This document shows, piece after piece, positions 1 through 64,000 of a DNA stretch of 64,000 bases. The notes beneath the pieces were generated by a model. That model ran no database searches. It had not been told where the DNA came from and was given only the letters and a program-made list of their open reading frames with translations. Within the stretch, counting starts at the first letter, position 1. Each line of letters opens with the position of its first letter. Position numbers and translations under genes: made by a program. Location of the stretch: the NCBI RefSeq assembly GCF_007859935.1, contig NZ_SJPO01000010.1:62001-126000 (forward strand). Reading direction: 5' to 3'. This stretch comes from Posidoniimonas polymericola (GTDB taxonomy: Bacteria > Planctomycetota > Planctomycetia > Pirellulales > Lacipirellulaceae).

Positions 1-11
1 GATAGCCTGGT

Positions 12-803
12 TTGGCCGAGTTTCTGCAGCCGTTGTTCGATCACTACACCCTCGCGCAGTGGGCCTTCATCCTCGGCGTCACCGCGTTCGGCAGCGTCGT
101 GCAGGGGACGGTCGGCTTTGCGTCGGGCATGATCGTGGTGCCGCTGCTGGTGGTCTGGGGGGTCGCCCTGCACGAGGCGGCCGCCATCAACTTCCTGCTC
201 ACCGCGATGCAGAATGTCCGCGGCGCCTGGCGGCTGCGGCACGAGCTGACCTACCACGAGACCAACCTGCCGCTGGTGCTGCGGTGGATCGGCATCCCGG
301 TCGGCGCGATGGCGCTCGCGTACTCGGCCCGACTCGACCAGGCCGTTATCAAACAGCTGATCGGCGGCCTGCTGCTGGTGATCGTTGTGGTGCTGTCGGT
401 CTGGAAGATCAAGCACCGGGAGCACATCCCGCTGCCGGCCACGATTGGGGCGTTCCTGCTGTCGGGGTTCCTGCTTGGGTTCGCGGCGATCGGCGGCGCC
501 CCGATGGTGCTGTACGTTAACGCCCTGACATGGTCCGCCGCCAAGTGCCGGGCGTTCTTGTTCTACCTGTCGGCGACCGGCGCCCCGCCGATGGCGGCGA
601 TGCTGATCTGGAACTTCGGCGCGGGCCTGCTGCCGGCCTGCCTGGCGTCGCTGGTCGCGATGCCGCTCTGCTGGCTCGGCGTGAACCTCGGCATCCACCT
701 CGGCCGTCACCTCGACAAGAACCTGTTCCGCAAGCTGACGTTCGGTTTGCTGGCGTTGATCGCGATCAGCTCGCTTTTGTCGCCGTGGTTGATGGGTAAG
801 TAG
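12..803 (+). CDS. TSUP family (TauE/SafE-like) sulfite/anion exporter
   Basis: A 263-residue, very hydrophobic protein with about eight membrane segments in two halves. Each half carries the Gly/Pro-rich loop typical of the TSUP family, such as QGTVGFASG near residues 32-40 and the AAIGGAPMVLY stretch near 158-168. The family exports sulfite, sulfonates or related organic anions across the inner membrane; the substrate here cannot be read. An in-frame TAG at 3-5 means the gene does not continue to the left, so translation must start at the TTG at 12 or the TTG at 33. The upstream SD region is too short to judge. No operon partner is visible. Confidence 0.85.
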   Translation: MAEFLQPLFDHYTLAQWAFILGVTAFGSVVQGTVGFASGMIVVPLLVVWGVALHEAAAINFLLTAMQNVRGAWRLRHELTYHETNLPLVLRWIGIPVGAMALAYSARLDQAVIKQLIGGLLLVIVVVLSVWKIKHREHIPLPATIGAFLLSGFLLGFAAIGGAPMVLYVNALTWSAAKCRAFLFYLSATGAPPMAAMLIWNFGAGLLPACLASLVAMPLCWLGVNLGIHLGRHLDKNLFRKLTFGLLALIAISSLLSPWLMGK

Positions 804-970
804 CGGCGCCCCTGCCACAGCCCTGCCGCCGCGTTGTTTTTTCGCAACACGCGGTTCCCGCGATCTGTGGGCGCCATCCGGTTCTGCGCTGCAAGCGGGG
901 TGAGATTGACCTATGTTTTCGATTGGAGACGCTGCTTTACCTCTTCTCTCATCTTTTTCAGTGGGGGCTT

Positions 971-1714
971 ATGCTTTCGGTTAGGCCTAGCGGCGTTGGC
1001 TACACGGCTCTGAACAACCTCAACCGTTCGACCAACGGCCTCAACAACACCACGCTCAAGCTCGCGACCGGGCTGCGGATCAACTCGGCCAAGGACGACC
1101 CGGCCGGGCTGATCGCGGCCGAGCAGCTCCGCGGCGACCTGGTCGACATCGGCGCCCGCCGCCGCACGATCGGCTACGAACGCTCGCAGCTCTCGGTGCA
1201 GCAGAGCGGCCGCCAGCAGGCGACCGGCGTGCTGCACGACCTCCGCGGCCGGGTGGTCGAGGCGACCGGCGACTCGACCTCCGCCGAGCAGAAGGCCGCC
1301 ATCCAGACCGAGATCGACTCTGCCCTCGACGGGCTCGACCGTATCGCCGACACAACCGGTATCTCGTTCCCGGCGGCCCTCGAGGCGCTCCGCTCCGGCG
1401 GCGAGGGCAATGTCGTCAGCGGCGACCCGGCCGCCGCGGCCGAGGCAATCGACGCCGAGCTCAGCCGCATCACCCAGGCGAGCGCCGCCGCCGGCGCGTA
1501 CGAGAAGTACACGCTGGACGTCGACCAACGCATCGCCGAGGACCAGGCGGTCGTGACGGCCCAGTCGCTCAGCGAGATCGCCGACGCCGACTACGCCGAG
1601 GAGGCCTCGAACCTCACCCGCAACGAAATTATCTTGAAGACCTCCCTCCGCACCGTTGGTCTGCTCAACCAGATCAAGGGCGAGGGGATCCTCACGCTGC
1701 TCGGCGTGAAGTAG
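971..1714 (+). CDS. short flagellin (D0/D1-only type)
   Basis: A 247-residue flagellin-like protein. The N-terminal part (residues about 10-60) has the flagellin signature around LATGLRINSAKDDPAGL. The C-terminal 45 residues have the paired helix pattern ending in the typical LLNQIKGEGILTLL. The middle is short, so the variable D2/D3 domains are absent and only the filament-core coiled coils remain. The ATG at 971 is preferred because GGGGG lies at 963-967; a TTG at 923 would add an unlike extension. No chaperone (FliS), cap (FliD) or other flagellar gene is nearby. I see no sigma-28 or sigma-54 promoter upstream. It could be a minor or specialised filament subunit. Confidence 0.85.
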   Translation: MLSVRPSGVGYTALNNLNRSTNGLNNTTLKLATGLRINSAKDDPAGLIAAEQLRGDLVDIGARRRTIGYERSQLSVQQSGRQQATGVLHDLRGRVVEATGDSTSAEQKAAIQTEIDSALDGLDRIADTTGISFPAALEALRSGGEGNVVSGDPAAAAEAIDAELSRITQASAAAGAYEKYTLDVDQRIAEDQAVVTAQSLSEIADADYAEEASNLTRNEIILKTSLRTVGLLNQIKGEGILTLLGVK

Positions 1715-2080
1715 GCCCGAGCAGGGCGACTTTTGTCCCCTATTCGCCCATCCATTTAGAGGGACAAAAGTTGGGTCCCATTTCATGCCTCGGATTCCGC
1801 AACTTCTTTTCGGCGTTGCAGTTACGACCGGCGTTCACTTGTAGAGTACGCGACTTTTGTCCGCTCGTGCGCGCAACCAGGGACAATACTCGTTCCGGCG
1901 ACCGACGCCGTTTGGTCCTAGCAGCCGATCCGTGGGGCACTATTATTGGATCACACAAGCGGGCTACTTTCAGCAACAAAACCGATGATTGGCTGAACGC
2001 GGCCCAGAGGTTGGTCGAACCGTCCGGCGGCCGCTAGCGTAGGAGATCCAACTCCTCGCAAGCCACCTAGAACGCCGCCG
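1715..2080. other. gene-free gap with TTTTGTCC inverted repeats
   Basis: No credible gene is seen in these 366 bases. The start holds a perfect 11-bp inverted repeat: ACTTTTGTCCC at 1730-1740 and GGGACAAAAGT at 1761-1771, separated by 20 bases. It lies just after the flagellin stop and could form a long hairpin. A third copy, GACTTTTGTCC, lies near 1851. The rest (about 1890-2080) shows no recognisable motif. Confidence 0.5.
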
Positions 2081-2626
2081 ATGCCTGAGCCATTTAACCC
2101 GTACCAGTCGCCAGGCGGAGACGACGCCCCGGGGGTGGGCACCGGACGTTACGGAATCGACTGGGTTCCAATCCTTGCTTGGCCGGTGGCATTTGGGGCC
2201 AACCTAATCGTTCCGCTTCGATTTGCATGGCTGGAAGCCTTCGGAGCAAGCCGAGCCGGCATCGTGCTCATGCTCCTCGTGATCCTTGCGCTGGGGTGGT
2301 TGGTTTGCCTAGTCAAGCCATTGGAGTCGCGCCGGCTACTTATGGGTTCGGTTGTCACTGCAGTTCTGCAGGTGATTCCGGTTCTCCACTTCGCCATTGG
2401 GCTCGTAGTGATTCTGGTGATGGAGTTCGCCGGCCTCGTAGACGGCAGCGGCGACGGACCAGCATTCTCCGACCAGCACGCATTTGGCGCCATCCTGACG
2501 ACCTTGTTGGTAGGGGCAGCGCTCCTCGGCGTCTCGTACCTCTTCGGAGTCGCGTTGCAGACCCAGTTGCCCTCACGGTGGTTCGTTCCACCGGGGGCCA
2601 CGGAAGAAGACGAGCTCCTTCTCTAG
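2081..2626 (+). CDS. NPYQSP-type small membrane protein
   Basis: A 181-residue protein with a short polar N-terminus carrying NPYQSP at residues 6-11, followed by four hydrophobic segments (about 27-50, 58-78, 86-112 and 135-160) and a charged tail ending in acidic residues. The NPYQSP opening is common in planctomycete membrane proteins of unknown role. The gene at 4353-4910 is a clear paralogue: both share the order WP(V/I)..N.IVPL, a central VGxVxTALxQVIPxLH-like helix, and a C-terminal LPxxWxxPG motif. Function is unknown. The ATG follows an unremarkable leader without a strong SD. Confidence 0.75.
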   Translation: MPEPFNPYQSPGGDDAPGVGTGRYGIDWVPILAWPVAFGANLIVPLRFAWLEAFGASRAGIVLMLLVILALGWLVCLVKPLESRRLLMGSVVTAVLQVIPVLHFAIGLVVILVMEFAGLVDGSGDGPAFSDQHAFGAILTTLLVGAALLGVSYLFGVALQTQLPSRWFVPPGATEEDELLL

Positions 2627-2683
2627 CGCGTGCGGCGCACAGCTGCAGCCAGCTAGCAACGCTCTTGGTTCAGGTTGTGGGCT

Positions 2684-3835
2684 CTAGTCTTCGGGGTAGT
2701 CGTTGCGAGAGAGCCCCCGTTCCCAGCGACCACTGGCAGCCGCGAGAGTCGCCAGCATAGCCAATGCCGAGCCGGCCGGCTCGGGGACGCCGACATTGGG
2801 GCTGACGGTGACGACCGGTTCGCTGTCGTTGCAGTCGCCGTCGAAGGCGCCGGCGTTGACCTCGATCGCGCCAAGATTGACCAGTCCGCCGCCGGGGTTG
2901 TGGACGATCTCGACCCGGCCGGCGCCGCCGCAGCCGGCGGCGCCAACACCAAGGCCCATGCCGCTGCCGCCGTCGCCCCCGTTGGCCTCGATCCGTGTCG
3001 CCGCGTCGAGCGAGAGCGACCTGGCGTGCAGCAGGATCGCGCCGCCACTGCCCCCGCCCCCGTCGGCAAACCCAAGCGAGCCATTGCCCCCGTTCGCCAG
3101 GATCGTGGCGCCGCTGAATTCCATCGTGGCAAGGGCCCCAATCTCGAGCGCACCGCCGCCGGCCCCACCGCCGCCGCCGTACCGCATCACCCCCTGGCCG
3201 CCGCCTCCCCCGCCGCCGCTGCCGGCGAAGAGCTGGCCGCTGAGCGGATCGCCATAGGGCAGTCCGCCGGCGCGGATCGTCACGCCCACTCCCCCGTCTC
3301 CGCCCGCGGTTCCAAAACCTGCTCCCGAACCCGAGCCGACGCCGCTGACCGAGGCGCTGTTGGATCCAACGACGCCGTGCCCCGGCCCCACGCCGTCTTG
3401 GTTTGAACTGAACGGACCGCCGTGGCCGCCGCGTCCGCCGCCTGCGACGCCGGAGCCGCCGAGGCCGGTCACGGCCTGCTGCACGGCGTCCACTCCGTTG
3501 GAGCCGCTGACATCGATCGAGCCGGCCAGCGTCACCGAACCGCGGAACAACAGCGCCAGCGGATTGCTGCCGGCGACGGTAATGGCGTTCCCGGCAGCGA
3601 GCGTGCCGCCGCCGTCGAACGAGAACACCGCGATGTCCGGGGCGCCGCCCCCCTGGGCGAACAGCACGCCGCCGGGCGCCCCGCCGAAGGTCAGCGCGTC
3701 GGTGTCAATCGTGAACCCACCGGTGGGCAGCGAGCCGAGCGATGCAAAGTCGAGCGGGTTTAGCGGCGCCGAGCGACTGACACCGCCCAGCGAACTCAGC
3801 AAGAAGATTGCGGACAGCGTGACCGTGCGATTCAT
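2684..3835 (-). CDS. glycine-rich PEP-CTERM sorted secreted protein
   Basis: A 383-residue secreted protein. It has a signal peptide (residues about 1-23), a long Gly/Ser-rich body with many GGGG-type runs (about 140-310), and a C-terminal VPEPAGSALAMLATLAAASG segment followed by a basic stretch. This is the PEP-CTERM sorting signal recognised by exosortases, so the product is probably exported and anchored or released at the cell surface. The start is fixed by AGGAGG read on the minus strand just upstream (around 3842-3847). The low-complexity body resembles surface or autotransporter-like beta-helical proteins, but no catalytic motif is visible. Two paralogous NPYQSP genes flank it on the opposite strand. 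Confidence 0.8.
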   Translation of the reverse strand: MNRTVTLSAIFLLSSLGGVSRSAPLNPLDFASLGSLPTGGFTIDTDALTFGGAPGGVLFAQGGGAPDIAVFSFDGGGTLAAGNAITVAGSNPLALLFRGSVTLAGSIDVSGSNGVDAVQQAVTGLGGSGVAGGGRGGHGGPFSSNQDGVGPGHGVVGSNSASVSGVGSGSGAGFGTAGGDGGVGVTIRAGGLPYGDPLSGQLFAGSGGGGGGGQGVMRYGGGGGAGGGALEIGALATMEFSGATILANGGNGSLGFADGGGGSGGAILLHARSLSLDAATRIEANGGDGGSGMGLGVGAAGCGGAGRVEIVHNPGGGLVNLGAIEVNAGAFDGDCNDSEPVVTVSPNVGVPEPAGSALAMLATLAAASGRWERGLSRNDYPED

Positions 3836-4352
3836 CTTAGCAGCCTCCTGAAAGGGACAGAGAAGTCGCTGCAGCAAGAGAACTCGTAACGTGTCGTGGA
3901 GCGGGGGAGCGTCTGCGGGCGTTGAGACGCCAGGCGAAGCGACACCCCACCAGCAGCAGGTTGTAAGCGATTGGCCAGGCAGAGTCGACCAACCGCGGCG
4001 TCGTCGCCGCGTTCGACGAACCGTTTGGGTCGCTTGCGTCCGACTCTGGCCTGAGCGCAGGCAGAGCGACACAAACCCCATGGGTGGCAGGCGTTAGGGA
4101 CCGCAGCAGCAGCGGGTGAGACCCGAGGAAATGACATTGCCACCGCGTTCCAGGAACCGATTTTTGTCCGGCATTTTTCGGGGGCGACGCGGACGATGTT
4201 GGCGCCGATCCTATCGCCACCGCAGACCCAGGCGGCATTCGTGCCCTTTCGCGCCATTTCGTGGCTACCTAGACTGACGGCGTCCTGCCCTTGGTAACCC
4301 GGCAACCTTGGTGGCCCCGCCCGTTGCTGTTTGTCCCTCGCCCCCGGTCGTC
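3836..4352. other. gene-free gap upstream of the PEP-CTERM gene and the second NPYQSP gene
   Basis: This 517-base divergent gap must hold the promoters of both neighbours. It contains the AGGAGG ribosome site for the minus-strand gene. A copy of the TTTTGTCC motif occurs at about 4162-4170. Several open frames cross it on the minus strand, but their translations are rich in Arg, Ser and Pro, have no domain signal, and look like chance frames in GC-rich DNA. No clear -35/-10 pair was identified. Confidence 0.4.
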
Positions 4353-4910
4353 ATGACGCGTTCCGACAACCCCTATCAGTCGCCCAGCGTCGCCGCCGAC
4401 CCGCCGGTCCCGCGGGCGGCGCTGTGGGACCGCTTCTCGGTGGTTGGCTGGCCGGTGGTCTACGCGTTGAACATTATTGTGCCCTTGATGTTCGGTTGGG
4501 GCATGACGGAGCAGGCAGGGCGGGTCGGCATGTTTGTGGCCATGGCGGTCGTGCTCGCAGGCGGGTGGTGGCTGGCGCCGCGGCATGCTTGGGTCGGCCG
4601 ACGGTTGATTGTGGGGGCCGTGATCACGGCCCTCTCGCAGGTCATCCCGATCCTGCACATTTATATTGGCATGGCGTCGATCGCGATTGTCACCAGCGTC
4701 GGCAGCCTTGTCGCCGGTGAGCCGCTCGACGCCCCCTTGAGCGGCCCACTCCGCAGCGAGACCGCCGGCTTCGCCGTGACGGTGCTGGTCGGCGGCAGCC
4801 TGATTGTTTGTTCGCTCGTGTTCGGCCTGGTGCTCGGCCTGCTGCTGCCAAGGAAGTGGATGATGCCGGGCGAAGATTGGGCCGTCGACGCCGGCGATAG
4901 CCGTATCTAG
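4353..4910 (+). CDS. NPYQSP-type small membrane protein, paralogue of the 2081-2626 gene
   Basis: A 185-residue protein with NPYQSP at residues 6-11 and four hydrophobic segments (about 30-50, 56-75, 85-115 and 140-168), ending in LLPRKWMMPG and an acidic tail. The segment spacing and the motif VGAVITALSQVIPILH match the paralogue 1.7 kb upstream, so the pair arose by duplication. The ATG at 4353 is chosen because it directly precedes the conserved NPYQSP opening. The role is unknown. The fold suggests a small integral membrane protein with the N-terminus in the cytoplasm, but topology was not computed. Confidence 0.75.
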   Translation: MTRSDNPYQSPSVAADPPVPRAALWDRFSVVGWPVVYALNIIVPLMFGWGMTEQAGRVGMFVAMAVVLAGGWWLAPRHAWVGRRLIVGAVITALSQVIPILHIYIGMASIAIVTSVGSLVAGEPLDAPLSGPLRSETAGFAVTVLVGGSLIVCSLVFGLVLGLLLPRKWMMPGEDWAVDAGDSRI

Positions 4911-4942
4911 CAACACGACTCGCAATTGGGAGACGCGGTCCA

Positions 4943-5419
4943 TTGAAATCACAGTTTCAGCGGTCGTTTCGCTACGACGCCTGGGCCAACTCTCGAGTGA
5001 TCGAGTCCCTGGCCGCCACGCCCGCCGCGTCGGACGAGGCCCTGCCGCTGCTGGCTCACCTGCTGGCCGCCGAGCATATCTGGTTCTGTCGGCTCACCGG
5101 CCGCGCGGCCGAACACGAGGTGTTCCCTAGCCTAACGCTCGACGCGTGTCGGCGGCTTGCCAACGCGAACACGGCCGGCTACGCGGAGTTGCTTGCCCAA
5201 GCGACCGACGATTGGCTTCAATCGCCCGTCGCCTACCACAACGCGGCGGGGCTGCCCTTCGAGAACCGTGCGGCCGATATCCTGACGCACGTCGTTACCC
5301 ACGGGCCCTACCACCGCGGGCAGATCGCGAAGGCGATCGGCCGCAACGGCGGCCAGCCTACGCCGACCGATTACATTGTGTTTGCCCGAGAGCAGGACGG
5401 CGGACCCCCAGTCCTCTAG
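4943..5419 (+). CDS. DinB-like four-helix metalloprotein
   Basis: A 158-residue DinB/YfiT-superfamily protein. The superfamily binds a divalent metal through three histidines. Here they are readable as H45 in LLAAEHIW and H120 and H124 in THGPYHRGQ. Members are metal-dependent thiol transferases or stress proteins of mostly unknown substrate. The start is a TTG at 4943, with GGGAGACG around 4928-4935 as a plausible ribosome site. It begins 32 bases after the second NPYQSP gene, so co-transcription is possible. It is followed closely by a degraded metallo-beta-lactamase remnant. Confidence 0.85.
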   Translation: MKSQFQRSFRYDAWANSRVIESLAATPAASDEALPLLAHLLAAEHIWFCRLTGRAAEHEVFPSLTLDACRRLANANTAGYAELLAQATDDWLQSPVAYHNAAGLPFENRAADILTHVVTHGPYHRGQIAKAIGRNGGQPTPTDYIVFAREQDGGPPVL

Positions 5420-5439
5420 AAGGGGAGCGAGTTTGCCCG

Positions 5440-5640
5440 ATGCACGACGACATCCTCCAAGTCCGGGAGCCGGCGCTCAACTTCTATGTCCTGCGTGACC
5501 CGGCCGGGCTCTACTTGATCGACCGTCGGTGGTCGCTCGCTGCGGCGGCTGCGCGTGCTGGCGGGCAGGTATTCTGCGGCCGGGTAGGGCGGTCGGCGCC
5601 GTGGCGGAGTCGTCCATGGCGTCAGACGAGGCCGGCGTCT
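5440..5640 (+). pseudogene. remnant of a metallo-beta-lactamase-fold gene (N-terminal part only)
   Basis: The reading frame from the ATG at 5440 begins with an ALNFYVLRDPAGLYLID stretch, which resembles the first two beta strands of MBL-fold hydrolases. After LID the expected Gly-Gly is lost in this frame. A plus-one shift near 5524 restores a plausible VGGRSLRRLRVL continuation, which then meets a TAG near 5585. The metal-binding HxHxDH motif is absent. An SD-like AGGGGAG lies at 5421-5427. I read this as a truncated and frameshifted remnant. A short unrelated 95-codon gene using the unshifted frame to 5727 is the alternative. Confidence 0.4.
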
Positions 5641-5692
5641 AGGATGGTACGGGTTGCCTTAGGCGGTTTCACCCTCGCTGAGAGTATCCCAG

Positions 5693-6490
5693 ATGTGGAT
5701 GGAGACCTCCTGTTCACTGGCGTTTGAAACGCCGGTGGCGACGCCCTTCTTGCTAATGCTGCGGCCCCGCAGCGGCGCCCAGCAGTGGATCGCCCGTGAG
5801 CAGTACGTGCTGACGCCGAGCGTGCCGGCGGTCGAGTTCACCGACCAGTTCGGCAACCTCTGCCAGCGGCTGGTCGCGCCGGCCGGCAGGTTTTCGATCC
5901 ACACGTCGGCAGACATCGAGGCAGCCGACTTCACCGACACCGCGTACGGCGCGCCGTTTGTCGAGGTGCAGTTGCTGCCCGACGCCACGCTGCCGTTCCT
6001 GCTGCCGAGCCGGTACTGCGAGTCCGACCGATTCAGCCAGATAGCTTCCTCGATCACAGCCGGCTTTACGCCGGGGTACAACCAGTGCGCGGCGATCGTC
6101 GACTACATCCGCGGCGCCCTGCAGTACGTGCCGGGCGCCGGCCAGGACATTATCAGCGCCGCCGAAGTGAACCAGCGGTCGCAGGCCGTGTGCCGCGACA
6201 TGGCCCACCTCGGGATTGCCCTCTGCCGCGCGCTGTGCATTCCGGCCCGGATGGTCGTGGGCTACCTCGAGGCGCTCCAGCCGATGGACCTGCACGCCTG
6301 GTTCGAGGCCTACGTCGGCGGCCGCTGGTACACGTTCGATCCTACTCAGGGGAGCCCCTGCGGCGGCCGCGTGGCGATCGCCTACGGCCGCGACGCCGCG
6401 GACGTGGCGATCTACACCCAGTTCGGCGACCCGGTCGAGCTGGTCGGCATGACGGTACGGGTCGAGCGGCTCAACGCGGCGCCGGTGTGA
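5693..6490 (+). CDS. transglutaminase-like family protein
   Basis: A 265-residue protein with an N-terminal beta-sandwich region (about 1-115) and a C-terminal transglutaminase-like core. The catalytic triad is visible: C167 in [13 protein letters not shown]201 in [13 protein letters not shown] and D216 in WYTFDPT. This is the bacterial transglutaminase/protease-like family whose members act on proteins or peptides in the cytoplasm; the substrate is unknown. There is no signal peptide. The ATG at 5693 gives the usual [16 protein letters not shown] opening of such proteins. No partner gene is obvious. Confidence 0.85.
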
Positions 6491-6631
6491 TCCGGCTGTA
6501 GTAAGCTTGTGAGCGTGTGCGGGCGCACGGTAGATTGGTGCGTTGCGTACGTAAGACCTCCCTCGCTAGTCCGGGGCGCCAATTGCAGTTTGGCGACAAG
6601 TCCGCCGCTCAACCCGAGGACTCGCCTCATC

Positions 6632-6922
6632 ATGCCCGATCCCAAGTCGCTCCGAATCGGTGACCGCATCCGGATCCTGCGTGTTCCGCAGTGTGACTTG
6701 AAGCAGCGCGAACGAGAGCTTTCCGAGAACACGGAGCTGGCCGGATGGACGGCCGACACGATTGAACGGATCATCGAGCAAACGCCAGTCGTCAGTGTCT
6801 CGCGGATCGATGAAGACGGGTCTGTGTGGTACGACACATCAATCGTTGGTCGCGATGGCTGCGAGGAACAGCATTCCCTGATCGTGTACGAGGACGATAC
6901 CTGGGAGCGTTTGGCTACGTAA
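6632..6922 (+). CDS. small hypothetical protein
   Basis: A 96-residue acidic, soluble protein without signal peptide or membrane segment. It opens with a KSLRIGDRIRILRVP motif, like small beta-barrel proteins. It contains ELAGWTADTIERIIEQ and ends in an SLIVYEDDTWERL stretch. The balanced composition and well-formed alternating pattern argue for a real gene. I do not recognise the family and assign no function. The ATG at 6632 is the first start that avoids an Arg/Ser-rich leader. An AGGACT just upstream (about 6617-6622) is a weak SD. Confidence 0.65.
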   Translation: MPDPKSLRIGDRIRILRVPQCDLKQRERELSENTELAGWTADTIERIIEQTPVVSVSRIDEDGSVWYDTSIVGRDGCEEQHSLIVYEDDTWERLAT

Positions 6923-7146
6923 GTTGAGCAGCACGCCGGCCCCGCTGAGATCAACGGGGACCCTGCTGGCGTCTACTACCGTGGGTTCCACCGACTGGGC
7001 CCGCCGCATCAACCCGCATCGTCGGCAGGCCCCGGACGCGGTTTTTCGGCACAATCGTCCCAGCCGATTCGACAACCGCGGCCCGTACCCCATACTTCAG
7101 CGCACTGTGCGTTGTCACGATTCTGGTCTTTGGGGACACGCTGACC

Positions 7147-7734
7147 ATGTATTTTCTCTACGGATCCCGGCCCTTCGGCAAGGTCGATGAGATCGAGGGC
7201 GTCGGGCACGTCGCCACCGAGTTCGGCCACTTCTTCTGGTTCCCGCTGGTCCCCAAGGAGTCGCTGCTCGTCCTCAGCGAGAAGTGGAACCGGGTAGAGG
7301 GCATCCCGATCCGGATGTCGATGAAGTCGGTTGGGTTCGCCTACGCTCGCGCCGTGGCGTTCGTGTTCTTCTTGGCGGCGTTCGGCTCGGCCAAGGCCCT
7401 GTTCGCACCCGAAGCGGGGCAGGACCTCGCGCCCGAGCGGATCAACAACATGTGGGCGATTATGCTGATGGGCGCCGTTGCGCTGCCGGCCCTGATAGTC
7501 AGCTACACCGCGTGGATCACCCAGGCCGACTACCAGACCGCGGTCTCGCTGGTGTCGGAGGCCGGGCTCGGACCCGAGGTGAGGGCGCTGGTCGACGCCG
7601 CGTACGGCGCGACCGGGCAGAGCGTGCAGGCGTCGGCAATCGTTGGCGGCGCCCAGCTCCAGAGCGCGGCGCCCGGCGCCGACGATTGCAACCTCGAGTC
7701 GGCCAAGTACCTCAAGCAGTACGCCGACGTGTGA
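7147..7734 (+). CDS. hypothetical membrane protein
   Basis: A 195-residue protein that opens with a YFLYGSRPFGKVDEIEGVGHVATEF region resembling the N-terminal beta hairpin of planctomycete membrane proteins with a zinc-ribbon-like start, although no cysteine pair is present. Two membrane segments follow (about 61-82 and 100-120) and then a soluble Ala/Gly-rich tail. The start ATG at 7147 is preceded by GGGGAC at 7134-7139. Function is unknown. A soluble cytoplasmic role for the tail is a guess. Confidence 0.7.
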   Translation: MYFLYGSRPFGKVDEIEGVGHVATEFGHFFWFPLVPKESLLVLSEKWNRVEGIPIRMSMKSVGFAYARAVAFVFFLAAFGSAKALFAPEAGQDLAPERINNMWAIMLMGAVALPALIVSYTAWITQADYQTAVSLVSEAGLGPEVRALVDAAYGATGQSVQASAIVGGAQLQSAAPGADDCNLESAKYLKQYADV

Positions 7735-7887
7735 GGCGTCGGCAATACGCCTACCCCGCCTGGACATTGGCCGGTAGAACCGCGCCCCAGCTGGCGGCGT
7801 GGCTGTCTGGCGCCGCAACTACCTAGACTCGGCCGGACGCATCCCTCTACAATCCGCGTGCGGGCAAGGGAGTGTATCGAGGGACGC

Positions 7888-8313
7888 ATGCCATTCCGGA
7901 AAGACCGATTCCTCGCTAGTCTCAAGCGGTGCCGGGAGTCCGAGCGCTTCGCCCACGAGTTCTACGCGCGGCTGCGGGCCAAGGACGACGCGATCCGCGA
8001 TCGCTTCCGCTTCACCGACTTCGAAACGCAGGTCAAGAAGTTCAACGAGGCGCTCGATATCTGCGTCGACGCTACCGAGGGGAAGCAGGAGGCGCTCGCC
8101 CGCCTGCGGGAGCTGGGCGTGACGCACGACATCGACCACCACAACATCCTGCCGGATTGGTACGAGCTGTGGATCGAGGCCCTGCTCCAGACCGCCGAGG
8201 AGAGCGACCCCCAGTGGAACGCCGAGACCGCGGCCGCCTGGCGGAGTCTGCTAGAACGCATCACGGGCCGGATGGCGTCGTTCTACCTGCCGCCGGGCCA
8301 CCCTGGCCGGTAG
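7888..8313 (+). CDS. single-domain globin-like protein
   Basis: A 141-residue all-helical protein resembling bacterial single-domain globins. The stretch LARLRELGVTHDIDHHNILPDWYELWIEALL (residues about 70-100) has the F-helix/G-helix pattern of globins, with H80 the likely proximal haem ligand and nearby H84/H85 as alternatives. The FEKVR-like start of the family corresponds to FLASLKRCRESERFAHEFY here. Globins of this type bind O2 or NO. The ATG at 7888 follows GAGGGACGC, a good ribosome site. The gene ends only 3 bases before the stop of the convergent acyl-CoA dehydrogenase. Confidence 0.7.
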   Translation: MPFRKDRFLASLKRCRESERFAHEFYARLRAKDDAIRDRFRFTDFETQVKKFNEALDICVDATEGKQEALARLRELGVTHDIDHHNILPDWYELWIEALLQTAEESDPQWNAETAAAWRSLLERITGRMASFYLPPGHPGR

Positions 8314-8316
8314 CTT

Positions 8317-10275
8317 CTACTGAGCGGGTGGGGCGTACTTCTGCAAAATCTCCTGTCCGCAGATCTCCTCGAGCCCGGGGAACGCCCCTGCGGAAACCTG
8401 GGCCCCGAGGCCGGTGACCTGCTTGAAGTACTGGTTGCTCGGCCGGCGGCCGTCGAGCTTCTGACGCAGCTTCTGGCACAGCAGGTCGGCCGAGACGCGG
8501 ACCACCTCGTTCTCCTGCCGGGCGGCGTACATGCTGGTCGCCAGCATGGTGATCAGGTCCTGGCAGCGGCCGGACAGCTCCGCCATGCGGCACTGGCGGT
8601 CGGCCAGCTTGAGCTGGAACTTCTGCATCGCGCCGTCGATCTCGAGGGCGGTGGCGGTGAGCTTCTCGCACGCGTACTCGGCGTGGCCGCGGAGCTCGGA
8701 CGGCATGCCCGGCAGGTTCGGCTTCGAGCCCCTCATCAGCTTGCGGCCAATCAGCCACTTGAGGTACGGCATCGCGACCGGAGCCAGCTTCAACGCGTGC
8801 GCCGGGTTCAGCGGGTTGGGCCGCTGGATGCCCGCCGCGGCGAGCGCCTTGCCGACCGGCTCGAAATAGGTCTTGCCGTGGCGCTTGACCAGCGACTTGA
8901 AGAACGCCATGCCGAGCATCTCCCCCTCGCCCTCGTAGATGCAGGGGGCGAGGAAGTCGTGCACGTTGTCACCGAAGGCGTGCCCGTGCAGGAATGAGCG
9001 GCCGCCGTGGGTCTTCATGTACAGCTCGATCGCGGCGTGCTTCATCGACTCGCTGCCGAAGATCTTGGCGATGATGCACTCCATCTCGCCGCGGTAGCCG
9101 CGGTCCAAGAGGTCGCTGCACCAGGCCACGAGCGCGTCGCAGCCGACGATCAGGCCGGCCATCTCGCCCAGGCGCCTCTGCACGAGCTCGCGGTGGGCGA
9201 TCGGCTCGCTGTAGGTCACGCGGAAGTGGGCCCACGGGATCATGTCGGCCATCATCTGCCGCATCGTGCCGGCCGCGTTTGCGCACAACGAAACCCGCCC
9301 CAGGTTCAGCCCGTGGTAGGCGATGGTCAGCCCGTCCCCCTTGACCGGCTTCAGCAGGTTCTCTTGCGGGACGCGGAAGTTGTTGAACACGATGCCGCGG
9401 TTGTAGAGCCGCGCCAGCGCGTGGATGCCGTACTTCTTCAGCTGGAACTGCTCGTTCTCTTCGGCCGGCAGGTCGACCACCAGCACGGCCGGCTTGTCGT
9501 CGACCAGGCAGACCAGGCCGATCGTCCTGCCGGGCACGACGTTCGAGATGAACAGCTTCTCGCCGTTCACCACGTAGGAGTCGCCGTCGAGCACGGCCGT
9601 GGTCCGCAGCGCGGTGAGGTCGCTGCCGGCGCACGGCTCGGTCAGCGCGAAGGCGCTCAGCCGGCTGCCGTCCGCCAGCCCGGGCAGGAACCGCTGCTTC
9701 TGGTCGGCGTTGCCGAAGGTCTTGACCGGGTCGACCGCGCCGATGCAGCCGTGGATTGAGGCCAGGCCGGCGATCGTGCCGTCGAGGGTCGCCATCCGGG
9801 CGAGGAACGCGGCGAAGCTGCTGAACGAACAGTCGCTGCCGCCGAACTCTTTGCCGACTAGCAGTCCCCAGTAGCCGACGCCCGCCAGCTCCTGCAGGAC
9901 CTCTTCGCGGGTCTTGCCCTCGTCGTTGAGCAGCGTGCCGGCCTGCTTGTGCCGGCTGACCACGGCGATGGAGTCGTCCATCACCTTCTGGACCTCGGCC
10001 GGCGTCTTGGGGGGCGTGCTGAGGAACTCGTCGGTCGGGACCGAGCGGTCCCACACCGCGCGGTGGGCCGGGCTGTTGACGGTCTGGTACTGGGCGGCGA
10101 ACAGCTGCTCGACCTGGTCGTCGGCGGTGTCGATGGCGCCAGTGCGGCGGGCCTCGTCGTCGGACTTGCCGCCGAGCTTCAGCGCGGTCTCCGCGAACGA
10201 CTCGACGTGCTCCGCCGCGGATTGTGCTGCGGGCGCGTGGTGGTCGGTGCCGGGGTCTTGCAGATCGGTCGCCAT
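8317..10275 (-). CDS. acyl-CoA dehydrogenase family flavoprotein with long C-terminal domain
   Basis: A 652-residue acyl-CoA dehydrogenase, longer than the usual 380-residue form. The core (about 95-465) carries the FAD/substrate signature FALTEPCAGSDLTALRTTA near 208-227 and the IYEGEGEMLG motif near 446-455 with E448 at the usual catalytic-base position. The extra 180 residues are helical, as in very-long-chain type or VLCAD/ACAD9-like enzymes. It would oxidise acyl-CoA to enoyl-CoA in fatty acid degradation. The ATG at 10275 follows GGCGGAG (minus strand). Upstream lie a TATACT -10-like hexamer (10314-10319) and a 12-bp palindrome. No other beta-oxidation gene is adjacent. Confidence 0.88.
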   Translation of the reverse strand: MATDLQDPGTDHHAPAAQSAAEHVESFAETALKLGGKSDDEARRTGAIDTADDQVEQLFAAQYQTVNSPAHRAVWDRSVPTDEFLSTPPKTPAEVQKVMDDSIAVVSRHKQAGTLLNDEGKTREEVLQELAGVGYWGLLVGKEFGGSDCSFSSFAAFLARMATLDGTIAGLASIHGCIGAVDPVKTFGNADQKQRFLPGLADGSRLSAFALTEPCAGSDLTALRTTAVLDGDSYVVNGEKLFISNVVPGRTIGLVCLVDDKPAVLVVDLPAEENEQFQLKKYGIHALARLYNRGIVFNNFRVPQENLLKPVKGDGLTIAYHGLNLGRVSLCANAAGTMRQMMADMIPWAHFRVTYSEPIAHRELVQRRLGEMAGLIVGCDALVAWCSDLLDRGYRGEMECIIAKIFGSESMKHAAIELYMKTHGGRSFLHGHAFGDNVHDFLAPCIYEGEGEMLGMAFFKSLVKRHGKTYFEPVGKALAAAGIQRPNPLNPAHALKLAPVAMPYLKWLIGRKLMRGSKPNLPGMPSELRGHAEYACEKLTATALEIDGAMQKFQLKLADRQCRMAELSGRCQDLITMLATSMYAARQENEVVRVSADLLCQKLRQKLDGRRPSNQYFKQVTGLGAQVSAGAFPGLEEICGQEILQKYAPPAQ

Positions 10276-10339
10276 GGTTTCTCCGCCTTTTGCGTCGGGT
10301 TTTGCCTTACCTAAGTATACGTCTGCAGTGGGGCGTCGG

Positions 10340-10351
10340 CTCTCGCGAGAG
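10340..10351. promoter_or_regulatory. 12-bp perfect palindrome CTCTCGCGAGAG
   Basis: The palindrome lies in the divergent gap, 65 bases upstream of the acyl-CoA dehydrogenase start and about 210 bases upstream of the dockerin gene. It is centred on CGCG and has no TFBS I can name. It is a candidate operator for a TetR-like or similar dimeric repressor, which often control fatty acid oxidation genes. This is inference from symmetry and position only. Confidence 0.3.
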
Positions 10352-10559
10352 TCGGTCAATTTGGCCGCGCGGGTGGGATTCCGCCCAGTTATTCCGGCTT
10401 TTTCGGAAGCCGCTCGCCGGCAGCCAGCCCGCGGCCTGGGCAGGAAATCGACTCGCCAGCGCGGCGGTGCTATCATGGGCTCCCGTCTGATAGCTTCTGC
10501 CGGGCGTGGCACGTCCAGCATCGAAAGAGCGGCTGTTCGCCGCAGGGAGAATTGCGCGC

Positions 10560-12581
10560 ATGGTTCGCCGCTGGTTTCTGCTGTCGTCGTTAGTCTGGGC
10601 TGTCGCAAGCGCATCCGGTGCAGTCGAGGTCGGCTTCTCGTCAGACGACGACTTGGACAAGTTCACCGTTGACTTTCACGGCTACCCCGTGATCACCGGC
10701 GGCGACTCCGGCGTGGGCGGCACCGCCAGCTTGGAGATCTACGGGACGGTCGACGCGACCTACAACGCGAAGAGCTTTGCGCTGAGCAACGTTGGCGACA
10801 CGATTGGCGTCTCGACGTTCTTCCGCACCGGCGTCCTCGAAACGCTCGGCTCTGGGTTCTTCACAACCTACGGCGAGGTGTTCCTCACCGACGAGCCAGA
10901 CGGCGTTGTCTACAGCAACGACGCCGCATTCGTCGAGTTCGGCCGCGACTCGACCGCCGACTTTTTGCGCGCTGGCCCGCTGCAGGCTGGGGGCGGGTCG
11001 TACCCCGGTTTCAGCGAGGACTTCTCCGTTGGCACCCTGCAGGACAACCGCTGGTACAAGCTCGGGCTCGAGCTCGAGCACCTCGGCAGCGGGGACATCG
11101 GGTGGGAGGTGAGCCTCGAGGACTTCGGCGCGGGCGGCGACGCCTCGCTGGGCGTCGTGATGTCGGCGTCTCGCACGATCCGCGACAACCTCGGCCTCAA
11201 GTTCGATCCGGCCCTGTACGCGGGGTTCACCGCGCGTGGCGGGCAGGATCACGTAACCGCCGTGGACAACTTTGCTGTCGAGGTCCCGGGCGGCTCGTCC
11301 AACGAGTTGGTGATCGGACCGACCTTTGACGTGGCGTACCGGCCGGGCGATATTTCGTCGCTCGTCGAGGGCAGGACTTCCCTGGTTGTCGGCGGATTCG
11401 CAGGTTCCGACAACACGCCCGAGGAAGAGCCGGTTTTCGAGTTCCCGCTCGACTCAATCCCTCGGGGTGCGAGGATCGAGTCGGCAACCCTGAGGGTCAA
11501 CACGGGCACGTCCTCGGGCGCCCCCCGGATCGTGGTGACCGGCTACGAGGGGGACGGCCTGGCCTCGCTATCCGATGGCGAAGCCGACGGGACGCTGGTC
11601 GCCTACACCGGCCCGGAGAGCTGCTGCGGGGGCGTGTCCGTGCCGCTGTTCACGAACTTCGTCCAGGCGCTGGCGAGTCGCGACGCCTCGCACCTGGGTC
11701 TCCGACTCCGGAGCGACGATCTGCCACAATACGTGAACGTCTACGCCGGCGAATCGACATTCTCGAGCGGCCCGCTCCTGGAGATCACTTATTCCATGCC
11801 GGGCCTTCCCGGCGATTTTACCGCCGACGGCCGCGTCGACGCGGCGGACTACTCCGTCTGGCGGGCGACCAACGGCAGCGCGGTCGACCTCCGGGCCGAC
11901 GCCAACGGCAGCGGCGCGGTCGATCAGGGCGACTACGACATCTGGCGGCAGAACTACGGCGCGAGCGCGCCGGAGGACGTGGTGAACGGGGGCTTCGAGT
12001 CCAACGGACTTGAGGGCTGGCAGACGGTCGCAACGCCGAACGCCAACATCTCCTTCGGTTACCCCTTGGTGAGCTCGTTTGACGTGACGGGCGATGGCGT
12101 TTCGTCGCCCGCCATGCGGATCCGGGCGGGCCAGGACGACTACATCGATGACGAGGTTGCCGGCGGCGGGGTGAGCCAGCTGCTCTTCCTGACGGGCGGC
12201 GACTACGTGGTGGCGGCCGACATCGCGTCGCAGAATTTGTCGTCCGGCGGAAACACGGCGCCGGGGAGATTTGAGCTGTGGCTGGCCGGCCAACTGGTGG
12301 ATGTCGTCGACATGAACGGCCAGAGCATCGCCGGCGGGCAGGTGATCCGCGACTCGCTCGCCGGCACGGCGCTGGGCGTGGCGCCGGGCTGGTACGACCT
12401 CGAGCTGCGTTTCCTCCGTCCGGCCGTAAACTCGGTCGCCATCTACGGCTACTTTGACAACATCACGCTGGCCCTCGCGTCGCCATCGATCACGGCGGTT
12501 CCCGAACCCGCCGCTGCAGCCCTGGCGTTGGTGCTGGGCGCGGCGCTGATGCGCGGCCGGCGGTCGAGCAACGCTGGCTAG
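10560..12581 (+). CDS. secreted PEP-CTERM protein with type I dockerin-like repeat
   Basis: A 673-residue exported protein. Order: signal peptide (1-21); a beta-rich lectin-like region (about 25-245); a DNRLRE-like cell-surface domain (about 250-412) with LVIGPTFDVAYRP; a dockerin type I pair (416-468) with two calcium loops of the form GDFTADGRVDAADYSVW and ADANGSGAVDQGDYDIW; a second beta-sandwich region starting VVNGGFESNGLEGW (about 475-640); and a C-terminal VPEPAAAALALVLGAALMRGRR sorting tail. It is probably displayed outside the cell. The ATG at 10560 follows AGGGAGA at 10542-10548. No carbohydrate-active catalytic domain is visible. Confidence 0.85.
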   Translation: MVRRWFLLSSLVWAVASASGAVEVGFSSDDDLDKFTVDFHGYPVITGGDSGVGGTASLEIYGTVDATYNAKSFALSNVGDTIGVSTFFRTGVLETLGSGFFTTYGEVFLTDEPDGVVYSNDAAFVEFGRDSTADFLRAGPLQAGGGSYPGFSEDFSVGTLQDNRWYKLGLELEHLGSGDIGWEVSLEDFGAGGDASLGVVMSASRTIRDNLGLKFDPALYAGFTARGGQDHVTAVDNFAVEVPGGSSNELVIGPTFDVAYRPGDISSLVEGRTSLVVGGFAGSDNTPEEEPVFEFPLDSIPRGARIESATLRVNTGTSSGAPRIVVTGYEGDGLASLSDGEADGTLVAYTGPESCCGGVSVPLFTNFVQALASRDASHLGLRLRSDDLPQYVNVYAGESTFSSGPLLEITYSMPGLPGDFTADGRVDAADYSVWRATNGSAVDLRADANGSGAVDQGDYDIWRQNYGASAPEDVVNGGFESNGLEGWQTVATPNANISFGYPLVSSFDVTGDGVSSPAMRIRAGQDDYIDDEVAGGGVSQLLFLTGGDYVVAADIASQNLSSGGNTAPGRFELWLAGQLVDVVDMNGQSIAGGQVIRDSLAGTALGVAPGWYDLELRFLRPAVNSVAIYGYFDNITLALASPSITAVPEPAAAALALVLGAALMRGRRSSNAG

Positions 12582-12590
12582 CAGAAGAAG

Positions 12591-12621
12591 GAGGGCCCGC
12601 GACAACCGCGGACCCTCCCTG
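12591..12621. terminator. bidirectional hairpin between convergent PEP-CTERM genes
   Basis: GGAGGGCCCGCG and CCGCGGACCCTCC can pair over about 11 bp with one mismatch around an ACAA loop. The element sits between the stops of two convergent genes (12581 and 12643), where a shared terminator is expected. There is no clear T-tract, so Rho-independent function is uncertain. Confidence 0.4.
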
Positions 12622-12642
12622 GGCAGAGTCGACAAAGCAGAC

Positions 12643-13518
12643 CTACCGCCGCCGCCAGCCAACCACGCCTGCCAGCGTCAACGCCGCGAGCGCGACGGTC
12701 GCCGGCTCTGGGACAGCGGTCAGCGTGACCCGGGCGATGCCCACGGGCAGCTCATTGAAGTTCAGCCCGGTGAGGTCGAAGCCGTCGTTGTTGAGGAAGT
12801 TGGCGTACGGGTCGCCTGCGACGTTGGCGACGACAGTCGTGGCGTCCGCGGGGCCCTGGTCAGGTCCCGTTTGGCCGGCGATGCCGCCGAAGCCGGCCCC
12901 GGGGAACAGCCCGTTCAGGCCACCCAGGTCGGGCGCGGCGAAGTCGAAGTCCTCTTCTTCGGTGCCGGCGTCGTTTACCGTGCCGGGGGCGCCGATCACG
13001 AAGCTCAGCGAGCCCGACCCGTCAAGCAGGTCCATCAGGTCATGGGCCGTAGGCGAGCCGTTGGCGACAAAGTAGTCGTTGCTCGGCAGCACCATCGAGG
13101 CGTAGGAGAAGTAGCGGTTGGCGCCGTCGCTGGCGATGCTGAACACCTGGCTGGTGGTCTGTCCCGGCAGCAGCGGACCAGGTCCGGCGCTGACGATCGT
13201 CCCGTCGACGCGCTGGCCCGCGGGCTGGGCGTTGTCGAAGGTTCCGCTGACGCCGCCGTCGACGTAGGTCCGGCCGGCGAGGAAATCGGCAGAGATCGGT
13301 CCTGTGTTGCCGTCCTCCGCGAGCCGCTCGAGGCCCGGTTGGGCGGACAGCCCGCCGTCGTAGCTGTCGAAGCTGCCGTCGTGGAAGCCGACCCAGACCG
13401 GGGTCAGCACGGCGCCGCCGGCGGGCGCCAGGCTTTCGATTGTGACGCGGATGTCGACCGCCGACGCGGCAGTCGCGGAAGCGGCCAGGGTGAGTGCAAT
13501 AAGCGTGGTGCGGAGCAT
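12643..13518 (-). CDS. spondin-domain PEP-CTERM secreted protein
   Basis: A 291-residue exported protein with a signal peptide (1-20), a spondin-like domain and a C-terminal VPEPATVALAALTLAGVVGWRRR sorting tail. The spondin features are RVTIESLAPAGGAVLTPVWVGFHDG near 24-48, GLERLAEDGNTGPISADF near 61-78, and a SYASMVLPSNDYFVANG stretch near 135-150 typical of bacterial spondin_N proteins. These are thought to be adhesion or matrix proteins. The ATG at 13518 is preceded by GAGGACA on the minus strand. It converges with the dockerin protein and could belong to the same surface layer. Confidence 0.85.
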   Translation of the reverse strand: MLRTTLIALTLAASATAASAVDIRVTIESLAPAGGAVLTPVWVGFHDGSFDSYDGGLSAQPGLERLAEDGNTGPISADFLAGRTYVDGGVSGTFDNAQPAGQRVDGTIVSAGPGPLLPGQTTSQVFSIASDGANRYFSYASMVLPSNDYFVANGSPTAHDLMDLLDGSGSLSFVIGAPGTVNDAGTEEEDFDFAAPDLGGLNGLFPGAGFGGIAGQTGPDQGPADATTVVANVAGDPYANFLNNDGFDLTGLNFNELPVGIARVTLTAVPEPATVALAALTLAGVVGWRRR

Positions 13519-13748
13519 CTTCTGTGTCCTCGGGGTGGCGGCCGCGCGTACCGGTAGCACGGCAGGAAAGCGGGAGGCCAGCGGGCAGGCGCCAGCGGGC
13601 GTACAGACGGCAGTGGGGCGAGCCCCCGTGCCTGACACAGGATTAGTCGCGCGGCGGGGCCGGTTATTACACCGCGGCTAGAAATTTTTTCGCGGCCGCG
13701 CGAATGTAACCTGGCTCACACTGCGTAAGCAGGCTCGCACCGCGGGGG

Positions 13749-14042
13749 CTAGGCGTCGTCGCCGTGGGCCTGCGTCCCTCTTGCCTGCGCAACCGAGCGG
13801 GCGATGCGTTGCCGCATCTCGTCGGGCATCTGCTGCGCCTGCGACACCCGTGACCGGGCCGCCTGGTCGATCTGGCTGAGCTGGGACGCCAGCTGCCGGC
13901 ACCGCTTGCAGCTCACCTGGTGCAGCCGCACCGACCACCGCTCGACCGGGCTGAGGCTGCGGAAGCTGGCGTCCGAGAGCAGCCGCGCAGACTCCTCGCA
14001 GCGGAGCGTCAGCAGCATCTTGATGGCGCGGAGGGTGCTCAC
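13749..14042 (-). CDS. putative zinc-finger anti-sigma factor
   Basis: A 97-residue protein with an N-terminal zf-HC2-like zinc motif: C15 in LTLRCEESARLL, then H41, C45 and C48 in LHQVSCKRC. The rest is a polar helical tail rich in Gln and Arg. No transmembrane segment follows, so it would be a soluble rather than membrane-bound anti-sigma factor. It begins at a GTG (14042) 4 bases after the sigma factor stop, which supports translation coupling; an ATG at 14018 is an alternative start. Its likely target is the ECF sigma factor encoded just upstream. Confidence 0.7.
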   Translation of the reverse strand: MSTLRAIKMLLTLRCEESARLLSDASFRSLSPVERWSVRLHQVSCKRCRQLASQLSQIDQAARSRVSQAQQMPDEMRQRIARSVAQARGTQAHGDDA

Positions 14043-14046
14043 CCGA

Positions 14047-14604
14047 TTACTCGTCGAACCAGCGGGATTTGAGTTCGCGGCGCAGTTCCAGGCGTGCGCG
14101 GCAGAGTCTCACCGACAGGTTAGTCGGGGAAATCTGCAAATGCCTACAGACTTCTTCGGTCGTTAGCCCGTCCATCACCATCAGGATAAACGCCTCGGCG
14201 AGGGTAGGGTTGATGTTTTCTAGGCATTTATCGAAGACCTCGGCGAATTCCTGTGACTCCAGGGCTGCCCCGTCCCGATCACGCCAGCGGGCGCCGTCGC
14301 CGGCGGCGAGCAGGGCCTCGACCGCCTCGGAGTCGGACGAGTCGGCGGCGGGGCGTTCGGGCCGCCGCGACGATCGGCGGTAGTGGTCGACAATCTTGTG
14401 CCGCAGGATCCCGACCAGCCACGTGCCGCGGCTGGCGTCGCCCGAGTATCGCTCGTTCGCCCTGATCGCGGCGAGCAGGGTCTCCTGCACAAGGTCTTCG
14501 GCAACCGCCGCGTCGCCGCCGACGCGGGGAAGTGCGTAGCCGTACAGCAGGTCGCCGTGCTCCTCGAGCCACCTGACGGCGAAGTGTTCGGGGGGCTGTT
14601 CCAT
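14047..14604 (-). CDS. ECF-family RNA polymerase sigma factor
   Basis: A 185-residue ECF sigma factor with region 2 at about 15-85 (AVAEDLVQETLLAAIRANERY, RGTWLVGILRHKIVDHYRR) and region 4 at about 125-178 (LEAFIL-like core followed by TTEEVCRHLQISPTNLSVRLCRARLELR, the -35-binding helix-turn-helix). It is followed 4 bases later by a putative zinc anti-sigma factor. It is divergent from an M29 aminopeptidase across 135 bases. The start is the ATG at 14604; the SD region is weak. The target promoters are unknown, though autoregulation is usual in the family. Confidence 0.9.
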   Translation of the reverse strand: MEQPPEHFAVRWLEEHGDLLYGYALPRVGGDAAVAEDLVQETLLAAIRANERYSGDASRGTWLVGILRHKIVDHYRRSSRRPERPAADSSDSEAVEALLAAGDGARWRDRDGAALESQEFAEVFDKCLENINPTLAEAFILMVMDGLTTEEVCRHLQISPTNLSVRLCRARLELRRELKSRWFDE

Positions 14605-14739
14605 ACGGATGGGCGACGCGTGTGGCCGTGGGACGGGCGACGCCCCCTTGTCTCTCCTGCGGTTCTCGCTGGATGATACCACTGTGGACCCACGGTTCCC
14701 ACAGTCCCCGGCGCCTCTTACCCCGCAACTTCCTTCGCC

Positions 14740-15852
14740 ATGCACGACCCGCGAATCACCAAACTGGCCAACCTGCTGCTCGACCACAGCTGCGAGCTGA
14801 AACGCGGCGAGACCATCCTCATCGAGGCGATCGACCTGCCCGAGCAGAACCTGACCTGCGCGCTGATCGAGGGCGCCGCCGCCCGCGGCGCGACGCCGCT
14901 AGTCACCACCAAGGACCTCACCGTGCTCCGCTCGCTGTACCGCACCGCCACGCCCGAGGCGATGAAGCTGGCCGGCAAGCTGGAACGCAACCGGATGGAG
15001 CAGGTCCAGGCGTACATCGGCGTGCGGGGCAGCGGCAACAGCAGCCAGCACGCCGACGTCCCCTCGGAAAAGATGGACCTGTACCAGGAGCACTGGCTGC
15101 GGAACGTCAACGACTACCGGGTCCCCAAGACCAAGTGGGTGGTGCTGCGGTACCCGACCGACTCGTTCGCCCAGGCAGCCGGCATGAGCACCGAGGCCTT
15201 CACCGACTTCTACTTCGACGTCTGCACGGCCGACTACGCCAAGATGGCCGAGAACCAGAAGCCGCTGATCAAGCGGATGGAGGACGCCGACAAGGTGCGG
15301 ATCGTCGGCCCCGGTGAAACCGACCTAACATTCTCCATCAAGGGCATCCCCGTGCGGCCCTGCGCCGGCCAGCGGAACATCCCCGACGGCGAGGTCTTCA
15401 CCGCGCCGGTCCGCGACAGCCTCAACGGCGTGATCCATTACAACACCCAGAGCCGCTATCAGGGCACGGTGTTCAGCGACATCCGCTTCGAGTTCAAGGA
15501 CGGCAAGATCGTCGACGCGACGGCCAACAACACCGAACGGCTCAACACGCTGCTCGACTCCGACGAGGGCGCCCGCTTCGTCGGCGAGTTCGCAATCGGC
15601 TGCAACAACTACGTCCGCCACCCGATGCTCGACACGCTGTTCGACGAGAAGATCGGCGGCAGCCTGCACCTCACCCCAGGCCAGGCGTACGAGGACGCCG
15701 ACAACGGCAACCGCAGCCGCATCCACTGGGACCTGGTGCTGATCCAGCGCGAGGACTACGGCGGCGGCGAGATCTACTTCGACGACCAGCTCATCCGCAA
15801 GGACGGCTTCTTCGTGGTCGACGACCTCAAGGGCCTCAACGAGGGTTTGTAG
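14740..15852 (+). CDS. M29-family aminopeptidase
   Basis: A 370-residue M29 (thermophilic aminopeptidase) family enzyme of normal length. Candidate metal ligands are visible: E218 in NIPDGEVFTAP, E283 in FVGEFAIGCN, H310 in GGSLHLTPGQAY, and H329 and D331 in RIHWDLV. It removes N-terminal residues from peptides in the cytoplasm using two metal ions. The start is the ATG at 14740 after GCAACTTCCTTCGCC without a strong SD. It is divergent from the ECF sigma/anti-sigma pair and may share its control region. Confidence 0.92.
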   Translation: MHDPRITKLANLLLDHSCELKRGETILIEAIDLPEQNLTCALIEGAAARGATPLVTTKDLTVLRSLYRTATPEAMKLAGKLERNRMEQVQAYIGVRGSGNSSQHADVPSEKMDLYQEHWLRNVNDYRVPKTKWVVLRYPTDSFAQAAGMSTEAFTDFYFDVCTADYAKMAENQKPLIKRMEDADKVRIVGPGETDLTFSIKGIPVRPCAGQRNIPDGEVFTAPVRDSLNGVIHYNTQSRYQGTVFSDIRFEFKDGKIVDATANNTERLNTLLDSDEGARFVGEFAIGCNNYVRHPMLDTLFDEKIGGSLHLTPGQAYEDADNGNRSRIHWDLVLIQREDYGGGEIYFDDQLIRKDGFFVVDDLKGLNEGL

Positions 15853-15982
15853 CGCCCTCGCTCTGGCGGCGTGTGTCGTGGGTAACACCGGCCCTCGCGG
15901 TCCTGGCGTCGTTGCCGAACCGGCCGACTCGAAACCAGTAGTTAGACGGCGTGCTAACGGGAAGTCTCTGGGGAGGGACAAC

Positions 15983-17311
15983 GTGTCGCGTTTGAAATCG
16001 ATCCTAGCGAGTGACGACTGGTCGGCCGTGCTGATTGGCGGCGGGCTGCTTACGGTTTCGCTCCTGTTGGTAACGGCGACGCTGCCGGAGGCGGCGTCCG
16101 ACGCGGCGATCACCAACCCGCTTGACGGCTGGTTCGCAAAGCCCGGCAAGTGGGAGTCCAACCCCGTCGCCGCCTTGTGGAGCTCGGCGCGCGACAACGA
16201 GCTGCTGGGAATCGGCGGCGCGTTTGCCGCTGGACTGGTGCTGTTCGGCGCGGTGGTCGCCGCCCGCGGAGATTCGTGGGCAGCCTTCGCCAAGGCCTTT
16301 GCTGGGTTGTTCGCCCTGGGGTTGCTGGCGCTGATGATCACCAGCCAGGCGGCTATCAAGGCGTACAACCTGGAGTACGCGTTGTGGGCCCTGGCAATCG
16401 GCCTGGCGATCAGCAACACGGTCGGCCTGCCGGACTGGCTGCGGCCGGCGGCGCGGACCGAGCTGTACATCAAGACCGGCCTGGTGCTGTACGGCGCGAA
16501 GGTGCTAATCGGCGAGCTCTACCAGCTAGGCCCGCCCGGCCTGGCCGTGGCGTGGGTCGTGACGCCGGTCGTGCTGATCACCACGTACTGGTTCGGCCAG
16601 CGGGTGCTCGGCATCGAGTCGAAGACGCTCAACATGGTGATCTCTGCCGACATGAGCGTGTGCGGCGTGTCGGCCGCCATCGCCACGGCGAGCGCCTGCC
16701 GCGCGAAGCAGAAGGAGCTGACGCTCGCGATCAGCATCTCGCTGCTGTTCACGGTGGTGATGATGATCCTGCTGCCGATGGCCGCGGTGGCGCTCGGCCT
16801 GAGCGAGGAGGTCGGCGGCGCGTGGATCGGCGGCACGATCGACTCGACCGGCGCGGTGGTCGCGTCCGGCCAGGCATTAGGCGAGCGGGCCGCCACCGTG
16901 GCGATCACGATCAAGCTGATCCAGAACCTGCTGATCGGCCTGACCGCGTTCGGTGTTGCGGTCTACTGGGTGCGGTTTGTCGACCGCGACTCGGACGTCA
17001 AGCCGAGCCTGTGGGAAGTCTGGACGCGGTTCCCGAAGTTTGTCATTGGGTTCTTGGGGGCGTCGCTTGTGTTTTCGATGGTCCAGGCGTGGGCGCCCGG
17101 CGGCGAGTCGATCGTCAACGCGGCGCTCAAGCAGGGGACCGAGCCGCTGCGTTCCTGGTTCTTCTGCCTGGCGTTTGTCAGCATCGGCCTGGAGAGTAAC
17201 TTCCGCGAGCTGGCCCACGCGATCGACGGCGGCAAGCCGCTCGTGCTGTACGTGTGCGGCCAGTCGCTCAACCTGGCCCTGACGCTGGCGATGGCCAGCC
17301 TGGTGTTCTAA
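15983..17311 (+). CDS. YeiH/UPF0324-family putative sulfate exporter
   Basis: A 442-residue membrane protein with about ten hydrophobic segments. It carries the conserved family stretches KTGLVLYGAKVLIGEL, ISADMSVCGVSAAIATASAC and GGTIDSTGAVVASGQALGE. YeiH/UPF0324 proteins are predicted inner-membrane anion exporters; one proposed role is sulfate or sulfonate efflux. The GTG at 15983 is chosen because GGGAGG lies at 15971-15976 with good spacing. An upstream GTG at 15878 would add a polar Arg-rich leader without hydrophobic character. It follows the aminopeptidase by 130 bases. Confidence 0.85.
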   Translation: MSRLKSILASDDWSAVLIGGGLLTVSLLLVTATLPEAASDAAITNPLDGWFAKPGKWESNPVAALWSSARDNELLGIGGAFAAGLVLFGAVVAARGDSWAAFAKAFAGLFALGLLALMITSQAAIKAYNLEYALWALAIGLAISNTVGLPDWLRPAARTELYIKTGLVLYGAKVLIGELYQLGPPGLAVAWVVTPVVLITTYWFGQRVLGIESKTLNMVISADMSVCGVSAAIATASACRAKQKELTLAISISLLFTVVMMILLPMAAVALGLSEEVGGAWIGGTIDSTGAVVASGQALGERAATVAITIKLIQNLLIGLTAFGVAVYWVRFVDRDSDVKPSLWEVWTRFPKFVIGFLGASLVFSMVQAWAPGGESIVNAALKQGTEPLRSWFFCLAFVSIGLESNFRELAHAIDGGKPLVLYVCGQSLNLALTLAMASLVF

Positions 17312-17368
17312 TTCCAAATTGTTCGTTCGCGGTCAGCGCCGCGACAGCGAGGAAAGAGTTGGCGAGAG

Positions 17369-17938
17369 ATGGAGTGGTTGGATTCGCTGCCGGTGGGTGT
17401 GCTGGCCCTGTTGATCTTCTGCCTGCGGATTTTTGATGTCTCGCTTGGCACGGTGAGGACCATCGCGGTCGTGCAAGGCCGGTCGACCGTGACGGTGCTG
17501 CTCGGCTTCATCGAGGTGCTGGTGTGGGTCACCACGGTGACGCACGTCGTGCAGCGGGCGACCGGCAACCCGGTGCTGCTGGTCGCGTACGCGGGGGGCT
17601 TCGCGGCGGGCAACGCGGTCGGCATCGCGGTCGAGAAACGCCTGGCCCTCGGCGCAGTGATCGTGAGGTTCGTGTCCCAATCGGCCGGGCAGGAGGTGGC
17701 CGAACTGCTGAAGCGGCGGTCGCCCAAGGTGTTCCAGTTCGAGGGCCGCGAGCACCTGGCGCCGGTCACGCTGATCTACGTGCCCGCCCGGCGCCGCGAC
17801 GCGCGGCGGCTGATCAAGCAGGCGATGGAGATCGACCCCAGCCTGTACTACGCGGTCGACTCGGTCCGCGAGTCGAACTGGAACCAGCCGAGCCCCGCCC
17901 TGCCGACCGGCTGGCGGAGCGTGGCGAAGAAGAAGTAG
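17369..17938 (+). CDS. DUF2179/DUF5698 (UPF0316) membrane protein
   Basis: A 189-residue protein. The N-terminal half has three membrane segments and the family motif FCLRIFDVSLGTVRTIAVVQGR (about 17-38) followed by LGFIEVLVWV. The C-terminal half is a soluble DUF2179-type ferredoxin-like domain, a fold also seen in YitT-like proteins, where it is thought to sense small ligands. Function is unknown. The ATG at 17369 follows GCGAGAG. It lies 57 bases after the YeiH gene and may be co-transcribed. Confidence 0.82.
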   Translation: MEWLDSLPVGVLALLIFCLRIFDVSLGTVRTIAVVQGRSTVTVLLGFIEVLVWVTTVTHVVQRATGNPVLLVAYAGGFAAGNAVGIAVEKRLALGAVIVRFVSQSAGQEVAELLKRRSPKVFQFEGREHLAPVTLIYVPARRRDARRLIKQAMEIDPSLYYAVDSVRESNWNQPSPALPTGWRSVAKKK

Positions 17939-18095
17939 GGCTGGGGGCGCCCGGCGCCACTTTGCGCAAACTGGGCGCCGAGAGAACCGTCGCCCGAGCC
18001 GCTTCGTAGGAACAGGAGAGCCCCCGTGTTGACGCGGGCGGGCCGCGAGCGGGGGCCGGATTGCTTTGGGGCGAGCCGCCCCGAAGGAGGCTGCA

Positions 18096-18563
18096 ATGTT
18101 ACGGTCGATGGTTCCTTGGCGGGAGAGGTTCCCCGCCACGTTCTCCCGGTTTGAGAACGAGATGGAAGACCTCATGGAACGCTACCTCGGCGCGGGCGAA
18201 GACTGGTCGGTCAACCGCTTCACGCCCTCGCTCAACGTGACCGAGACCGACAGGTCGTACGAGGTCACCGCCGAGCTGCCCGGCCTGGCGCCCGAAGACG
18301 TGTCGGTCGAGATGACCGGCGGCACGCTGGTGGTCTCTGGGGAGAAGAAGGAAGAGAAAGAGGAGAAGGGCAAGACGGTTCACCGGGTAGAGCGGAGGCA
18401 CGGCGAGTTCCGCCGCGTCGTGCAGCTCCCCGACGCCGCCGACAGCAAGGGCGTCGAGGCGACGTTCGAGCACGGCGTGCTGACTGTGAAAGTCCCCAAG
18501 AGCGTCGAACAACGCCCCAAGAAGATCGCCGTGAAGTCGCCCGTGAAGTCAACCGAGAAATGA
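18096..18563 (+). CDS. Hsp20/alpha-crystallin family small heat-shock protein
   Basis: A 155-residue small heat-shock protein. The alpha-crystallin domain spans about 45-145, including the conserved ELPGLAPEDVSVEMTGGTLVVSGEK stretch and a terminal ATFEHGVLTVKVPK motif. It lacks a long C-terminal tail but ends in a Lys/Ser/Pro extension. It acts as an ATP-independent holdase in the cytoplasm. AAGGAGG at 18083-18089 fixes the ATG at 18096. No ROSE-like RNA thermometer or CIRCE element was recognised upstream. The gene is followed by a GC-rich hairpin. Confidence 0.93.
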   Translation: MLRSMVPWRERFPATFSRFENEMEDLMERYLGAGEDWSVNRFTPSLNVTETDRSYEVTAELPGLAPEDVSVEMTGGTLVVSGEKKEEKEEKGKTVHRVERRHGEFRRVVQLPDAADSKGVEATFEHGVLTVKVPKSVEQRPKKIAVKSPVKSTEK

Positions 18564-18591
18564 CGTCGCGGCGCCTTCAGCGGGCGCACCC

Positions 18592-18621
18592 CCCGCGGTC
18601 GCGCAAGCGCACGGCCGCGGG
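18592..18621. terminator. GC-rich hairpin after hsp20
   Basis: CCCGCGG (18592-18598) pairs with CCGCGGG (18615-18621), and inside it GCGC pairs with GCGC. There is a short T-containing tail (ATTCTT) afterwards. It lies between the convergent hsp20 and fucosidase genes, so it probably ends both transcripts. Confidence 0.5.
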
Positions 18622-18632
18622 ATTCTTGCAAA

Positions 18633-20012
18633 CTACTCGGTAGTGACTTTGAGTTTGATTACCGAGTCGATCGGATCGGGCGCCTGCTCGGGAAGCGTCA
18701 GCGTGAATTGCGTCTCGGTGGCGTCGACCTGCAGTTCAGACCCGTTGGCGAGTAGCTCCGCGGTAGCTGCCTTCAGCCCACCCAACGGCGCAGTCAGGCG
18801 TCCGTCCTCGGGCCAGTCGAACACGTGCAGGTACAGGGACCCCGCGTCGCCGTCTCGCTTGACGGTGCAGCGGCCCCAGGGGATTTCGATTGGGCTGGCG
18901 GACGTGCCGTAGATCGACTCGCCGTTGACGCGCATCCACTCGCCGATCTGGGCGAGCCGCTCCAGGCTGGCCGCGGGGATTTCGCCCTCGGCGGTCGGGC
19001 CGACGTTCAGCAGGTAGTTGCCCCCCTTCGACGCGATGTCGACCAGGTTGCGGACGAGCGTCTCCGTGGACTTCCATTTGTGGTCGTCGGCACGGAAGCC
19101 CCAGGTGTCGTTCATCGTCATGCACGACTCCCAATCGACGCCCGGCAGGCCGGTCGCGGGGATCTGCTGCTCGGGCGTGCCGAAGTCGCCGGCGTACTGC
19201 TGGTCGCCCTTGCTGAGGCCCTCCATGCCCTTGCGGCCTTTGCCGACGCGGTTGTTGATGATCAGGCTCGGCTTGAGGCCGCGGAGGTAGCTGTAGAGCC
19301 GCTTGCCGTCTGGCTCGGTCCACCAGTCGGGCCACTCGCCATCAAACCACAGCACCTCGGGGTCGCACGATTCGAGCAACTCGGCCAGCTGCTGCTCCAT
19401 GTACTTGATGTACTCGGCCTTGCGGCCCTCTTTGATCGTCGACGGGTTGTAGCGGCCGTCGGCGCTCTTGCCCTGCGCGGGGTGGTGCCAGTCCATGATG
19501 GAGTAGTAGGTGCAGAACTTCAGGCCCTCGGCGCGGCACGCCTCGGACAGCGGCCGCAGCAGGTCGCGCCCGTAGGGAGTCGCGTCGACGACGTCCCACT
19601 CGGTGGTCTTGGTGTCGAACAGGCAGAAGCCGTCGTGGTGTTTAGAGGTGATCACCACGTACTTCATACCGGCCTGCTTGGCCGCCTTGGCCCAGGCGGC
19701 CGGATCGTACTTGGTCGGGTTGAACTGCGCGGCGAGCTGCTCGTACTCATCGACCGGGATGTCGGCGGTGTTCATGATCCACTCGCCGATCCCGGCCTGC
19801 TTCTCGCCATTCCACTCGCCGGCCGGCGCCGCGTAGAGCCCCCAGTGGATGAACATCCCGAACCGGGCGTCCCGCCACCAGGCCATCCGGGTGTCGGCTT
19901 CGTCGGCAGGGAGCGCGTGACCAGCTGCCTGTTCCGCGGGTTCGGCTGACGCGGCTTGGGGGAAGTTGGCTGCAAGAATCGCAAGCAGCAACGGCAACAT
20001 TCGGCGGCGCAT
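18633..20012 (-). CDS. GH29 alpha-L-fucosidase, secreted
   Basis: A 459-residue glycoside hydrolase family 29 enzyme with a signal peptide (about 1-23). The core is recognised by [19 protein letters not shown] (49-67), [22 protein letters not shown] (119-140), and [11 protein letters not shown] (221-231), where D224 is the nucleophile position. The C-terminal acid/base Glu of GH29 is not conserved and was not assigned. It would release fucose from exported algal or host polysaccharides in the periplasm or outside the cell. A beta-propeller protein gene lies just upstream on the same strand. Confidence 0.9.
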
Positions 20013-20076
20013 GACGGTAGAGCTCCAGAGGAGATGGACAAGAAGCTAGCGGCTCGCACTCGACCCGGGCGCCGCG

Positions 20077-21144
20077 TTACTCGCTGACGTGCTCGAGCAC
20101 CGCGTAGCAGCCGGGGTTCCAGCCGTAGCATAGCACGTACAGCTTGCCGCCGACCACCACGCCGGCCGCGTTGTGGATGTGGTCGAACTCCTTGATGCCC
20201 AGGTCTTCTTGCGGGCGGAGCGTGGCGATCACTTTATCGCCCCGCACGAGTTTCACCACGCCGGGCTCGCCGTCCTTGCCCTGCAGGCAGCCGACTACCG
20301 CGAGCTGCTCGCCCTGCCAGTCGACGAAGTCGACGTCGCACGGGTTCGCGTCGACGAGGTCGATCGAGCCGAGGAACTCGCCCTCCTGGTTGAACCGCTG
20401 CAGCCACTGCCGCTCGCGGTCGGCGATCACCAGCGCGTTGTCGGCCGGGTCGAGCGTGACGCCGTGGTTGGTGGAGAACTTGCCGGAGGTGCGGCCGTCG
20501 CCGGGGACCGCGCCGCCGAAGTAGAAGTCCTCGTACTCGGCCTTGTCGACATCGGCGGTCAGCACGTACTTGCCGGGCGAGTAGCCGTCACAGACGACCA
20601 TCCGGCCGCCCGCCGCGAACTCGACGTCGGTCGGGCGGTAGGGGTTTGCTTCGTCCCGGTAGTAGTCGTTGACCGCCGGGCGGCCCATCCGGGCGATGTC
20701 CTGGCCCTCTTTGCTGATGATGTGGATCTCGGCGTGCTCGTTGTCGGGCAGCACGAGGACGCCGCCGTCGCGGTTGAGATAGGCCGTGTTGTGCAGCCCG
20801 CCGGTCCGCACCGCCTCGGAGCTGGGGATGACGGTTTTGGTCTTCAGGTCGGCCGAGATCCGCACGGGGCCGCAGTTCTTCAGGCCGAAGTAGATCTCGC
20901 CGTTCGGGGCCTTCGCGAAACCGCCGTGAGCCTTGACCAGGTGCTCGTTGACCTCGGCCGGCAGCTCGCTGAGCTCAGCGTTGTAGCGGAAGCGGAACTC
21001 GCCGGCGCCGGTCACCGCGTCGGCCGGCGGGGCGGCGGTGGAGGTCTGTTCGGGCGTGGCTTCTGCGTGCACGTGCCCGTCGTGGGCCAAGGCCGCGGTG
21101 GGCGCGCAGAGCAGGAGTAGAACGGCAGTGGTGCGGAACGGCAT
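20077..21144 (-). CDS. secreted NHL/6-bladed beta-propeller protein
   Basis: A 355-residue exported protein with a signal peptide (about 1-20) followed by a His-rich segment (HDGHVHAE). The body is a series of about six NHL-like propeller blades, visible in repeats of the form GxxxxLPDNEHAEIHIIS, DVEFAAGGRMVVCDGY and VTLDPADNALVIADRERQWLQRFNQEGEFLG. No catalytic site is apparent. Such proteins often bind ligands or bridge to other surface proteins. The start at 21144 is taken because the signal peptide begins there; the SD is weak. It is followed by the fucosidase 64 bases downstream and may share its transcript. Confidence 0.75.
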   Translation of the reverse strand: MPFRTTAVLLLLCAPTAALAHDGHVHAEATPEQTSTAAPPADAVTGAGEFRFRYNAELSELPAEVNEHLVKAHGGFAKAPNGEIYFGLKNCGPVRISADLKTKTVIPSSEAVRTGGLHNTAYLNRDGGVLVLPDNEHAEIHIISKEGQDIARMGRPAVNDYYRDEANPYRPTDVEFAAGGRMVVCDGYSPGKYVLTADVDKAEYEDFYFGGAVPGDGRTSGKFSTNHGVTLDPADNALVIADRERQWLQRFNQEGEFLGSIDLVDANPCDVDFVDWQGEQLAVVGCLQGKDGEPGVVKLVRGDKVIATLRPQEDLGIKEFDHIHNAAGVVVGGKLYVLCYGWNPGCYAVLEHVSE

Positions 21145-21270
21145 GACAGACTCGCAGCGGTGGGAGGTCCAGGAAGTGACGGCCAAGGTCGCCAGGGTCG
21201 CGACGACCACCACTGTAGCTGCCGCCGCGGCGCGGAGCTAGTCTGCCGCAGCGGGCCGCCGCGCCGGGGC

Positions 21271-22548
21271 CTACTCCTTGAGCTGGAACAGGCGGCTGAG
21301 CGCGTCGAGCAGCTTGCGGGGCGAGCCCGATTTCGACTCGTCGCGGAGCGACTCCATCGGCGCGTGCAGCATCTTGTTGACCAGCCGGTCGGCGAAGCGG
21401 CGGACCTCGTCGCGGGCGTCGCTGTCGAGTTCTGGCAGCTTGTTGAATAGCCGGTCGAGCTCCAGCTCCTTCGGCTCTTCCAGCCCGCTGCGGAGCCGGG
21501 CGATAACCGGCGCCGAGATCCGGTGCCGGGCGTCGACGAAGAACTTCTCACGCTCTTCGTCGATGATCCGCTCGGCCAGCGGCAGCTCGCGTTCGCGGGC
21601 GCTGCGGTTGGCGTCGCACGCCAGGCGGAGGTCGTCGATCGAGTAAAGGTAGACGCCGATCTCGTCGGCGATGCGGGGGTCGAAGTCGCGCGGCATCGCC
21701 AGGTCGAGGATGAACAGCGGACGCTGCCGGCGGCGGGGGGCGATCTTCTCCCGGAACTGTTCGAGCGTGACCACCGTCTGCGGCGCGCCGGTAGTGCTGA
21801 TGATCATGTCGGCCCGCACGGCCTGGTCGAGCAGGTCGGAGAACGACGCCGACTCCCCCTTCCACTGGCTGGCGAGCTGGGCGGCGCGGAGCGGGTCGCG
21901 GTTGACGATCGTGATGTGCTTGGCGCCGTGGTCGGTCAGGTAGCGGAGGGTCTCGTCGGCCATCTCGCCGGCGCCCACCACCAGCACGCGTTTGTCGTCG
22001 AAGCGTTCGAAGATCCGCCGCGCGAAGTCGGCGATCGCCACGCTCGGGATGCTCACGCGGCAGCGGTGCAGGGCGGTCTCGCTGGCGACCCGGCGGCCGA
22101 CCCGCAGCGCCGACTGGAAGCAGCCGTGCGTCATCGGACCGGCGACGCCCAGCTTCTGCGCCAGGTCGTACGCCTCTTTGACCTGGGCCAAAATCTGCGG
22201 CTCGCCCAGCACCATGCTGTCCAGGCTGGCCGCAACGTGGAACAGGTGGTCCACAACCTCCTCGTCCCGCAGCGAAACGAGCTCCGAGTGCACCTCCTCG
22301 ACCGGCACGTGGTGCGCGTCGGCCAGGTGGCGGGCCATCAGCCGCGGGCAGGGGGGCAGGTCGTCCTCGCCCGAGGCGACGTAGAACTCTACCCGGTTGC
22401 AGGTCGAGAGCAGCACCGCCTCGTTCGAAGGACGCTCGACCCGCCAGCCTTCCAGCGCCAGCGCCGCCTGGTCGGGCGTGAAGGCGAGTCGCTCGCGCAC
22501 CGCCACCCCCGAGCGGTGGTGCGAGCAGCCTATCATGCGGAGCTTCAT
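21271..22548 (-). CDS. hemA: glutamyl-tRNA reductase
   Basis: A 425-residue glutamyl-tRNA reductase, first committed enzyme of C5 haem and porphyrin synthesis: it reduces glutamyl-tRNA to glutamate-1-semialdehyde with NADPH. The nucleophile C50 is in LLSTCNRVEFY. The NADPH domain has VLVVGAGEMADETLRYL near 190-206. The C-terminal dimerisation helices are present. Its start overlaps the stop of the HemX-like gene by ATGA (22545-22548), so the two are translationally coupled. Another haem gene start (hemC) is suspected at the right edge, far away. Confidence 0.95.
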   Translation of the reverse strand: MKLRMIGCSHHRSGVAVRERLAFTPDQAALALEGWRVERPSNEAVLLSTCNRVEFYVASGEDDLPPCPRLMARHLADAHHVPVEEVHSELVSLRDEEVVDHLFHVAASLDSMVLGEPQILAQVKEAYDLAQKLGVAGPMTHGCFQSALRVGRRVASETALHRCRVSIPSVAIADFARRIFERFDDKRVLVVGAGEMADETLRYLTDHGAKHITIVNRDPLRAAQLASQWKGESASFSDLLDQAVRADMIISTTGAPQTVVTLEQFREKIAPRRRQRPLFILDLAMPRDFDPRIADEIGVYLYSIDDLRLACDANRSARERELPLAERIIDEEREKFFVDARHRISAPVIARLRSGLEEPKELELDRLFNKLPELDSDARDEVRRFADRLVNKMLHAPMESLRDESKSGSPRKLLDALSRLFQLKE

Positions 22549-23405
22549 GTCAGTTGCCGTGGCGGTTGGGGCGGCTCAACACGCGCCGCGTGCGAGCTGC
22601 CGGTCCACAGCAGGGAGGCCAGCACGATCACCAAGAACCCGAACGACGCGACCGTCAGATAGGCGACTTTTCGTCCCCGCCGCGCGCCGGGGTACAGCCA
22701 GCGGAACAGCTCTGCGGCAACTAACCACAGCAGCATGACGGATAGACTGATTACGAGGGGGTCCCCCCAGAGGGAGGCCCCGTCCGCGCCGTGACGCAGC
22801 CGCGTGAGCACCAGGCCGGAGCCGAACCCGCCCGCCACCAATACCGCGCTGACCCCCAACGCACGCGAGTTGAGCTGCTCGAGCACCTCCAGCGACGGCA
22901 GGCGGAACTCGTTGGCCGAGGGGAGCTTCTGCTTCAGCCGCCAGCTCTGGATCAGGTACATCACGCCCGCCAGGAATCCGACAATCACCGAGACGGTCGC
23001 CATCACCAGCAGCACGCCGTGCGTGCGGCCCCAGAAGTCCGAGGCGTTCTCCGCCGCGATCGGCCGGTCGCTGGCGACGGTCGACACGCCGACCAACGCC
23101 AGCACCAGCGGCAAGAGGAACAGGCCAATCGCCTGCCGCGGAGCCGAGAACGACGCAAATAAGTACACGCAAGCCAGCGACAACGCCGCCACCGACGCCC
23201 AGTCGGACGGGCTGGAGAGCGGCGTGTGCGAGCCCCGCGCGTGGACCGTCAGGAACGTGATGTGGGCGAACACGCCGGCGATCGCGAAGCCGAGCAGCAG
23301 CAGACGGTGCCAGCCGAAGCGGCGCACGAGGCTGACTACCTCGAGCGACAACGCCACGGCGTAGCTCGCGACAAAGCAGAACGTAGTCGTTTCGGAGAGG
23401 TTCAT
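22545..23405 (-). CDS. HemX/YpjD-like cytochrome c assembly family membrane protein
   Basis: A 286-residue protein with about eight membrane segments of the cytochrome c assembly (CcsA/HemX) family. The conserved WGRTHGVLLVMATVSVIVGFLAGVMYLIQ stretch (about 125-153) is typical of HemX-like members. The WWD haem-handling motif of true CcsA proteins was not found, so I prefer the HemX side of the family, which modulates the level of HemA. The overlap with hemA fits. It acts in the inner membrane. No other cytochrome c maturation gene is nearby. Confidence 0.75.
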   Translation of the reverse strand: MNLSETTTFCFVASYAVALSLEVVSLVRRFGWHRLLLLGFAIAGVFAHITFLTVHARGSHTPLSSPSDWASVAALSLACVYLFASFSAPRQAIGLFLLPLVLALVGVSTVASDRPIAAENASDFWGRTHGVLLVMATVSVIVGFLAGVMYLIQSWRLKQKLPSANEFRLPSLEVLEQLNSRALGVSAVLVAGGFGSGLVLTRLRHGADGASLWGDPLVISLSVMLLWLVAAELFRWLYPGARRGRKVAYLTVASFGFLVIVLASLLWTGSSHAARVEPPQPPRQLT

Positions 23406-23555
23406 CGCCGCCGGTTGATGAGTCGTTATTGGTTGCGCGGGGCCGCTCAGGAATGACTCAAAAACAACTGCCGCGGTTTTCTGTTCACCGCCCCGGCTTA
23501 CCCCCTCCCCCTTGGGAGAGCGACATCGGATGAGGAAGTTGTGTTGCAGGTATTC

Positions 23556-24629
23556 CTAGGCGGTCTTGGCTCCGCCCGCCGGCGGTTCCAGGCCGTAGTC
23601 TTTGATCTTTTTGTGCAGCGTGTTGCGGTTGATCCCGAGCCGCTGGGCGGCCTTGATCTGCACCCCCTCGCACTGTCCCAGCACCTGGGAGATCACCTCA
23701 CGCTCCACCCGGTCGACGATCCGGCTGTGCAGGTCCTCGCTCTTGTCGTCGGCCTGGCTGAGGCCCTCGACCACGAGCTGCTCGGCCAGCGAGTCGAAGT
23801 CGAAACGGCGGATCGCCATGCTGTGCGGCTCGACCTCGCCGCGGACAACCGCCGGCAGCAGCTCGACCGTCAGCTCGTCCCCCATCGCCATCACGACCGC
23901 GCGTTCCACGTAGTTCTGCAGCTCCCGTACGTTGCCGGGCCAGTGGTAGTCCTGCAACGCCTCGAGCGCCTGCGGCGAGATGTGCGCGACGTAGGTGTCG
24001 TTCTCTTCATTGTAGTAGTTGAGGAAGTGTCCGACGAGCGACGGGATGTCCTCGCGCCGCTCGCGGAGCGACGGCAGGTACACCGGCACCACGTTCAGGC
24101 GGTAGTAGAGGTCCTCCCGAAAGCGGCCCTCGGTGCTCTCCTCCAGCAGGTCGCGGTTGCTGGCGGCGATCACCCGCGTGTCGACGCGGATAGTCTGGGT
24201 GTCGCCGACCCGCTCGAACTCCCGCTCCTGCAGCACCCGCAGCAGCTTGACCTGCAGGTGCAGCGTGGTGCTGTTGATCTCATCGAGGAAGATGGTGCCG
24301 GTGTGGGCGGCCTCGAAGCGGCCGGTGCGGTTCTCGATCGCCCCGGTAAAGGCGCCCCGCACGTGGCCAAACAGCTCGCTCTCTAGCAGGCTCTCGCTGA
24401 GGGCGCCGCAGTTCACACGGACAAACGGCTTCTTCTTGCGGTCGCTCAGCTCGTGGATCGCCCGCGCGATCAGCTCCTTGCCGGTGCCGGTCTCGCCGAG
24501 CAGCAGCACCGAGGCCTTCCGCGAGGCGACCTGCCGCGTGATGCGGTAGACCTCCTGCATCGCGGCGCTGGATCCGATGATGCTCGGCAGCGGCGGCTCG
24601 GTGGTTCGCTGTGGGGAAGGCGCGGTCAT
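23556..24629 (-). CDS. sigma-54-dependent Fis-type transcription activator lacking a receiver domain
   Basis: A 357-residue NtrC-class AAA+ activator. Walker A is GETGTGKE (45-52), the sigma-54 contact loop is GAFTGA (92-97) and Walker B is FLDEI (114-118), all intact. The C-terminal Fis helix-turn-helix is around 305-350 with QIKAAQRLGINRNTLHKKI. There is no N-terminal receiver or PAS domain, so it must be controlled by another protein. The start ATG overlaps the stop of the upstream HEAT-repeat gene by one base, a tight link that points to that product as the partner. Confidence 0.93.
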   Translation of the reverse strand: MTAPSPQRTTEPPLPSIIGSSAAMQEVYRITRQVASRKASVLLLGETGTGKELIARAIHELSDRKKKPFVRVNCGALSESLLESELFGHVRGAFTGAIENRTGRFEAAHTGTIFLDEINSTTLHLQVKLLRVLQEREFERVGDTQTIRVDTRVIAASNRDLLEESTEGRFREDLYYRLNVVPVYLPSLRERREDIPSLVGHFLNYYNEENDTYVAHISPQALEALQDYHWPGNVRELQNYVERAVVMAMGDELTVELLPAVVRGEVEPHSMAIRRFDFDSLAEQLVVEGLSQADDKSEDLHSRIVDRVEREVISQVLGQCEGVQIKAAQRLGINRNTLHKKIKDYGLEPPAGGAKTA

Positions 24630-26878
24630 TACCCCTCGTTGCTGCGAGGTTCTTCGCTGGGAGTTTCGCCGCTCAGTGATTCGTCACGCAGTGATTCGAT
24701 CGAGTCGAGCACCGCGCCGAGCACCCGTTGGGTGTCGGGCGACTCGGTCTCGCTGGCGTTGTAGCGGTCGTACTGGCCGACGATCTGCTGCCGGGTGAGC
24801 AGCAGGCCGTGCTTCTGCACGCTCTGGTCGAAGCCGGCGGCCGCCGCGTCGCGGGTGGCGACCGGCAGCACGTCCTGATTGGCCAGGTTGAGCAGCGAGG
24901 TCTGGCTCTCCGGTGTGCCGACCAGCGCCAGCGACGGGATGGTCGACGCGATGTCGGACGACCGGTTCACCGCGGCCAGCAGTTCGGACGAGTGGGCCCG
25001 CACGTTGTAGAAGCTCGGGCCGTCCTTCAGCAGCCGCTCGATCCAGCCGGCGGCGGCCGCGGCGTGCTCGTTCCGCTGGGTGGGCGTCGGCAGCCCGGCG
25101 GGGGCGATCTCGCGCGCCGCCTGCGCGATCGAGGTGGTCGCTTCGGTGCTGTGAGGCCGCGGGAAGGCGAGCACCCGTTCGTGCTCGCGGGCGATCTGCT
25201 TAGCGCGGTCGAGCTGGCCGTCGGCGGCCAGCAGCACCACCGGCAGGTTAGCGGTGGCGGTCAGGCGGCGGACCTGGAACAGCACCTCACGGACGTTCGG
25301 ACGCAGCACGCCGGTGTCGATGATCACGAACTCGACATCGGGGTGGTCGGCGGCGTCGCACACCACGGCGGCCCCGATATTCGTGGCGATCGCCTGCACG
25401 CCGATGCCCGCCAGCCGCCCGCTGACGGTCGCGGCGTCGGCGGTCTTGGGCATGGCGACAACCGCCGCGGACTCGCCGTCGCTGCTGGCAAAGTGCAAGA
25501 GCGACTTAGTTACCTTGCTGCTGCCCGGGAACGGGCTCGTCGGGTTGATCTGCATTATCGCCTCGAGAGCGGCGAAGCGGACCGCCGGGTGCGACGCCAC
25601 CAGCGCCGCCGCCAGCGGCGACGGGCGTCCGTCGTGCGTGGCGAGCACCGCGGGGTTGCGGCGGCTGCCCAGCTCGGCGGCGATCGCGATTGCCGACCCG
25701 GTGAGCGATTCTTCGGTCGCCAGCTCGAGCGCCTGACTAAGCGTCTCCGCAGGCAGATCGGCAGCGGCGGGGCCGGGCAGCGTCGCGGCGACGCCACGGT
25801 TGTCCAGCAGCCACTCGGCGTGCAGCCGGTAGGCCACCGCCAGCGTGGCGTGGTCGGGATCGCCCTGATTCAGGTTCCACAGGTCGGCGGCGAGCTCCGC
25901 GGTGCGGAGGTGCGCCGCGTCCTCACGCGAGACGCCCGCCGACACAACGGCGGCGTCTCCCGCGGCGAGGTCTTGGTTCCAGATCCACGCGGTGGCGCCG
26001 CCCTCCTGGGCCCCGGTTCCCGGGACACCGCGGCGGGCAGGCACGCCGGCGTTGGCGTTAACGATGGCGTCGCGGAGCAGCGGCTCGGCGCTAGTGGGCG
26101 AGAACGCCACGCCGGTCAGCTCGCTGAGCGACCACCGGGCGGCGGCGCCAACCGGCTCGCTGCCCTGAGCGCCCGCGGCGATCGCGGCCAGGCGGGGGAT
26201 CGACGCGCGGTCGCCCATCTGGCCGAGCGCCCACGCGGCCTGCTGACGCACGGCGGCGTTGGGCGAGTCGAGCGCGGCGGCGACCAGCGGGGTCGACAGC
26301 GGCTTCATCCGCACCAGCGCCTCGCGGAGGCGGCTCTGCTGCTTCGCGTCGTCGGCGGCGGCCAGGGCGGTGATGGTCGCCAGGGCGCCGTCAACGCCGG
26401 CCGCCTGCAGGCCCTGCAGCGCGACGCGGCGGGCGGCCTTGTCGCCGGTGGCGTACTGTCGGGTCAACTCACTCAGGCGCCCGGGGTCGGCGGCGGCTGC
26501 GCCGGCTGCCTCGAAGCACTTGCCCGCGAACTGGTCGGCCGCGGGGCCGAGCTCGGCGGCCCGCGCCAGGCGGTGGATCTTGGCCGCGCCAAACTGCGCG
26601 ACCAAACCGGCCAGCTGCTCGCCGGTAAGGCTCATGCCGGCCAGCTCGTCCATCAACGGCTTGGCCAGCTCGCCCTCGCCCAGGTTGACCAGCACCAGGA
26701 GGTCGCGGACGTAGTCGGCGGGCTCTTCGCGTTCGTTGCTGAGTGCGTAGCCGGCGGCGCGGCTCGGCGCCGCGGGGACGACATCATCAAGGTCGGTCTG
26801 CGCAACCGCTGGGGTGACGGCGAGCAACGACGCTGCTGCCAATGCACAGAGGGCGGAAATGGGAAGCCGAAGATTCAT
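24629..26878 (-). CDS. secreted HEAT-repeat protein with a degenerate receiver-like domain
   Basis: A 749-residue protein with a signal peptide (about 1-26). Helical HEAT-type repeats run from about 55 to 450, for instance VALQGLQAAGVDGALATI, ALVRMKPLSTPLVAAALDS and VRQQAAWALGQMGDRASI. Residues about 470-590 show an alternating beta/alpha pattern like a response-regulator receiver, with D521 in VEFVIIDTG at the phosphorylation position and FPRP where LKP would be. This part is inferred by eye and could be wrong. The stop overlaps the next gene's start by 1 base. It may be the partner that controls the sigma-54 activator, though the signal peptide raises a compartment question. Confidence 0.65.
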   Translation of the reverse strand: MNLRLPISALCALAAASLLAVTPAVAQTDLDDVVPAAPSRAAGYALSNEREEPADYVRDLLVLVNLGEGELAKPLMDELAGMSLTGEQLAGLVAQFGAAKIHRLARAAELGPAADQFAGKCFEAAGAAAADPGRLSELTRQYATGDKAARRVALQGLQAAGVDGALATITALAAADDAKQQSRLREALVRMKPLSTPLVAAALDSPNAAVRQQAAWALGQMGDRASIPRLAAIAAGAQGSEPVGAAARWSLSELTGVAFSPTSAEPLLRDAIVNANAGVPARRGVPGTGAQEGGATAWIWNQDLAAGDAAVVSAGVSREDAAHLRTAELAADLWNLNQGDPDHATLAVAYRLHAEWLLDNRGVAATLPGPAAADLPAETLSQALELATEESLTGSAIAIAAELGSRRNPAVLATHDGRPSPLAAALVASHPAVRFAALEAIMQINPTSPFPGSSKVTKSLLHFASSDGESAAVVAMPKTADAATVSGRLAGIGVQAIATNIGAAVVCDAADHPDVEFVIIDTGVLRPNVREVLFQVRRLTATANLPVVLLAADGQLDRAKQIAREHERVLAFPRPHSTEATTSIAQAAREIAPAGLPTPTQRNEHAAAAAGWIERLLKDGPSFYNVRAHSSELLAAVNRSSDIASTIPSLALVGTPESQTSLLNLANQDVLPVATRDAAAAGFDQSVQKHGLLLTRQQIVGQYDRYNASETESPDTQRVLGAVLDSIESLRDESLSGETPSEEPRSNEG

Positions 26879-26900
26879 GCTGTGGGACTCGGGATGCTGG

Positions 26901-28280
<1,380 letters not shown>

Positions 28281-28352
28281 GGTAGGCAGTCGGCGGGTAG
28301 GAGGGTGAGAGAGCCAGAATGCGGTGGGCATAAGCAGGGCTTGCGCCAACTT

Positions 28353-28385
28353 GTTTACGGTAAACGGCTTACGTGATCAAGTCAA
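28353..28385 (-). promoter_or_regulatory. candidate argH promoter with overlapping palindrome
   Basis: On the minus strand TTGACT (28385-28380) is followed after 17 bases by TACCGT (28362-28357), an acceptable -35/-10 pair. The -10 overlaps the palindrome GTTTACGGTAAAC (28353-28365), so a regulator binding there would block polymerase. The start codon is 73 bases downstream. The factor is unknown; arginine repression is a natural guess. Confidence 0.4.
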
Positions 28386-28619
28386 CGAGCCCCGGGCAGC
28401 CGAAGCCTAAATAATAGGCACATTCGGTATAAGCAAATGGCCAACTCTAGCGTGGCTAACGGTTGGGCCGCGTTTGGGGCCAACCTCGGCCTCCGCTGGG
28501 TCTGCGCTGGGCCTGGCGGTTTTCCTGCGCGACTTTGCCAAGATCTCCCCCAGGCGGGCGAAGTCCCAATCGAATAAGCTAGACAGCCAGCCCCCGACCC
28601 CTCCACACAGGCCAACCAT
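28386..28619. other. gap upstream of the small membrane protein gene
   Basis: No gene is visible. The stretch around 28380-28450 is AT-richer than its surroundings and includes the argH promoter region. GGGCCGCGTTTGGGGCCAACCTCGGCC-like repeats near 28468-28500 are short and GC-rich. No recognisable element was found. Confidence 0.35.
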
Positions 28620-28922
28620 ATGCTCCCCATGCTCGCCCAAGAAGCCTCGCTCGCCGAGCAGGTCTCCATGAACGGGAGCCTCACCCCGGACCAGGTCTTC
28701 GTGCTGCTGATCGTCGGCATCGGCTGCGTGACGGCGGCGCTGATTGTGGTGTTCTGCGTCTTCTCGGGTCTGGTCGCCTCGCTGCAGAAGAGCCGGATGG
28801 AGATCGACCTGAAGCACGAGATGCTCGACCGCGGCATGTCGGCCGACGAGATCGCCACCGTGGTCAAGGCGAGCAAGCCGACCGACTTCCTCGAGCGGCT
28901 GGCCGACCGCCGGCGGTGCTAG
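28620..28922 (+). CDS. small single-pass membrane protein, 100 aa
   Basis: A 100-residue protein with one hydrophobic segment (about 26-48: VFVLLIVGIGCVTAALIVVFCVF) and a charged cytoplasmic tail. The tail has KSRMEIDLKHEMLDRGMSADEIATVVKAS, a pattern seen in small planctomycete and gammaproteobacterial membrane proteins of unknown function. Start is the ATG at 28620; a second ATG three codons later is also possible. No SD is obvious. No function is assigned. Confidence 0.6.
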   Translation: MLPMLAQEASLAEQVSMNGSLTPDQVFVLLIVGIGCVTAALIVVFCVFSGLVASLQKSRMEIDLKHEMLDRGMSADEIATVVKASKPTDFLERLADRRRC

Positions 28923-28950
28923 TGTTCTTTCCTGCAGCAGGTGCTCTAGG

Positions 28951-29111
28951 CCCGGCGTTTACGCCGGGTCGTGGGAGTCGCTATCACCCCATCAGGCCCG
29001 TTCACGGGCCTTCCGTCCCGGCGGCTTGAGCCCGTTGGCCCTGCTGGAGCCCCGTGAACGGGGCTCCAGCAGCGGAGTGTGACCAGGCAAACCCCGGCAT
29101 GAATGCCGGGG
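28951..29111. repeat. array of four short perfect hairpins
   Basis: Four hairpins sit in 160 bases: CCCGGCG/CGCCGGG with loop TTTA (28951-28968); GGCCCG/CGGGCC with loop TTCA (28995-29010); a 14-bp perfect stem at 29041-29054 and 29059-29072 with loop TGAA; and CCCCGGCAT/ATGCCGGGG (29092-29111). The TTCA and TGAA loops are reverse complements, so hairpins two and three share a family in opposite orientation. There is no open frame. This is an extragenic repeat of REP or transposon-remnant type; the function is unknown. Confidence 0.7.
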
Positions 29112-29249
29112 CTAATCGTGCCGGGGATCCAACACGGCAGGTGTTTTCTCGGCTTTTTTCAGAATCGCCGCGGTTCGATCGGCGATAATCGGCCTCGGTA
29201 CAGGTAGCGGCAAGGGTTCCAAACGCCGCGACGCACCCTGGAGAGCCCG

Positions 29250-32201
29250 ATGCCGACCACTGCCAGACGCCTGCTGACCAGCGCGCGGACACGCCGCACC
29301 ACCGCCAGCCCGATCTCCGCGACCGACGGCGAGCTGTTGATGCGGTTCCGCCGCGGCGGCGACCCCCAAGCCCTGGCCGAGATCCTCGACCGCCACGCCG
29401 CGATGGTGTGGGGCGTCTGCCGCAACGTGCTGCACCGCGAGGCCGACGCGCAGGACGCGTTCCAGGCGACCTTCCTGATCCTGCTCCGCCGCGCCGACAG
29501 CATCCGGGCGAGCGAGTCGGCCGCTGGCTGGCTGTACCGGGTCGCCCTCCGCGCGGCGTGTGACGCCCGCCGCGCCCGGCTGCGCCGCCGCGAGGCGCCG
29601 CTCGACGACGAGCCGCTGCAGCCCGAGCCGGCGTTCCCCGACATCGAGCGCCGGCAACTTTCCGCCGCGCTGATGGAGGAGCTGCGTGCTCTTCCTGACA
29701 AGTACCAGACGCCGCTCGTGCTGCGGTACCTAGAAGGCCTCAGCCGCCAGGAGATCGCCGACCAGCTCGACACCACGGTCGCCACCGTGCAGGGCCAGCT
29801 GGTCCGCGGCAAGCGGCAGCTCCGCTCGCGGCTGATCCGCCGCGGCGTGTCGCTCTCGGTGGCGATGGGCGTGCTGGCCGCCAGCCGCCCGGCCGAGGCG
29901 GCGCCGGTCGGCCCGGTGCTCAGCTCCGGCGGCGCGATCGCGTCGCACTCGGTGATCGTCCAACAACTGACCCTCAGCGGAGCCCGCTCGATGATGATGG
30001 CAGCCTACGCCAAGCCCCTGGCCGTCGCCGCGACGATCGCGATCGCCGCGTTGGTGGCCACTGCCGAAGACCAATCAACCCTAGCGTCAAACGCTGTGGC
30101 GGGGCCCGCGTCGAATCTCACCGTGCAACTCGACGCCACGCCGGTGGATGCCGACGAAGGGGCTTCGGTCGCCATGACGCTACCCGCGGCGCCGATCGTC
30201 GAGGCGGACGCTGCCGAACCCGTCGACGCCACGCCCGTCGCCGTCACTCAAGCCGAACCCACCGGCGCCAATCGAGACGCCGACCAAGACGCAGCCGCTC
30301 CGCAGCAGGAACTCGTCGACGTGTACCGCCACTTGGTCGAAATGGTCCGCCAGCAGCACGAGCAGGGAGTCGCGTCCACACTCGCACTGCTCACGGCCGA
30401 ACGGCGTTACGCCTCGGCCGTGGCAGAGCTGCACCAGATCCACGGTGAGCGAGAGGAGGCACTTCGCCAGCTCAAGGTCGCGGTCGACCTAGCGGAGCGG
30501 CGTTCGGAACTAATGCAACATGCCGCCCAGTCGGGCGAGCCGGCGAGCATCGACGACCAGTTTGACGCCGCCGAGCAGCTGACGCGGGCGAAGCAGGCGT
30601 TGGTGGCGGCCCAGCAGCAAATGGTCGCTAACGCCGAGGCCCTCGAGGCCCAAGCCCGGGCGGTAGAGATGCAGCGGCGGATGGGGGAGTTGCAGAACCA
30701 ATCGGCGGAACTGCGGGAGACGAACCCCAAGCAACCGTCGTCGGCAAGGCAGGCAGAGGATATGGAGTTGCTCGCCGCCTTGGCGGCGGATTCGAAGTAC
30801 CAGTACCTACAGCAAAAAAAGCAGTCTTACGAGCAGTACTTGGCGGACATGAAAGCAATGAGCGGGGTGGGCGAGCACAAGTTCCGCCAGATTCAGAAGC
30901 AGGCCGACGCCGTTTCCGATCAGCTTGCGGCGTATCGAGCCCAGTTCGAGGCAGCGCTGCGAGCGAAGGATCTCGGAGGACGCACAGGAAGCGATCCGGA
31001 GGGGCGAGAGATTGAAGCGATGCCGGTCGTGCCGGAGCGCGATCAGTACGGGCCCGAATCGACGATGAAGCAGGGGAACTGGAACGCCGAGCACGAACCG
31101 TCGGAGCTAGATCCGAAGGGCTGGGCCGTCATCGCTGATCTGCGGCTCGGAGAGCACATGCCGGTGCTGCTGCCCGGCGATCCGCGGCCTCGCCCGCACA
31201 TGAAGCTCGTCCGCATGGCGGCGAATGGGCACGACGGTCACTTTTCGGCCCTGATGTCGGTTGTCGACCCCGGTACCGACTCAAACGGCCTCGCGGCTAA
31301 TTTGGGGGGCAACCCAACGAGAGTCGTAGTGCGTGGTGAGGTGTGCGAACTTCGACAACTTGGCCCCGGGTTGCGGCCAGAATCGGCATTGGTCCTGCTG
31401 CGCTGCGTGCGGGGGCGCACCAACACGGAACTAGAACAGGCGTTGCCAAACTACATAACGGCGACGATGGTGTTGACTAGGTCCACGCTTCGGCCGGGAG
31501 AGCAGCGACAAGTTGCAAGGCTCGAAGAACAACTCCAGGATACACAACGTCAATCCGACCGCGCTCGACTAGAAGCCGAGCACCAGAGGCAGGTTGCCGA
31601 AGAACAGGTTCGAGAGATGCGGAGCCGGCTAGAGGAGCAGGCACGCCAGATCGAGGAGCTCACCAAGCAACTCAAGTTGCAAGCTCCTGGCGATAAACCA
31701 GCGCAGCACGATGAGCCGCAGGCAGAAGCGGACCGACCCGCGCTGGAAGATCTTCCGGAGGTCGCCAACTCGAAGGTGTATGTCGTGGGAACCTACAACG
31801 GACCGGAGGACAAGCCGCTGGTGGTGCGCGTCACCAAGACAGGCGAGCCGCTCACGGTGGTGCTGAGTTCTTACTACTGGCAGGACTGGAAGCTGGAGGT
31901 CGGCGAGGGGGTCGACCTGAAGCGGGTGATCGTGGCTGGCTACAACGAGCAACGCATCGACGGCGTCATCGACGGGTTGCCGGAGGGGGTCCCGTTGGAC
32001 GTCTACACCTATTTCCCGACCAAGCACGCCCGCAACGATATTCGGCGGCCGGACGGGGTCGAAGACCGCGCCTTCTTCTGGGCCTACAAGGAGCACAGCC
32101 CTGAGTACTTCGACCTGGCCGACAAGCTGAGGCAGATCACCGGCCGAGAAATCGAGTCGTTCCAGGGCGACTACACGGCGCAGTCGTTCGAGATCAAGTA
32201 G
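29250..32201 (+). CDS. ECF sigma factor fused to a membrane segment and long coiled-coil/C-terminal domain
   Basis: A 983-residue protein. Residues 26-110 are sigma region 2 (AMVWGVCRNVLHREADAQDAFQATFLILLRR) and 135-200 region 4 with the GLSRQEIADQLDTTVATVQGQL helix-turn-helix. A hydrophobic segment at about 253-272 probably spans the membrane. Then follow Gln/Glu-rich coiled coils (about 305-490 and 745-825) and a C-terminal beta-rich domain (about 840-983) of unknown type. Planctomycete ECF sigmas with such extensions are known as a class, but the function of this one is not. The start is the ATG at 29250. It implies a sigma factor held at the membrane and released or regulated from outside. 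Confidence 0.8.
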   Translation: MPTTARRLLTSARTRRTTASPISATDGELLMRFRRGGDPQALAEILDRHAAMVWGVCRNVLHREADAQDAFQATFLILLRRADSIRASESAAGWLYRVALRAACDARRARLRRREAPLDDEPLQPEPAFPDIERRQLSAALMEELRALPDKYQTPLVLRYLEGLSRQEIADQLDTTVATVQGQLVRGKRQLRSRLIRRGVSLSVAMGVLAASRPAEAAPVGPVLSSGGAIASHSVIVQQLTLSGARSMMMAAYAKPLAVAATIAIAALVATAEDQSTLASNAVAGPASNLTVQLDATPVDADEGASVAMTLPAAPIVEADAAEPVDATPVAVTQAEPTGANRDADQDAAAPQQELVDVYRHLVEMVRQQHEQGVASTLALLTAERRYASAVAELHQIHGEREEALRQLKVAVDLAERRSELMQHAAQSGEPASIDDQFDAAEQLTRAKQALVAAQQQMVANAEALEAQARAVEMQRRMGELQNQSAELRETNPKQPSSARQAEDMELLAALAADSKYQYLQQKKQSYEQYLADMKAMSGVGEHKFRQIQKQADAVSDQLAAYRAQFEAALRAKDLGGRTGSDPEGREIEAMPVVPERDQYGPESTMKQGNWNAEHEPSELDPKGWAVIADLRLGEHMPVLLPGDPRPRPHMKLVRMAANGHDGHFSALMSVVDPGTDSNGLAANLGGNPTRVVVRGEVCELRQLGPGLRPESALVLLRCVRGRTNTELEQALPNYITATMVLTRSTLRPGEQRQVARLEEQLQDTQRQSDRARLEAEHQRQVAEEQVREMRSRLEEQARQIEELTKQLKLQAPGDKPAQHDEPQAEADRPALEDLPEVANSKVYVVGTYNGPEDKPLVVRVTKTGEPLTVVLSSYYWQDWKLEVGEGVDLKRVIVAGYNEQRIDGVIDGLPEGVPLDVYTYFPTKHARNDIRRPDGVEDRAFFWAYKEHSPEYFDLADKLRQITGREIESFQGDYTAQSFEIK

Positions 32202-32406
32202 GCCAAGACGCCGGCCCGTTGGTGAAGGATTCCCGCGTGGCGGGCGAAGCGGGCATGGCCCTTGCTAAGGAGGGCAAATTCCTTACCCCGGTAGCCGGTT
32301 GTCGACCCGCCCATCGGCGTGATAACTTGGAGCGATTTTACCCGCTCCAGCGGAGGGTCCCTGGGAAGCGTCCCCCCTCTGCCATCCGCCTTCCCCACTG
32401 CCGACC

Positions 32407-35688
<3,282 letters not shown>

Positions 35689-35701
35689 GGCGCAAGACGC
35701 G

Positions 35702-35906
35702 AGTCGAAAACGGGGACTGGCTCGAAGCGTCGAGTGGGCCGGAACCCGGGCATCGGCAGGCCGCGCCGTGCCTGTCCCCGTTTTCGACGGACCATCGAAT
35801 CACACTGTCCACCGGCGCCCCGCTTGAAAGGGGGACAGGCACGCGACCGCCGCCGCGCTTGCCCTAAGGCGAGGCCGTGCTCGGCGGTCGAGAGCCAGTC
35901 CCCGTT
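35702..35906. repeat. nested inverted repeat downstream of carB
   Basis: GTCGAAAACGGGGAC at 35703-35717 is a perfect reverse complement of GTCCCCGTTTTCGAC at 35774-35788. A further arm, AGCCAGTCCCCGTTT near 35892-35906, pairs with the first arm's AAACGGGGACTGGCT. The inner stretch CGTGCCTGTCCCC near 35767-35779 pairs with GGGGACAGGCACG near 35831-35843. Thus several mutually exclusive stems are possible within 200 bases. Such GGGGACAGGCAC repeats are common in planctomycete gaps; the role is unknown. Confidence 0.6.
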
Positions 35907-35971
35907 TCAAGCTCCCTCGGCGCTGTCATGATTAGCGGGTGAGTCGTCCTAATACTCGGAGAACCCCGGTG

Positions 35972-36745
35972 ATGGCGGCAGAGAGCCCGTTCGACGACCA
36001 CGACGAAAGTCAGTTCGTCGAGGACTGCCTGACGGAGTCTGCGTTGCCGCCGCTGCGGATCGGCCACCTGCTGCTGTGGACCGCGGTGGCGTCGGTGGTG
36101 TTCGCAGTCGTGTTCTCTTACCAGCGAACTTCCGACCAGATCGACGATCCCCGGTCGGCGCTCACGCTGATGTGGTACTTGCCGGCGAGCGCCGAGTTGT
36201 CGGCGCTGCTGGTGGTGCTGCTAGCGCGGCGGGCGGGGGTGCGAGATTGGCAGCCGGGGCACGGCCTGCTGCTGCTTAGCGGGCTCGAGGTGCTCGCCCA
36301 GCTTGTGCTGTTCGCGGTGTTTGCCGCTGCGGGTGAGGCGTCCTACTGGGTGCACTCAGTCTACCAACTGTTCCGTTTCGTGCTCGTGCTATCGGTCGGG
36401 GCGACGCTCGCCTGGCGGACGCCGGGGCGCTGGCGTTGGGTGTTCGTTTGGGCGGCGGCAGAACCGATCGCGAGGTTCTTCTCCCGACTACTGATTTACT
36501 CCTTCGTCGGCTACCAATCGGGGTACCACGGCATGGTGGCGGTTGTGTACTGCTCCATGCTGCTGCCGCAATTGGTCGCCGCTGGTTTGGTGACCGTCGG
36601 CATGCTCGGCGACCGCCGTGAGGGGAAACGCCGCCACTGGACCCACTGGATCGGTGTGGCGGGTGTCTACCTGTTTATCGTGCTGATGTTGGTCACGCTG
36701 ACGGCGGTTATGTTGGGGCCCGCACCCACTGCTGGCGACCCCTGA
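35972..36745 (+). CDS. hypothetical multi-pass membrane protein
   Basis: A 257-residue protein with six or seven membrane segments and an acidic N-terminal tail (about 1-30). Loops are Trp- and Arg-rich, e.g. WRTPGRWRWVFVWAAAEP near 150-168. I recognise no family and assign no function. The ATG at 35972 has CGGAG at 35958-35962 with good spacing and is preferred over a GTG at 35939. No operon partner is seen. Confidence 0.65.
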   Translation: MAAESPFDDHDESQFVEDCLTESALPPLRIGHLLLWTAVASVVFAVVFSYQRTSDQIDDPRSALTLMWYLPASAELSALLVVLLARRAGVRDWQPGHGLLLLSGLEVLAQLVLFAVFAAAGEASYWVHSVYQLFRFVLVLSVGATLAWRTPGRWRWVFVWAAAEPIARFFSRLLIYSFVGYQSGYHGMVAVVYCSMLLPQLVAAGLVTVGMLGDRREGKRRHWTHWIGVAGVYLFIVLMLVTLTAVMLGPAPTAGDP

Positions 36746-36924
36746 CGCACGCACGGGCGGCACGGAGTCCGGTTAGCCGGTTTAGGCGAGTCACGCCGAT
36801 TAGGCCCTGCGGCGAGCGGTTTCGGTTGGCCCGGGGCGGGGTCTAGTGCTATCCTGAAGCATGCGACGCAGCCGCTCCGCGGCCCTGGTAAAGCCCACGC
36901 TCTCTAACCCGTTCTCCTGCGCCG

Positions 36925-37563
36925 ATGCCGACCTCTTCCTACCCGCAACCAAACCGCCTGCCGGCCCGGACTCTGCTGACGGCGATTGCCGTGGCCGTAC
37001 TAAGCGGCTGCGAAACCGAAAGCAAGCCTCCCGCGCCCGTGGAGCCGCCGCGTCCGGAGGCCGAGGTCAAGTTCGACCACATCTACGACGACATCGACCG
37101 GATTGTGGGCACGGAGGACAGTTCGGCCCACGATCCTGGCCCCGCCGGGGGCGCCAACACCGAGTGGAGCCACGGCGTCGAGCGGAAATTGGTGAAGCCG
37201 ACCTCCGAGGACGAGAACTACCGCGGCACGATTACCATCACACGTCGCTACACGGTGACCATGTTCACCCACAACCGCGACCGCGACAAGGAAGACGAGA
37301 AGTCCCAGGACGACCGCGGCCGCGATGCTGCTGATAGCGGCGACGGGTCGGACAACGAATTCGAGATCCAGTTTGGTCAGCCGATGACCGACAAGGCGGC
37401 GCCGATCAGCAGCAGCTCGCCCATCAAGACCCGCGACGGCGAAGACGTCAAGGACTTCGAGCTCGAGTACATCGACGGCTCGTGGCGGCTGCTCACCAAG
37501 CCCGACCCCGAGACCGAGTCTGCTATCCAGGCGGCGTTCGAGTACGCCCTGCGGCGCCAGTAG
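36925..37563 (+). CDS. putative lipoprotein
   Basis: A 212-residue lipoprotein. The signal ends in the lipobox VAVLSGC, with the lipid-bearing Cys at about residue 29, followed by a Pro-rich linker and a domain with two charged runs. Central Glu/Asp/Lys-rich stretches (KEDEKSQDDRGRD) look disordered. It ends with SWRLLTKPDPETESAIQAAFEYALRR. The gene may be anchored in the inner leaflet of the outer membrane. Function is unknown. The start ATG at 36925 is the first with a good signal peptide. Confidence 0.65.
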   Translation: MPTSSYPQPNRLPARTLLTAIAVAVLSGCETESKPPAPVEPPRPEAEVKFDHIYDDIDRIVGTEDSSAHDPGPAGGANTEWSHGVERKLVKPTSEDENYRGTITITRRYTVTMFTHNRDRDKEDEKSQDDRGRDAADSGDGSDNEFEIQFGQPMTDKAAPISSSSPIKTRDGEDVKDFELEYIDGSWRLLTKPDPETESAIQAAFEYALRRQ

Positions 37564-37626
37564 GGGTAGGTGACCCTTGGGCCGCGGTGACCCTTCAGCG
37601 GCAGGCGGCCCTGCGCGGTCGCACGC

Positions 37627-38616
37627 CTAGCCGGCGCCGTTCCGCGAGGTCTCGAGCGTGCCCCGCTTGAACGCCTCGGCCATGGCCATCGGCACCTCGG
37701 CCTGAGCCAGCAGCACGCCGGCCCGGTTGGCCGCGACGTCGGCCTTCATCTCTTGCTCGCGGGCGATGGCGTCCGCGCGACGCTGCTCGGCAAACGCCTG
37801 AGCCTTGCGGGTGTCGGCCTCGGCCTGGTCGGCCTGCAGCCGGGCCCCGATGTTCTCGCCGATGTCGATGTCGGCGATATCGATCGAGACAATCTCAAAC
37901 GCCGTGTGCGCGTCGAGGCCCCGCTCGAGCACCGCCTTGGAGATCCGGTCGGGGTTCTCCATCACCGCCTGGTGGTCCTGAGCCGAGCCGATCGCGGTGA
38001 TGATGCCCTCGCCGACGCGGGCGATGATGGTCTCTTCGGTGGCCCCGCCGATCAGCTGCTTGAGGTTGGTGCGGACGGTCACCCGCGCGCGGATCTTGAG
38101 TTCGACGCCGCTCTTGGCGACCGCGCTGAGCGTGGTCCTGGGCGACTTCTCGGGGTCGGGGCAGTCGATCACCTTCGGGTAGACGCTCGTCTTGACGGCG
38201 TCGAGCACGTCGCGGCCGGCCAGGTCGATGGCCGCGGCGCGGTCGAAGTCGAGGTCGATGTCGGCGCGGTGTGCGGCGATCAACGCGTTGATCACCCGCG
38301 GCACGTTGCCGCCGGCCAGGTAGTGGGCCTCGAGCCGGCGGGTGGTGATGCCGGTCGCGGGGTCGCTGCCGACGCCGGCCTGGGTCGCCATGATCCGGGC
38401 GTCGACGATCGTCCGGGCGTGGACCTGGCGGAGGCTCATGAAGACCAAGTCGAACGGGTTCATCCACACATTGGACGACCATGCTTGCAGCCACAGCTTG
38501 CCGTAGCTGAAGATGAAGATGGCCAGTCCGATCAGCAGGACCACCACTATGAAGGTGACGGCCAGCGGGAGGAGGTCCCGGAGATTTTCAATCTGGGCGA
38601 GAATCGGTGCGATCAT
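37627..38616 (-). CDS. floA: flotillin-like protein FloA
   Basis: A 329-residue flotillin-like (FloA/YqfA) protein. There is an N-terminal hydrophobic segment (about 15-38), then a stretch running [34 protein letters not shown], typical of the bacterial FloA family, a SPFH-like domain and a Glu/Ala-rich C-terminal coiled coil. It marks ordered membrane microdomains and helps membrane protein assembly. The length is normal. The SD is unclear. No NfeD-type protein (the usual partner) is visible alongside. Confidence 0.9.
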
Positions 38617-38751
38617 CGGGCGTCCGTAGAGATTAGGCGTTCTTCCTGCAGCTTGATGATAGTCGATTGCGACCGGTGGGAGAAGCTTCGCCCAGCGGGC
38701 CCCGCCTGCCCAGGCCCCGTCGCGGCCGGTCGGCGGCCCGTCAGCGCCCCG

Positions 38752-39540
38752 TCACCGCTCGACCACGACGATCCAGCCGTTGGCCCGCAGCGCCCGGGCA
38801 AACCAGGGGTGGGGCAGCGCGTGCCGGCGGCGGACCTCCAGCGGGATCCAGCGGCGGACGGCCAGTTCGGCGGTGCGGAGGTCGGCGCGGAGCTCGCGCT
38901 CGCGGAAGACGTGCAGGTAGAAATTGGGCACGCCGCGGTAGGGGAAGTACTTGTCGCCCAGGTCCCAGTCGCCGCCCCGCGCGCGGGGCGAGGCGGCCGC
39001 CGCCAGGCTGCGGGCGACCCACCACGGGCCGCCGGGGTCCCAGAGGTTGAACCAGAAGTTGTGCACGTGCAGCACCAGCCGCCCGCCCGGCCGCAGGACA
39101 CGCCGCATGTGGGCCAGCGCCCGGCGCCGCATCTTCCGCTGGCGGATCATCCCCAGCGTGCTGAACAGGCACATCGCGTAGTCGACGCTCTGATCGGCCA
39201 CCGCGTCGAGCTCGGTCAGGTTGGCCTGCAGGCACTCGACCGGCAGGCGTTCGAGCTCCGCCTTCTCGCGGACGACGTCGAGCATGTTCTGCGAGAGGTC
39301 GATCGCGAGGCCGCGGTGCCCCTCCCGCACGAGCGGCAGCAGCGCCCGGCCGGTGCCGCAGCCGAGGTCCGCGACCGTGCCGGGGCGGGAGAACTCCTCA
39401 CGCAGCACCGCCTCTTCAAACTCGAACAGCGGGTTGAGGGCGTGGTAGTCGTCGTAGTCCTGCGCAACCGCGACCGACTGCGCGTAGTCCCACACGCCGC
39501 GCGGCACGCCAGGGGGCAGCTTCCATTCGGGCAGGCTCAT
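38752..39540 (-). CDS. class I SAM-dependent methyltransferase
   Basis: A 262-residue SAM-dependent methyltransferase of the Rossmann type. Motif I is VADLGCGTGRALLPL near 57-71 and the acidic second strand is GLAIDLSQNML. The conserved RVLRPGGRLVLHVHNFW follows near 151-167. The substrate is unknown. The ATG at 39540 starts MSLPEWKLPPGV; a longer frame begins 4 codons earlier at 39552. The C-terminal domain is Arg-rich. Confidence 0.8.
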   Translation of the reverse strand: MSLPEWKLPPGVPRGVWDYAQSVAVAQDYDDYHALNPLFEFEEAVLREEFSRPGTVADLGCGTGRALLPLVREGHRGLAIDLSQNMLDVVREKAELERLPVECLQANLTELDAVADQSVDYAMCLFSTLGMIRQRKMRRRALAHMRRVLRPGGRLVLHVHNFWFNLWDPGGPWWVARSLAAAASPRARGGDWDLGDKYFPYRGVPNFYLHVFRERELRADLRTAELAVRRWIPLEVRRRHALPHPWFARALRANGWIVVVER

Positions 39541-39592
39541 GCCCGGTAGCATAGGGCCGCCGGGGCACTCTCGTCAGGGGCCGACCGGACCG

Positions 39593-40267
39593 TCATCGCC
39601 CGCTGCTGCGGACGTCGCGGATGTAGTCGAGGACCTCGAGCGTGTCGAGGTAGTTGACGATCTGCAGCGACCGGAGCGGCGACCCCACGGGGCTGTAGGT
39701 CGGGTTGTTGAACGGCCGCTGCGCCGAGAGCGGCTGCACGTAGTTGGGGTATCGCCCCGCGACGCCAGTGCGCGGGACGCGGGACGGCGTTTTCAACGAC
39801 GCGGCCTCGGCGACCGACTGCCGGCGGACCGCTGAGAAGCGTTGGTTCTCTACCGCGGTCTGCTGGTGCTGACGCAGGAACTGCTGCAGCCACGCCCGGA
39901 GCTCTTCTGCGGAGAGCTTTGACAGTCGGTCTAGGTAGGCCTGCTCGACCTCGGGGGGCGACTGCCGCGAGGTGCGGAAGTACTCCTGCAGCCAAGCCAG
40001 GGCGAACTGCATCGGGGGGCTCTGCCAAACCGCCTGCCGCTCGGCGTCGTCGGCCGGAATGGGAGCGGGGCGCTGGGCGTTGTTGGGCGGGACTGCTTGC
40101 TCGCCCTCAGCCGGGGGCCCGGCGGCGGGCGCTTGGTTCGCCACGGGGACCGGGTTCGCCACGGGGACCGGGGCCTCGCCGTGGGCGACAACCCCCAGGG
40201 CGGCGAGCCAGACCAGGGCCGCCAGCGTGATTTCGAACGGCGAGACGCACATCGCGGCGGTACGCAT
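39593..40267 (-). CDS. hypothetical exported protein
   Basis: A 224-residue protein with a signal-like N-terminus (about 1-30), a Pro/Ala/Val linker with the repeat PVAN (about 32-50), and a helical body with LSKLSAEELRAWLQQFLRQHQQ near 114-135. The C-terminus is hydrophilic and ends in a helical LEVLDYIRDVRSSGR. The start is uncertain: an alternative ATG lies at 40300. No family is recognised. Confidence 0.5.
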   Translation of the reverse strand: MRTAAMCVSPFEITLAALVWLAALGVVAHGEAPVPVANPVPVANQAPAAGPPAEGEQAVPPNNAQRPAPIPADDAERQAVWQSPPMQFALAWLQEYFRTSRQSPPEVEQAYLDRLSKLSAEELRAWLQQFLRQHQQTAVENQRFSAVRRQSVAEAASLKTPSRVPRTGVAGRYPNYVQPLSAQRPFNNPTYSPVGSPLRSLQIVNYLDTLEVLDYIRDVRSSGR

Positions 40268-40420
40268 AACAGGGCGACGGATTGGAGGGCGTGTGTCCAT
40301 GTCCAGTGTACCACGTTGCTGGGGGGCGGGGCCAACAACCGGCGGCCGGCCCTACGCTTCTGGTACGCGGCTCGCGCCTGGACGTTACAGACTGGTCCGT
40401 CGGACGCTACGATTGTCGGC

Positions 40421-41638
40421 ATGAATGAAAAGTGGGAGGTCGTTGTAATTGGCGCCGGCGCGGCCGGCATGTTCGCCGCTTGGCGGGCAGCTGCCCGGGG
40501 CCGGCGCGTGCTGCTGCTCGAGAAAAATCGCAAGGCGGGCGTCAAGATCCTGATGTCGGGCGGCACCCGCTGCAACCTGACCCACGCCGCCACCGCCCGC
40601 GACATGGCCGCCGCGTTCGGCCGCCAGGGCGAACGCTTCCTCCACGCCCCGTTTGCCTGTCTGGGCCCGGAGGACGTGGTCGACCTGTTCCACTCCTGGG
40701 GCGTGCCGACCAAGGTCGAGGAGACGGGCAAGGTCTTCCCGGTCAGCAACCGGGCGCTCGACGTCGCCCGGGCGTGCATCGCGGCGGTGCAGAATGCCGG
40801 CGCGGTGATGTCGCTCGGCGAGCCGGTCGAGCAGCTTGTCCGGGTCGGCGACGACTACGAGATCACGACCCCGGCCCGCACGGTCACGACGCCCCGCGTG
40901 GTGCTGTCGAGCGGCGGCCGCTCCTGGCCAGGCTGCGGCACGACTGGCGACGGCTACGCCTGGGCCAAGCAGTTGGGGCACAAGATTGTCCCCACGCGGC
41001 CCGCGCTCGCGCCGCTGACCAGCACCGCGACGTGGCTCCACGAGCTGCAGGGCGTCACGCTGAGCGACGTCCGCTTGAGCGCGGTCGAGCCCGGCGCGAA
41101 GCCGGCCGACACCCGCCGCGGCTCGCTGCTGTTCACGCACTTCGGGCTCTCGGGCCCGGTCGCGATGGACCTCAGCCGGGCGATCACCGAGCGCCCGGCC
41201 GCCGACTGGTCGGCCGTGTTCGACTTCACGCCGGACGTGGTTGAGGAGCAGCTCCGGGAGCGGCTGCGGAGCGGCGGCAAGAACGTGCTGGCGGTGCTGA
41301 CCGAACTGCTGCCGCGGAGCGTCGTCGAGCAGCTGCTCGCCATCGCCGGCGTCCCGCCCGACCAGCGGACCGCAGAGCTCGGCAAGGCCGCGACCGGCAG
41401 GATTGTCGACGCGGTGAAGCGGGGCAGGGCGCCGCTCTCCGGGACGCTCGGTTTCAAGAAGGCCGAGGTGACCGCCGGCGGGGTCTCGCTCAAGGAAGTC
41501 GCGTCCCGCGACATGCAGAGCCGGGTCTCGCCCGGGTTGTACCTGGCGGGCGAGGTGCTCGACCTCGACGGGCCGATCGGCGGGTACAACTTCCAGTCCG
41601 CCTTCGCCACCGGCTACCTGGCGGGCGAGTCGGTCTGA
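40421..41638 (+). CDS. YhiN/HI0933-family FAD-dependent oxidoreductase
   Basis: A 405-residue flavoprotein. The FAD-binding VVVIGAGAAGMFAAWRAA near 7-24 and the family motif GVKILMSGGTRCNLTH (about 40-55) are clear, as are the later GGYNFQSAFATGYLAG and FGLSGPVAMDLSRA. The YhiN/HI0933 family has no well-established reaction. The start is the ATG at 40421. It is divergent from the hypothetical exported protein. Confidence 0.88.
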   Translation: MNEKWEVVVIGAGAAGMFAAWRAAARGRRVLLLEKNRKAGVKILMSGGTRCNLTHAATARDMAAAFGRQGERFLHAPFACLGPEDVVDLFHSWGVPTKVEETGKVFPVSNRALDVARACIAAVQNAGAVMSLGEPVEQLVRVGDDYEITTPARTVTTPRVVLSSGGRSWPGCGTTGDGYAWAKQLGHKIVPTRPALAPLTSTATWLHELQGVTLSDVRLSAVEPGAKPADTRRGSLLFTHFGLSGPVAMDLSRAITERPAADWSAVFDFTPDVVEEQLRERLRSGGKNVLAVLTELLPRSVVEQLLAIAGVPPDQRTAELGKAATGRIVDAVKRGRAPLSGTLGFKKAEVTAGGVSLKEVASRDMQSRVSPGLYLAGEVLDLDGPIGGYNFQSAFATGYLAGESV

Positions 41639-41728
41639 GCAGACCGTGCGATTGGCTTTGTGGGGTCGACTGCGGCTATACTTGGGGGCCGAACGACAAA
41701 CTCCCACTCCTCAAGAGATCTTCGCATC

Positions 41729-42517
41729 ATGCCCGCACGCCTGCTCCTCGCGGCCGGAATCTGCCTGGCCACGCTCGCCCCGATCGCAACGCCCACACTC
41801 AACGCCGAGGAGTGGCGGCAGCTGTTCAACGGCCAGGACCTGACCGGCTGGACCCCCAAGATCCGTGGGCACGAGGCGGGCGAGAACTTCGCCGACACCT
41901 TCCGTGTCGAGGACGGCCTGCTGAAGGTGCGGTTCGATCAGTACGAGGGCCGCTACCGCGGGCGCTACGGGCACCTGTTCCACAAGGACTCGTTCAGCAA
42001 CTACCGCATCCGCGTCGAGTGCCGCTCGGTCGGCGAGCAGCCCGAGGGGAGCCCGGGCTGGGCCGAGCGGAACAACGGCCTGATGCTGCATTGCCAGTCG
42101 CCCGAGTCGATGGTGCTGGATCAGGAGTTCCCGGCGTCGCTCGAGGTGCAGATCCTGGCCGGCCGCGACGACGGCCAGCCCCGCTCGACCGCCAACCTCT
42201 GCACGCCCGGGACCACGGTCTTTCTCGAAGGCAAGCTGTTCACGCCGCACTGCACGAACTCGTCGAGCAAGACCGTGCCGCACGGCGAGTGGATGACGAT
42301 CGAGGCCGAGGTCCGCGGCGACTCGATCAAGCACTTTGTCGACGGCGAGCAGGTGATGGCGTACACCCGGCCGCAGCTCGACCCGAACGACGCCGACGCC
42401 AAGCGGTTGTTGGACGGCGGCGCCGAGCGAGACCTTACCGGCGGCTACATCTCGATCCAGTCGGAGAGCGCGCCCTACGACTTCCGCAAGATCGAGATTT
42501 TGGAGCTGCAGCCCTAG
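41729..42517 (+). CDS. DUF1080 secreted protein (3-keto-disaccharide hydrolase-like)
   Basis: A 262-residue exported protein with a signal peptide (about 1-25) followed by a DUF1080 jelly-roll. It opens with WRQLFNGQDLTGWTPKI and includes NYRIRVECRSV, WAERNNGLMLHCQSP and GEWMTIEAEVRGDSIKHFVDGE. DUF1080 is very common in planctomycetes; some members cleave 3-keto-disaccharides. The substrate here is not known. The SD is weak. It follows the YhiN flavoprotein by 90 bases on the same strand. Confidence 0.85.
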   Translation: MPARLLLAAGICLATLAPIATPTLNAEEWRQLFNGQDLTGWTPKIRGHEAGENFADTFRVEDGLLKVRFDQYEGRYRGRYGHLFHKDSFSNYRIRVECRSVGEQPEGSPGWAERNNGLMLHCQSPESMVLDQEFPASLEVQILAGRDDGQPRSTANLCTPGTTVFLEGKLFTPHCTNSSSKTVPHGEWMTIEAEVRGDSIKHFVDGEQVMAYTRPQLDPNDADAKRLLDGGAERDLTGGYISIQSESAPYDFRKIEILELQP

Positions 42518-42551
42518 TCGGTCGTCCCTGGACTCAGCTCTAGCGCCCCCA

Positions 42552-42579
42552 AGCTCCGGGTCCCTGAGCTCCGGGTCCC
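42552..42579. repeat. two tandem copies of AGCTCCGGGTCCC
   Basis: A 13-base unit occurs twice in tandem with a 15-base period (42552-42564 and 42567-42579), just after the DUF1080 gene and before the stop of the convergent gene. It is probably replication slippage. No function is inferred. Confidence 0.55.
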
Positions 42580-42585
42580 CAGACG

Positions 42586-43194
42586 CTAGCGTGTGCCGAC
42601 CGCGGCATCCAGGGCGACGAAACCACCGCCCTGCAGGGGCTTCTGACCGGCCCAGGAGCCACCGCCACGCCAGGATGTGAAGTCCTCGAAGCTGGGGGGC
42701 GCTGAGCCGTAGTGGGTCAACTCGTCGACTTGGATCACGCTGATGTCCCGCCCGCCGGCAAAGAACTCGTCAGGGAACGTCACGGCGTTGACATCGCTGG
42801 CTGCTGGGAAGGCCTGGTAGGGCTCCAGCAGCGGCGGCACGCCCGCGGCTGGCGAGCAGCAGCCGATTTCGGTGAAGTGACTCCCGGAGACACAGTTGGC
42901 CGCCAGTCGCGAGACATTGGCGCCGTGGGCGGTGAGTTCACCTGGCTCGAATTGCACGGCGGGCGGTGGCGCCGGTTGGGGGTCCGCCCCCGCGGTTGCA
43001 GGCAGGCCGGGCGTGGGCCTCGCGTTAGTGGGCCTGGTATCGGCGGAATAGTGCACGGCCACGGCGCCGCGTCGCGGTGCAGAGGCGGTCCGGTTGGGGC
43101 TAACGAATTGCTGGGCGGCGCACTCGACAGTCGCGGCGGCAGAAAACAGCAAGCAAGCGGCGCTCAGCGAGCGCCGCATCGCGCGGGCAAACAT
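42586..43194 (-). CDS. hypothetical secreted protein
   Basis: A 202-residue protein with a signal peptide (about 1-26) and a Pro/Ala-rich body with a conserved-looking Cys cluster (CVSGSHFTEIGCCS) near 103-116. There is no known domain. It is convergent with the DUF1080 gene and divergent from the Ni-SOD gene. The start ATG at 43194 begins a plausible signal peptide; no strong SD is seen. Confidence 0.5.
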   Translation of the reverse strand: MFARAMRRSLSAACLLFSAAATVECAAQQFVSPNRTASAPRRGAVAVHYSADTRPTNARPTPGLPATAGADPQPAPPPAVQFEPGELTAHGANVSRLAANCVSGSHFTEIGCCSPAAGVPPLLEPYQAFPAASDVNAVTFPDEFFAGGRDISVIQVDELTHYGSAPPSFEDFTSWRGGGSWAGQKPLQGGGFVALDAAVGTR

Positions 43195-43331
43195 GGGCAG
43201 ATTGTGCGAGGGGGTCGCGTAGGTGGGGGGAGGATCGCCTGTCACTCCGCGACGCAATGTATCGTTTGCGGGGTTAATTGCAACAATGGCCCTGCATAAC
43301 CTCCGAAGATTGCGGCATGCAGTGATGCGAA

Positions 43332-43360
43332 TTGCCGTAGGGTGGTCGGGGCCGTAGAGT
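43332..43360 (+). promoter_or_regulatory. candidate sodN promoter
   Basis: TTGCCG (43332-43337) and TAGAGT (43355-43360) are separated by 17 bases, each matching the sigma-70 consensus in four of six positions. The start codon lies 72 bases downstream. No Nur-type operator was recognised between them. Confidence 0.4.
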
Positions 43361-43431
43361 ATGTTTCAGGCGTCGGACCTGATCTGGCGCCTTCCGAAGT
43401 TTCGTCACAGTCACTAACCCACAAGGCAACT

Positions 43432-43968
43432 ATGAAGTCCATTCTCAGTGCTGTCGCACTCGCCGCCGTGCTCGTCGTCCCGCAGATCGCCGCCGCGCAC
43501 TGCCAGGTCCCCTGCGGCATCTACGGCGACCAGCGCCGCTTCGACGAGATGCTCGAGGACACCGAGACTATCGCCAAGGCGATCACCCAGATCGGCGAGC
43601 TCTCGGGCACGCACGACGCCACCGGCCACAACCAGCTGTCGCGGTGGGTCGCCACAAAGGAGGCGCACGCCTCGAACATCCAAGAGATCATCGGCCAGTA
43701 CTTCCTCGCCCAGCGGATCAAGAGCGACAACCCGAAGTACGTCGAGCAGCTCAAGGCGGCCCACGGCGTGATCGTGGCCGCGATGAAGACCAAGCAGGCC
43801 GCCGACCCGAAGACCGCGACCGACCTCGAGGCGGCCATCAAGGACCTGTACCGCGCCTACGAGGGCAAGGAGCCGGTCGCCGAAGCGAAGCCCGCCACGC
43901 CCGCCAAGACCGTCGCGGCGACCGTGTCGGTGCACAGCCACGATGGCGAGCCCGCGCACAGCCACTAA
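43432..43968 (+). CDS. sodN: nickel superoxide dismutase with Sec signal peptide
   Basis: A 178-residue Ni-SOD. The nickel hook HCxxPCGxY is present as H23-C24-Q-V-P-C28-G-I-Y31. A Sec-type signal peptide (about 1-22, ending in AAA) sits directly before H23, so signal peptidase cleavage would itself expose the N-terminal His that must be free to bind nickel; in classical SodN this needs a dedicated protease. The helical body (about 40-150) has the usual Ni-SOD length. A His-rich tail (HSHDGEPAHSH) is unusual. It would dismutate superoxide outside the cytoplasm. No SodX protease gene is adjacent. Confidence 0.9.
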   Translation: MKSILSAVALAAVLVVPQIAAAHCQVPCGIYGDQRRFDEMLEDTETIAKAITQIGELSGTHDATGHNQLSRWVATKEAHASNIQEIIGQYFLAQRIKSDNPKYVEQLKAAHGVIVAAMKTKQAADPKTATDLEAAIKDLYRAYEGKEPVAEAKPATPAKTVAATVSVHSHDGEPAHSH

Positions 43969-43996
43969 GCTGCTAGCGCACTGTCAACAATGCAAG

Positions 43997-44031
43997 ACGC
44001 CCCGCCGGTCTGGTTTCGGCGGGGCGTTTTT
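43997..44031 (+). terminator. Rho-independent terminator after sodN
   Basis: ACGCCCCGCCG (43997-44007) pairs with CGGCGGGGCGT (44017-44027) in a perfect 11-bp stem with a 9-base loop, followed by a run of T residues (44027-44031) and TTGTTT after. It lies 28 bases after the sodN stop. This is the clearest intrinsic terminator in the window. Confidence 0.9.
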
Positions 44032-44090
44032 GTTTGGGTGGGCCGCACTCGCAGGCGTTCGCTTCAATTCGTTAACATCCGGCTGCAGGA

Positions 44091-44200
44091 GGGCTCTCCG
44101 AGCCCGATACCGCTGGCAAGGTTAGAGCGAAATCGGCCTCAGAGAGGCCTCCTACAGGTTGCCCTCAGGGGGGCGTCCCCTCAGCAACTTCCGGCGTCTG
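44091..44200. repeat. cluster of short hairpins upstream of the 110-bp element
   Basis: GGGCTC/GAGCCC with loop TCC (44091-44105) and GGCCTC/GAGGCC with loop AGA (44135-44149) occur here, followed by a Gly-type GCCCTCAGGGGGGC stretch (44161-44174). They share their stem and loop style with the repeats at 44201-44310. No gene is present. Confidence 0.55.
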
Positions 44201-44310
44201 AATGTATCCAGGGCTCTCCGAGCCCTGACTAGCGAGCCGCCTGGCGTGGGAGGGATTGAACGCGGGGCTCGGCCCACCAATTTGCTGGTTCGGAGAACCA
44301 GCGATACATT
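44201..44310. repeat. 110-bp element with 8-bp inverted ends and terminal hairpins, copy 1
   Basis: The element runs from AATGTATC (44201-44208) to GATACATT (44303-44310), a perfect 8-bp inverted repeat. Just inside the left end is GGGCTC-TCC-GAGCCC (44211-44225); just inside the right end is GCTGGTTC-GGA-GAACCAGC (44284-44302). A closely similar 111-base copy is at 46653-46763 in the same orientation. Size, inverted ends and lack of coding fit a MITE or a REP/BIME-type element. Confidence 0.65.
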
Positions 44311-44321
44311 CTGCCGCCTGC

Positions 44322-45269
44322 CTATCCGCCGCGAGGTGAAAAAGGTGTCAGACAGGCTCTGTCGAAAACCCGTCGCGTTAAAAGGATCATGATGTTGTGC
44401 GCGAGGGCCATCAAGCGTAGTTCTCGGTGTTGTCGGCGGACGCTGCGTGCGGGGACGTGGGCTCCCTGACGGCGTTTGATCATCGACATGACGGTCTCAA
44501 CTTGGGAGCGGCGCCGGTAGGCGTCGCGTTGGAACCGCACCTGCATCAGCCGGCGGTAGCGGCCCCTGGCCGGCTTGTCGGTCGGCCGGCCGTGCTTGGC
44601 GGGGATGACGGTGCGGACGCCGCAAGCCTCGCGGGCGTGGCGGTGGTTGGCCTCGGAGTCGTAACCGGCGTCGGCGAGGATCGACGTCATGCCGACCCGC
44701 CTGCGGGCGTCGTCTAGCAGCGGGCGGAAGTCGGCCACATCGGGGTGAGGTCCGCGGGAGGTCTCAAACGCCAGGATGAAGTGGGTGTCGACATTGCAGA
44801 TGACACTCAGCTTGGGAAAGCGGTGGTAGACCACCGTTTTCCAGGGGCTGGAGACTGCCGCCCGGCGCCTCACGAAGTACGCGCTGGCGGACGTGCACTC
44901 GAGCCCGGTGGAGTCGATCGCGGCCAGCGGCACGCGTCGGCGTCTGCCCAGGTGGCTGCAGACCGTGGCGTCCAGCAACCGTCGCGCCAGCGGCTTGAGC
45001 AGCAGCCGGTCGGCGGCCTTCTGCAGCGTGGTGTAGTGCGGGACCTTCTCCAGTTCGATCGCCGACCGCAGATCGCTGCTGTCACGCAGGCACGCCTCAA
45101 CACCGCGGTAGTCGGTCTTGAGGAACTTCTTCAGCACCAGGCACGCGAACAGCTGGTGCTGCGTAAACTTCTTCGGGCTGCATCGGTGCGAGTACGCCGG
45201 CAATGCGTCCTGCGCCACCCGCCACGCCGCGTTCAGCACCGCTATCGGGGACTTGCTCGTCGTCGCCAT
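44322..45269 (-). CDS. IS5-like DDE transposase
   Basis: A 315-residue transposase with the DDE triad readable as D119 in LAAIDSTGLE, D200 in SILADAGYDSE and E258 in SQVETVMSMIKR. The last shows the Y-2-R-3-E-6-K signature (Y251, R254, E258, K265) of the IS4/IS5 group. The start ATG is at 45269. The frame runs through the left inverted repeat of the element and finds its stop (44322-44324) about 20 bases beyond, in flanking DNA. The gene looks intact. Confidence 0.88.
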   Translation of the reverse strand: MATTSKSPIAVLNAAWRVAQDALPAYSHRCSPKKFTQHQLFACLVLKKFLKTDYRGVEACLRDSSDLRSAIELEKVPHYTTLQKAADRLLLKPLARRLLDATVCSHLGRRRRVPLAAIDSTGLECTSASAYFVRRRAAVSSPWKTVVYHRFPKLSVICNVDTHFILAFETSRGPHPDVADFRPLLDDARRRVGMTSILADAGYDSEANHRHAREACGVRTVIPAKHGRPTDKPARGRYRRLMQVRFQRDAYRRRSQVETVMSMIKRRQGAHVPARSVRRQHRELRLMALAHNIMILLTRRVFDRACLTPFSPRGG

Positions 45270-45346
45270 GCACTCTCTACGAATGCTTGCGGCGGCGTTG
45301 TTTAGCTAGCAAGATGGGGTTTTCGACAGAGCATTCCTGACACCTT
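44342..45346. mobile_element. IS5-like insertion sequence, about 1.0 kb
   Basis: The left end AAGGTGTCAG...GCTCTGTCGAAAACCC (44342 onward) is matched by the reverse complement of the right end (up to 45346): 10 bases match, four differ, then 16 match. Further outside, GGTGAAA is also inverted at both sides (about 44335 and 45355), so the exact edge is uncertain by about 10 bases. It carries one transposase gene. Target duplications were not identified. The right end has replaced the 5' part of the toxin gene. Confidence 0.75.
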
Positions 45347-45652
45347 TGTTTCACCCACCGTGTGAATGTTTTCGCACATCCTAAGTACGGACGGCTAATA
45401 ACCTTCGAGCCATCTACAATCAAGAAGATCAAGAAGGTGGTTCCAGACGGCAAGAACCCTAGGAAAGATATTGCGAATGCCAACAAGGCATATGGAAAGC
45501 CGGGTAAGTACAACTGGAGTGAAGAACTAGGTGAGCCTCACACATGGCATCATGACAGCCGACGCGGCGTAATGCTGCTAGTGCCGACCGCCGTACACGA
45601 AAAGGTTGGACACTCGGGCGGAGCCAAGCTGTGGGGGGGCGGCTACAAGTAA
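45341..45652 (+). CDS. WHH-type HNH/Endo VII nuclease toxin domain, 5'-truncated by the IS
   Basis: The open frame enters from the IS right end; an in-frame TGA lies in the IS at 45338-45340, and a GTG at 45362 offers a 96-residue product. Its C-terminus matches the WHH family of the HNH/Endo VII superfamily: HTWHHDSRRGVMLLVPTAVH followed by GHSGGAKLWGG, with W62, H63, H64, H79 and H84 (counting from the GTG) as the active-site positions. These domains are usually the toxic tips of large secreted polymorphic toxins. Here the delivery part is missing. The base composition is visibly less GC-rich than the neighbours. Confidence 0.75.
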   Translation, partial: HLCFTHRVNVFAHPKYGRLITFEPSTIKKIKKVVPDGKNPRKDIANANKAYGKPGKYNWSEELGEPHTWHHDSRRGVMLLVPTAVHEKVGHSGGAKLWGGGYK

Positions 45653-45692
45653 ACAGCCGCGGTCAGTTATAAACGTGCGAAAGGTATTCATT

Positions 45693-46190
45693 ATGCACTC
45701 GATGGTTTTTAGCAGCACTCGTCCCGGTCTCTCTGCAAGTCAAGTGCAAGCCCTGGATTCGCAACTCGGTGGTGGGCTATCGAACGATTACAAAGCGTTC
45801 CTATCCGTTTTCAATGGCGGGGTTCCTGAGCTTGGCTATTTCTACGCGGACTGGCTAGGAGAGGATCTGTGGATTGATTGGTTCTGCTGGGTGGATGAGA
45901 ACTTGGCAGCTCCGGTCCATTGTGCGGAGTACGACTCGCTATCCTTTGCTCGTTACAAGTATAGCGGTATGGTTCCGGAAGATACCCTGATTATCGGGCG
46001 ATGCTGCCGAGACGACCTGCTACTTCTAGGGCTTGCTGGCGCGCGACATGGGCAAGTCTTGTACAAGGACATTGCCCACTTGCCTGGTGGCGATCGCGCC
46101 GTGTGGCGTGAGCGGAAAGACGACCTTGTCTCTTCGTTGGCAGGATCATTCGGTGCTTTTCTAAAATGCCTGAAGGATGAAGAAGACTGA
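45693..46190 (+). CDS. SUKH (SMI1/KNR4) family immunity protein
   Basis: A 165-residue protein with the SMI1/KNR4 pattern: LSNDYKAFLSVFNGGVPELGYFY near residues 28-50, LWIDWFCWVD, LIIGRCCRDDLLLLGLAG near 101-118, and a C-terminal SFGAFLKCL. SUKH proteins neutralise nuclease toxins by binding them and are the usual partner of WHH nucleases. The start at 45693 has AAAGG at 45680-45684. The 41-base spacing after the toxin stop fits a toxin-immunity pair. Its low-GC composition matches the toxin fragment. Confidence 0.85.
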   Translation: MHSMVFSSTRPGLSASQVQALDSQLGGGLSNDYKAFLSVFNGGVPELGYFYADWLGEDLWIDWFCWVDENLAAPVHCAEYDSLSFARYKYSGMVPEDTLIIGRCCRDDLLLLGLAGARHGQVLYKDIAHLPGGDRAVWRERKDDLVSSLAGSFGAFLKCLKDEED

Positions 46191-47264
46191 AACGCATTCC
46201 AATCTGAAGTGGGGCTGTCCCTCCCGAAAACTCAATCCGGGAAGCTGGGCAAGGCGGAGCGGGTGATCTAGAAGGAAGAGCCCGAACCAAGCATGCGGCT
46301 GCCTTTCGCTAGAAAGCACGCCAGCCGCCTATTGTGACGCGTCTTTTTCAGGCGGCGCGCAGGTTGAGACAGCCCGTGTAGCGGGCGGCGGGGAAAAGAG
46401 CGTCACGCCGCTTGGCGTGAGTACGTGTGGTGGAGCCCGCCGAGCACTGGCGTGGCGACGACGGGGCCAAGCTCGGGCGGCTCTTAGTTGCGGCCGGTGG
46501 GCGCATCGCCTGGTGCCACTGCCAGCTCGCTGGCAGTGTGAACCAGGTACCCGCGCCGCACTGCGAGCAAGCTGGATAGTGGCGCGCCCGCCGCAAGGGG
46601 TCCGCGCTTGGGGCGTGTTGAGTGAGTGGTTCGGGTTCGGGTTCGGCAGCTGAGTGTATCCAGGGCTCTCCGAGCCCTGACTTGCGGCCCCCGTCTCGAT
46701 CTGGGGCCGTTGGCGGCGTGGCCGACCCGGCCCATTGCTGGCTCGGAGAACCAGCGGTACATTCGGCCGCCTGGCTCTCGGGGTGGGCGTTTTCTTGTGG
46801 AAAGTGCGCACCCGATGTGCTCCAATGGGTAGTGTTCGAATGTCCACTCTTGGCCAGCGCCGCGCGGGGATTGTCGCGTTGGGCCGCTGGTGCTGCGCGG
46901 TGGCGTCGGGCAGAGGGTTGGCTACCGGCGCGGCGGCTGGCCGGGGTGTTGGCTCCTTTGCTGTTAGTAGCGGACAAAACCCCCTCGGCAGGGGCTAGGT
47001 GGATTGTTGTAAGTCGTTCTGTGAAAATGGCTTGTGGCGTGCTTGGAAATGGTGCGAAGGGGGTTTTGTCCCCTTCGATCGATGTTTCGGACTTTACGAA
47101 GGAGGGCGGCTTGCGGCCGGGCGCCGCCGGGGCTCGGGCCGTCGGGGGCAGGGCCGTCGGGGGTAGGGCGACGATGGGGCGGGGTTCATCTGGGCGTGGC
47201 AATCTGCCGAGGAAGGTGGTTCCGGGTGAGGCCGCTCGGCTTGCGGGAGCAGGGCTGTTGGGCC
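46191..47264. other. 1.1-kb gap with hairpins and repeats, no credible gene
   Basis: Open frames here are Arg/Pro/Ser/Ala-rich and lack any domain, so I do not call a gene. The stretch holds TCACGCC-GCTT-GGCGTGA (46403-46420), a 9-bp stem CACTGCCAG-CTCG-CTGGCAGTG (46517-46538) inside an outer CCTGGT/ACCAGG pair, the second copy of the 110-bp element, and an inverted GGACAAAACCCC/GGGGTTTTGTCC pair (about 46974-46985 and 47061-47074). It looks like degraded mobile DNA. Confidence 0.5.
46653..46763. repeat. 111-bp element with inverted ends and terminal hairpins, copy 2
   Basis: Starts AGTGTATC and ends GGTACATT, each one base different from copy 1 (44201-44310). The left hairpin GGGCTC-TCC-GAGCCC and right hairpin CTGGCTCGGAGAACCAG are present. 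The two copies lie in the same orientation 2.45 kb apart and bracket the IS and the toxin-immunity pair. They could recombine to delete or move the block. Confidence 0.65.
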
Positions 47265-47293
47265 TTGTCACCTGGGCCGAAATCGCTCAGAAT
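47265..47293 (+). promoter_or_regulatory. candidate rpsP operon promoter
   Basis: TTGTCA (47265-47270, five of six) and CAGAAT (47288-47293, four of six) are 17 bases apart, a fair sigma-70 promoter. It lies 117 bases upstream of the rpsP GTG and after the last repeat. The position at the head of the ribosomal operon fits. Confidence 0.45.
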
Positions 47294-47409
47294 CCTGGAT
47301 TCCAGTTTTCTCTGGCTAGCCAAGCACTACCAAGCAAAACACCTGCCCGCCCTGAGCGACCATTGAGCGCGGGCCAATCAACCCCCACATATTTCCCGAG
47401 GAGTTCCGC

Positions 47410-47946
47410 GTGTCCGTACGTATCCGCATGAAGAAGATGGGCCGGACCCATCGCCCGTTTTTCCGCATCTGCGCCATGGACAAGCGGTCGCCCCGCGACG
47501 GCCGTGTGCTGGAAGAGCTGGGCACGTACGACCCGATGGTCCCCGAGACCGACGCCCGCGCCCTGCTCAAGAAGGAACGCGTGGAGTACTGGCTCGGTGT
47601 TGGCGCCCAGCCCTCGGAAAAAGTGGCGGTGTTGATCAAGAAGTACGGCCCCGAAGGCACGCACCTCGACGCCCAGAAGCAGGCCCTCGACCGTCTGGCC
47701 ATGGGCCGCGAGGTTCCCGATCCGGGCGAGCCCGCTTCGCTTCCCAAGGCGCCGGAGCCGGAGAAGCCAGCCGAAGAGGCGGCCGCTCCTGCCGCTGAAG
47801 GGGCCGCCGAAGGGGCCGCTGAGGAGAAGCCCGCTGAAGAGGCTGCCGCCGAGGCGCCGGCCGAAGAGGCCAAGGCTGACGACGCCGCCCCCGCCGAGGA
47901 GGCCCCGGCTGCTGAAGAGTCGAGCGAAGAGAAGCCGGCCGAGTAG
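47410..47946 (+). CDS. rpsP: 30S ribosomal protein S16 with long acidic C-terminal extension
   Basis: A 178-residue S16. Residues 1-85 are the ribosomal core (SVRIRMKKMGRTHRPFFRICAMD, LEELGTYDPM). The remaining 90 residues are almost only Ala, Glu, Pro and Lys in AEEAP-like repeats, roughly doubling the usual length. The core belongs to the small subunit body. The GTG start at 47410 has GAGGAG at 47397-47402. It heads an operon with trmD, rplS and yraN; rimM, normally second, is absent. Confidence 0.93.
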   Translation: MSVRIRMKKMGRTHRPFFRICAMDKRSPRDGRVLEELGTYDPMVPETDARALLKKERVEYWLGVGAQPSEKVAVLIKKYGPEGTHLDAQKQALDRLAMGREVPDPGEPASLPKAPEPEKPAEEAAAPAAEGAAEGAAEEKPAEEAAAEAPAEEAKADDAAPAEEAPAAEESSEEKPAE

Positions 47947-47989
47947 TCGTGTCGCTTCTTGCGAGGTTTGGACGCGGATGGGGTGAGTC

Positions 47990-48730
47990 ATGCGGTTCGA
48001 TGTGCTGACTCTGTTCCCGGAGATCTTCTCCGGTTACCTGAGTCAGAGCTTGCTCAAGCTGGCGATCGACCGCGGCTTGGTAAGGGTCGACCTGCACAAC
48101 ATCCGCGACTGGGCGCGGAGCAAGCACCGGAACGTGGACGACCGGCCCTTCGGCGGCGGCCCCGGGATGGTGCTCAAGCCCGAGCCCGTAGTGGAGTGTG
48201 TCGAGGCCGTGCAGTCGCAGCGCGACGCGGAGCAGCCGCCAGGGCGGCTGATCCTGCTGACCCCGCAGGGGCGGCGGTTCGACCAGCGTGTAGCGGAGGA
48301 GCTGGCCCAGAGCGACCGGCTGCTGCTGCTGTGCGGGCGGTACGAGGGGTTCGACCAGCGGGTCATGGACCTGTTGTCGCCCGAAGAGGTATCGGTGGGC
48401 GACTTTGTCCTCAACGGGGGCGAGGTCGCCGCGATGACGATAGTGGATGCGGTGGTGCGGTTGTTGCCCGGCGTGCTGGGCGACGAGAACAGCAGCATCG
48501 AGGACTCGTTCTCCCGCGGCAACCGGCTGCTGGAGCACGCCCAGTACACCCGACCCCGGGAGTACCGGGGCCTGGCGGTCCCCGACGTGCTGCTGAACGG
48601 GAACCACCCCGACATCGCCGAGTGGCGGCGGCAGGACAGCCTCAGGCGTACCCGCGATCGGCGACAAGACTTACTGGACTCCCCCGCGGAGGAAGGCTCT
48701 CACGAGCCGCCCGACGCGGACAGCAAATAG
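47990..48730 (+). CDS. trmD: tRNA (guanine-37-N1)-methyltransferase
   Basis: A 246-residue TrmD that methylates G37 of tRNAs with SAM to prevent frameshifting. Trefoil-knot motifs [27 protein letters not shown] and the N-terminal [16 protein letters not shown] are all present. The C-terminal part has the conserved [18 protein letters not shown]. The start ATG at 47990 has GGGGTGAG just before it. It follows rpsP by 43 bases, replacing the usual rpsP-rimM-trmD order. Confidence 0.95.
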
Positions 48731-48800
48731 AACAACGATCCCGATTTTCTCGCCCCGCAAGCCAACCGGCGCTGGGGCGGACAGCGTAAGGAAAAACAAG

Positions 48801-49160
48801 ATGAGCCAGCAGATCCTTGACCTTGTTGCGAAGGCGAGCCTCAAAGAGGACAAGCCGAAGTTCGAGGTCGGCGACACGGTCGACGTGCACAACAAGATCC
48901 TGGAAGGCAACAAGGAACGCGTCCAGGTGTTCTCGGGCGTCGTGATCGCGATGAGCGGCTCGGGCGTCAACGAGATGTTCACCGTCCGGCGGATCGTGAA
49001 CAACGAGGGCGTGGAGCGGAAGTTCCCGGTCCACTCGCCGCGTATCGCCAAGATCGACGTGAAGCGTTCGGCCCGCGTGCGTCGCGCCAAGCTGTACTAC
49101 CTCCGCGACCGCACCGGCAAGGCGACCCGCCTCCGCGAGCGTCGCACCGATCTCAAGTAG
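48801..49160 (+). CDS. rplS: 50S ribosomal protein L19
   Basis: A 119-residue L19 of normal length, at the 30S-50S interface. Typical are [33 protein letters not shown] and [27 protein letters not shown] lies in the right place before the ATG. Its stop codon lies in the first of three tandem 15-base repeats (see 49153-49197). It is 70 bases after trmD. Confidence 0.95.
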
Positions 49161-49197
49161 TCGGGCCTCAAGTAAACGGGCCTCAAGTAGTCCGGTC
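49153..49197 (+). repeat. three tandem 15-base repeats carrying in-frame stops
   Basis: Units TCAAGTAGTCGGGCC, TCAAGTAAACGGGCC and TCAAGTAGTCCGGTC follow each other. The period is a multiple of three, so after the L19 stop at 49158 two more in-frame stops (TAA at 49173, TAG at 49188) follow. This is probably slippage that duplicated the rplS end. Confidence 0.7.
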
Positions 49198-49243
49198 TGC
49201 GGCCTGACCGCAGCCGCCCGTCCCGCCAGCCGAGAGGGCGATT

Positions 49244-49690
49244 GTGAGTAGTCTGCTGCGCCGTGTGCAGCGCGGCCTCGCCCGGGTCGGCGCCGGGCCC
49301 CGGGCCGCGACCCTGGGGCAGCGCGGCGAGGCCTACGCGGCCCGTCTGCTCCGCCGCGCAGGGTGTGTGATGGTCGCCGGCGGTCACCGCGGACGGTTCG
49401 GGGAGATCGACCTGATCGTGGTCGAGTCCCGCGAGACCGTCGTGTTTGTCGAGGTAAAGACCCGCCGCTCGCTCCGCGGCGGCAGCCCCGCCGAGGCGGT
49501 CGGCGCCGAGCAGCAGCGGCGCATTTCTCGCTCGGCCCTTGCTTTTCTCAAGGCCCACGGCCTGCTGGAGCACCCGGCCCGATTCGACGTGGTCGCCATC
49601 GTGTGGCCCAAGGGCTCCACGCGTCCCGAGTCGGTCCAGCACTTCCGCAATGCGTTCCACCCGCCTGACCGCGGCCAGTTCTTTAGCTGA
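49244..49690 (+). CDS. yraN: YraN/UPF0102 family nuclease-fold protein
   Basis: A 148-residue YraN-family protein with the restriction-endonuclease-like fold. It has LGQRGEAYAARLLRRAGC, RFGEIDLIVVESRETVVFVEVKTRRS (the D-ExK-type motif) and AEAVGAEQQRRISRSALAFL. A nuclease role is inferred from the fold; cellular function is unproven. The GTG start at 49244 follows GAGAGGGCGATT. It ends the rpsP operon; rnhB, often next to it, is absent. Confidence 0.88.
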   Translation: MSSLLRRVQRGLARVGAGPRAATLGQRGEAYAARLLRRAGCVMVAGGHRGRFGEIDLIVVESRETVVFVEVKTRRSLRGGSPAEAVGAEQQRRISRSALAFLKAHGLLEHPARFDVVAIVWPKGSTRPESVQHFRNAFHPPDRGQFFS

Positions 49691-49965
49691 GCTGCTCTGG
49701 GGGTGGTTCGTCTTAGCCCTGCTTCTGCCCTGCTTTCCATTGCTGCTCATCTGCGAGAGCCGCATTGCATGCACGCGTCTGGCTGAGGTAAGCGATATTG
49801 CGGATATCCCCCGATTGGGGTGCTTGATCCGGGTGGCATCGCCGTTAGAATCTTGCCTGTGGGCGAGAAACCCACAGGTGTTGCGTTTCAATTGCTTGTT
49901 TGGGTCGGTATCCCACGAAATTGCCCTACAATATTTTGGTGCAGCGGTAAGGCAGGTGTCGGTTC

Positions 49966-50433
49966 GTGCTAGTCGGTGAGTCGATCCGCAGCCTGGATGA
50001 CCGATATCGTCTGTCGCTGCCGCCAGAAATGGGGGAGGAGCTTGCCGCCGACGGTGGCGAGCTGCTCCTCGCGAAGGAGCGTCCTGGCTGCCTTGGCCTG
50101 TGGCGGCCTGAGCGGGTGCAGGAGAAGCTCGAGCAGGGGAAGCGGATCCTTGAGTCAAAGATCGCCGCGGGGCGGCTAGAGGGGCGTCTGGCCGAGGTGC
50201 AATCGCTCGGTCGGCTGCTCTCGACCCGGCACCGCAGTGTGCAGCTGGCCGGCCGCGGCCGCCTGTTAATCCCGGAGGGGTTCCGAGAGTTCCTCGGGGT
50301 TGAGCCGGGCGGGTCCGTAGTGGTGGTCGGCGCGGCAGTCTGCGTCGAGCTGTGGAGGCCAGAGAGCTGGTCCGAGATGATCGACCAGCAGATGCCCGAG
50401 TTTGGAAAGCTATTCGACGAATTAACCGCCTAG
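49966..50433 (+). CDS. mraZ: MraZ-like transcriptional regulator, orphan
   Basis: A 155-residue protein with two SpoVT/AbrB-like halves. The first opens with GESIRSLDDRYRLSLPPEM and the second has RSVQLAGRGRLLIPEGFREFLGV, matching the double-domain MraZ that normally represses the division/cell-wall cluster. No rsmH, ftsL or other dcw gene follows. Planctomycetes lack canonical FtsZ division, so its targets may differ. The GTG start at 49966 has AAGGCAGG near 49949-49956. An intrinsic terminator lies 120 bases downstream. Confidence 0.75.
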   Translation: MLVGESIRSLDDRYRLSLPPEMGEELAADGGELLLAKERPGCLGLWRPERVQEKLEQGKRILESKIAAGRLEGRLAEVQSLGRLLSTRHRSVQLAGRGRLLIPEGFREFLGVEPGGSVVVVGAAVCVELWRPESWSEMIDQQMPEFGKLFDELTA

Positions 50434-50552
50434 CGGCGGATCAAAACGGAAACCACGCCCAGCGCGACATTTGCCCGACGTTCCCGACCGTTGTCACCCG
50501 GCCCGGGATGCAAGTCATAACGTTGTGGGCAGTTCAGGCAGCGGATGCCTGG

Positions 50553-50579
50553 CACGCCGTGGCTGGGCGTGGTTTTTTT
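50553..50579 (+). terminator. intrinsic terminator after mraZ
   Basis: CACGCC (50553-50558) pairs with GGCGTG (50566-50571) around a 7-base loop, followed by seven T residues (50573-50579). It ends the mraZ transcript before the convergent pyrG/DUF1844 unit. Confidence 0.6.
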
Positions 50580-50649
50580 CTCTTGATGCGGAGCAGCCGC
50601 CTCGACGCGGCCGCAGCCCGCTGGCGACGCTGCCGGCCAGCGATGCTAC

Positions 50650-50697
50650 GGGTTACCAAAGCGACGGGCCACCAAAGCTAAGGGCCACCAAAGCTAA
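50650..50697. repeat. three tandem 16-base repeats
   Basis: Units GGGTTACCAAAGCGAC, GGGCCACCAAAGCTAA and GGGCCACCAAAGCTAA are consecutive, lying in the gap between the mraZ terminator and the stop of the DUF1844 gene. No function is inferred. Confidence 0.6.
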
Positions 50698-50715
50698 GGG
50701 GAGGTCCATCGCGCT

Positions 50716-51156
50716 CTAGGCGCTGGGTGTCCGCACGTAGGCCATCCGCAGCTGGTGCAATAGCCCATCGATCGCTTGAGCCTCTTCGGGCGAGACGTTG
50801 CCCTTGGTGCGTTCCTGGAGCACGCCGATGGTGTCGATCAGGTACTTGGCCTGATTCCGCCGGACCTTGGCCTCGCCGGTAATCGGGTTGGGGATCTGAC
50901 CGAGCGACATCATCGCCTCCGTCGCCAGCCCGGTAAGCAGCATCTCGAACGACGCCGGCGGCATCTCGGGATCGTCGGGGAAGTCGGCGGCGCCGGGCGG
51001 CGTCTGATCGGCGGCCTGCGGGGGCTCTCCGGGGGCGGCCGGCTCACCCGCGGCCGGGTCGCCCTGCTTGGCGGCTGCCTTCTCGGCCTGGACCTGGGTT
51101 TTCCAGTCCTCGTCGATGATGATCTTAGGCTTCTCGCCTTGCGGTTGTTCGTCCAT
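50716..51156 (-). CDS. DUF1844 family protein
   Basis: A 146-residue acidic protein. The N-terminal half is a Pro/Ala/Glu linker. The C-terminal half matches DUF1844 (SFEMLLTGLATEAMMSLGQIPNPITGEAKVRRNQAKYLIDTIGVLQERTKGN, in pieces). Function is unknown. The start ATG at 51156 is the first after pyrG. It lies 46 bases downstream of pyrG and is probably co-transcribed with it. Confidence 0.78.
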   Translation of the reverse strand: MDEQPQGEKPKIIIDEDWKTQVQAEKAAAKQGDPAAGEPAAPGEPPQAADQTPPGAADFPDDPEMPPASFEMLLTGLATEAMMSLGQIPNPITGEAKVRRNQAKYLIDTIGVLQERTKGNVSPEEAQAIDGLLHQLRMAYVRTPSA

Positions 51157-51202
51157 GGGCTCGCTGCGTTGCCTTGGGGGGGGAACCGATGAGGGGGAGC
51201 GG

Positions 51203-52954
<1,752 letters not shown>

Positions 52955-53052
52955 TCAGGCGGGGCACATTAGCCGGCCCCGGCCAGGAGCCATGATACCG
53001 GCAATGGCGGACCGTGAGCAGGGCGCCGGCTCGGGCGTTCTGCCGCGTGGCG

Positions 53053-55086
53053 TCAGACCTCGCACGGAGCTGCTGGCGAGGGAAGCATAAACCTCGCCTG
53101 ATCGTCCAGTTTGGTGCGGCAGAAGGCCTCGAAATCGGCGGCAGGCAGCGGCTTCGACATGAAGTAGCCCTGACCGTAGTCGCAGCCGAGGTCGCGGATC
53201 TTGACGAGCTGCTGGTAGGTCTCGATCCCCTCAGCGACGACCTCGAGCTTGCCCGCCTGAGCGATCATCACGACCGCCCAGATCGTCGTCGCGCTCTCGA
53301 CCTCCTCGAGCAGGTTGTTGATAAAGCTGCGGTCGAGCTTGATCGTGCTGAACGGCAGCGAGTGCAGGATGCTCAGCGAAGAGTAGCCGGTGCCAAAGTC
53401 GTCCAGGTGGACGGCGACCCCCAATTCCTGGAATCGGGCCGTGATCTCACGCACGACATTGAGGTTGTCCATCGAGCCCGACTCGGTGATCTCGAGCGCC
53501 AGCGCCTGCGGATCGAGTTGGTAGCGGCTGATGGTCTTCTCGACCGTCGTCACGATGCGGTCCGACGTCAGTTGCCGCGGCGACAGGTTGACGCTCACCT
53601 TAAGGTCCGCCAGCGCCGGTTCGTGCTTGCGCCACTCGGCGATTTGCCGGGCCGCCTCGTCGAGCACGATCGCGCCGATCTGCTCGATCATGCCGGTCTC
53701 TTCCGCGACTGGGATGAAAAGGTCCGGCGGCTGCATGCCGCGCGTGGGGTGGTTCCACCGGACGAGCGCCTCGGCCTTGGCGAGCCGGTTGTCCTGCAGC
53801 GAAATAATCGGCTGGTAGAAGACCTCGAACTCTCCGTCGCGGATTGCCCGTCGGAGCTCAAACTCGAGGTCGAGCCGCTCGGTAACGCGGTCGCGCATGG
53901 CCTGGTCGAACACCGCACCCTGCCCCTTGCCACCCTCTTTGGCGTGGTAGAGGGCCGTGTCGGCGTCGCGGAGGATCTCTGCGGGGTCGTCGTACTCGCC
54001 GCTGCTCACCGCGATACCGATGCTGACTCCCAGCACCAGCTCGTTGTGCTCGACCGACATCGGGCCGGACATCGCCTCACGCACCTGGGCCGCCACGGCG
54101 TCCGCGTGGCCGGCCGACGGCAGGTCGTCCAGCAGGATGACGAACTCGTCACCCCCTAGCCGGGCGACCGTGTCGTAACCCGCCCGGACCCCAACCGCGG
54201 CCCCGCGGAGCGTGTTGCTGAGTCTCCGTGAAGTCTGCACCAGGAACTGATCGCCGATCCTGTGGCCCAGGCTGTCGTTGATCAGCTTAAAATTGTCGAG
54301 GTCGCAATAGAGGATGGCGAACTTGTGATCGGGGTTCCGCTTGCTCCGCTCGATGCAGCCCTCGATCCGCTCCAGCAGCAGCACCCGGTTCGGCAGGTCG
54401 GTTAGCGAGTCGTGGAACGCCAGGTGGCGGATCTGCTGGTCCGCCATGTGGCGGGCGGCGATCTCGCGGGCCAGACGCGAGTTGGCCTCGGCCAGCGACT
54501 CGACCTGGTCCTGCAGGCGGGTGTTGGCTTCCTGCAGCTGCTCAGAGCGGGCGCGGATACTGTCCTCGAGCACCCTGGTGTGGGCGTGCGCGAGTCCGGC
54601 TAGGTTCCACTTCTCGGTGAGCGAGCAGGCCAGCTGCTGCACCTCGACCACGTCAAACGGCTTCTTCAGGATCAGCAGCCAGTCGCCCGCCCCGACTTCT
54701 TCCAGGATGTTCTGCCAGGAGTAGTCGGAGTACGCCGTGCAGATCACGACCTGCAACTGCGGATCAACCTTGCGGCACTCGACGATCGTGCGGAGTCCAT
54801 CCCAGCCGGGCGGCATCCGCATGTCGATAAACGCCAACGCGTAGGGCCGACCTTCTGCGACGGAGCGCTGGACGGCCTGGAAGCCTTCTTCGCCCTGCAG
54901 CGCTGAGTCGATCTCGTACTTCCGCTGGAAGCTCATCCGCTGCTGCGTGGTGTTCAGCAGCGACGCCGCCAGGGTGTCGAATTCCGCGTCGACTTCCTTC
55001 GCTTCGAGGATAGCGCGGATATCGTCGTGGATCGCCTGGTTGTCGTCGACAATCAGAACCCGCCGGTTATCGTTGTCGATATTCAT
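53053..55086 (-). CDS. response regulator with GGDEF and EAL domains
   Basis: A 677-residue protein. Residues 1-140 are a receiver with phospho-site D88 in ALAFIDMRMPPGWDG and with a large insertion before it; a coiled coil follows (about 170-225). The GGDEF domain (about 230-395) has an intact ARLGGDEFVILLDD; the canonical I-site RxxD was not found. The EAL domain (about 410-660) has AEALVRWNHP, LHLDDFGTGYSSL-type and YFMSKPL motifs, all with catalytic residues. It may make, degrade or both c-di-GMP. It is divergent from the receiver gene at 55510 and shares its unusual receiver signature. Confidence 0.93.
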   Translation of the reverse strand: MNIDNDNRRVLIVDDNQAIHDDIRAILEAKEVDAEFDTLAASLLNTTQQRMSFQRKYEIDSALQGEEGFQAVQRSVAEGRPYALAFIDMRMPPGWDGLRTIVECRKVDPQLQVVICTAYSDYSWQNILEEVGAGDWLLILKKPFDVVEVQQLACSLTEKWNLAGLAHAHTRVLEDSIRARSEQLQEANTRLQDQVESLAEANSRLAREIAARHMADQQIRHLAFHDSLTDLPNRVLLLERIEGCIERSKRNPDHKFAILYCDLDNFKLINDSLGHRIGDQFLVQTSRRLSNTLRGAAVGVRAGYDTVARLGGDEFVILLDDLPSAGHADAVAAQVREAMSGPMSVEHNELVLGVSIGIAVSSGEYDDPAEILRDADTALYHAKEGGKGQGAVFDQAMRDRVTERLDLEFELRRAIRDGEFEVFYQPIISLQDNRLAKAEALVRWNHPTRGMQPPDLFIPVAEETGMIEQIGAIVLDEAARQIAEWRKHEPALADLKVSVNLSPRQLTSDRIVTTVEKTISRYQLDPQALALEITESGSMDNLNVVREITARFQELGVAVHLDDFGTGYSSLSILHSLPFSTIKLDRSFINNLLEEVESATTIWAVVMIAQAGKLEVVAEGIETYQQLVKIRDLGCDYGQGYFMSKPLPAADFEAFCRTKLDDQARFMLPSPAAPCEV

Positions 55087-55115
55087 AGTTGGGTTGGTTT
55101 CGGTGCGGCGTCTGG

Positions 55116-55130
55116 GGCCCATAATGGGCC
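55116..55130. promoter_or_regulatory. 15-bp palindrome upstream of the GGDEF/EAL gene
   Basis: GGCCCAT-A-ATGGGCC is perfectly symmetric around a central A, 30 bases upstream of the GGDEF/EAL start codon. It contains a possible -10 (CATTAT on the minus strand). It is a candidate operator for a regulator of this gene; which one is unknown. Confidence 0.35.
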
Positions 55131-55509
55131 AATCGCCAAAGTCGCTGGTGGCCGTAGTGCTTTCTGAACTTTAGCCCTAGGCGCCGCGCCCTACGCGGAC
55201 GCTGTCGCCGTAGTTGCCACACGGTCAATCGTTCCCAACGGTCGTGCCGTGTTTGTCGGCGTGGGGGCTCCATTTCTGGCGGGGGGACGCCAAGGGAAGC
55301 CGCCCCCCAACTGCGGGCGCCGCTTGGAGGTCGCCGCGGCCGCTGCGTATAAGCCGAAGCCGAGAAGTTGGTGGGATGCCGTTGCTTGCACTAAGGGGCG
55401 CCGATGTTGTTCTAGCATTGTCCGGTCAAGGCGAATGGCCGCCCGACGGAAGGGCCACCGCCGACCGGGCGGGAGGACGGCTTACAAACGGATGAAAGGT
55501 AATCAGACC
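55131..55509. other. divergent gap between the two response regulator genes
   Basis: No gene was recognised in these 379 bases. Open frames that extend upstream from the second regulator are Arg/Trp-rich and without domain. The region must hold promoters for both regulators. GC-rich stretches near 55295-55345 resemble no known element. Confidence 0.35.
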
Positions 55510-56406
55510 ATGCAAGATGTCAGCGATCCACACTCGGAAGATCAATCTCTGACGACGCCGACCGACGAAAACCGGCGCGTGCTGCTGATCGACGACAACC
55601 ACGCGATCCACGACGACTACAACAAGATCCTCGTGCCCGCCCGCGACAGCGGCGAGCTCGACGAGCTGGGGTCGTTGTTGTTTGAGGACGCGGCCCCGAG
55701 CCGCGGACCGGCAATCGGGTTCGAGACCACCTCTGCCTACCAGGGGCAAGAGGCGCTGGCGATTGTCGAAAAATCGGTGGAAGATAACCGCCGGTTCGCG
55801 ATGGCCTTTGTCGACATGCGGATGCCGCCCGGCTGGGACGGGCTCGAGACCATCAAACGCATGTGGGAGGTCGACGAGGAACTTCAGGTAGTGATCTGCT
55901 CGGCGTACTCCGACCACAGCTGGAACGAGCTCGTCGACGAGCTCCCCAAAGACGACCAATGGCTCCTATTGCGCAAGCCCTTCGACGGCGCCGAGGTGAG
56001 CCAGCTGGCGCTCGCCCTGACGAAGAAGTGGAGCCTCGGCCGCGAGACCCGCAAGAGCCTCGCCCAGCTGAGGGAGGCGCTCGGCGAACGCGAGCAGCTG
56101 CTTGACGCGCTAGGGAGTTCCACCGAACGCATGTGCAGCGAGTACGGCAAGATCGCCGAGCACATCGAGAGCTCTTTCCACGCCATCGAGGTGCTCACCC
56201 GCGCCTACCAGAGCCTTGACGAGGCGGCCACTCCCGAGGGCGTGCCCGCCGCGGCGTGGACAGCGGCCGCACAGCAGGTCGAGGCCGCCTCGCCCCAGGG
56301 CGAGATGGCCGAAACCCTAACCACCGCCCGCGCCACCCTAGATTCCTTCAAGAAGATCAACGCAACCGTCGCGACTATGCGGGAGAAGGCAGGGGTAGGG
56401 GGCTAG
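55510..56406 (+). CDS. response regulator with coiled-coil C-terminus
   Basis: A 298-residue protein. The receiver (about 20-165) has phospho-site D102 in AMAFVDMRMPPGWDG and the Lys in LLRKPFDG. The rest is helical, with a likely dimerising coiled coil (about 175-240) and Ala-rich tail, and no DNA-binding motif. Start ATG at 55510 follows AAAGG near 55495-55499; another ATG lies at 55492. The stretches NRRVLLIDDNHAIHDDY and LQVVICSAYSDHSW are nearly the same as in the GGDEF/EAL protein, so both may take phosphate from the same kinase. Confidence 0.82.
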   Translation: MQDVSDPHSEDQSLTTPTDENRRVLLIDDNHAIHDDYNKILVPARDSGELDELGSLLFEDAAPSRGPAIGFETTSAYQGQEALAIVEKSVEDNRRFAMAFVDMRMPPGWDGLETIKRMWEVDEELQVVICSAYSDHSWNELVDELPKDDQWLLLRKPFDGAEVSQLALALTKKWSLGRETRKSLAQLREALGEREQLLDALGSSTERMCSEYGKIAEHIESSFHAIEVLTRAYQSLDEAATPEGVPAAAWTAAAQQVEAASPQGEMAETLTTARATLDSFKKINATVATMREKAGVGG

Positions 56407-56618
56407 CCCCGCGTAGTTGCCGCAGACGGTTCCCCGATACGAATCTACGAGCGAGAGACAACACCCCAAAGGACGATCCCGATCTTACCCAGGCAGCAGC
56501 CAGTAGAATGGACGCCTCAGCCGTGCCCGAACAGCATAGTGTCGGGCGTGCGCTACAGTTCATTCCCAGCGGCGTCGTCCGACGCCAGGTGAAACGACGG
56601 TAGGCCCACGCGACGAAG

Positions 56619-57263
56619 ATGGAATTGACCGCCCACGCATCCAAGAACACGCACCAGAAATGCCGGGCCGGCAGCGTTCGGATCGGCGCCTGCCTGCGTC
56701 CGCTGGTTGGCTCGGTGTTGGTTGCGGCTGTCGTGCTTGGCGGGGCCGAGCGGGCAACCGCCCAGGCGACGGCCCCCGCGGTCGTCATCAACCGCGAGTA
56801 CACCATCAAGGCGGCCTTTCTCTACCACTTCCTCACGTACACCGAGTGGCCTTCGTCGGCGGACGCCAACGGGCCGCTGGTCGTGGGCGTCTACAAGTCG
56901 GACCCGTTCGGTGAGGTGCTCGACAAGATCGCCGCCACCAAGAAGGTCAACAACCGCTCAATCGAGGTGCGTCGGATCTCCGACCCCGCCGAGTCGCTGC
57001 ATTGCCACCTGTTGTTCGTCCCTGACACGGTGACGGCAGACGGGCTGGCGCCACTCTTCGCGGCCGTCTCCGAACAACCGGTGATGCTGGTCGGCGAGAC
57101 CGAGGGGTTCGTCGATCGGGGGGGGGCGGCAGAGTTCTACCTGGAGGGAAACCGGGTTCGTTTCGCGTTCAACATGGACGTCGTGGATGAGAAGAACCTC
57201 AAGGTGAGCTCTAAGCTTCTGTCTCTAGCTAAGATTGTCACCGCGGGCCAGGCCAGCAAGTAG
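56619..57263 (+). CDS. YfiR-like periplasmic protein
   Basis: A 214-residue protein with an N-terminal hydrophobic export segment (about 28-50) followed by a YfiR/DUF4154 domain. NREYTIKAAFLYHFLTYTEWP near 57-77 and FYLEGNRVRFAFNMDVVDEKNLKVSSKLLSLAKIV near the C-terminus are characteristic. In the YfiBNR system, YfiR binds and silences the diguanylate cyclase YfiN from the periplasm. Here it precedes a histidine kinase by only 15 bases, which suggests that the kinase is its partner. The start ATG at 56619 leaves a long polar leader, so the true start may lie later. Confidence 0.82.
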   Translation: MELTAHASKNTHQKCRAGSVRIGACLRPLVGSVLVAAVVLGGAERATAQATAPAVVINREYTIKAAFLYHFLTYTEWPSSADANGPLVVGVYKSDPFGEVLDKIAATKKVNNRSIEVRRISDPAESLHCHLLFVPDTVTADGLAPLFAAVSEQPVMLVGETEGFVDRGGAAEFYLEGNRVRFAFNMDVVDEKNLKVSSKLLSLAKIVTAGQASK

Positions 57264-57278
57264 AACGGCGAGAATCCG

Positions 57279-58952
57279 ATGCGTCCTTTGTCCGACATGT
57301 CAATCCGAACCAAGTTGATGCTGCTGACCATGCTGGCGGTCGCGACGGCGATGTCGGTGGCGTGCACGGCCTTCGTCGCGAACGACGCCAGGCTGATCAA
57401 GGAGGACATGGCCCAGCAGCTCTCCGCGTTGTCCCAGGTGCTCGGCGCCAACACCACCGCCGCCCTCAAGTTCATGGACGCCGAGTCCGCCGAGCAGCTG
57501 CTCGGGTCGCTGGAGATGCAGCCGATGGTGACCAGCGCCGCGCTCTTTGAAGCCGATGGTCAGGTTTTCGCCACCTACCCGGCCGGCCGGGAGGAAGGCC
57601 CGCTGGCCGACGAGATCGGCACCCTCCACAACCACGACGGCCAGATGGTGGTCACCACCGAGATCACCGAAGACGGCGACCCCGTCGGCGTGATCGTCGT
57701 GCGGGGCGACCTCAACGTGCTGAACCAACAGCTGCTGCACTACTCCTACATCGTGGCGGTAGTGCTGCTGGTGTCGTTCGCGGCGGCCTACCTGCTAGCC
57801 TCTCGATTGCAGGGCGTCATCTCGGGACCGATCCAGGGCCTGACCGCCGCGGCCCACCGCGTCTCAGAGAACAACGACTACTCGATCCGGGTCTCCCGGC
57901 CGGGCAACGACGAGCTCGGCGACCTGTGCACAGCGTTCAACCACATGCTCGACGAGATCGAGGCCAGCAACGAGGCGCTCTCCAAAGCCCACGGCGAACT
58001 CGAGGCCCGCGTCGCCCAACGCACGCACCAGCTCTCCGAGACCAACGGCGAGCTCAACAAGGAGATCGTCGAGAGGAAGAAAACGGAGGAGAAACTCGAG
58101 CAGGTCCACCGCGAGCTGGTCGAGTCTGCTCGCCGGGCCGGCATGGCCGAGGTGGCGACCGGCGTGCTGCACAACGTCGGCAACGTGCTCAACAGCGTCA
58201 ATGTGTCGGCGACCATGATCACAAACCAGCTCGGCTCGTCGAAGGTGGCGCAGCTGTCCAAGGTGATCGACCTCATCGACGAGCACCAACGCGACCTTGG
58301 CGAGTTTGTCACGCGGGACGAGAAGGGCAAGCAGGTGCCCCGCTTCCTGCGGGTGCTGACCGACCACTTGGTGACCGACGAGCAGTCGCTGCTAGACGAG
58401 GCCCGGTCGCTGATCTCGAACATCGAGCACATCAAGACGATCGTCTCGACGCAGCAGTCGTACGCCAACTCCGGCGGCCACGTCGAGACGACCGACGTCA
58501 ACGCCATCATGGACGACGCGGTGAGGCTCAACTCGGCGTCTTTCGGGCGGCACGGCATCGAGGTGGTTCGCGAGCTGGACGAGGTTCCCGACGTCCTGCT
58601 CGACCGGCAGCGGGTGCTGCAGATCGTGATCAACCTCGTCAAGAACGCCAAGGAGTCGCTGGTCGAGAAAGAGGGGCAGCCCAAGCGGCTCATCCTCCGC
58701 TCGGCAACCGAGGACGGCCGGCTGGTGCTGCAGGTCAAGGACACCGGGCAGGGAATCTCTCAAGAGAACCTGACCCGCATCTTCTCGCACGGCTTCACCA
58801 CCAAGAAGTCGGGGCACGGCTTCGGGCTGCACAGCTGCGCCAACTCGGCCACCGAGATGGACGGGGCGCTCACCGTCACCAGCGACGGGGTTGGGAAGGG
58901 CGCCACGTTCACGCTCAACCTGCCGCTGAAGCCGGCCGGCGTCGCCGTCTAG
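57279..58952 (+). CDS. membrane histidine kinase with YfiN-like (CHASE8) periplasmic sensor and HAMP
   Basis: A 557-residue sensor kinase. TM1 is about 11-33, then a periplasmic domain (about 34-152) resembling the CHASE8 sensor of YfiN (DARLIKEDMAQQLSALSQVLGANTTAALKFMD). TM2 is about 155-176 and HAMP about 177-232. A coiled coil follows, then an H-box with H298 in GVLHNVGNVLNSVN and an ATPase domain with NLVKNAKESL, DTGQGIS and SGHGFGLHSC. The kinase would sense through the YfiR-like neighbour. Start ATG at 57279. Confidence 0.9.
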   Translation: MRPLSDMSIRTKLMLLTMLAVATAMSVACTAFVANDARLIKEDMAQQLSALSQVLGANTTAALKFMDAESAEQLLGSLEMQPMVTSAALFEADGQVFATYPAGREEGPLADEIGTLHNHDGQMVVTTEITEDGDPVGVIVVRGDLNVLNQQLLHYSYIVAVVLLVSFAAAYLLASRLQGVISGPIQGLTAAAHRVSENNDYSIRVSRPGNDELGDLCTAFNHMLDEIEASNEALSKAHGELEARVAQRTHQLSETNGELNKEIVERKKTEEKLEQVHRELVESARRAGMAEVATGVLHNVGNVLNSVNVSATMITNQLGSSKVAQLSKVIDLIDEHQRDLGEFVTRDEKGKQVPRFLRVLTDHLVTDEQSLLDEARSLISNIEHIKTIVSTQQSYANSGGHVETTDVNAIMDDAVRLNSASFGRHGIEVVRELDEVPDVLLDRQRVLQIVINLVKNAKESLVEKEGQPKRLILRSATEDGRLVLQVKDTGQGISQENLTRIFSHGFTTKKSGHGFGLHSCANSATEMDGALTVTSDGVGKGATFTLNLPLKPAGVAV

Positions 58953-59036
58953 CCCAACGGCGGCCTATTAGCGCGGCGATGCAAAACGCCTAGATTGGGG
59001 GAGGTTGTTGCCCCCTCTACTCTCAACTGGCGTCTG

Positions 59037-60137
59037 ATGCCTGCGCTCAATACCCTGCCGGCGGACAAGTGCCGCTACGATATTGTTTCCCTCGGTGAAG
59101 TGATGCTGCGCCTCGACCCGGGCGAGGGCCGCGTGCGCACCGCCCGACGCTTCGACGCCTGGGAAGGGGGCGGCGAGTACAACGTCGCCCGCGGTCTGCG
59201 GCGGTGCTTCGGCCTGCGGGCGGGGCTCGTTTCCGCGTTTGTGCGAGACGAAGTCGGGCTGCTGCTCGAAGACCTAATCTTGCAGGGCGGGGTCGATATG
59301 TCGCACGTGGTGTGGCGTGACTCCGACGGCATCGGCCGCACCGTGCGGAATGGCCTGAACTTTACTGAGCGTGGATTTGGGGTTCGCGGCGCCATTGGGT
59401 GTTCGGACCGCGGCCACACGGCTGCTTCTCAGCTCAAGGCGGGGGACGTCGACTGGGACGACCTCTTTGGCCGGCAGGGCGCCCGCTGGTTGCACACCGG
59501 CGGCATCTTCGCTGCACTCTCCGAAACCACGCCCGAGGTTGTCATCGAGGCCACCACCGCTGCTCAGAAGCACGGGGCGCTGGTGTCGTATGACCTCAAT
59601 TACCGCCCCTCGCTGTGGAAGTCGATCGGCGGCCAAGCGAAGGCCCAGGAGGTCAACCGCGAGATCGCCAAGCACGTCGATGTGATGCTCGGCAACGAGG
59701 AAGACTTCTCGGCGTGCCTGGGGCTCGAGATCGAAGGGGTCGACGAGAACCTGGAGCAGCTCCCGATCGACTCCTTCCGCAGCATGATCGAGACCGCCGT
59801 CAAGCAGTTCCCCAACCTCAAGGCCACCGGCACCACGCTCCGCTCGGTCAAGACCGCGACCCGCAACGATTGGGGCGCGTTGGCGTGGGTCGACGGCGAG
59901 TTCTATGAGGCGACCAACCGCCCCGACCTCGAGATCCTCGACCGCGTCGGCGGCGGCGACAGCTTCGCGTCGGGCTTCATCTACGGCCTGCTTGAGCTCG
60001 CCGACCCGCAGCTGGCGGTCGAGTACGGCGCCGCCCACGGAGCCCTGGCGATGACCACACCAGGCGACACCTCGACCGCCCGCGTGGCGGAGGTCGACAA
60101 GCTGGCCCGCGGCGGCGGTGCCCGCGTTGATCGTTAA
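59037..60137 (+). CDS. kdgK: PfkB-family sugar kinase, probable 2-keto-3-deoxygluconate kinase
   Basis: A 366-residue PfkB-type kinase. It opens with VSLGEVMLRLDPGEGRVRTARRFDAWEGGGEYNVARGL, the sugar-binding signature, and has DRVGGGDSFASGFIYGL with the catalytic Asp. The best fit is KDG kinase: KDG plus ATP gives KDPG, the substrate of the aldolase encoded next. The ATG at 59037 opens the conserved core. Start and stop lie well apart from the kinase upstream. Confidence 0.82.
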   Translation: MPALNTLPADKCRYDIVSLGEVMLRLDPGEGRVRTARRFDAWEGGGEYNVARGLRRCFGLRAGLVSAFVRDEVGLLLEDLILQGGVDMSHVVWRDSDGIGRTVRNGLNFTERGFGVRGAIGCSDRGHTAASQLKAGDVDWDDLFGRQGARWLHTGGIFAALSETTPEVVIEATTAAQKHGALVSYDLNYRPSLWKSIGGQAKAQEVNREIAKHVDVMLGNEEDFSACLGLEIEGVDENLEQLPIDSFRSMIETAVKQFPNLKATGTTLRSVKTATRNDWGALAWVDGEFYEATNRPDLEILDRVGGGDSFASGFIYGLLELADPQLAVEYGAAHGALAMTTPGDTSTARVAEVDKLARGGGARVDR

Positions 60138-60165
60138 ACACTATCCCTCCCCGAGGCGTGCCCCG

Positions 60166-60798
60166 ATGAGCGACTCCCCACTCAACCTCCCGCCCGTCAT
60201 CCCGGTCGCCGTGATCGACGACGCCGCCCGCGCACCGGCGCTCGCGAAGGCGCTCGCCGCCGGCGGGCTGCCGGTGGTCGAGGTGACGTTCCGCACCGCG
60301 GCGGCGGCCGACGCGATCCGCGCGATCCGCCGCGAGGCGCCCGACGTGCTGGTGCTGGCTGGCACCGTCCTGACGCCTGACCAGGCGGTCGAGGCGATCG
60401 AGGCCGGGGCCCAGGGCGCCGTCGCTCCGGGCGGCAACGAAGAAGTCTTCAAAGTATTCCAGGAACGCAGCGTCCCGTTCATGCCGGGCGTCGCGACGCC
60501 GACCGACATCGAGCGAGCCATCGGCTGGGGCTGCAGGCGACTCAAGTTTTTCCCGGCCGCCGTCCTCGGCGGCCCGCCGGCGCTCAAGGCGATGACGGCG
60601 CCGTACGCCCATCTTGGCATCGAGTATTGCCCCACCGGCGGCGTGGCCGAGGCCGACCTGGCCGCCTACCACGCGGTGCCGGGGGTGGTTGCGGTCGGTG
60701 GTTCGTGGATCGCCACGCGGGAGGACGTCGCCGAAGGACGCTGGGACGATATCACCCGCAAGGCGGCCTCGGCCGTTACCGCCGCAACGGGTCGCTGA
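60166..60798 (+). CDS. eda: KDPG aldolase (bifunctional Eda)
   Basis: A 210-residue 2-keto-3-deoxy-6-phosphogluconate aldolase. The Schiff-base Lys is K127 in CRRLKFFPA; E39 in VVEVTFRT and R43 bind the substrate, as in E. coli Eda. Together with the KdgK-like neighbour it converts KDG from uronate or Entner-Doudoroff routes to pyruvate and glyceraldehyde 3-phosphate. The ATG at 60166 has GAGG upstream. Its last 23 bases overlap the 3' end of the convergent LptF/G gene. Confidence 0.9.
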   Translation: MSDSPLNLPPVIPVAVIDDAARAPALAKALAAGGLPVVEVTFRTAAAADAIRAIRREAPDVLVLAGTVLTPDQAVEAIEAGAQGAVAPGGNEEVFKVFQERSVPFMPGVATPTDIERAIGWGCRRLKFFPAAVLGGPPALKAMTAPYAHLGIEYCPTGGVAEADLAAYHAVPGVVAVGGSWIATREDVAEGRWDDITRKAASAVTAATGR

Positions 60799-61918
60799 GC
60801 GCGGCGGCCACCGGCACGAACACCAGCAGCGGCGCCCAGGCGGCCAACGCCGGCCTGATCCAGCCGCCCGCCCCGAGCGACTGCGCGCCGAGCGTGACGA
60901 GGAAGAACAGGGTCGTGACGCCCACGCACATGCCGATCGCGATAAACGGGTTGCGGTTGGCCCCCGATACCACCAGCGGCAGCCCGAGGAACAGCAGGGT
61001 GGCGTCCTTGAACGGATTGAGAAGCCGCTGGTGCAGGGCGACCCGCACGCCAGCGCCGAGCTCGACGCTCGGGTTGGCCAGCTCGTGGACCAGCTCGGCG
61101 GTCGACGCGTGGTCTTTCCAAGAGCTGCCGCCGGTCAGCAGCTCGAACGACACGCCGCTCACCACAAACACCTGATCTGCTTCGAGCCAGGGCGCGTCGG
61201 GCGGGGTGACGACTGCCAGGTCGCCGTTGGCCAGCCGCAGCGAGGGCCGCTGCAGCAACGCCGCCGGGGAGCTGACCTCTTTCAGCAGGTAGCCGCTCGG
61301 CCGCTGGCCCTCTTCGGGCAGGTAGACCGCCTCGGCGGCGGCCAGCTGCTTGCCGTGCTTCTCGAGCGGCTGCGGCAGCAGGAAGTTGGCGTTGCGGATC
61401 GAGTGGGTGCTGACCACCACCGCCTCGCCGCCCAGGCGGATGTCGGTCTGGCTGTCGTAGCGCGGTTGCAGCGGCAGCGCCTGGTCCCCCGACAGGTTGC
61501 GGAAGTCCATGGCCAGCTCGTGGCGGATGCTCGGGATCACGGTCTCGCGGAACGCGACCGCGATGACGCTGACGGAGAGCGCCGCCAGGATGATCGGCCG
61601 CAGCACCCGCAGCCGCGGGACGCCGGCCGCCAACAGGGCGGTCATCTCGTTGTGCCGCTGGATCCAGGTGACGGTGAACATCGCCGACACCAACGCCAGC
61701 GTGCCGCACAGCATGTCGAAGATCATCAGCGAACGGTACGAGTAGAACCCGACCAGCGTCTGGAACAGCCCCTCGCCCGACTTCTGCGCGTGGTCGACGA
61801 AGTGGTCGAGGTGGCCGAAGGCGTCGATCACGATAAACAGCCCGGTGAAGCTGACGTAGCAGATGAAAAACACCTGCAGGTACTGCTTCAGCAGGTAGCG
61901 GTCGATCTTGCGGAGCAT
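60776..61918 (-). CDS. LptF/LptG (YjgP/YjgQ) family permease
   Basis: A 380-residue permease of the LPS-export complex. It has six membrane segments in two groups: LPTF-like KIDRYLLKQYLQVFFICYVSFTGLFIV near the start, three N-terminal helices, a large periplasmic jelly-roll (about 110-270) and three C-terminal helices. LptF and LptG pair with LptB and LptC; which one this is cannot be decided here. The start at 61918 gives the usual length; a longer Pro/Ser-rich frame upstream is discounted. Confidence 0.85.
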   Translation of the reverse strand: MLRKIDRYLLKQYLQVFFICYVSFTGLFIVIDAFGHLDHFVDHAQKSGEGLFQTLVGFYSYRSLMIFDMLCGTLALVSAMFTVTWIQRHNEMTALLAAGVPRLRVLRPIILAALSVSVIAVAFRETVIPSIRHELAMDFRNLSGDQALPLQPRYDSQTDIRLGGEAVVVSTHSIRNANFLLPQPLEKHGKQLAAAEAVYLPEEGQRPSGYLLKEVSSPAALLQRPSLRLANGDLAVVTPPDAPWLEADQVFVVSGVSFELLTGGSSWKDHASTAELVHELANPSVELGAGVRVALHQRLLNPFKDATLLFLGLPLVVSGANRNPFIAIGMCVGVTTLFFLVTLGAQSLGAGGWIRPALAAWAPLLVFVPVAAALSDPLRR

Positions 61919-62054
61919 GGCGACGCGGGGACTGGGACTGGGGGAGCGGGTGCTGGGGGAATCGCCGGGACTGTACGCCGGCGGGGGAAAGGGGGTCAAC
62001 GCCTGTTCGGCATGCTAGCATAGAGGGCGTCCCCTCCCGGCGTCGTGACTTCCC

Positions 62055-62795
62055 ATGAACCTCTTCCCGCTGGCAACGCTGATCGACCTGCTCGGCCGGG
62101 GCGTGCAGGACGTTCTGTTCCCGCGCTGCTGCGGCGGGTGCGGCGCGGCGTTGCCCGATACCGACCGCGACTTCTGTTGCGGCTGCTGGGGCGAGCTCTC
62201 GGCGATTGCCGACCCGGCCTGCCCGAAGTGCGGCGCGCCCGTCGCGCTCGAGTCCGACGACGGCCGCTGCTTGCACTGCCGGGGGGACGCCATGCGGTTC
62301 GACCGCGCCGTGGCCGTTGGCGTGTACGACGGGCTGCTGCGGCGGCTGGTCCTGTCGGCCAAGCAGCCGACCGGCGAGGCTCAGTCGGCGCTGCTTGGCC
62401 GGATGGCCGCCCGCCGCCTGCAGCAGGTCGACGCCGCCGGGGCCGACCTGGTGACCTGCGTCCCGATGCACTGGCGCCGCCGGCTGGTCCGGCGGCACAA
62501 CTCGGCCGAGGTGATGGCCGACGCGCTCGCCCGGCGGCTCGGGATCGCTTTCCGGCCCCGGCTGCTCGCGTGGAGGCGCGCCGCGCAGAAGCAGGCCGAC
62601 CTCTCGCAGACCGACCGCCGCCGGAACGTGCGGGGCGCGCTCGGCGTGCGGCGGCGGGTTGTTGTTGAAGGCGCCAGGGTGCTGCTGGTCGACGACGTCC
62701 TGACGACTGGCGCCACCGCCAGCGAGGCCGCCCGGGCGTTGCGGGAAGCAGGGGCTGCTTCGGTTGTGGCGGTCGCAGCGGCCAGGAGCTTGTGA
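62055..62795 (+). CDS. ComF family phosphoribosyltransferase-like protein
   Basis: A 246-residue ComF protein. The N-terminal zinc part has four Cys pairs (FPRCCGGCG, FCCGCW, CPKCGAP, CLHC). The C-terminal PRTase domain has VLLVDDVLTTGATASEAARALREAGA, the PRPP-binding loop. ComF is needed for DNA uptake in competent bacteria and may bind single-stranded DNA. The start ATG at 62055 has no strong SD. It is divergent from the LptF/G gene. Confidence 0.9.
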   Translation: MNLFPLATLIDLLGRGVQDVLFPRCCGGCGAALPDTDRDFCCGCWGELSAIADPACPKCGAPVALESDDGRCLHCRGDAMRFDRAVAVGVYDGLLRRLVLSAKQPTGEAQSALLGRMAARRLQQVDAAGADLVTCVPMHWRRRLVRRHNSAEVMADALARRLGIAFRPRLLAWRRAAQKQADLSQTDRRRNVRGALGVRRRVVVEGARVLLVDDVLTTGATASEAARALREAGAASVVAVAAARSL

Positions 62796-62957
62796 AGGGC
62801 AGGGTTGTCCGGATACGCCTGTCCAAGGAGAGTTTGCTGAGGGCGGTTGCCGATCCGCGCCGATTGGGAACAATACAGCCATGCGCGGTCGCCCCGTTTG
62901 CCGCGCCGCCCACCCCGCCGCACCGGCACGCCCACCACGGGCCCACCACGAGAGCCG

Positions 62958-63941
62958 ATGAGCCACCCGCACGTCTCCCCTGCGCCGCCCGAGAAGCGCC
63001 CGATGGACCCGTTCCGTCGCGCGGTGCTGCGTGGTTTTGGCATCCTGCTGCCCCCGCTGCTGACGATCGTCATCTTCTTGTGGGTCGGCGCGACGGTTAA
63101 CAAGTACATCCTGACCCCGTTGGAAGACGGGACCCGCTGGGTGCTGCTGGAGTACGGCTCCGACATCCGCACCGCCGGCAGCTTCCCGGAGTCGGCGTTC
63201 CCGCTCACCGAGGACCAGACCGACGACCCCGCCAAGCGGGACAAGAGCACGGCCTCGGGGCTCGAGAAGAACTACAAACGCACCGGCGACGGGAAGTACG
63301 TCCCGCAGGAGGTTTACGACCACGTCGAGGACCTCCGCGACGGCAAGGCGATGCCGCCGTCGGCGGTCGAGGTCTACTCCGTCTACCACGACGACAAGAC
63401 CCTGCGGCCTGAGTACGTGCTGCCGTTCTTCGGCGCGTTGTTCATCCTCGTGGTTTACCTGCTGGGCAAGTTCCTGGCGGCCGGCATTGGGCGGTTCTTC
63501 TGGCTCCAATTCGAGACCCTCATCCACCGCCTGCCGGTGGTTCGCAACGTGTACTCGTCGGTCAAGCAGGTGACCGACTTCTTGTTCACCGACCCCGACC
63601 TCGAGTTCACCCGTGTGGTGGCGGTCGAGTACCCCCGCAAGGGGATTTGGACTGTCGCGTTCGTGACCGGCGAGAGCATGCTCGACATCGAAAGCGCCGC
63701 CAACGAGCCGGTGATGTCCGTGCTGATCCCGACCTCGCCAATGCCGTTCACCGGCTTCACCATCACGGTTAAGAAGAGCGAGACCGTCGACCTCAACTTG
63801 TCCATCGACCAGGCGTTCCAGTTTGTGATAAGCTGCGGCGTCGTGGTGCCGCCGCAGCAGCTGACCGCCGCGGTGAGCCGGCAGGCGAAGGGCGGGGCAG
63901 CGGCCCCCCCGCTGGAAGCACCTCCCTCTTCTGACGAATAA
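62958..63941 (+). CDS. DUF502 family membrane protein
   Basis: A 327-residue protein with two membrane segments (about 25-48 and 153-175) and a conserved C-terminal DUF502 domain. FETLIHRLPVVRNVYSSVKQVTDFLF and VAVEYPRKGIWTVAFVTGE are conserved in the family. Between the two helices lies an unusual 100-residue polar insert (about 55-150). Function is unknown. The ATG at 62958 has GAGAG before it; an alternative ATG at 63003 would remove a short Pro-rich leader. Confidence 0.85.
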   Translation: MSHPHVSPAPPEKRPMDPFRRAVLRGFGILLPPLLTIVIFLWVGATVNKYILTPLEDGTRWVLLEYGSDIRTAGSFPESAFPLTEDQTDDPAKRDKSTASGLEKNYKRTGDGKYVPQEVYDHVEDLRDGKAMPPSAVEVYSVYHDDKTLRPEYVLPFFGALFILVVYLLGKFLAAGIGRFFWLQFETLIHRLPVVRNVYSSVKQVTDFLFTDPDLEFTRVVAVEYPRKGIWTVAFVTGESMLDIESAANEPVMSVLIPTSPMPFTGFTITVKKSETVDLNLSIDQAFQFVISCGVVVPPQQLTAAVSRQAKGGAAAPPLEAPPSSDE

Positions 63942-63956
63942 CCAAGTTGACCCAAC

Positions 63957-64000
63957 ATGACGGAGCACTCCGCTCGCCCCTTGCGACTCGGCACCCGCGC
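63957..64000 (+). CDS. hemC: probable hydroxymethylbilane synthase, N-terminus only (runs off the window)
   Basis: The last 44 bases start an open frame MTEHSARPLRLGTRA, of which LRLGTR matches the beginning of porphobilinogen deaminase. Only 14 codons are present, so the assignment rests on this short motif. It follows the DUF502 gene by 15 bases. The rest lies beyond the right edge. Confidence 0.55.
   Translation, partial: MTEHSARPLRLGTR

Follow-up and report, generated by a model that had tools for sequence, protein, structure and literature searches.

Four genes at positions 53053-58952 of the window, by which we mean the whole 64,000-nucleotide stretch of a Posidoniimonas polymericola contig that was analysed, probably form a signalling unit built of two known modules, in which a kinase gated by a YfiR-like protein would phosphorylate two response regulators and thereby adjust the c-di-GMP balance. 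We put the probability of this reading at roughly three in four, on the basis of the gene content, domains and motifs of the locus, the uniqueness of its motifs in the genome and the conserved association of each half of the unit across genomes. In the textbook system, YfiR acts directly on a c-di-GMP enzyme. At the present locus, in contrast, the sensor beside the YfiR-like protein ends in a histidine kinase rather than in GGDEF, and the c-di-GMP enzyme, which carries a receiver domain, is encoded separately.

Components of the locus

The gene for this enzyme, here called regulator A (53053..55122, 689 aa), lies on the minus strand, and the other three genes lie on the plus strand, all four being where the initial annotation placed them. 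Regulator A is a NarR-like REC-GGDEF-EAL protein with Pfam matches to Response_reg, GGDEF and EAL; it retains the GGDEF (position 323) and EAL (position 451) signature motifs in full, with an RxxD inhibitory site that departs from the canonical form. Across an intergenic region (55123..55509) from which the two regulator genes diverge, as they also do in a same-genus genome, is the gene for regulator B (55510..56406, 298 aa), which has the same type of receiver followed by a long helical tail. Both receivers carry the acidic pair, the phospho-acceptor (D100 in A, D102 in B), the T/S residue and the lysine (K153 in A). A scan of 55000-57400 for sigma-70 promoters and terminators gave no usable operon signal: the intergenic region held no convincing sigma-70 site, and the one sigma-70-like site in the scan fell within gene A (mean in shuffled sequence, 0.3). 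The genome as a whole, which is 6.26 Mb and 97% complete, gave 4 EAL, 12 GGDEF and 9 HD_5 domain matches, and two of its proteins match GGDEF and EAL strongly at once, regulator A being one of them.

The initial annotation had described nearly identical stretches in the two receivers, and these are exact in alignment (NRRVL..DDN.AIHDD, DMRMPPGWDGL and VIC.AYSD.SW), with 46% identity overall. A DNA-level search of the 6.26 Mb genome finds MPPGWDG at two sites, in regulators A and B, and a profile built from the two receivers plus relatives scored them at 313 and 307 bits, with no other receiver of the genome above 31 bits. We could rule out that the likeness reflects mere common receiver motifs, because the receiver that ranks after these two scores about ten times lower. 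Each receiver is approximately 68-75% identical to its ortholog in the congener, compared with 46% between A and B, which implies that the duplication predates the genus and that the kinase-facing motifs common to both have been retained ever since. That regulator B is without an output domain was borne out by Pfam, which reports Response_reg only, and by AlphaFold and Foldseek. An HPt domain or a known output domain in its tail was considered and rejected: Pfam reports none, AlphaFold models the tail as an 80-residue helix and a helical hairpin, the best Foldseek matches are to the receiver, and in the congener the tail is poorly conserved, with a receiver that is 75% identical. Regulator B probably acts through its receiver, as a phosphate sink or modulator.

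The YfiR-like gene (56619..57263) stands 15 bases ahead of the kinase gene, as first described, the gap being 57264-57278. Its periplasmic product matches DUF4154 (PF13689; E 1.6e-39, 135.7 bits with a Pfam cut-off of 24.9), in agreement with its proposed identity, and the NCBIfam family NF053591, 'TOL_0243 family YfiR-like' (141.6 bits with a cut-off of 125). The sequence-only match to the PDB was weak (E 0.05), and the YfiR identity was therefore settled by fold comparison, in which the best 15 Foldseek matches of the AlphaFold model were all solved P. aeruginosa YfiR, including 4zhu/4yn7, with TM scores to solved YfiR of 0.78-0.82 by target length. The Foldseek matches also included substrate-binding proteins with a related fold (8wgl, 3lft). 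The hydrophobic positions at which YfiR contacts YfiN are conserved, and V180, F182 and L203 align with interface residues at PAO1 YfiR positions 160, 162 and 183. The four conserved YfiR cysteines are absent from the protein, C129 being the sole cysteine of its mature part; in P. aeruginosa YfiR, the cysteine pairs confer a redox response.

The kinase (57279..58952) consists of a transmembrane segment, CHASE8, a second transmembrane segment, HAMP, an LHNVGN H-box with His298, and HATPase, as placed by Pfam, NCBIfam, hydropathy and motif positions. Its sensor had been called YfiN-like, and the CHASE8 profile gives a clear match (E 9.3e-16), accompanied by HAMP (1.5e-10) and HATPase_c (4.7e-20); the Pfam search found no GGDEF, also as had been proposed. 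The NCBIfam model for YfiN scores the kinase at 103 bits, below its cut-off of 325, and NF053592, 'sensor histidine kinase, YfiR-like protein-associated' (HK_near_YfiR_like), scores it at 207.5 bits with a cut-off of 194. Pfam reports no HisKA-type dimerisation domain in the kinase, the LHNVGN H-box lying outside the Pfam HisKA types. This box has a single DNA-level occurrence in the genome, in the kinase, and the transmitter scores 605 bits compared with 58 for the next best match.

Associations across genomes

The receiver type and the LHNVGN transmitter are found together in many phyla. When loci were centred on the receiver, an LHNVGN kinase was present in 73 of 80, the other seven being mostly cut by contig ends. 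Among 392 Planctomycetota genomes, with three candidate kinases scored per genome, the transmitter occurs in 54, the receiver in 60 and both in 52 (Fisher 1e-53, uncorrected for kinship), and 49 of the 69 LHNVGN kinases of this phylum have a receiver within 3 kb, on the same strand in every case (49/49). The YfiR-like protein follows a different partner. In 40 Planctomycetota regions centred on YfiR it is nearly always beside a CHASE8 kinase, mostly of HisKA type and in many cases a hybrid, and among 108 LHNVGN kinases it adjoins 12 of the 13 with CHASE8 and none of the 95 without. YfiR thus tracks the CHASE8 sensor and the regulators track the LHNVGN transmitter, which makes the locus in the window the meeting point of both modules. 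The initial annotation had tied the regulators to both neighbours; the tie to the kinase stood, the kinase being retained with the receivers, and the tie to the YfiR-like gene is weakened by most genomes, in which that gene is absent from loci with the regulators. Exchange of modules accounts for this pattern better than a spurious link does. On a tree of the 108 transmitters the CHASE8 label changes at least 7 times, but none of the starred branches requires more than 1, and a single origin of the CHASE8-LHNVGN kinases is narrowly rejected (AU test p = 0.040), so that repeated assembly of these kinases is favoured, though not proven.

The full route recurs. A same-genus genome (G042) preserves the whole four-gene block in synteny. 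At two gammaproteobacterial loci (L049, L053), genes for a receiver without an output domain, for YfiR, for a kinase of the CHASE8-LHNVGN type and for a REC-GGDEF-EAL protein stand side by side, the GGDEF-EAL gene of L049 coming directly after the kinase gene. A further locus (L158, genome G100) joins YfiR and the kinase to a REC-HD-GYP protein, which is another class of c-di-GMP enzyme. The output is a REC-kinase or REC-PAS protein in approximately half of the remaining CHASE8-LHNVGN loci (G003, L041, L079, L080, L093 and L108), from which it follows that these kinases often, but not necessarily, signal through c-di-GMP.

Some YfiR-like genes are found in other settings. In one genome (G350, locus L155, 6493-8984), YfiR and a CHASE8-LHNVGN kinase stand apart from the matching receiver, which adjoins other LHNVGN kinases elsewhere. 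Another locus (L174, G395:C1:3942000-3957000, at 3481-9708) has three YfiR-like genes at intervals of about 2.8 kb, and a CHASE8 HisKA kinase was detected beside the last one only. At two loci (L147, 9045-11708; L175, 1-2244) the YfiR-like domain lies in very long frames of 888 and 748 codons, which may be fusions or long upstream open frames.

Proposed mechanism and alternative readings

In the signalling unit that we propose, the YfiR-like protein would bind the periplasmic CHASE8 domain and hold the kinase in one state, and a periplasmic signal would alter YfiR occupancy. The kinase would then autophosphorylate at His298 of the LHNVGN box, and phosphate would pass to Asp100 of regulator A and Asp102 of regulator B. 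Phosphorylation would be expected to shift regulator A between c-di-GMP synthesis and degradation, by analogy with NarR towards less synthesis and more hydrolysis, a sign that is itself inferred, and regulator B would most likely compete for phosphate or modulate its partner. The suggestion that one kinase serves both receivers holds in silico: the sole LHNVGN box and the sole two MPPGWDG receivers of the genome are all at this locus, so that one kinase for both is the simplest reading. Some observations count against the model. The gene for regulator A is on the strand opposite to the kinase, while elsewhere the nearest receiver is co-directional; the YfiR-like protein is without the P. aeruginosa YfiR cysteine pairs; and the c-di-GMP output is not obligatory. 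A more specific form of the model is a branched phosphorelay, in which the YfiR-gated kinase feeds both the GGDEF-EAL enzyme and a tailed, output-less receiver acting as gain control, and which arose more than once by swapping of YfiR and CHASE8 onto LHNVGN kinases; this we hold tentatively, at somewhat less than an even chance.

The orientation of the genes raises the possibility that the kinase drives mainly regulator B, which lies upstream of yfiR and is co-directional with the kinase, as partner receivers are in other genomes, and that the divergent regulator A is phosphorylated by another kinase or never, the likeness of the two receivers being due to descent from one duplicated gene. We consider this unlikely. 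The genome has no other transmitter of the LHNVGN type to serve regulator A, GGDEF-EAL receivers of the MPPGWDG type adjoin an LHNVGN transmitter in many phyla, and the duplication antedates the genus, the kinase-facing motifs having been kept since. The divergent pair is, moreover, kept in the congener, and in L049 it is the GGDEF-EAL gene that directly follows the kinase. That the neighbourhood is accidental, with the YfiR-CHASE8 kinase serving a distant regulator and standing beside an unrelated c-di-GMP regulator, would be in keeping with most Planctomycetota YfiR-CHASE8 kinases, which are of HisKA type, many of them hybrids, with no such receiver nearby. However, the LHNVGN transmitter is the type that pairs with the MPPGWDG receiver, and unrelated genomes have the same combination, making an accident very improbable.

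A separate question is the sign of the periplasmic input. The substrate-binding proteins among the Foldseek matches and the missing redox cysteine pairs would suit a YfiR-like protein that acts as a ligand carrier and activates the kinase, with a logic inverted relative to YfiBNR. Set against these are the top 15 fold matches, all to YfiR, and the retention of the hydrophobic positions that contact YfiN, so that we regard activation as a possibility of some weight but rather doubtful.

Relation to known systems

The locus is a new combination of two separately known parts. It shares with YfiBNR/TpbB of P. aeruginosa (HmsCDE in Yersinia) a YfiR-fold protein beside a CHASE8-HAMP membrane sensor, with the hydrophobic contacts kept. 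Unlike YfiBNR, it has no gene for a YfiB-like OmpA-like lipoprotein among the flanking genes checked (MraZ, DUF1844, CTP synthase, PfkB kinase, KDPG aldolase and LptF/G), and its YfiR-like protein is without the disulfide cysteines. YfiN-like sensors that end in histidine kinases and are encoded beside YfiR were described by Malone et al. 2012, who proposed a modular YfiR-YfiN core (PMC3375315). The pair of YfiR and a CHASE8 kinase seen in the window is of the kind found in those systems and in NF053591 and NF053592, the cut-offs of which both window proteins pass; main-text passages of the 2012 paper (PMC3375315) say nothing of the transmitter type, of response regulators or of a path back to c-di-GMP. 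The description of the locus as rewired, which came with the initial annotation, thus suggests more novelty than there is, YfiR/CHASE8 kinases having been on record since 2012 and carrying NCBIfam names. We found no literature report of a closed route from YfiR through a CHASE8 kinase to a c-di-GMP response regulator, and a search on YfiR, histidine kinase and Planctomycetes returned nothing.

If the proposed unit is correct, the same periplasmic repressor module reaches c-di-GMP in two ways, by direct allostery in YfiN and by phosphotransfer here, and the modularity proposed for the Yfi core could be tested with a clean pair of systems. LHNVGN and MPPGWDG would then define a transmitter-receiver family whose partners, including many unassigned c-di-GMP regulators, are predictable from sequence across phyla.

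The second half of the locus resembles NosP-NahK-NarR, which supplies a published precedent for phosphotransfer within this kinase-receiver family. According to reviews and citing papers (PMC11237717, PMC8846402, PMC8738867), NO-bound NosP activates NahK, and phosphotransfer to NarR is accompanied by lower diguanylate cyclase and higher phosphodiesterase activity, with a fall in c-di-GMP. Two Legionella loci (L101, L115) encode a FIST protein, an LHNIGN kinase and a REC-PAS-GGDEF-EAL protein, the layout of nosP-nahK-narR, and judging by gene order and domains are likely to be nahK-narR. In both the L. pneumophila system (Lpl0330/Lpl0329) and the window, an LHN(V/I)GN kinase adjoins a GGDEF-EAL enzyme whose receiver is of the MPPGWDG type. 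The inputs differ, however, being a FIST-domain NO sensor with a soluble PAS kinase in the one and a periplasmic YfiR with a membrane CHASE8 kinase in the other; no NosP-type FIST protein is present among the genes checked at the locus, YfiR and CHASE8 standing there instead. The window also has two receivers where Legionella has one, and its output protein is without PAS. The HnoX-HnoK-HnoB/HnoD system of Shewanella, as outlined in PMC8846402, likewise links a kinase to a c-di-GMP enzyme and an extra modulating protein, but there HnoB is a phosphodiesterase and HnoD its inhibitor, whereas the second regulator of the window has only a helical tail.

Arrays with more than one receiver are also seen in Pseudomonas, where most of the loci (L047, L057, L058, L094, L103, L113 and others) combine an LHNVGN kinase with a REC-kinase and a tandem pair of REC-GGDEF-EAL genes, a single LHNVGN kinase being accompanied by up to three matching receivers.
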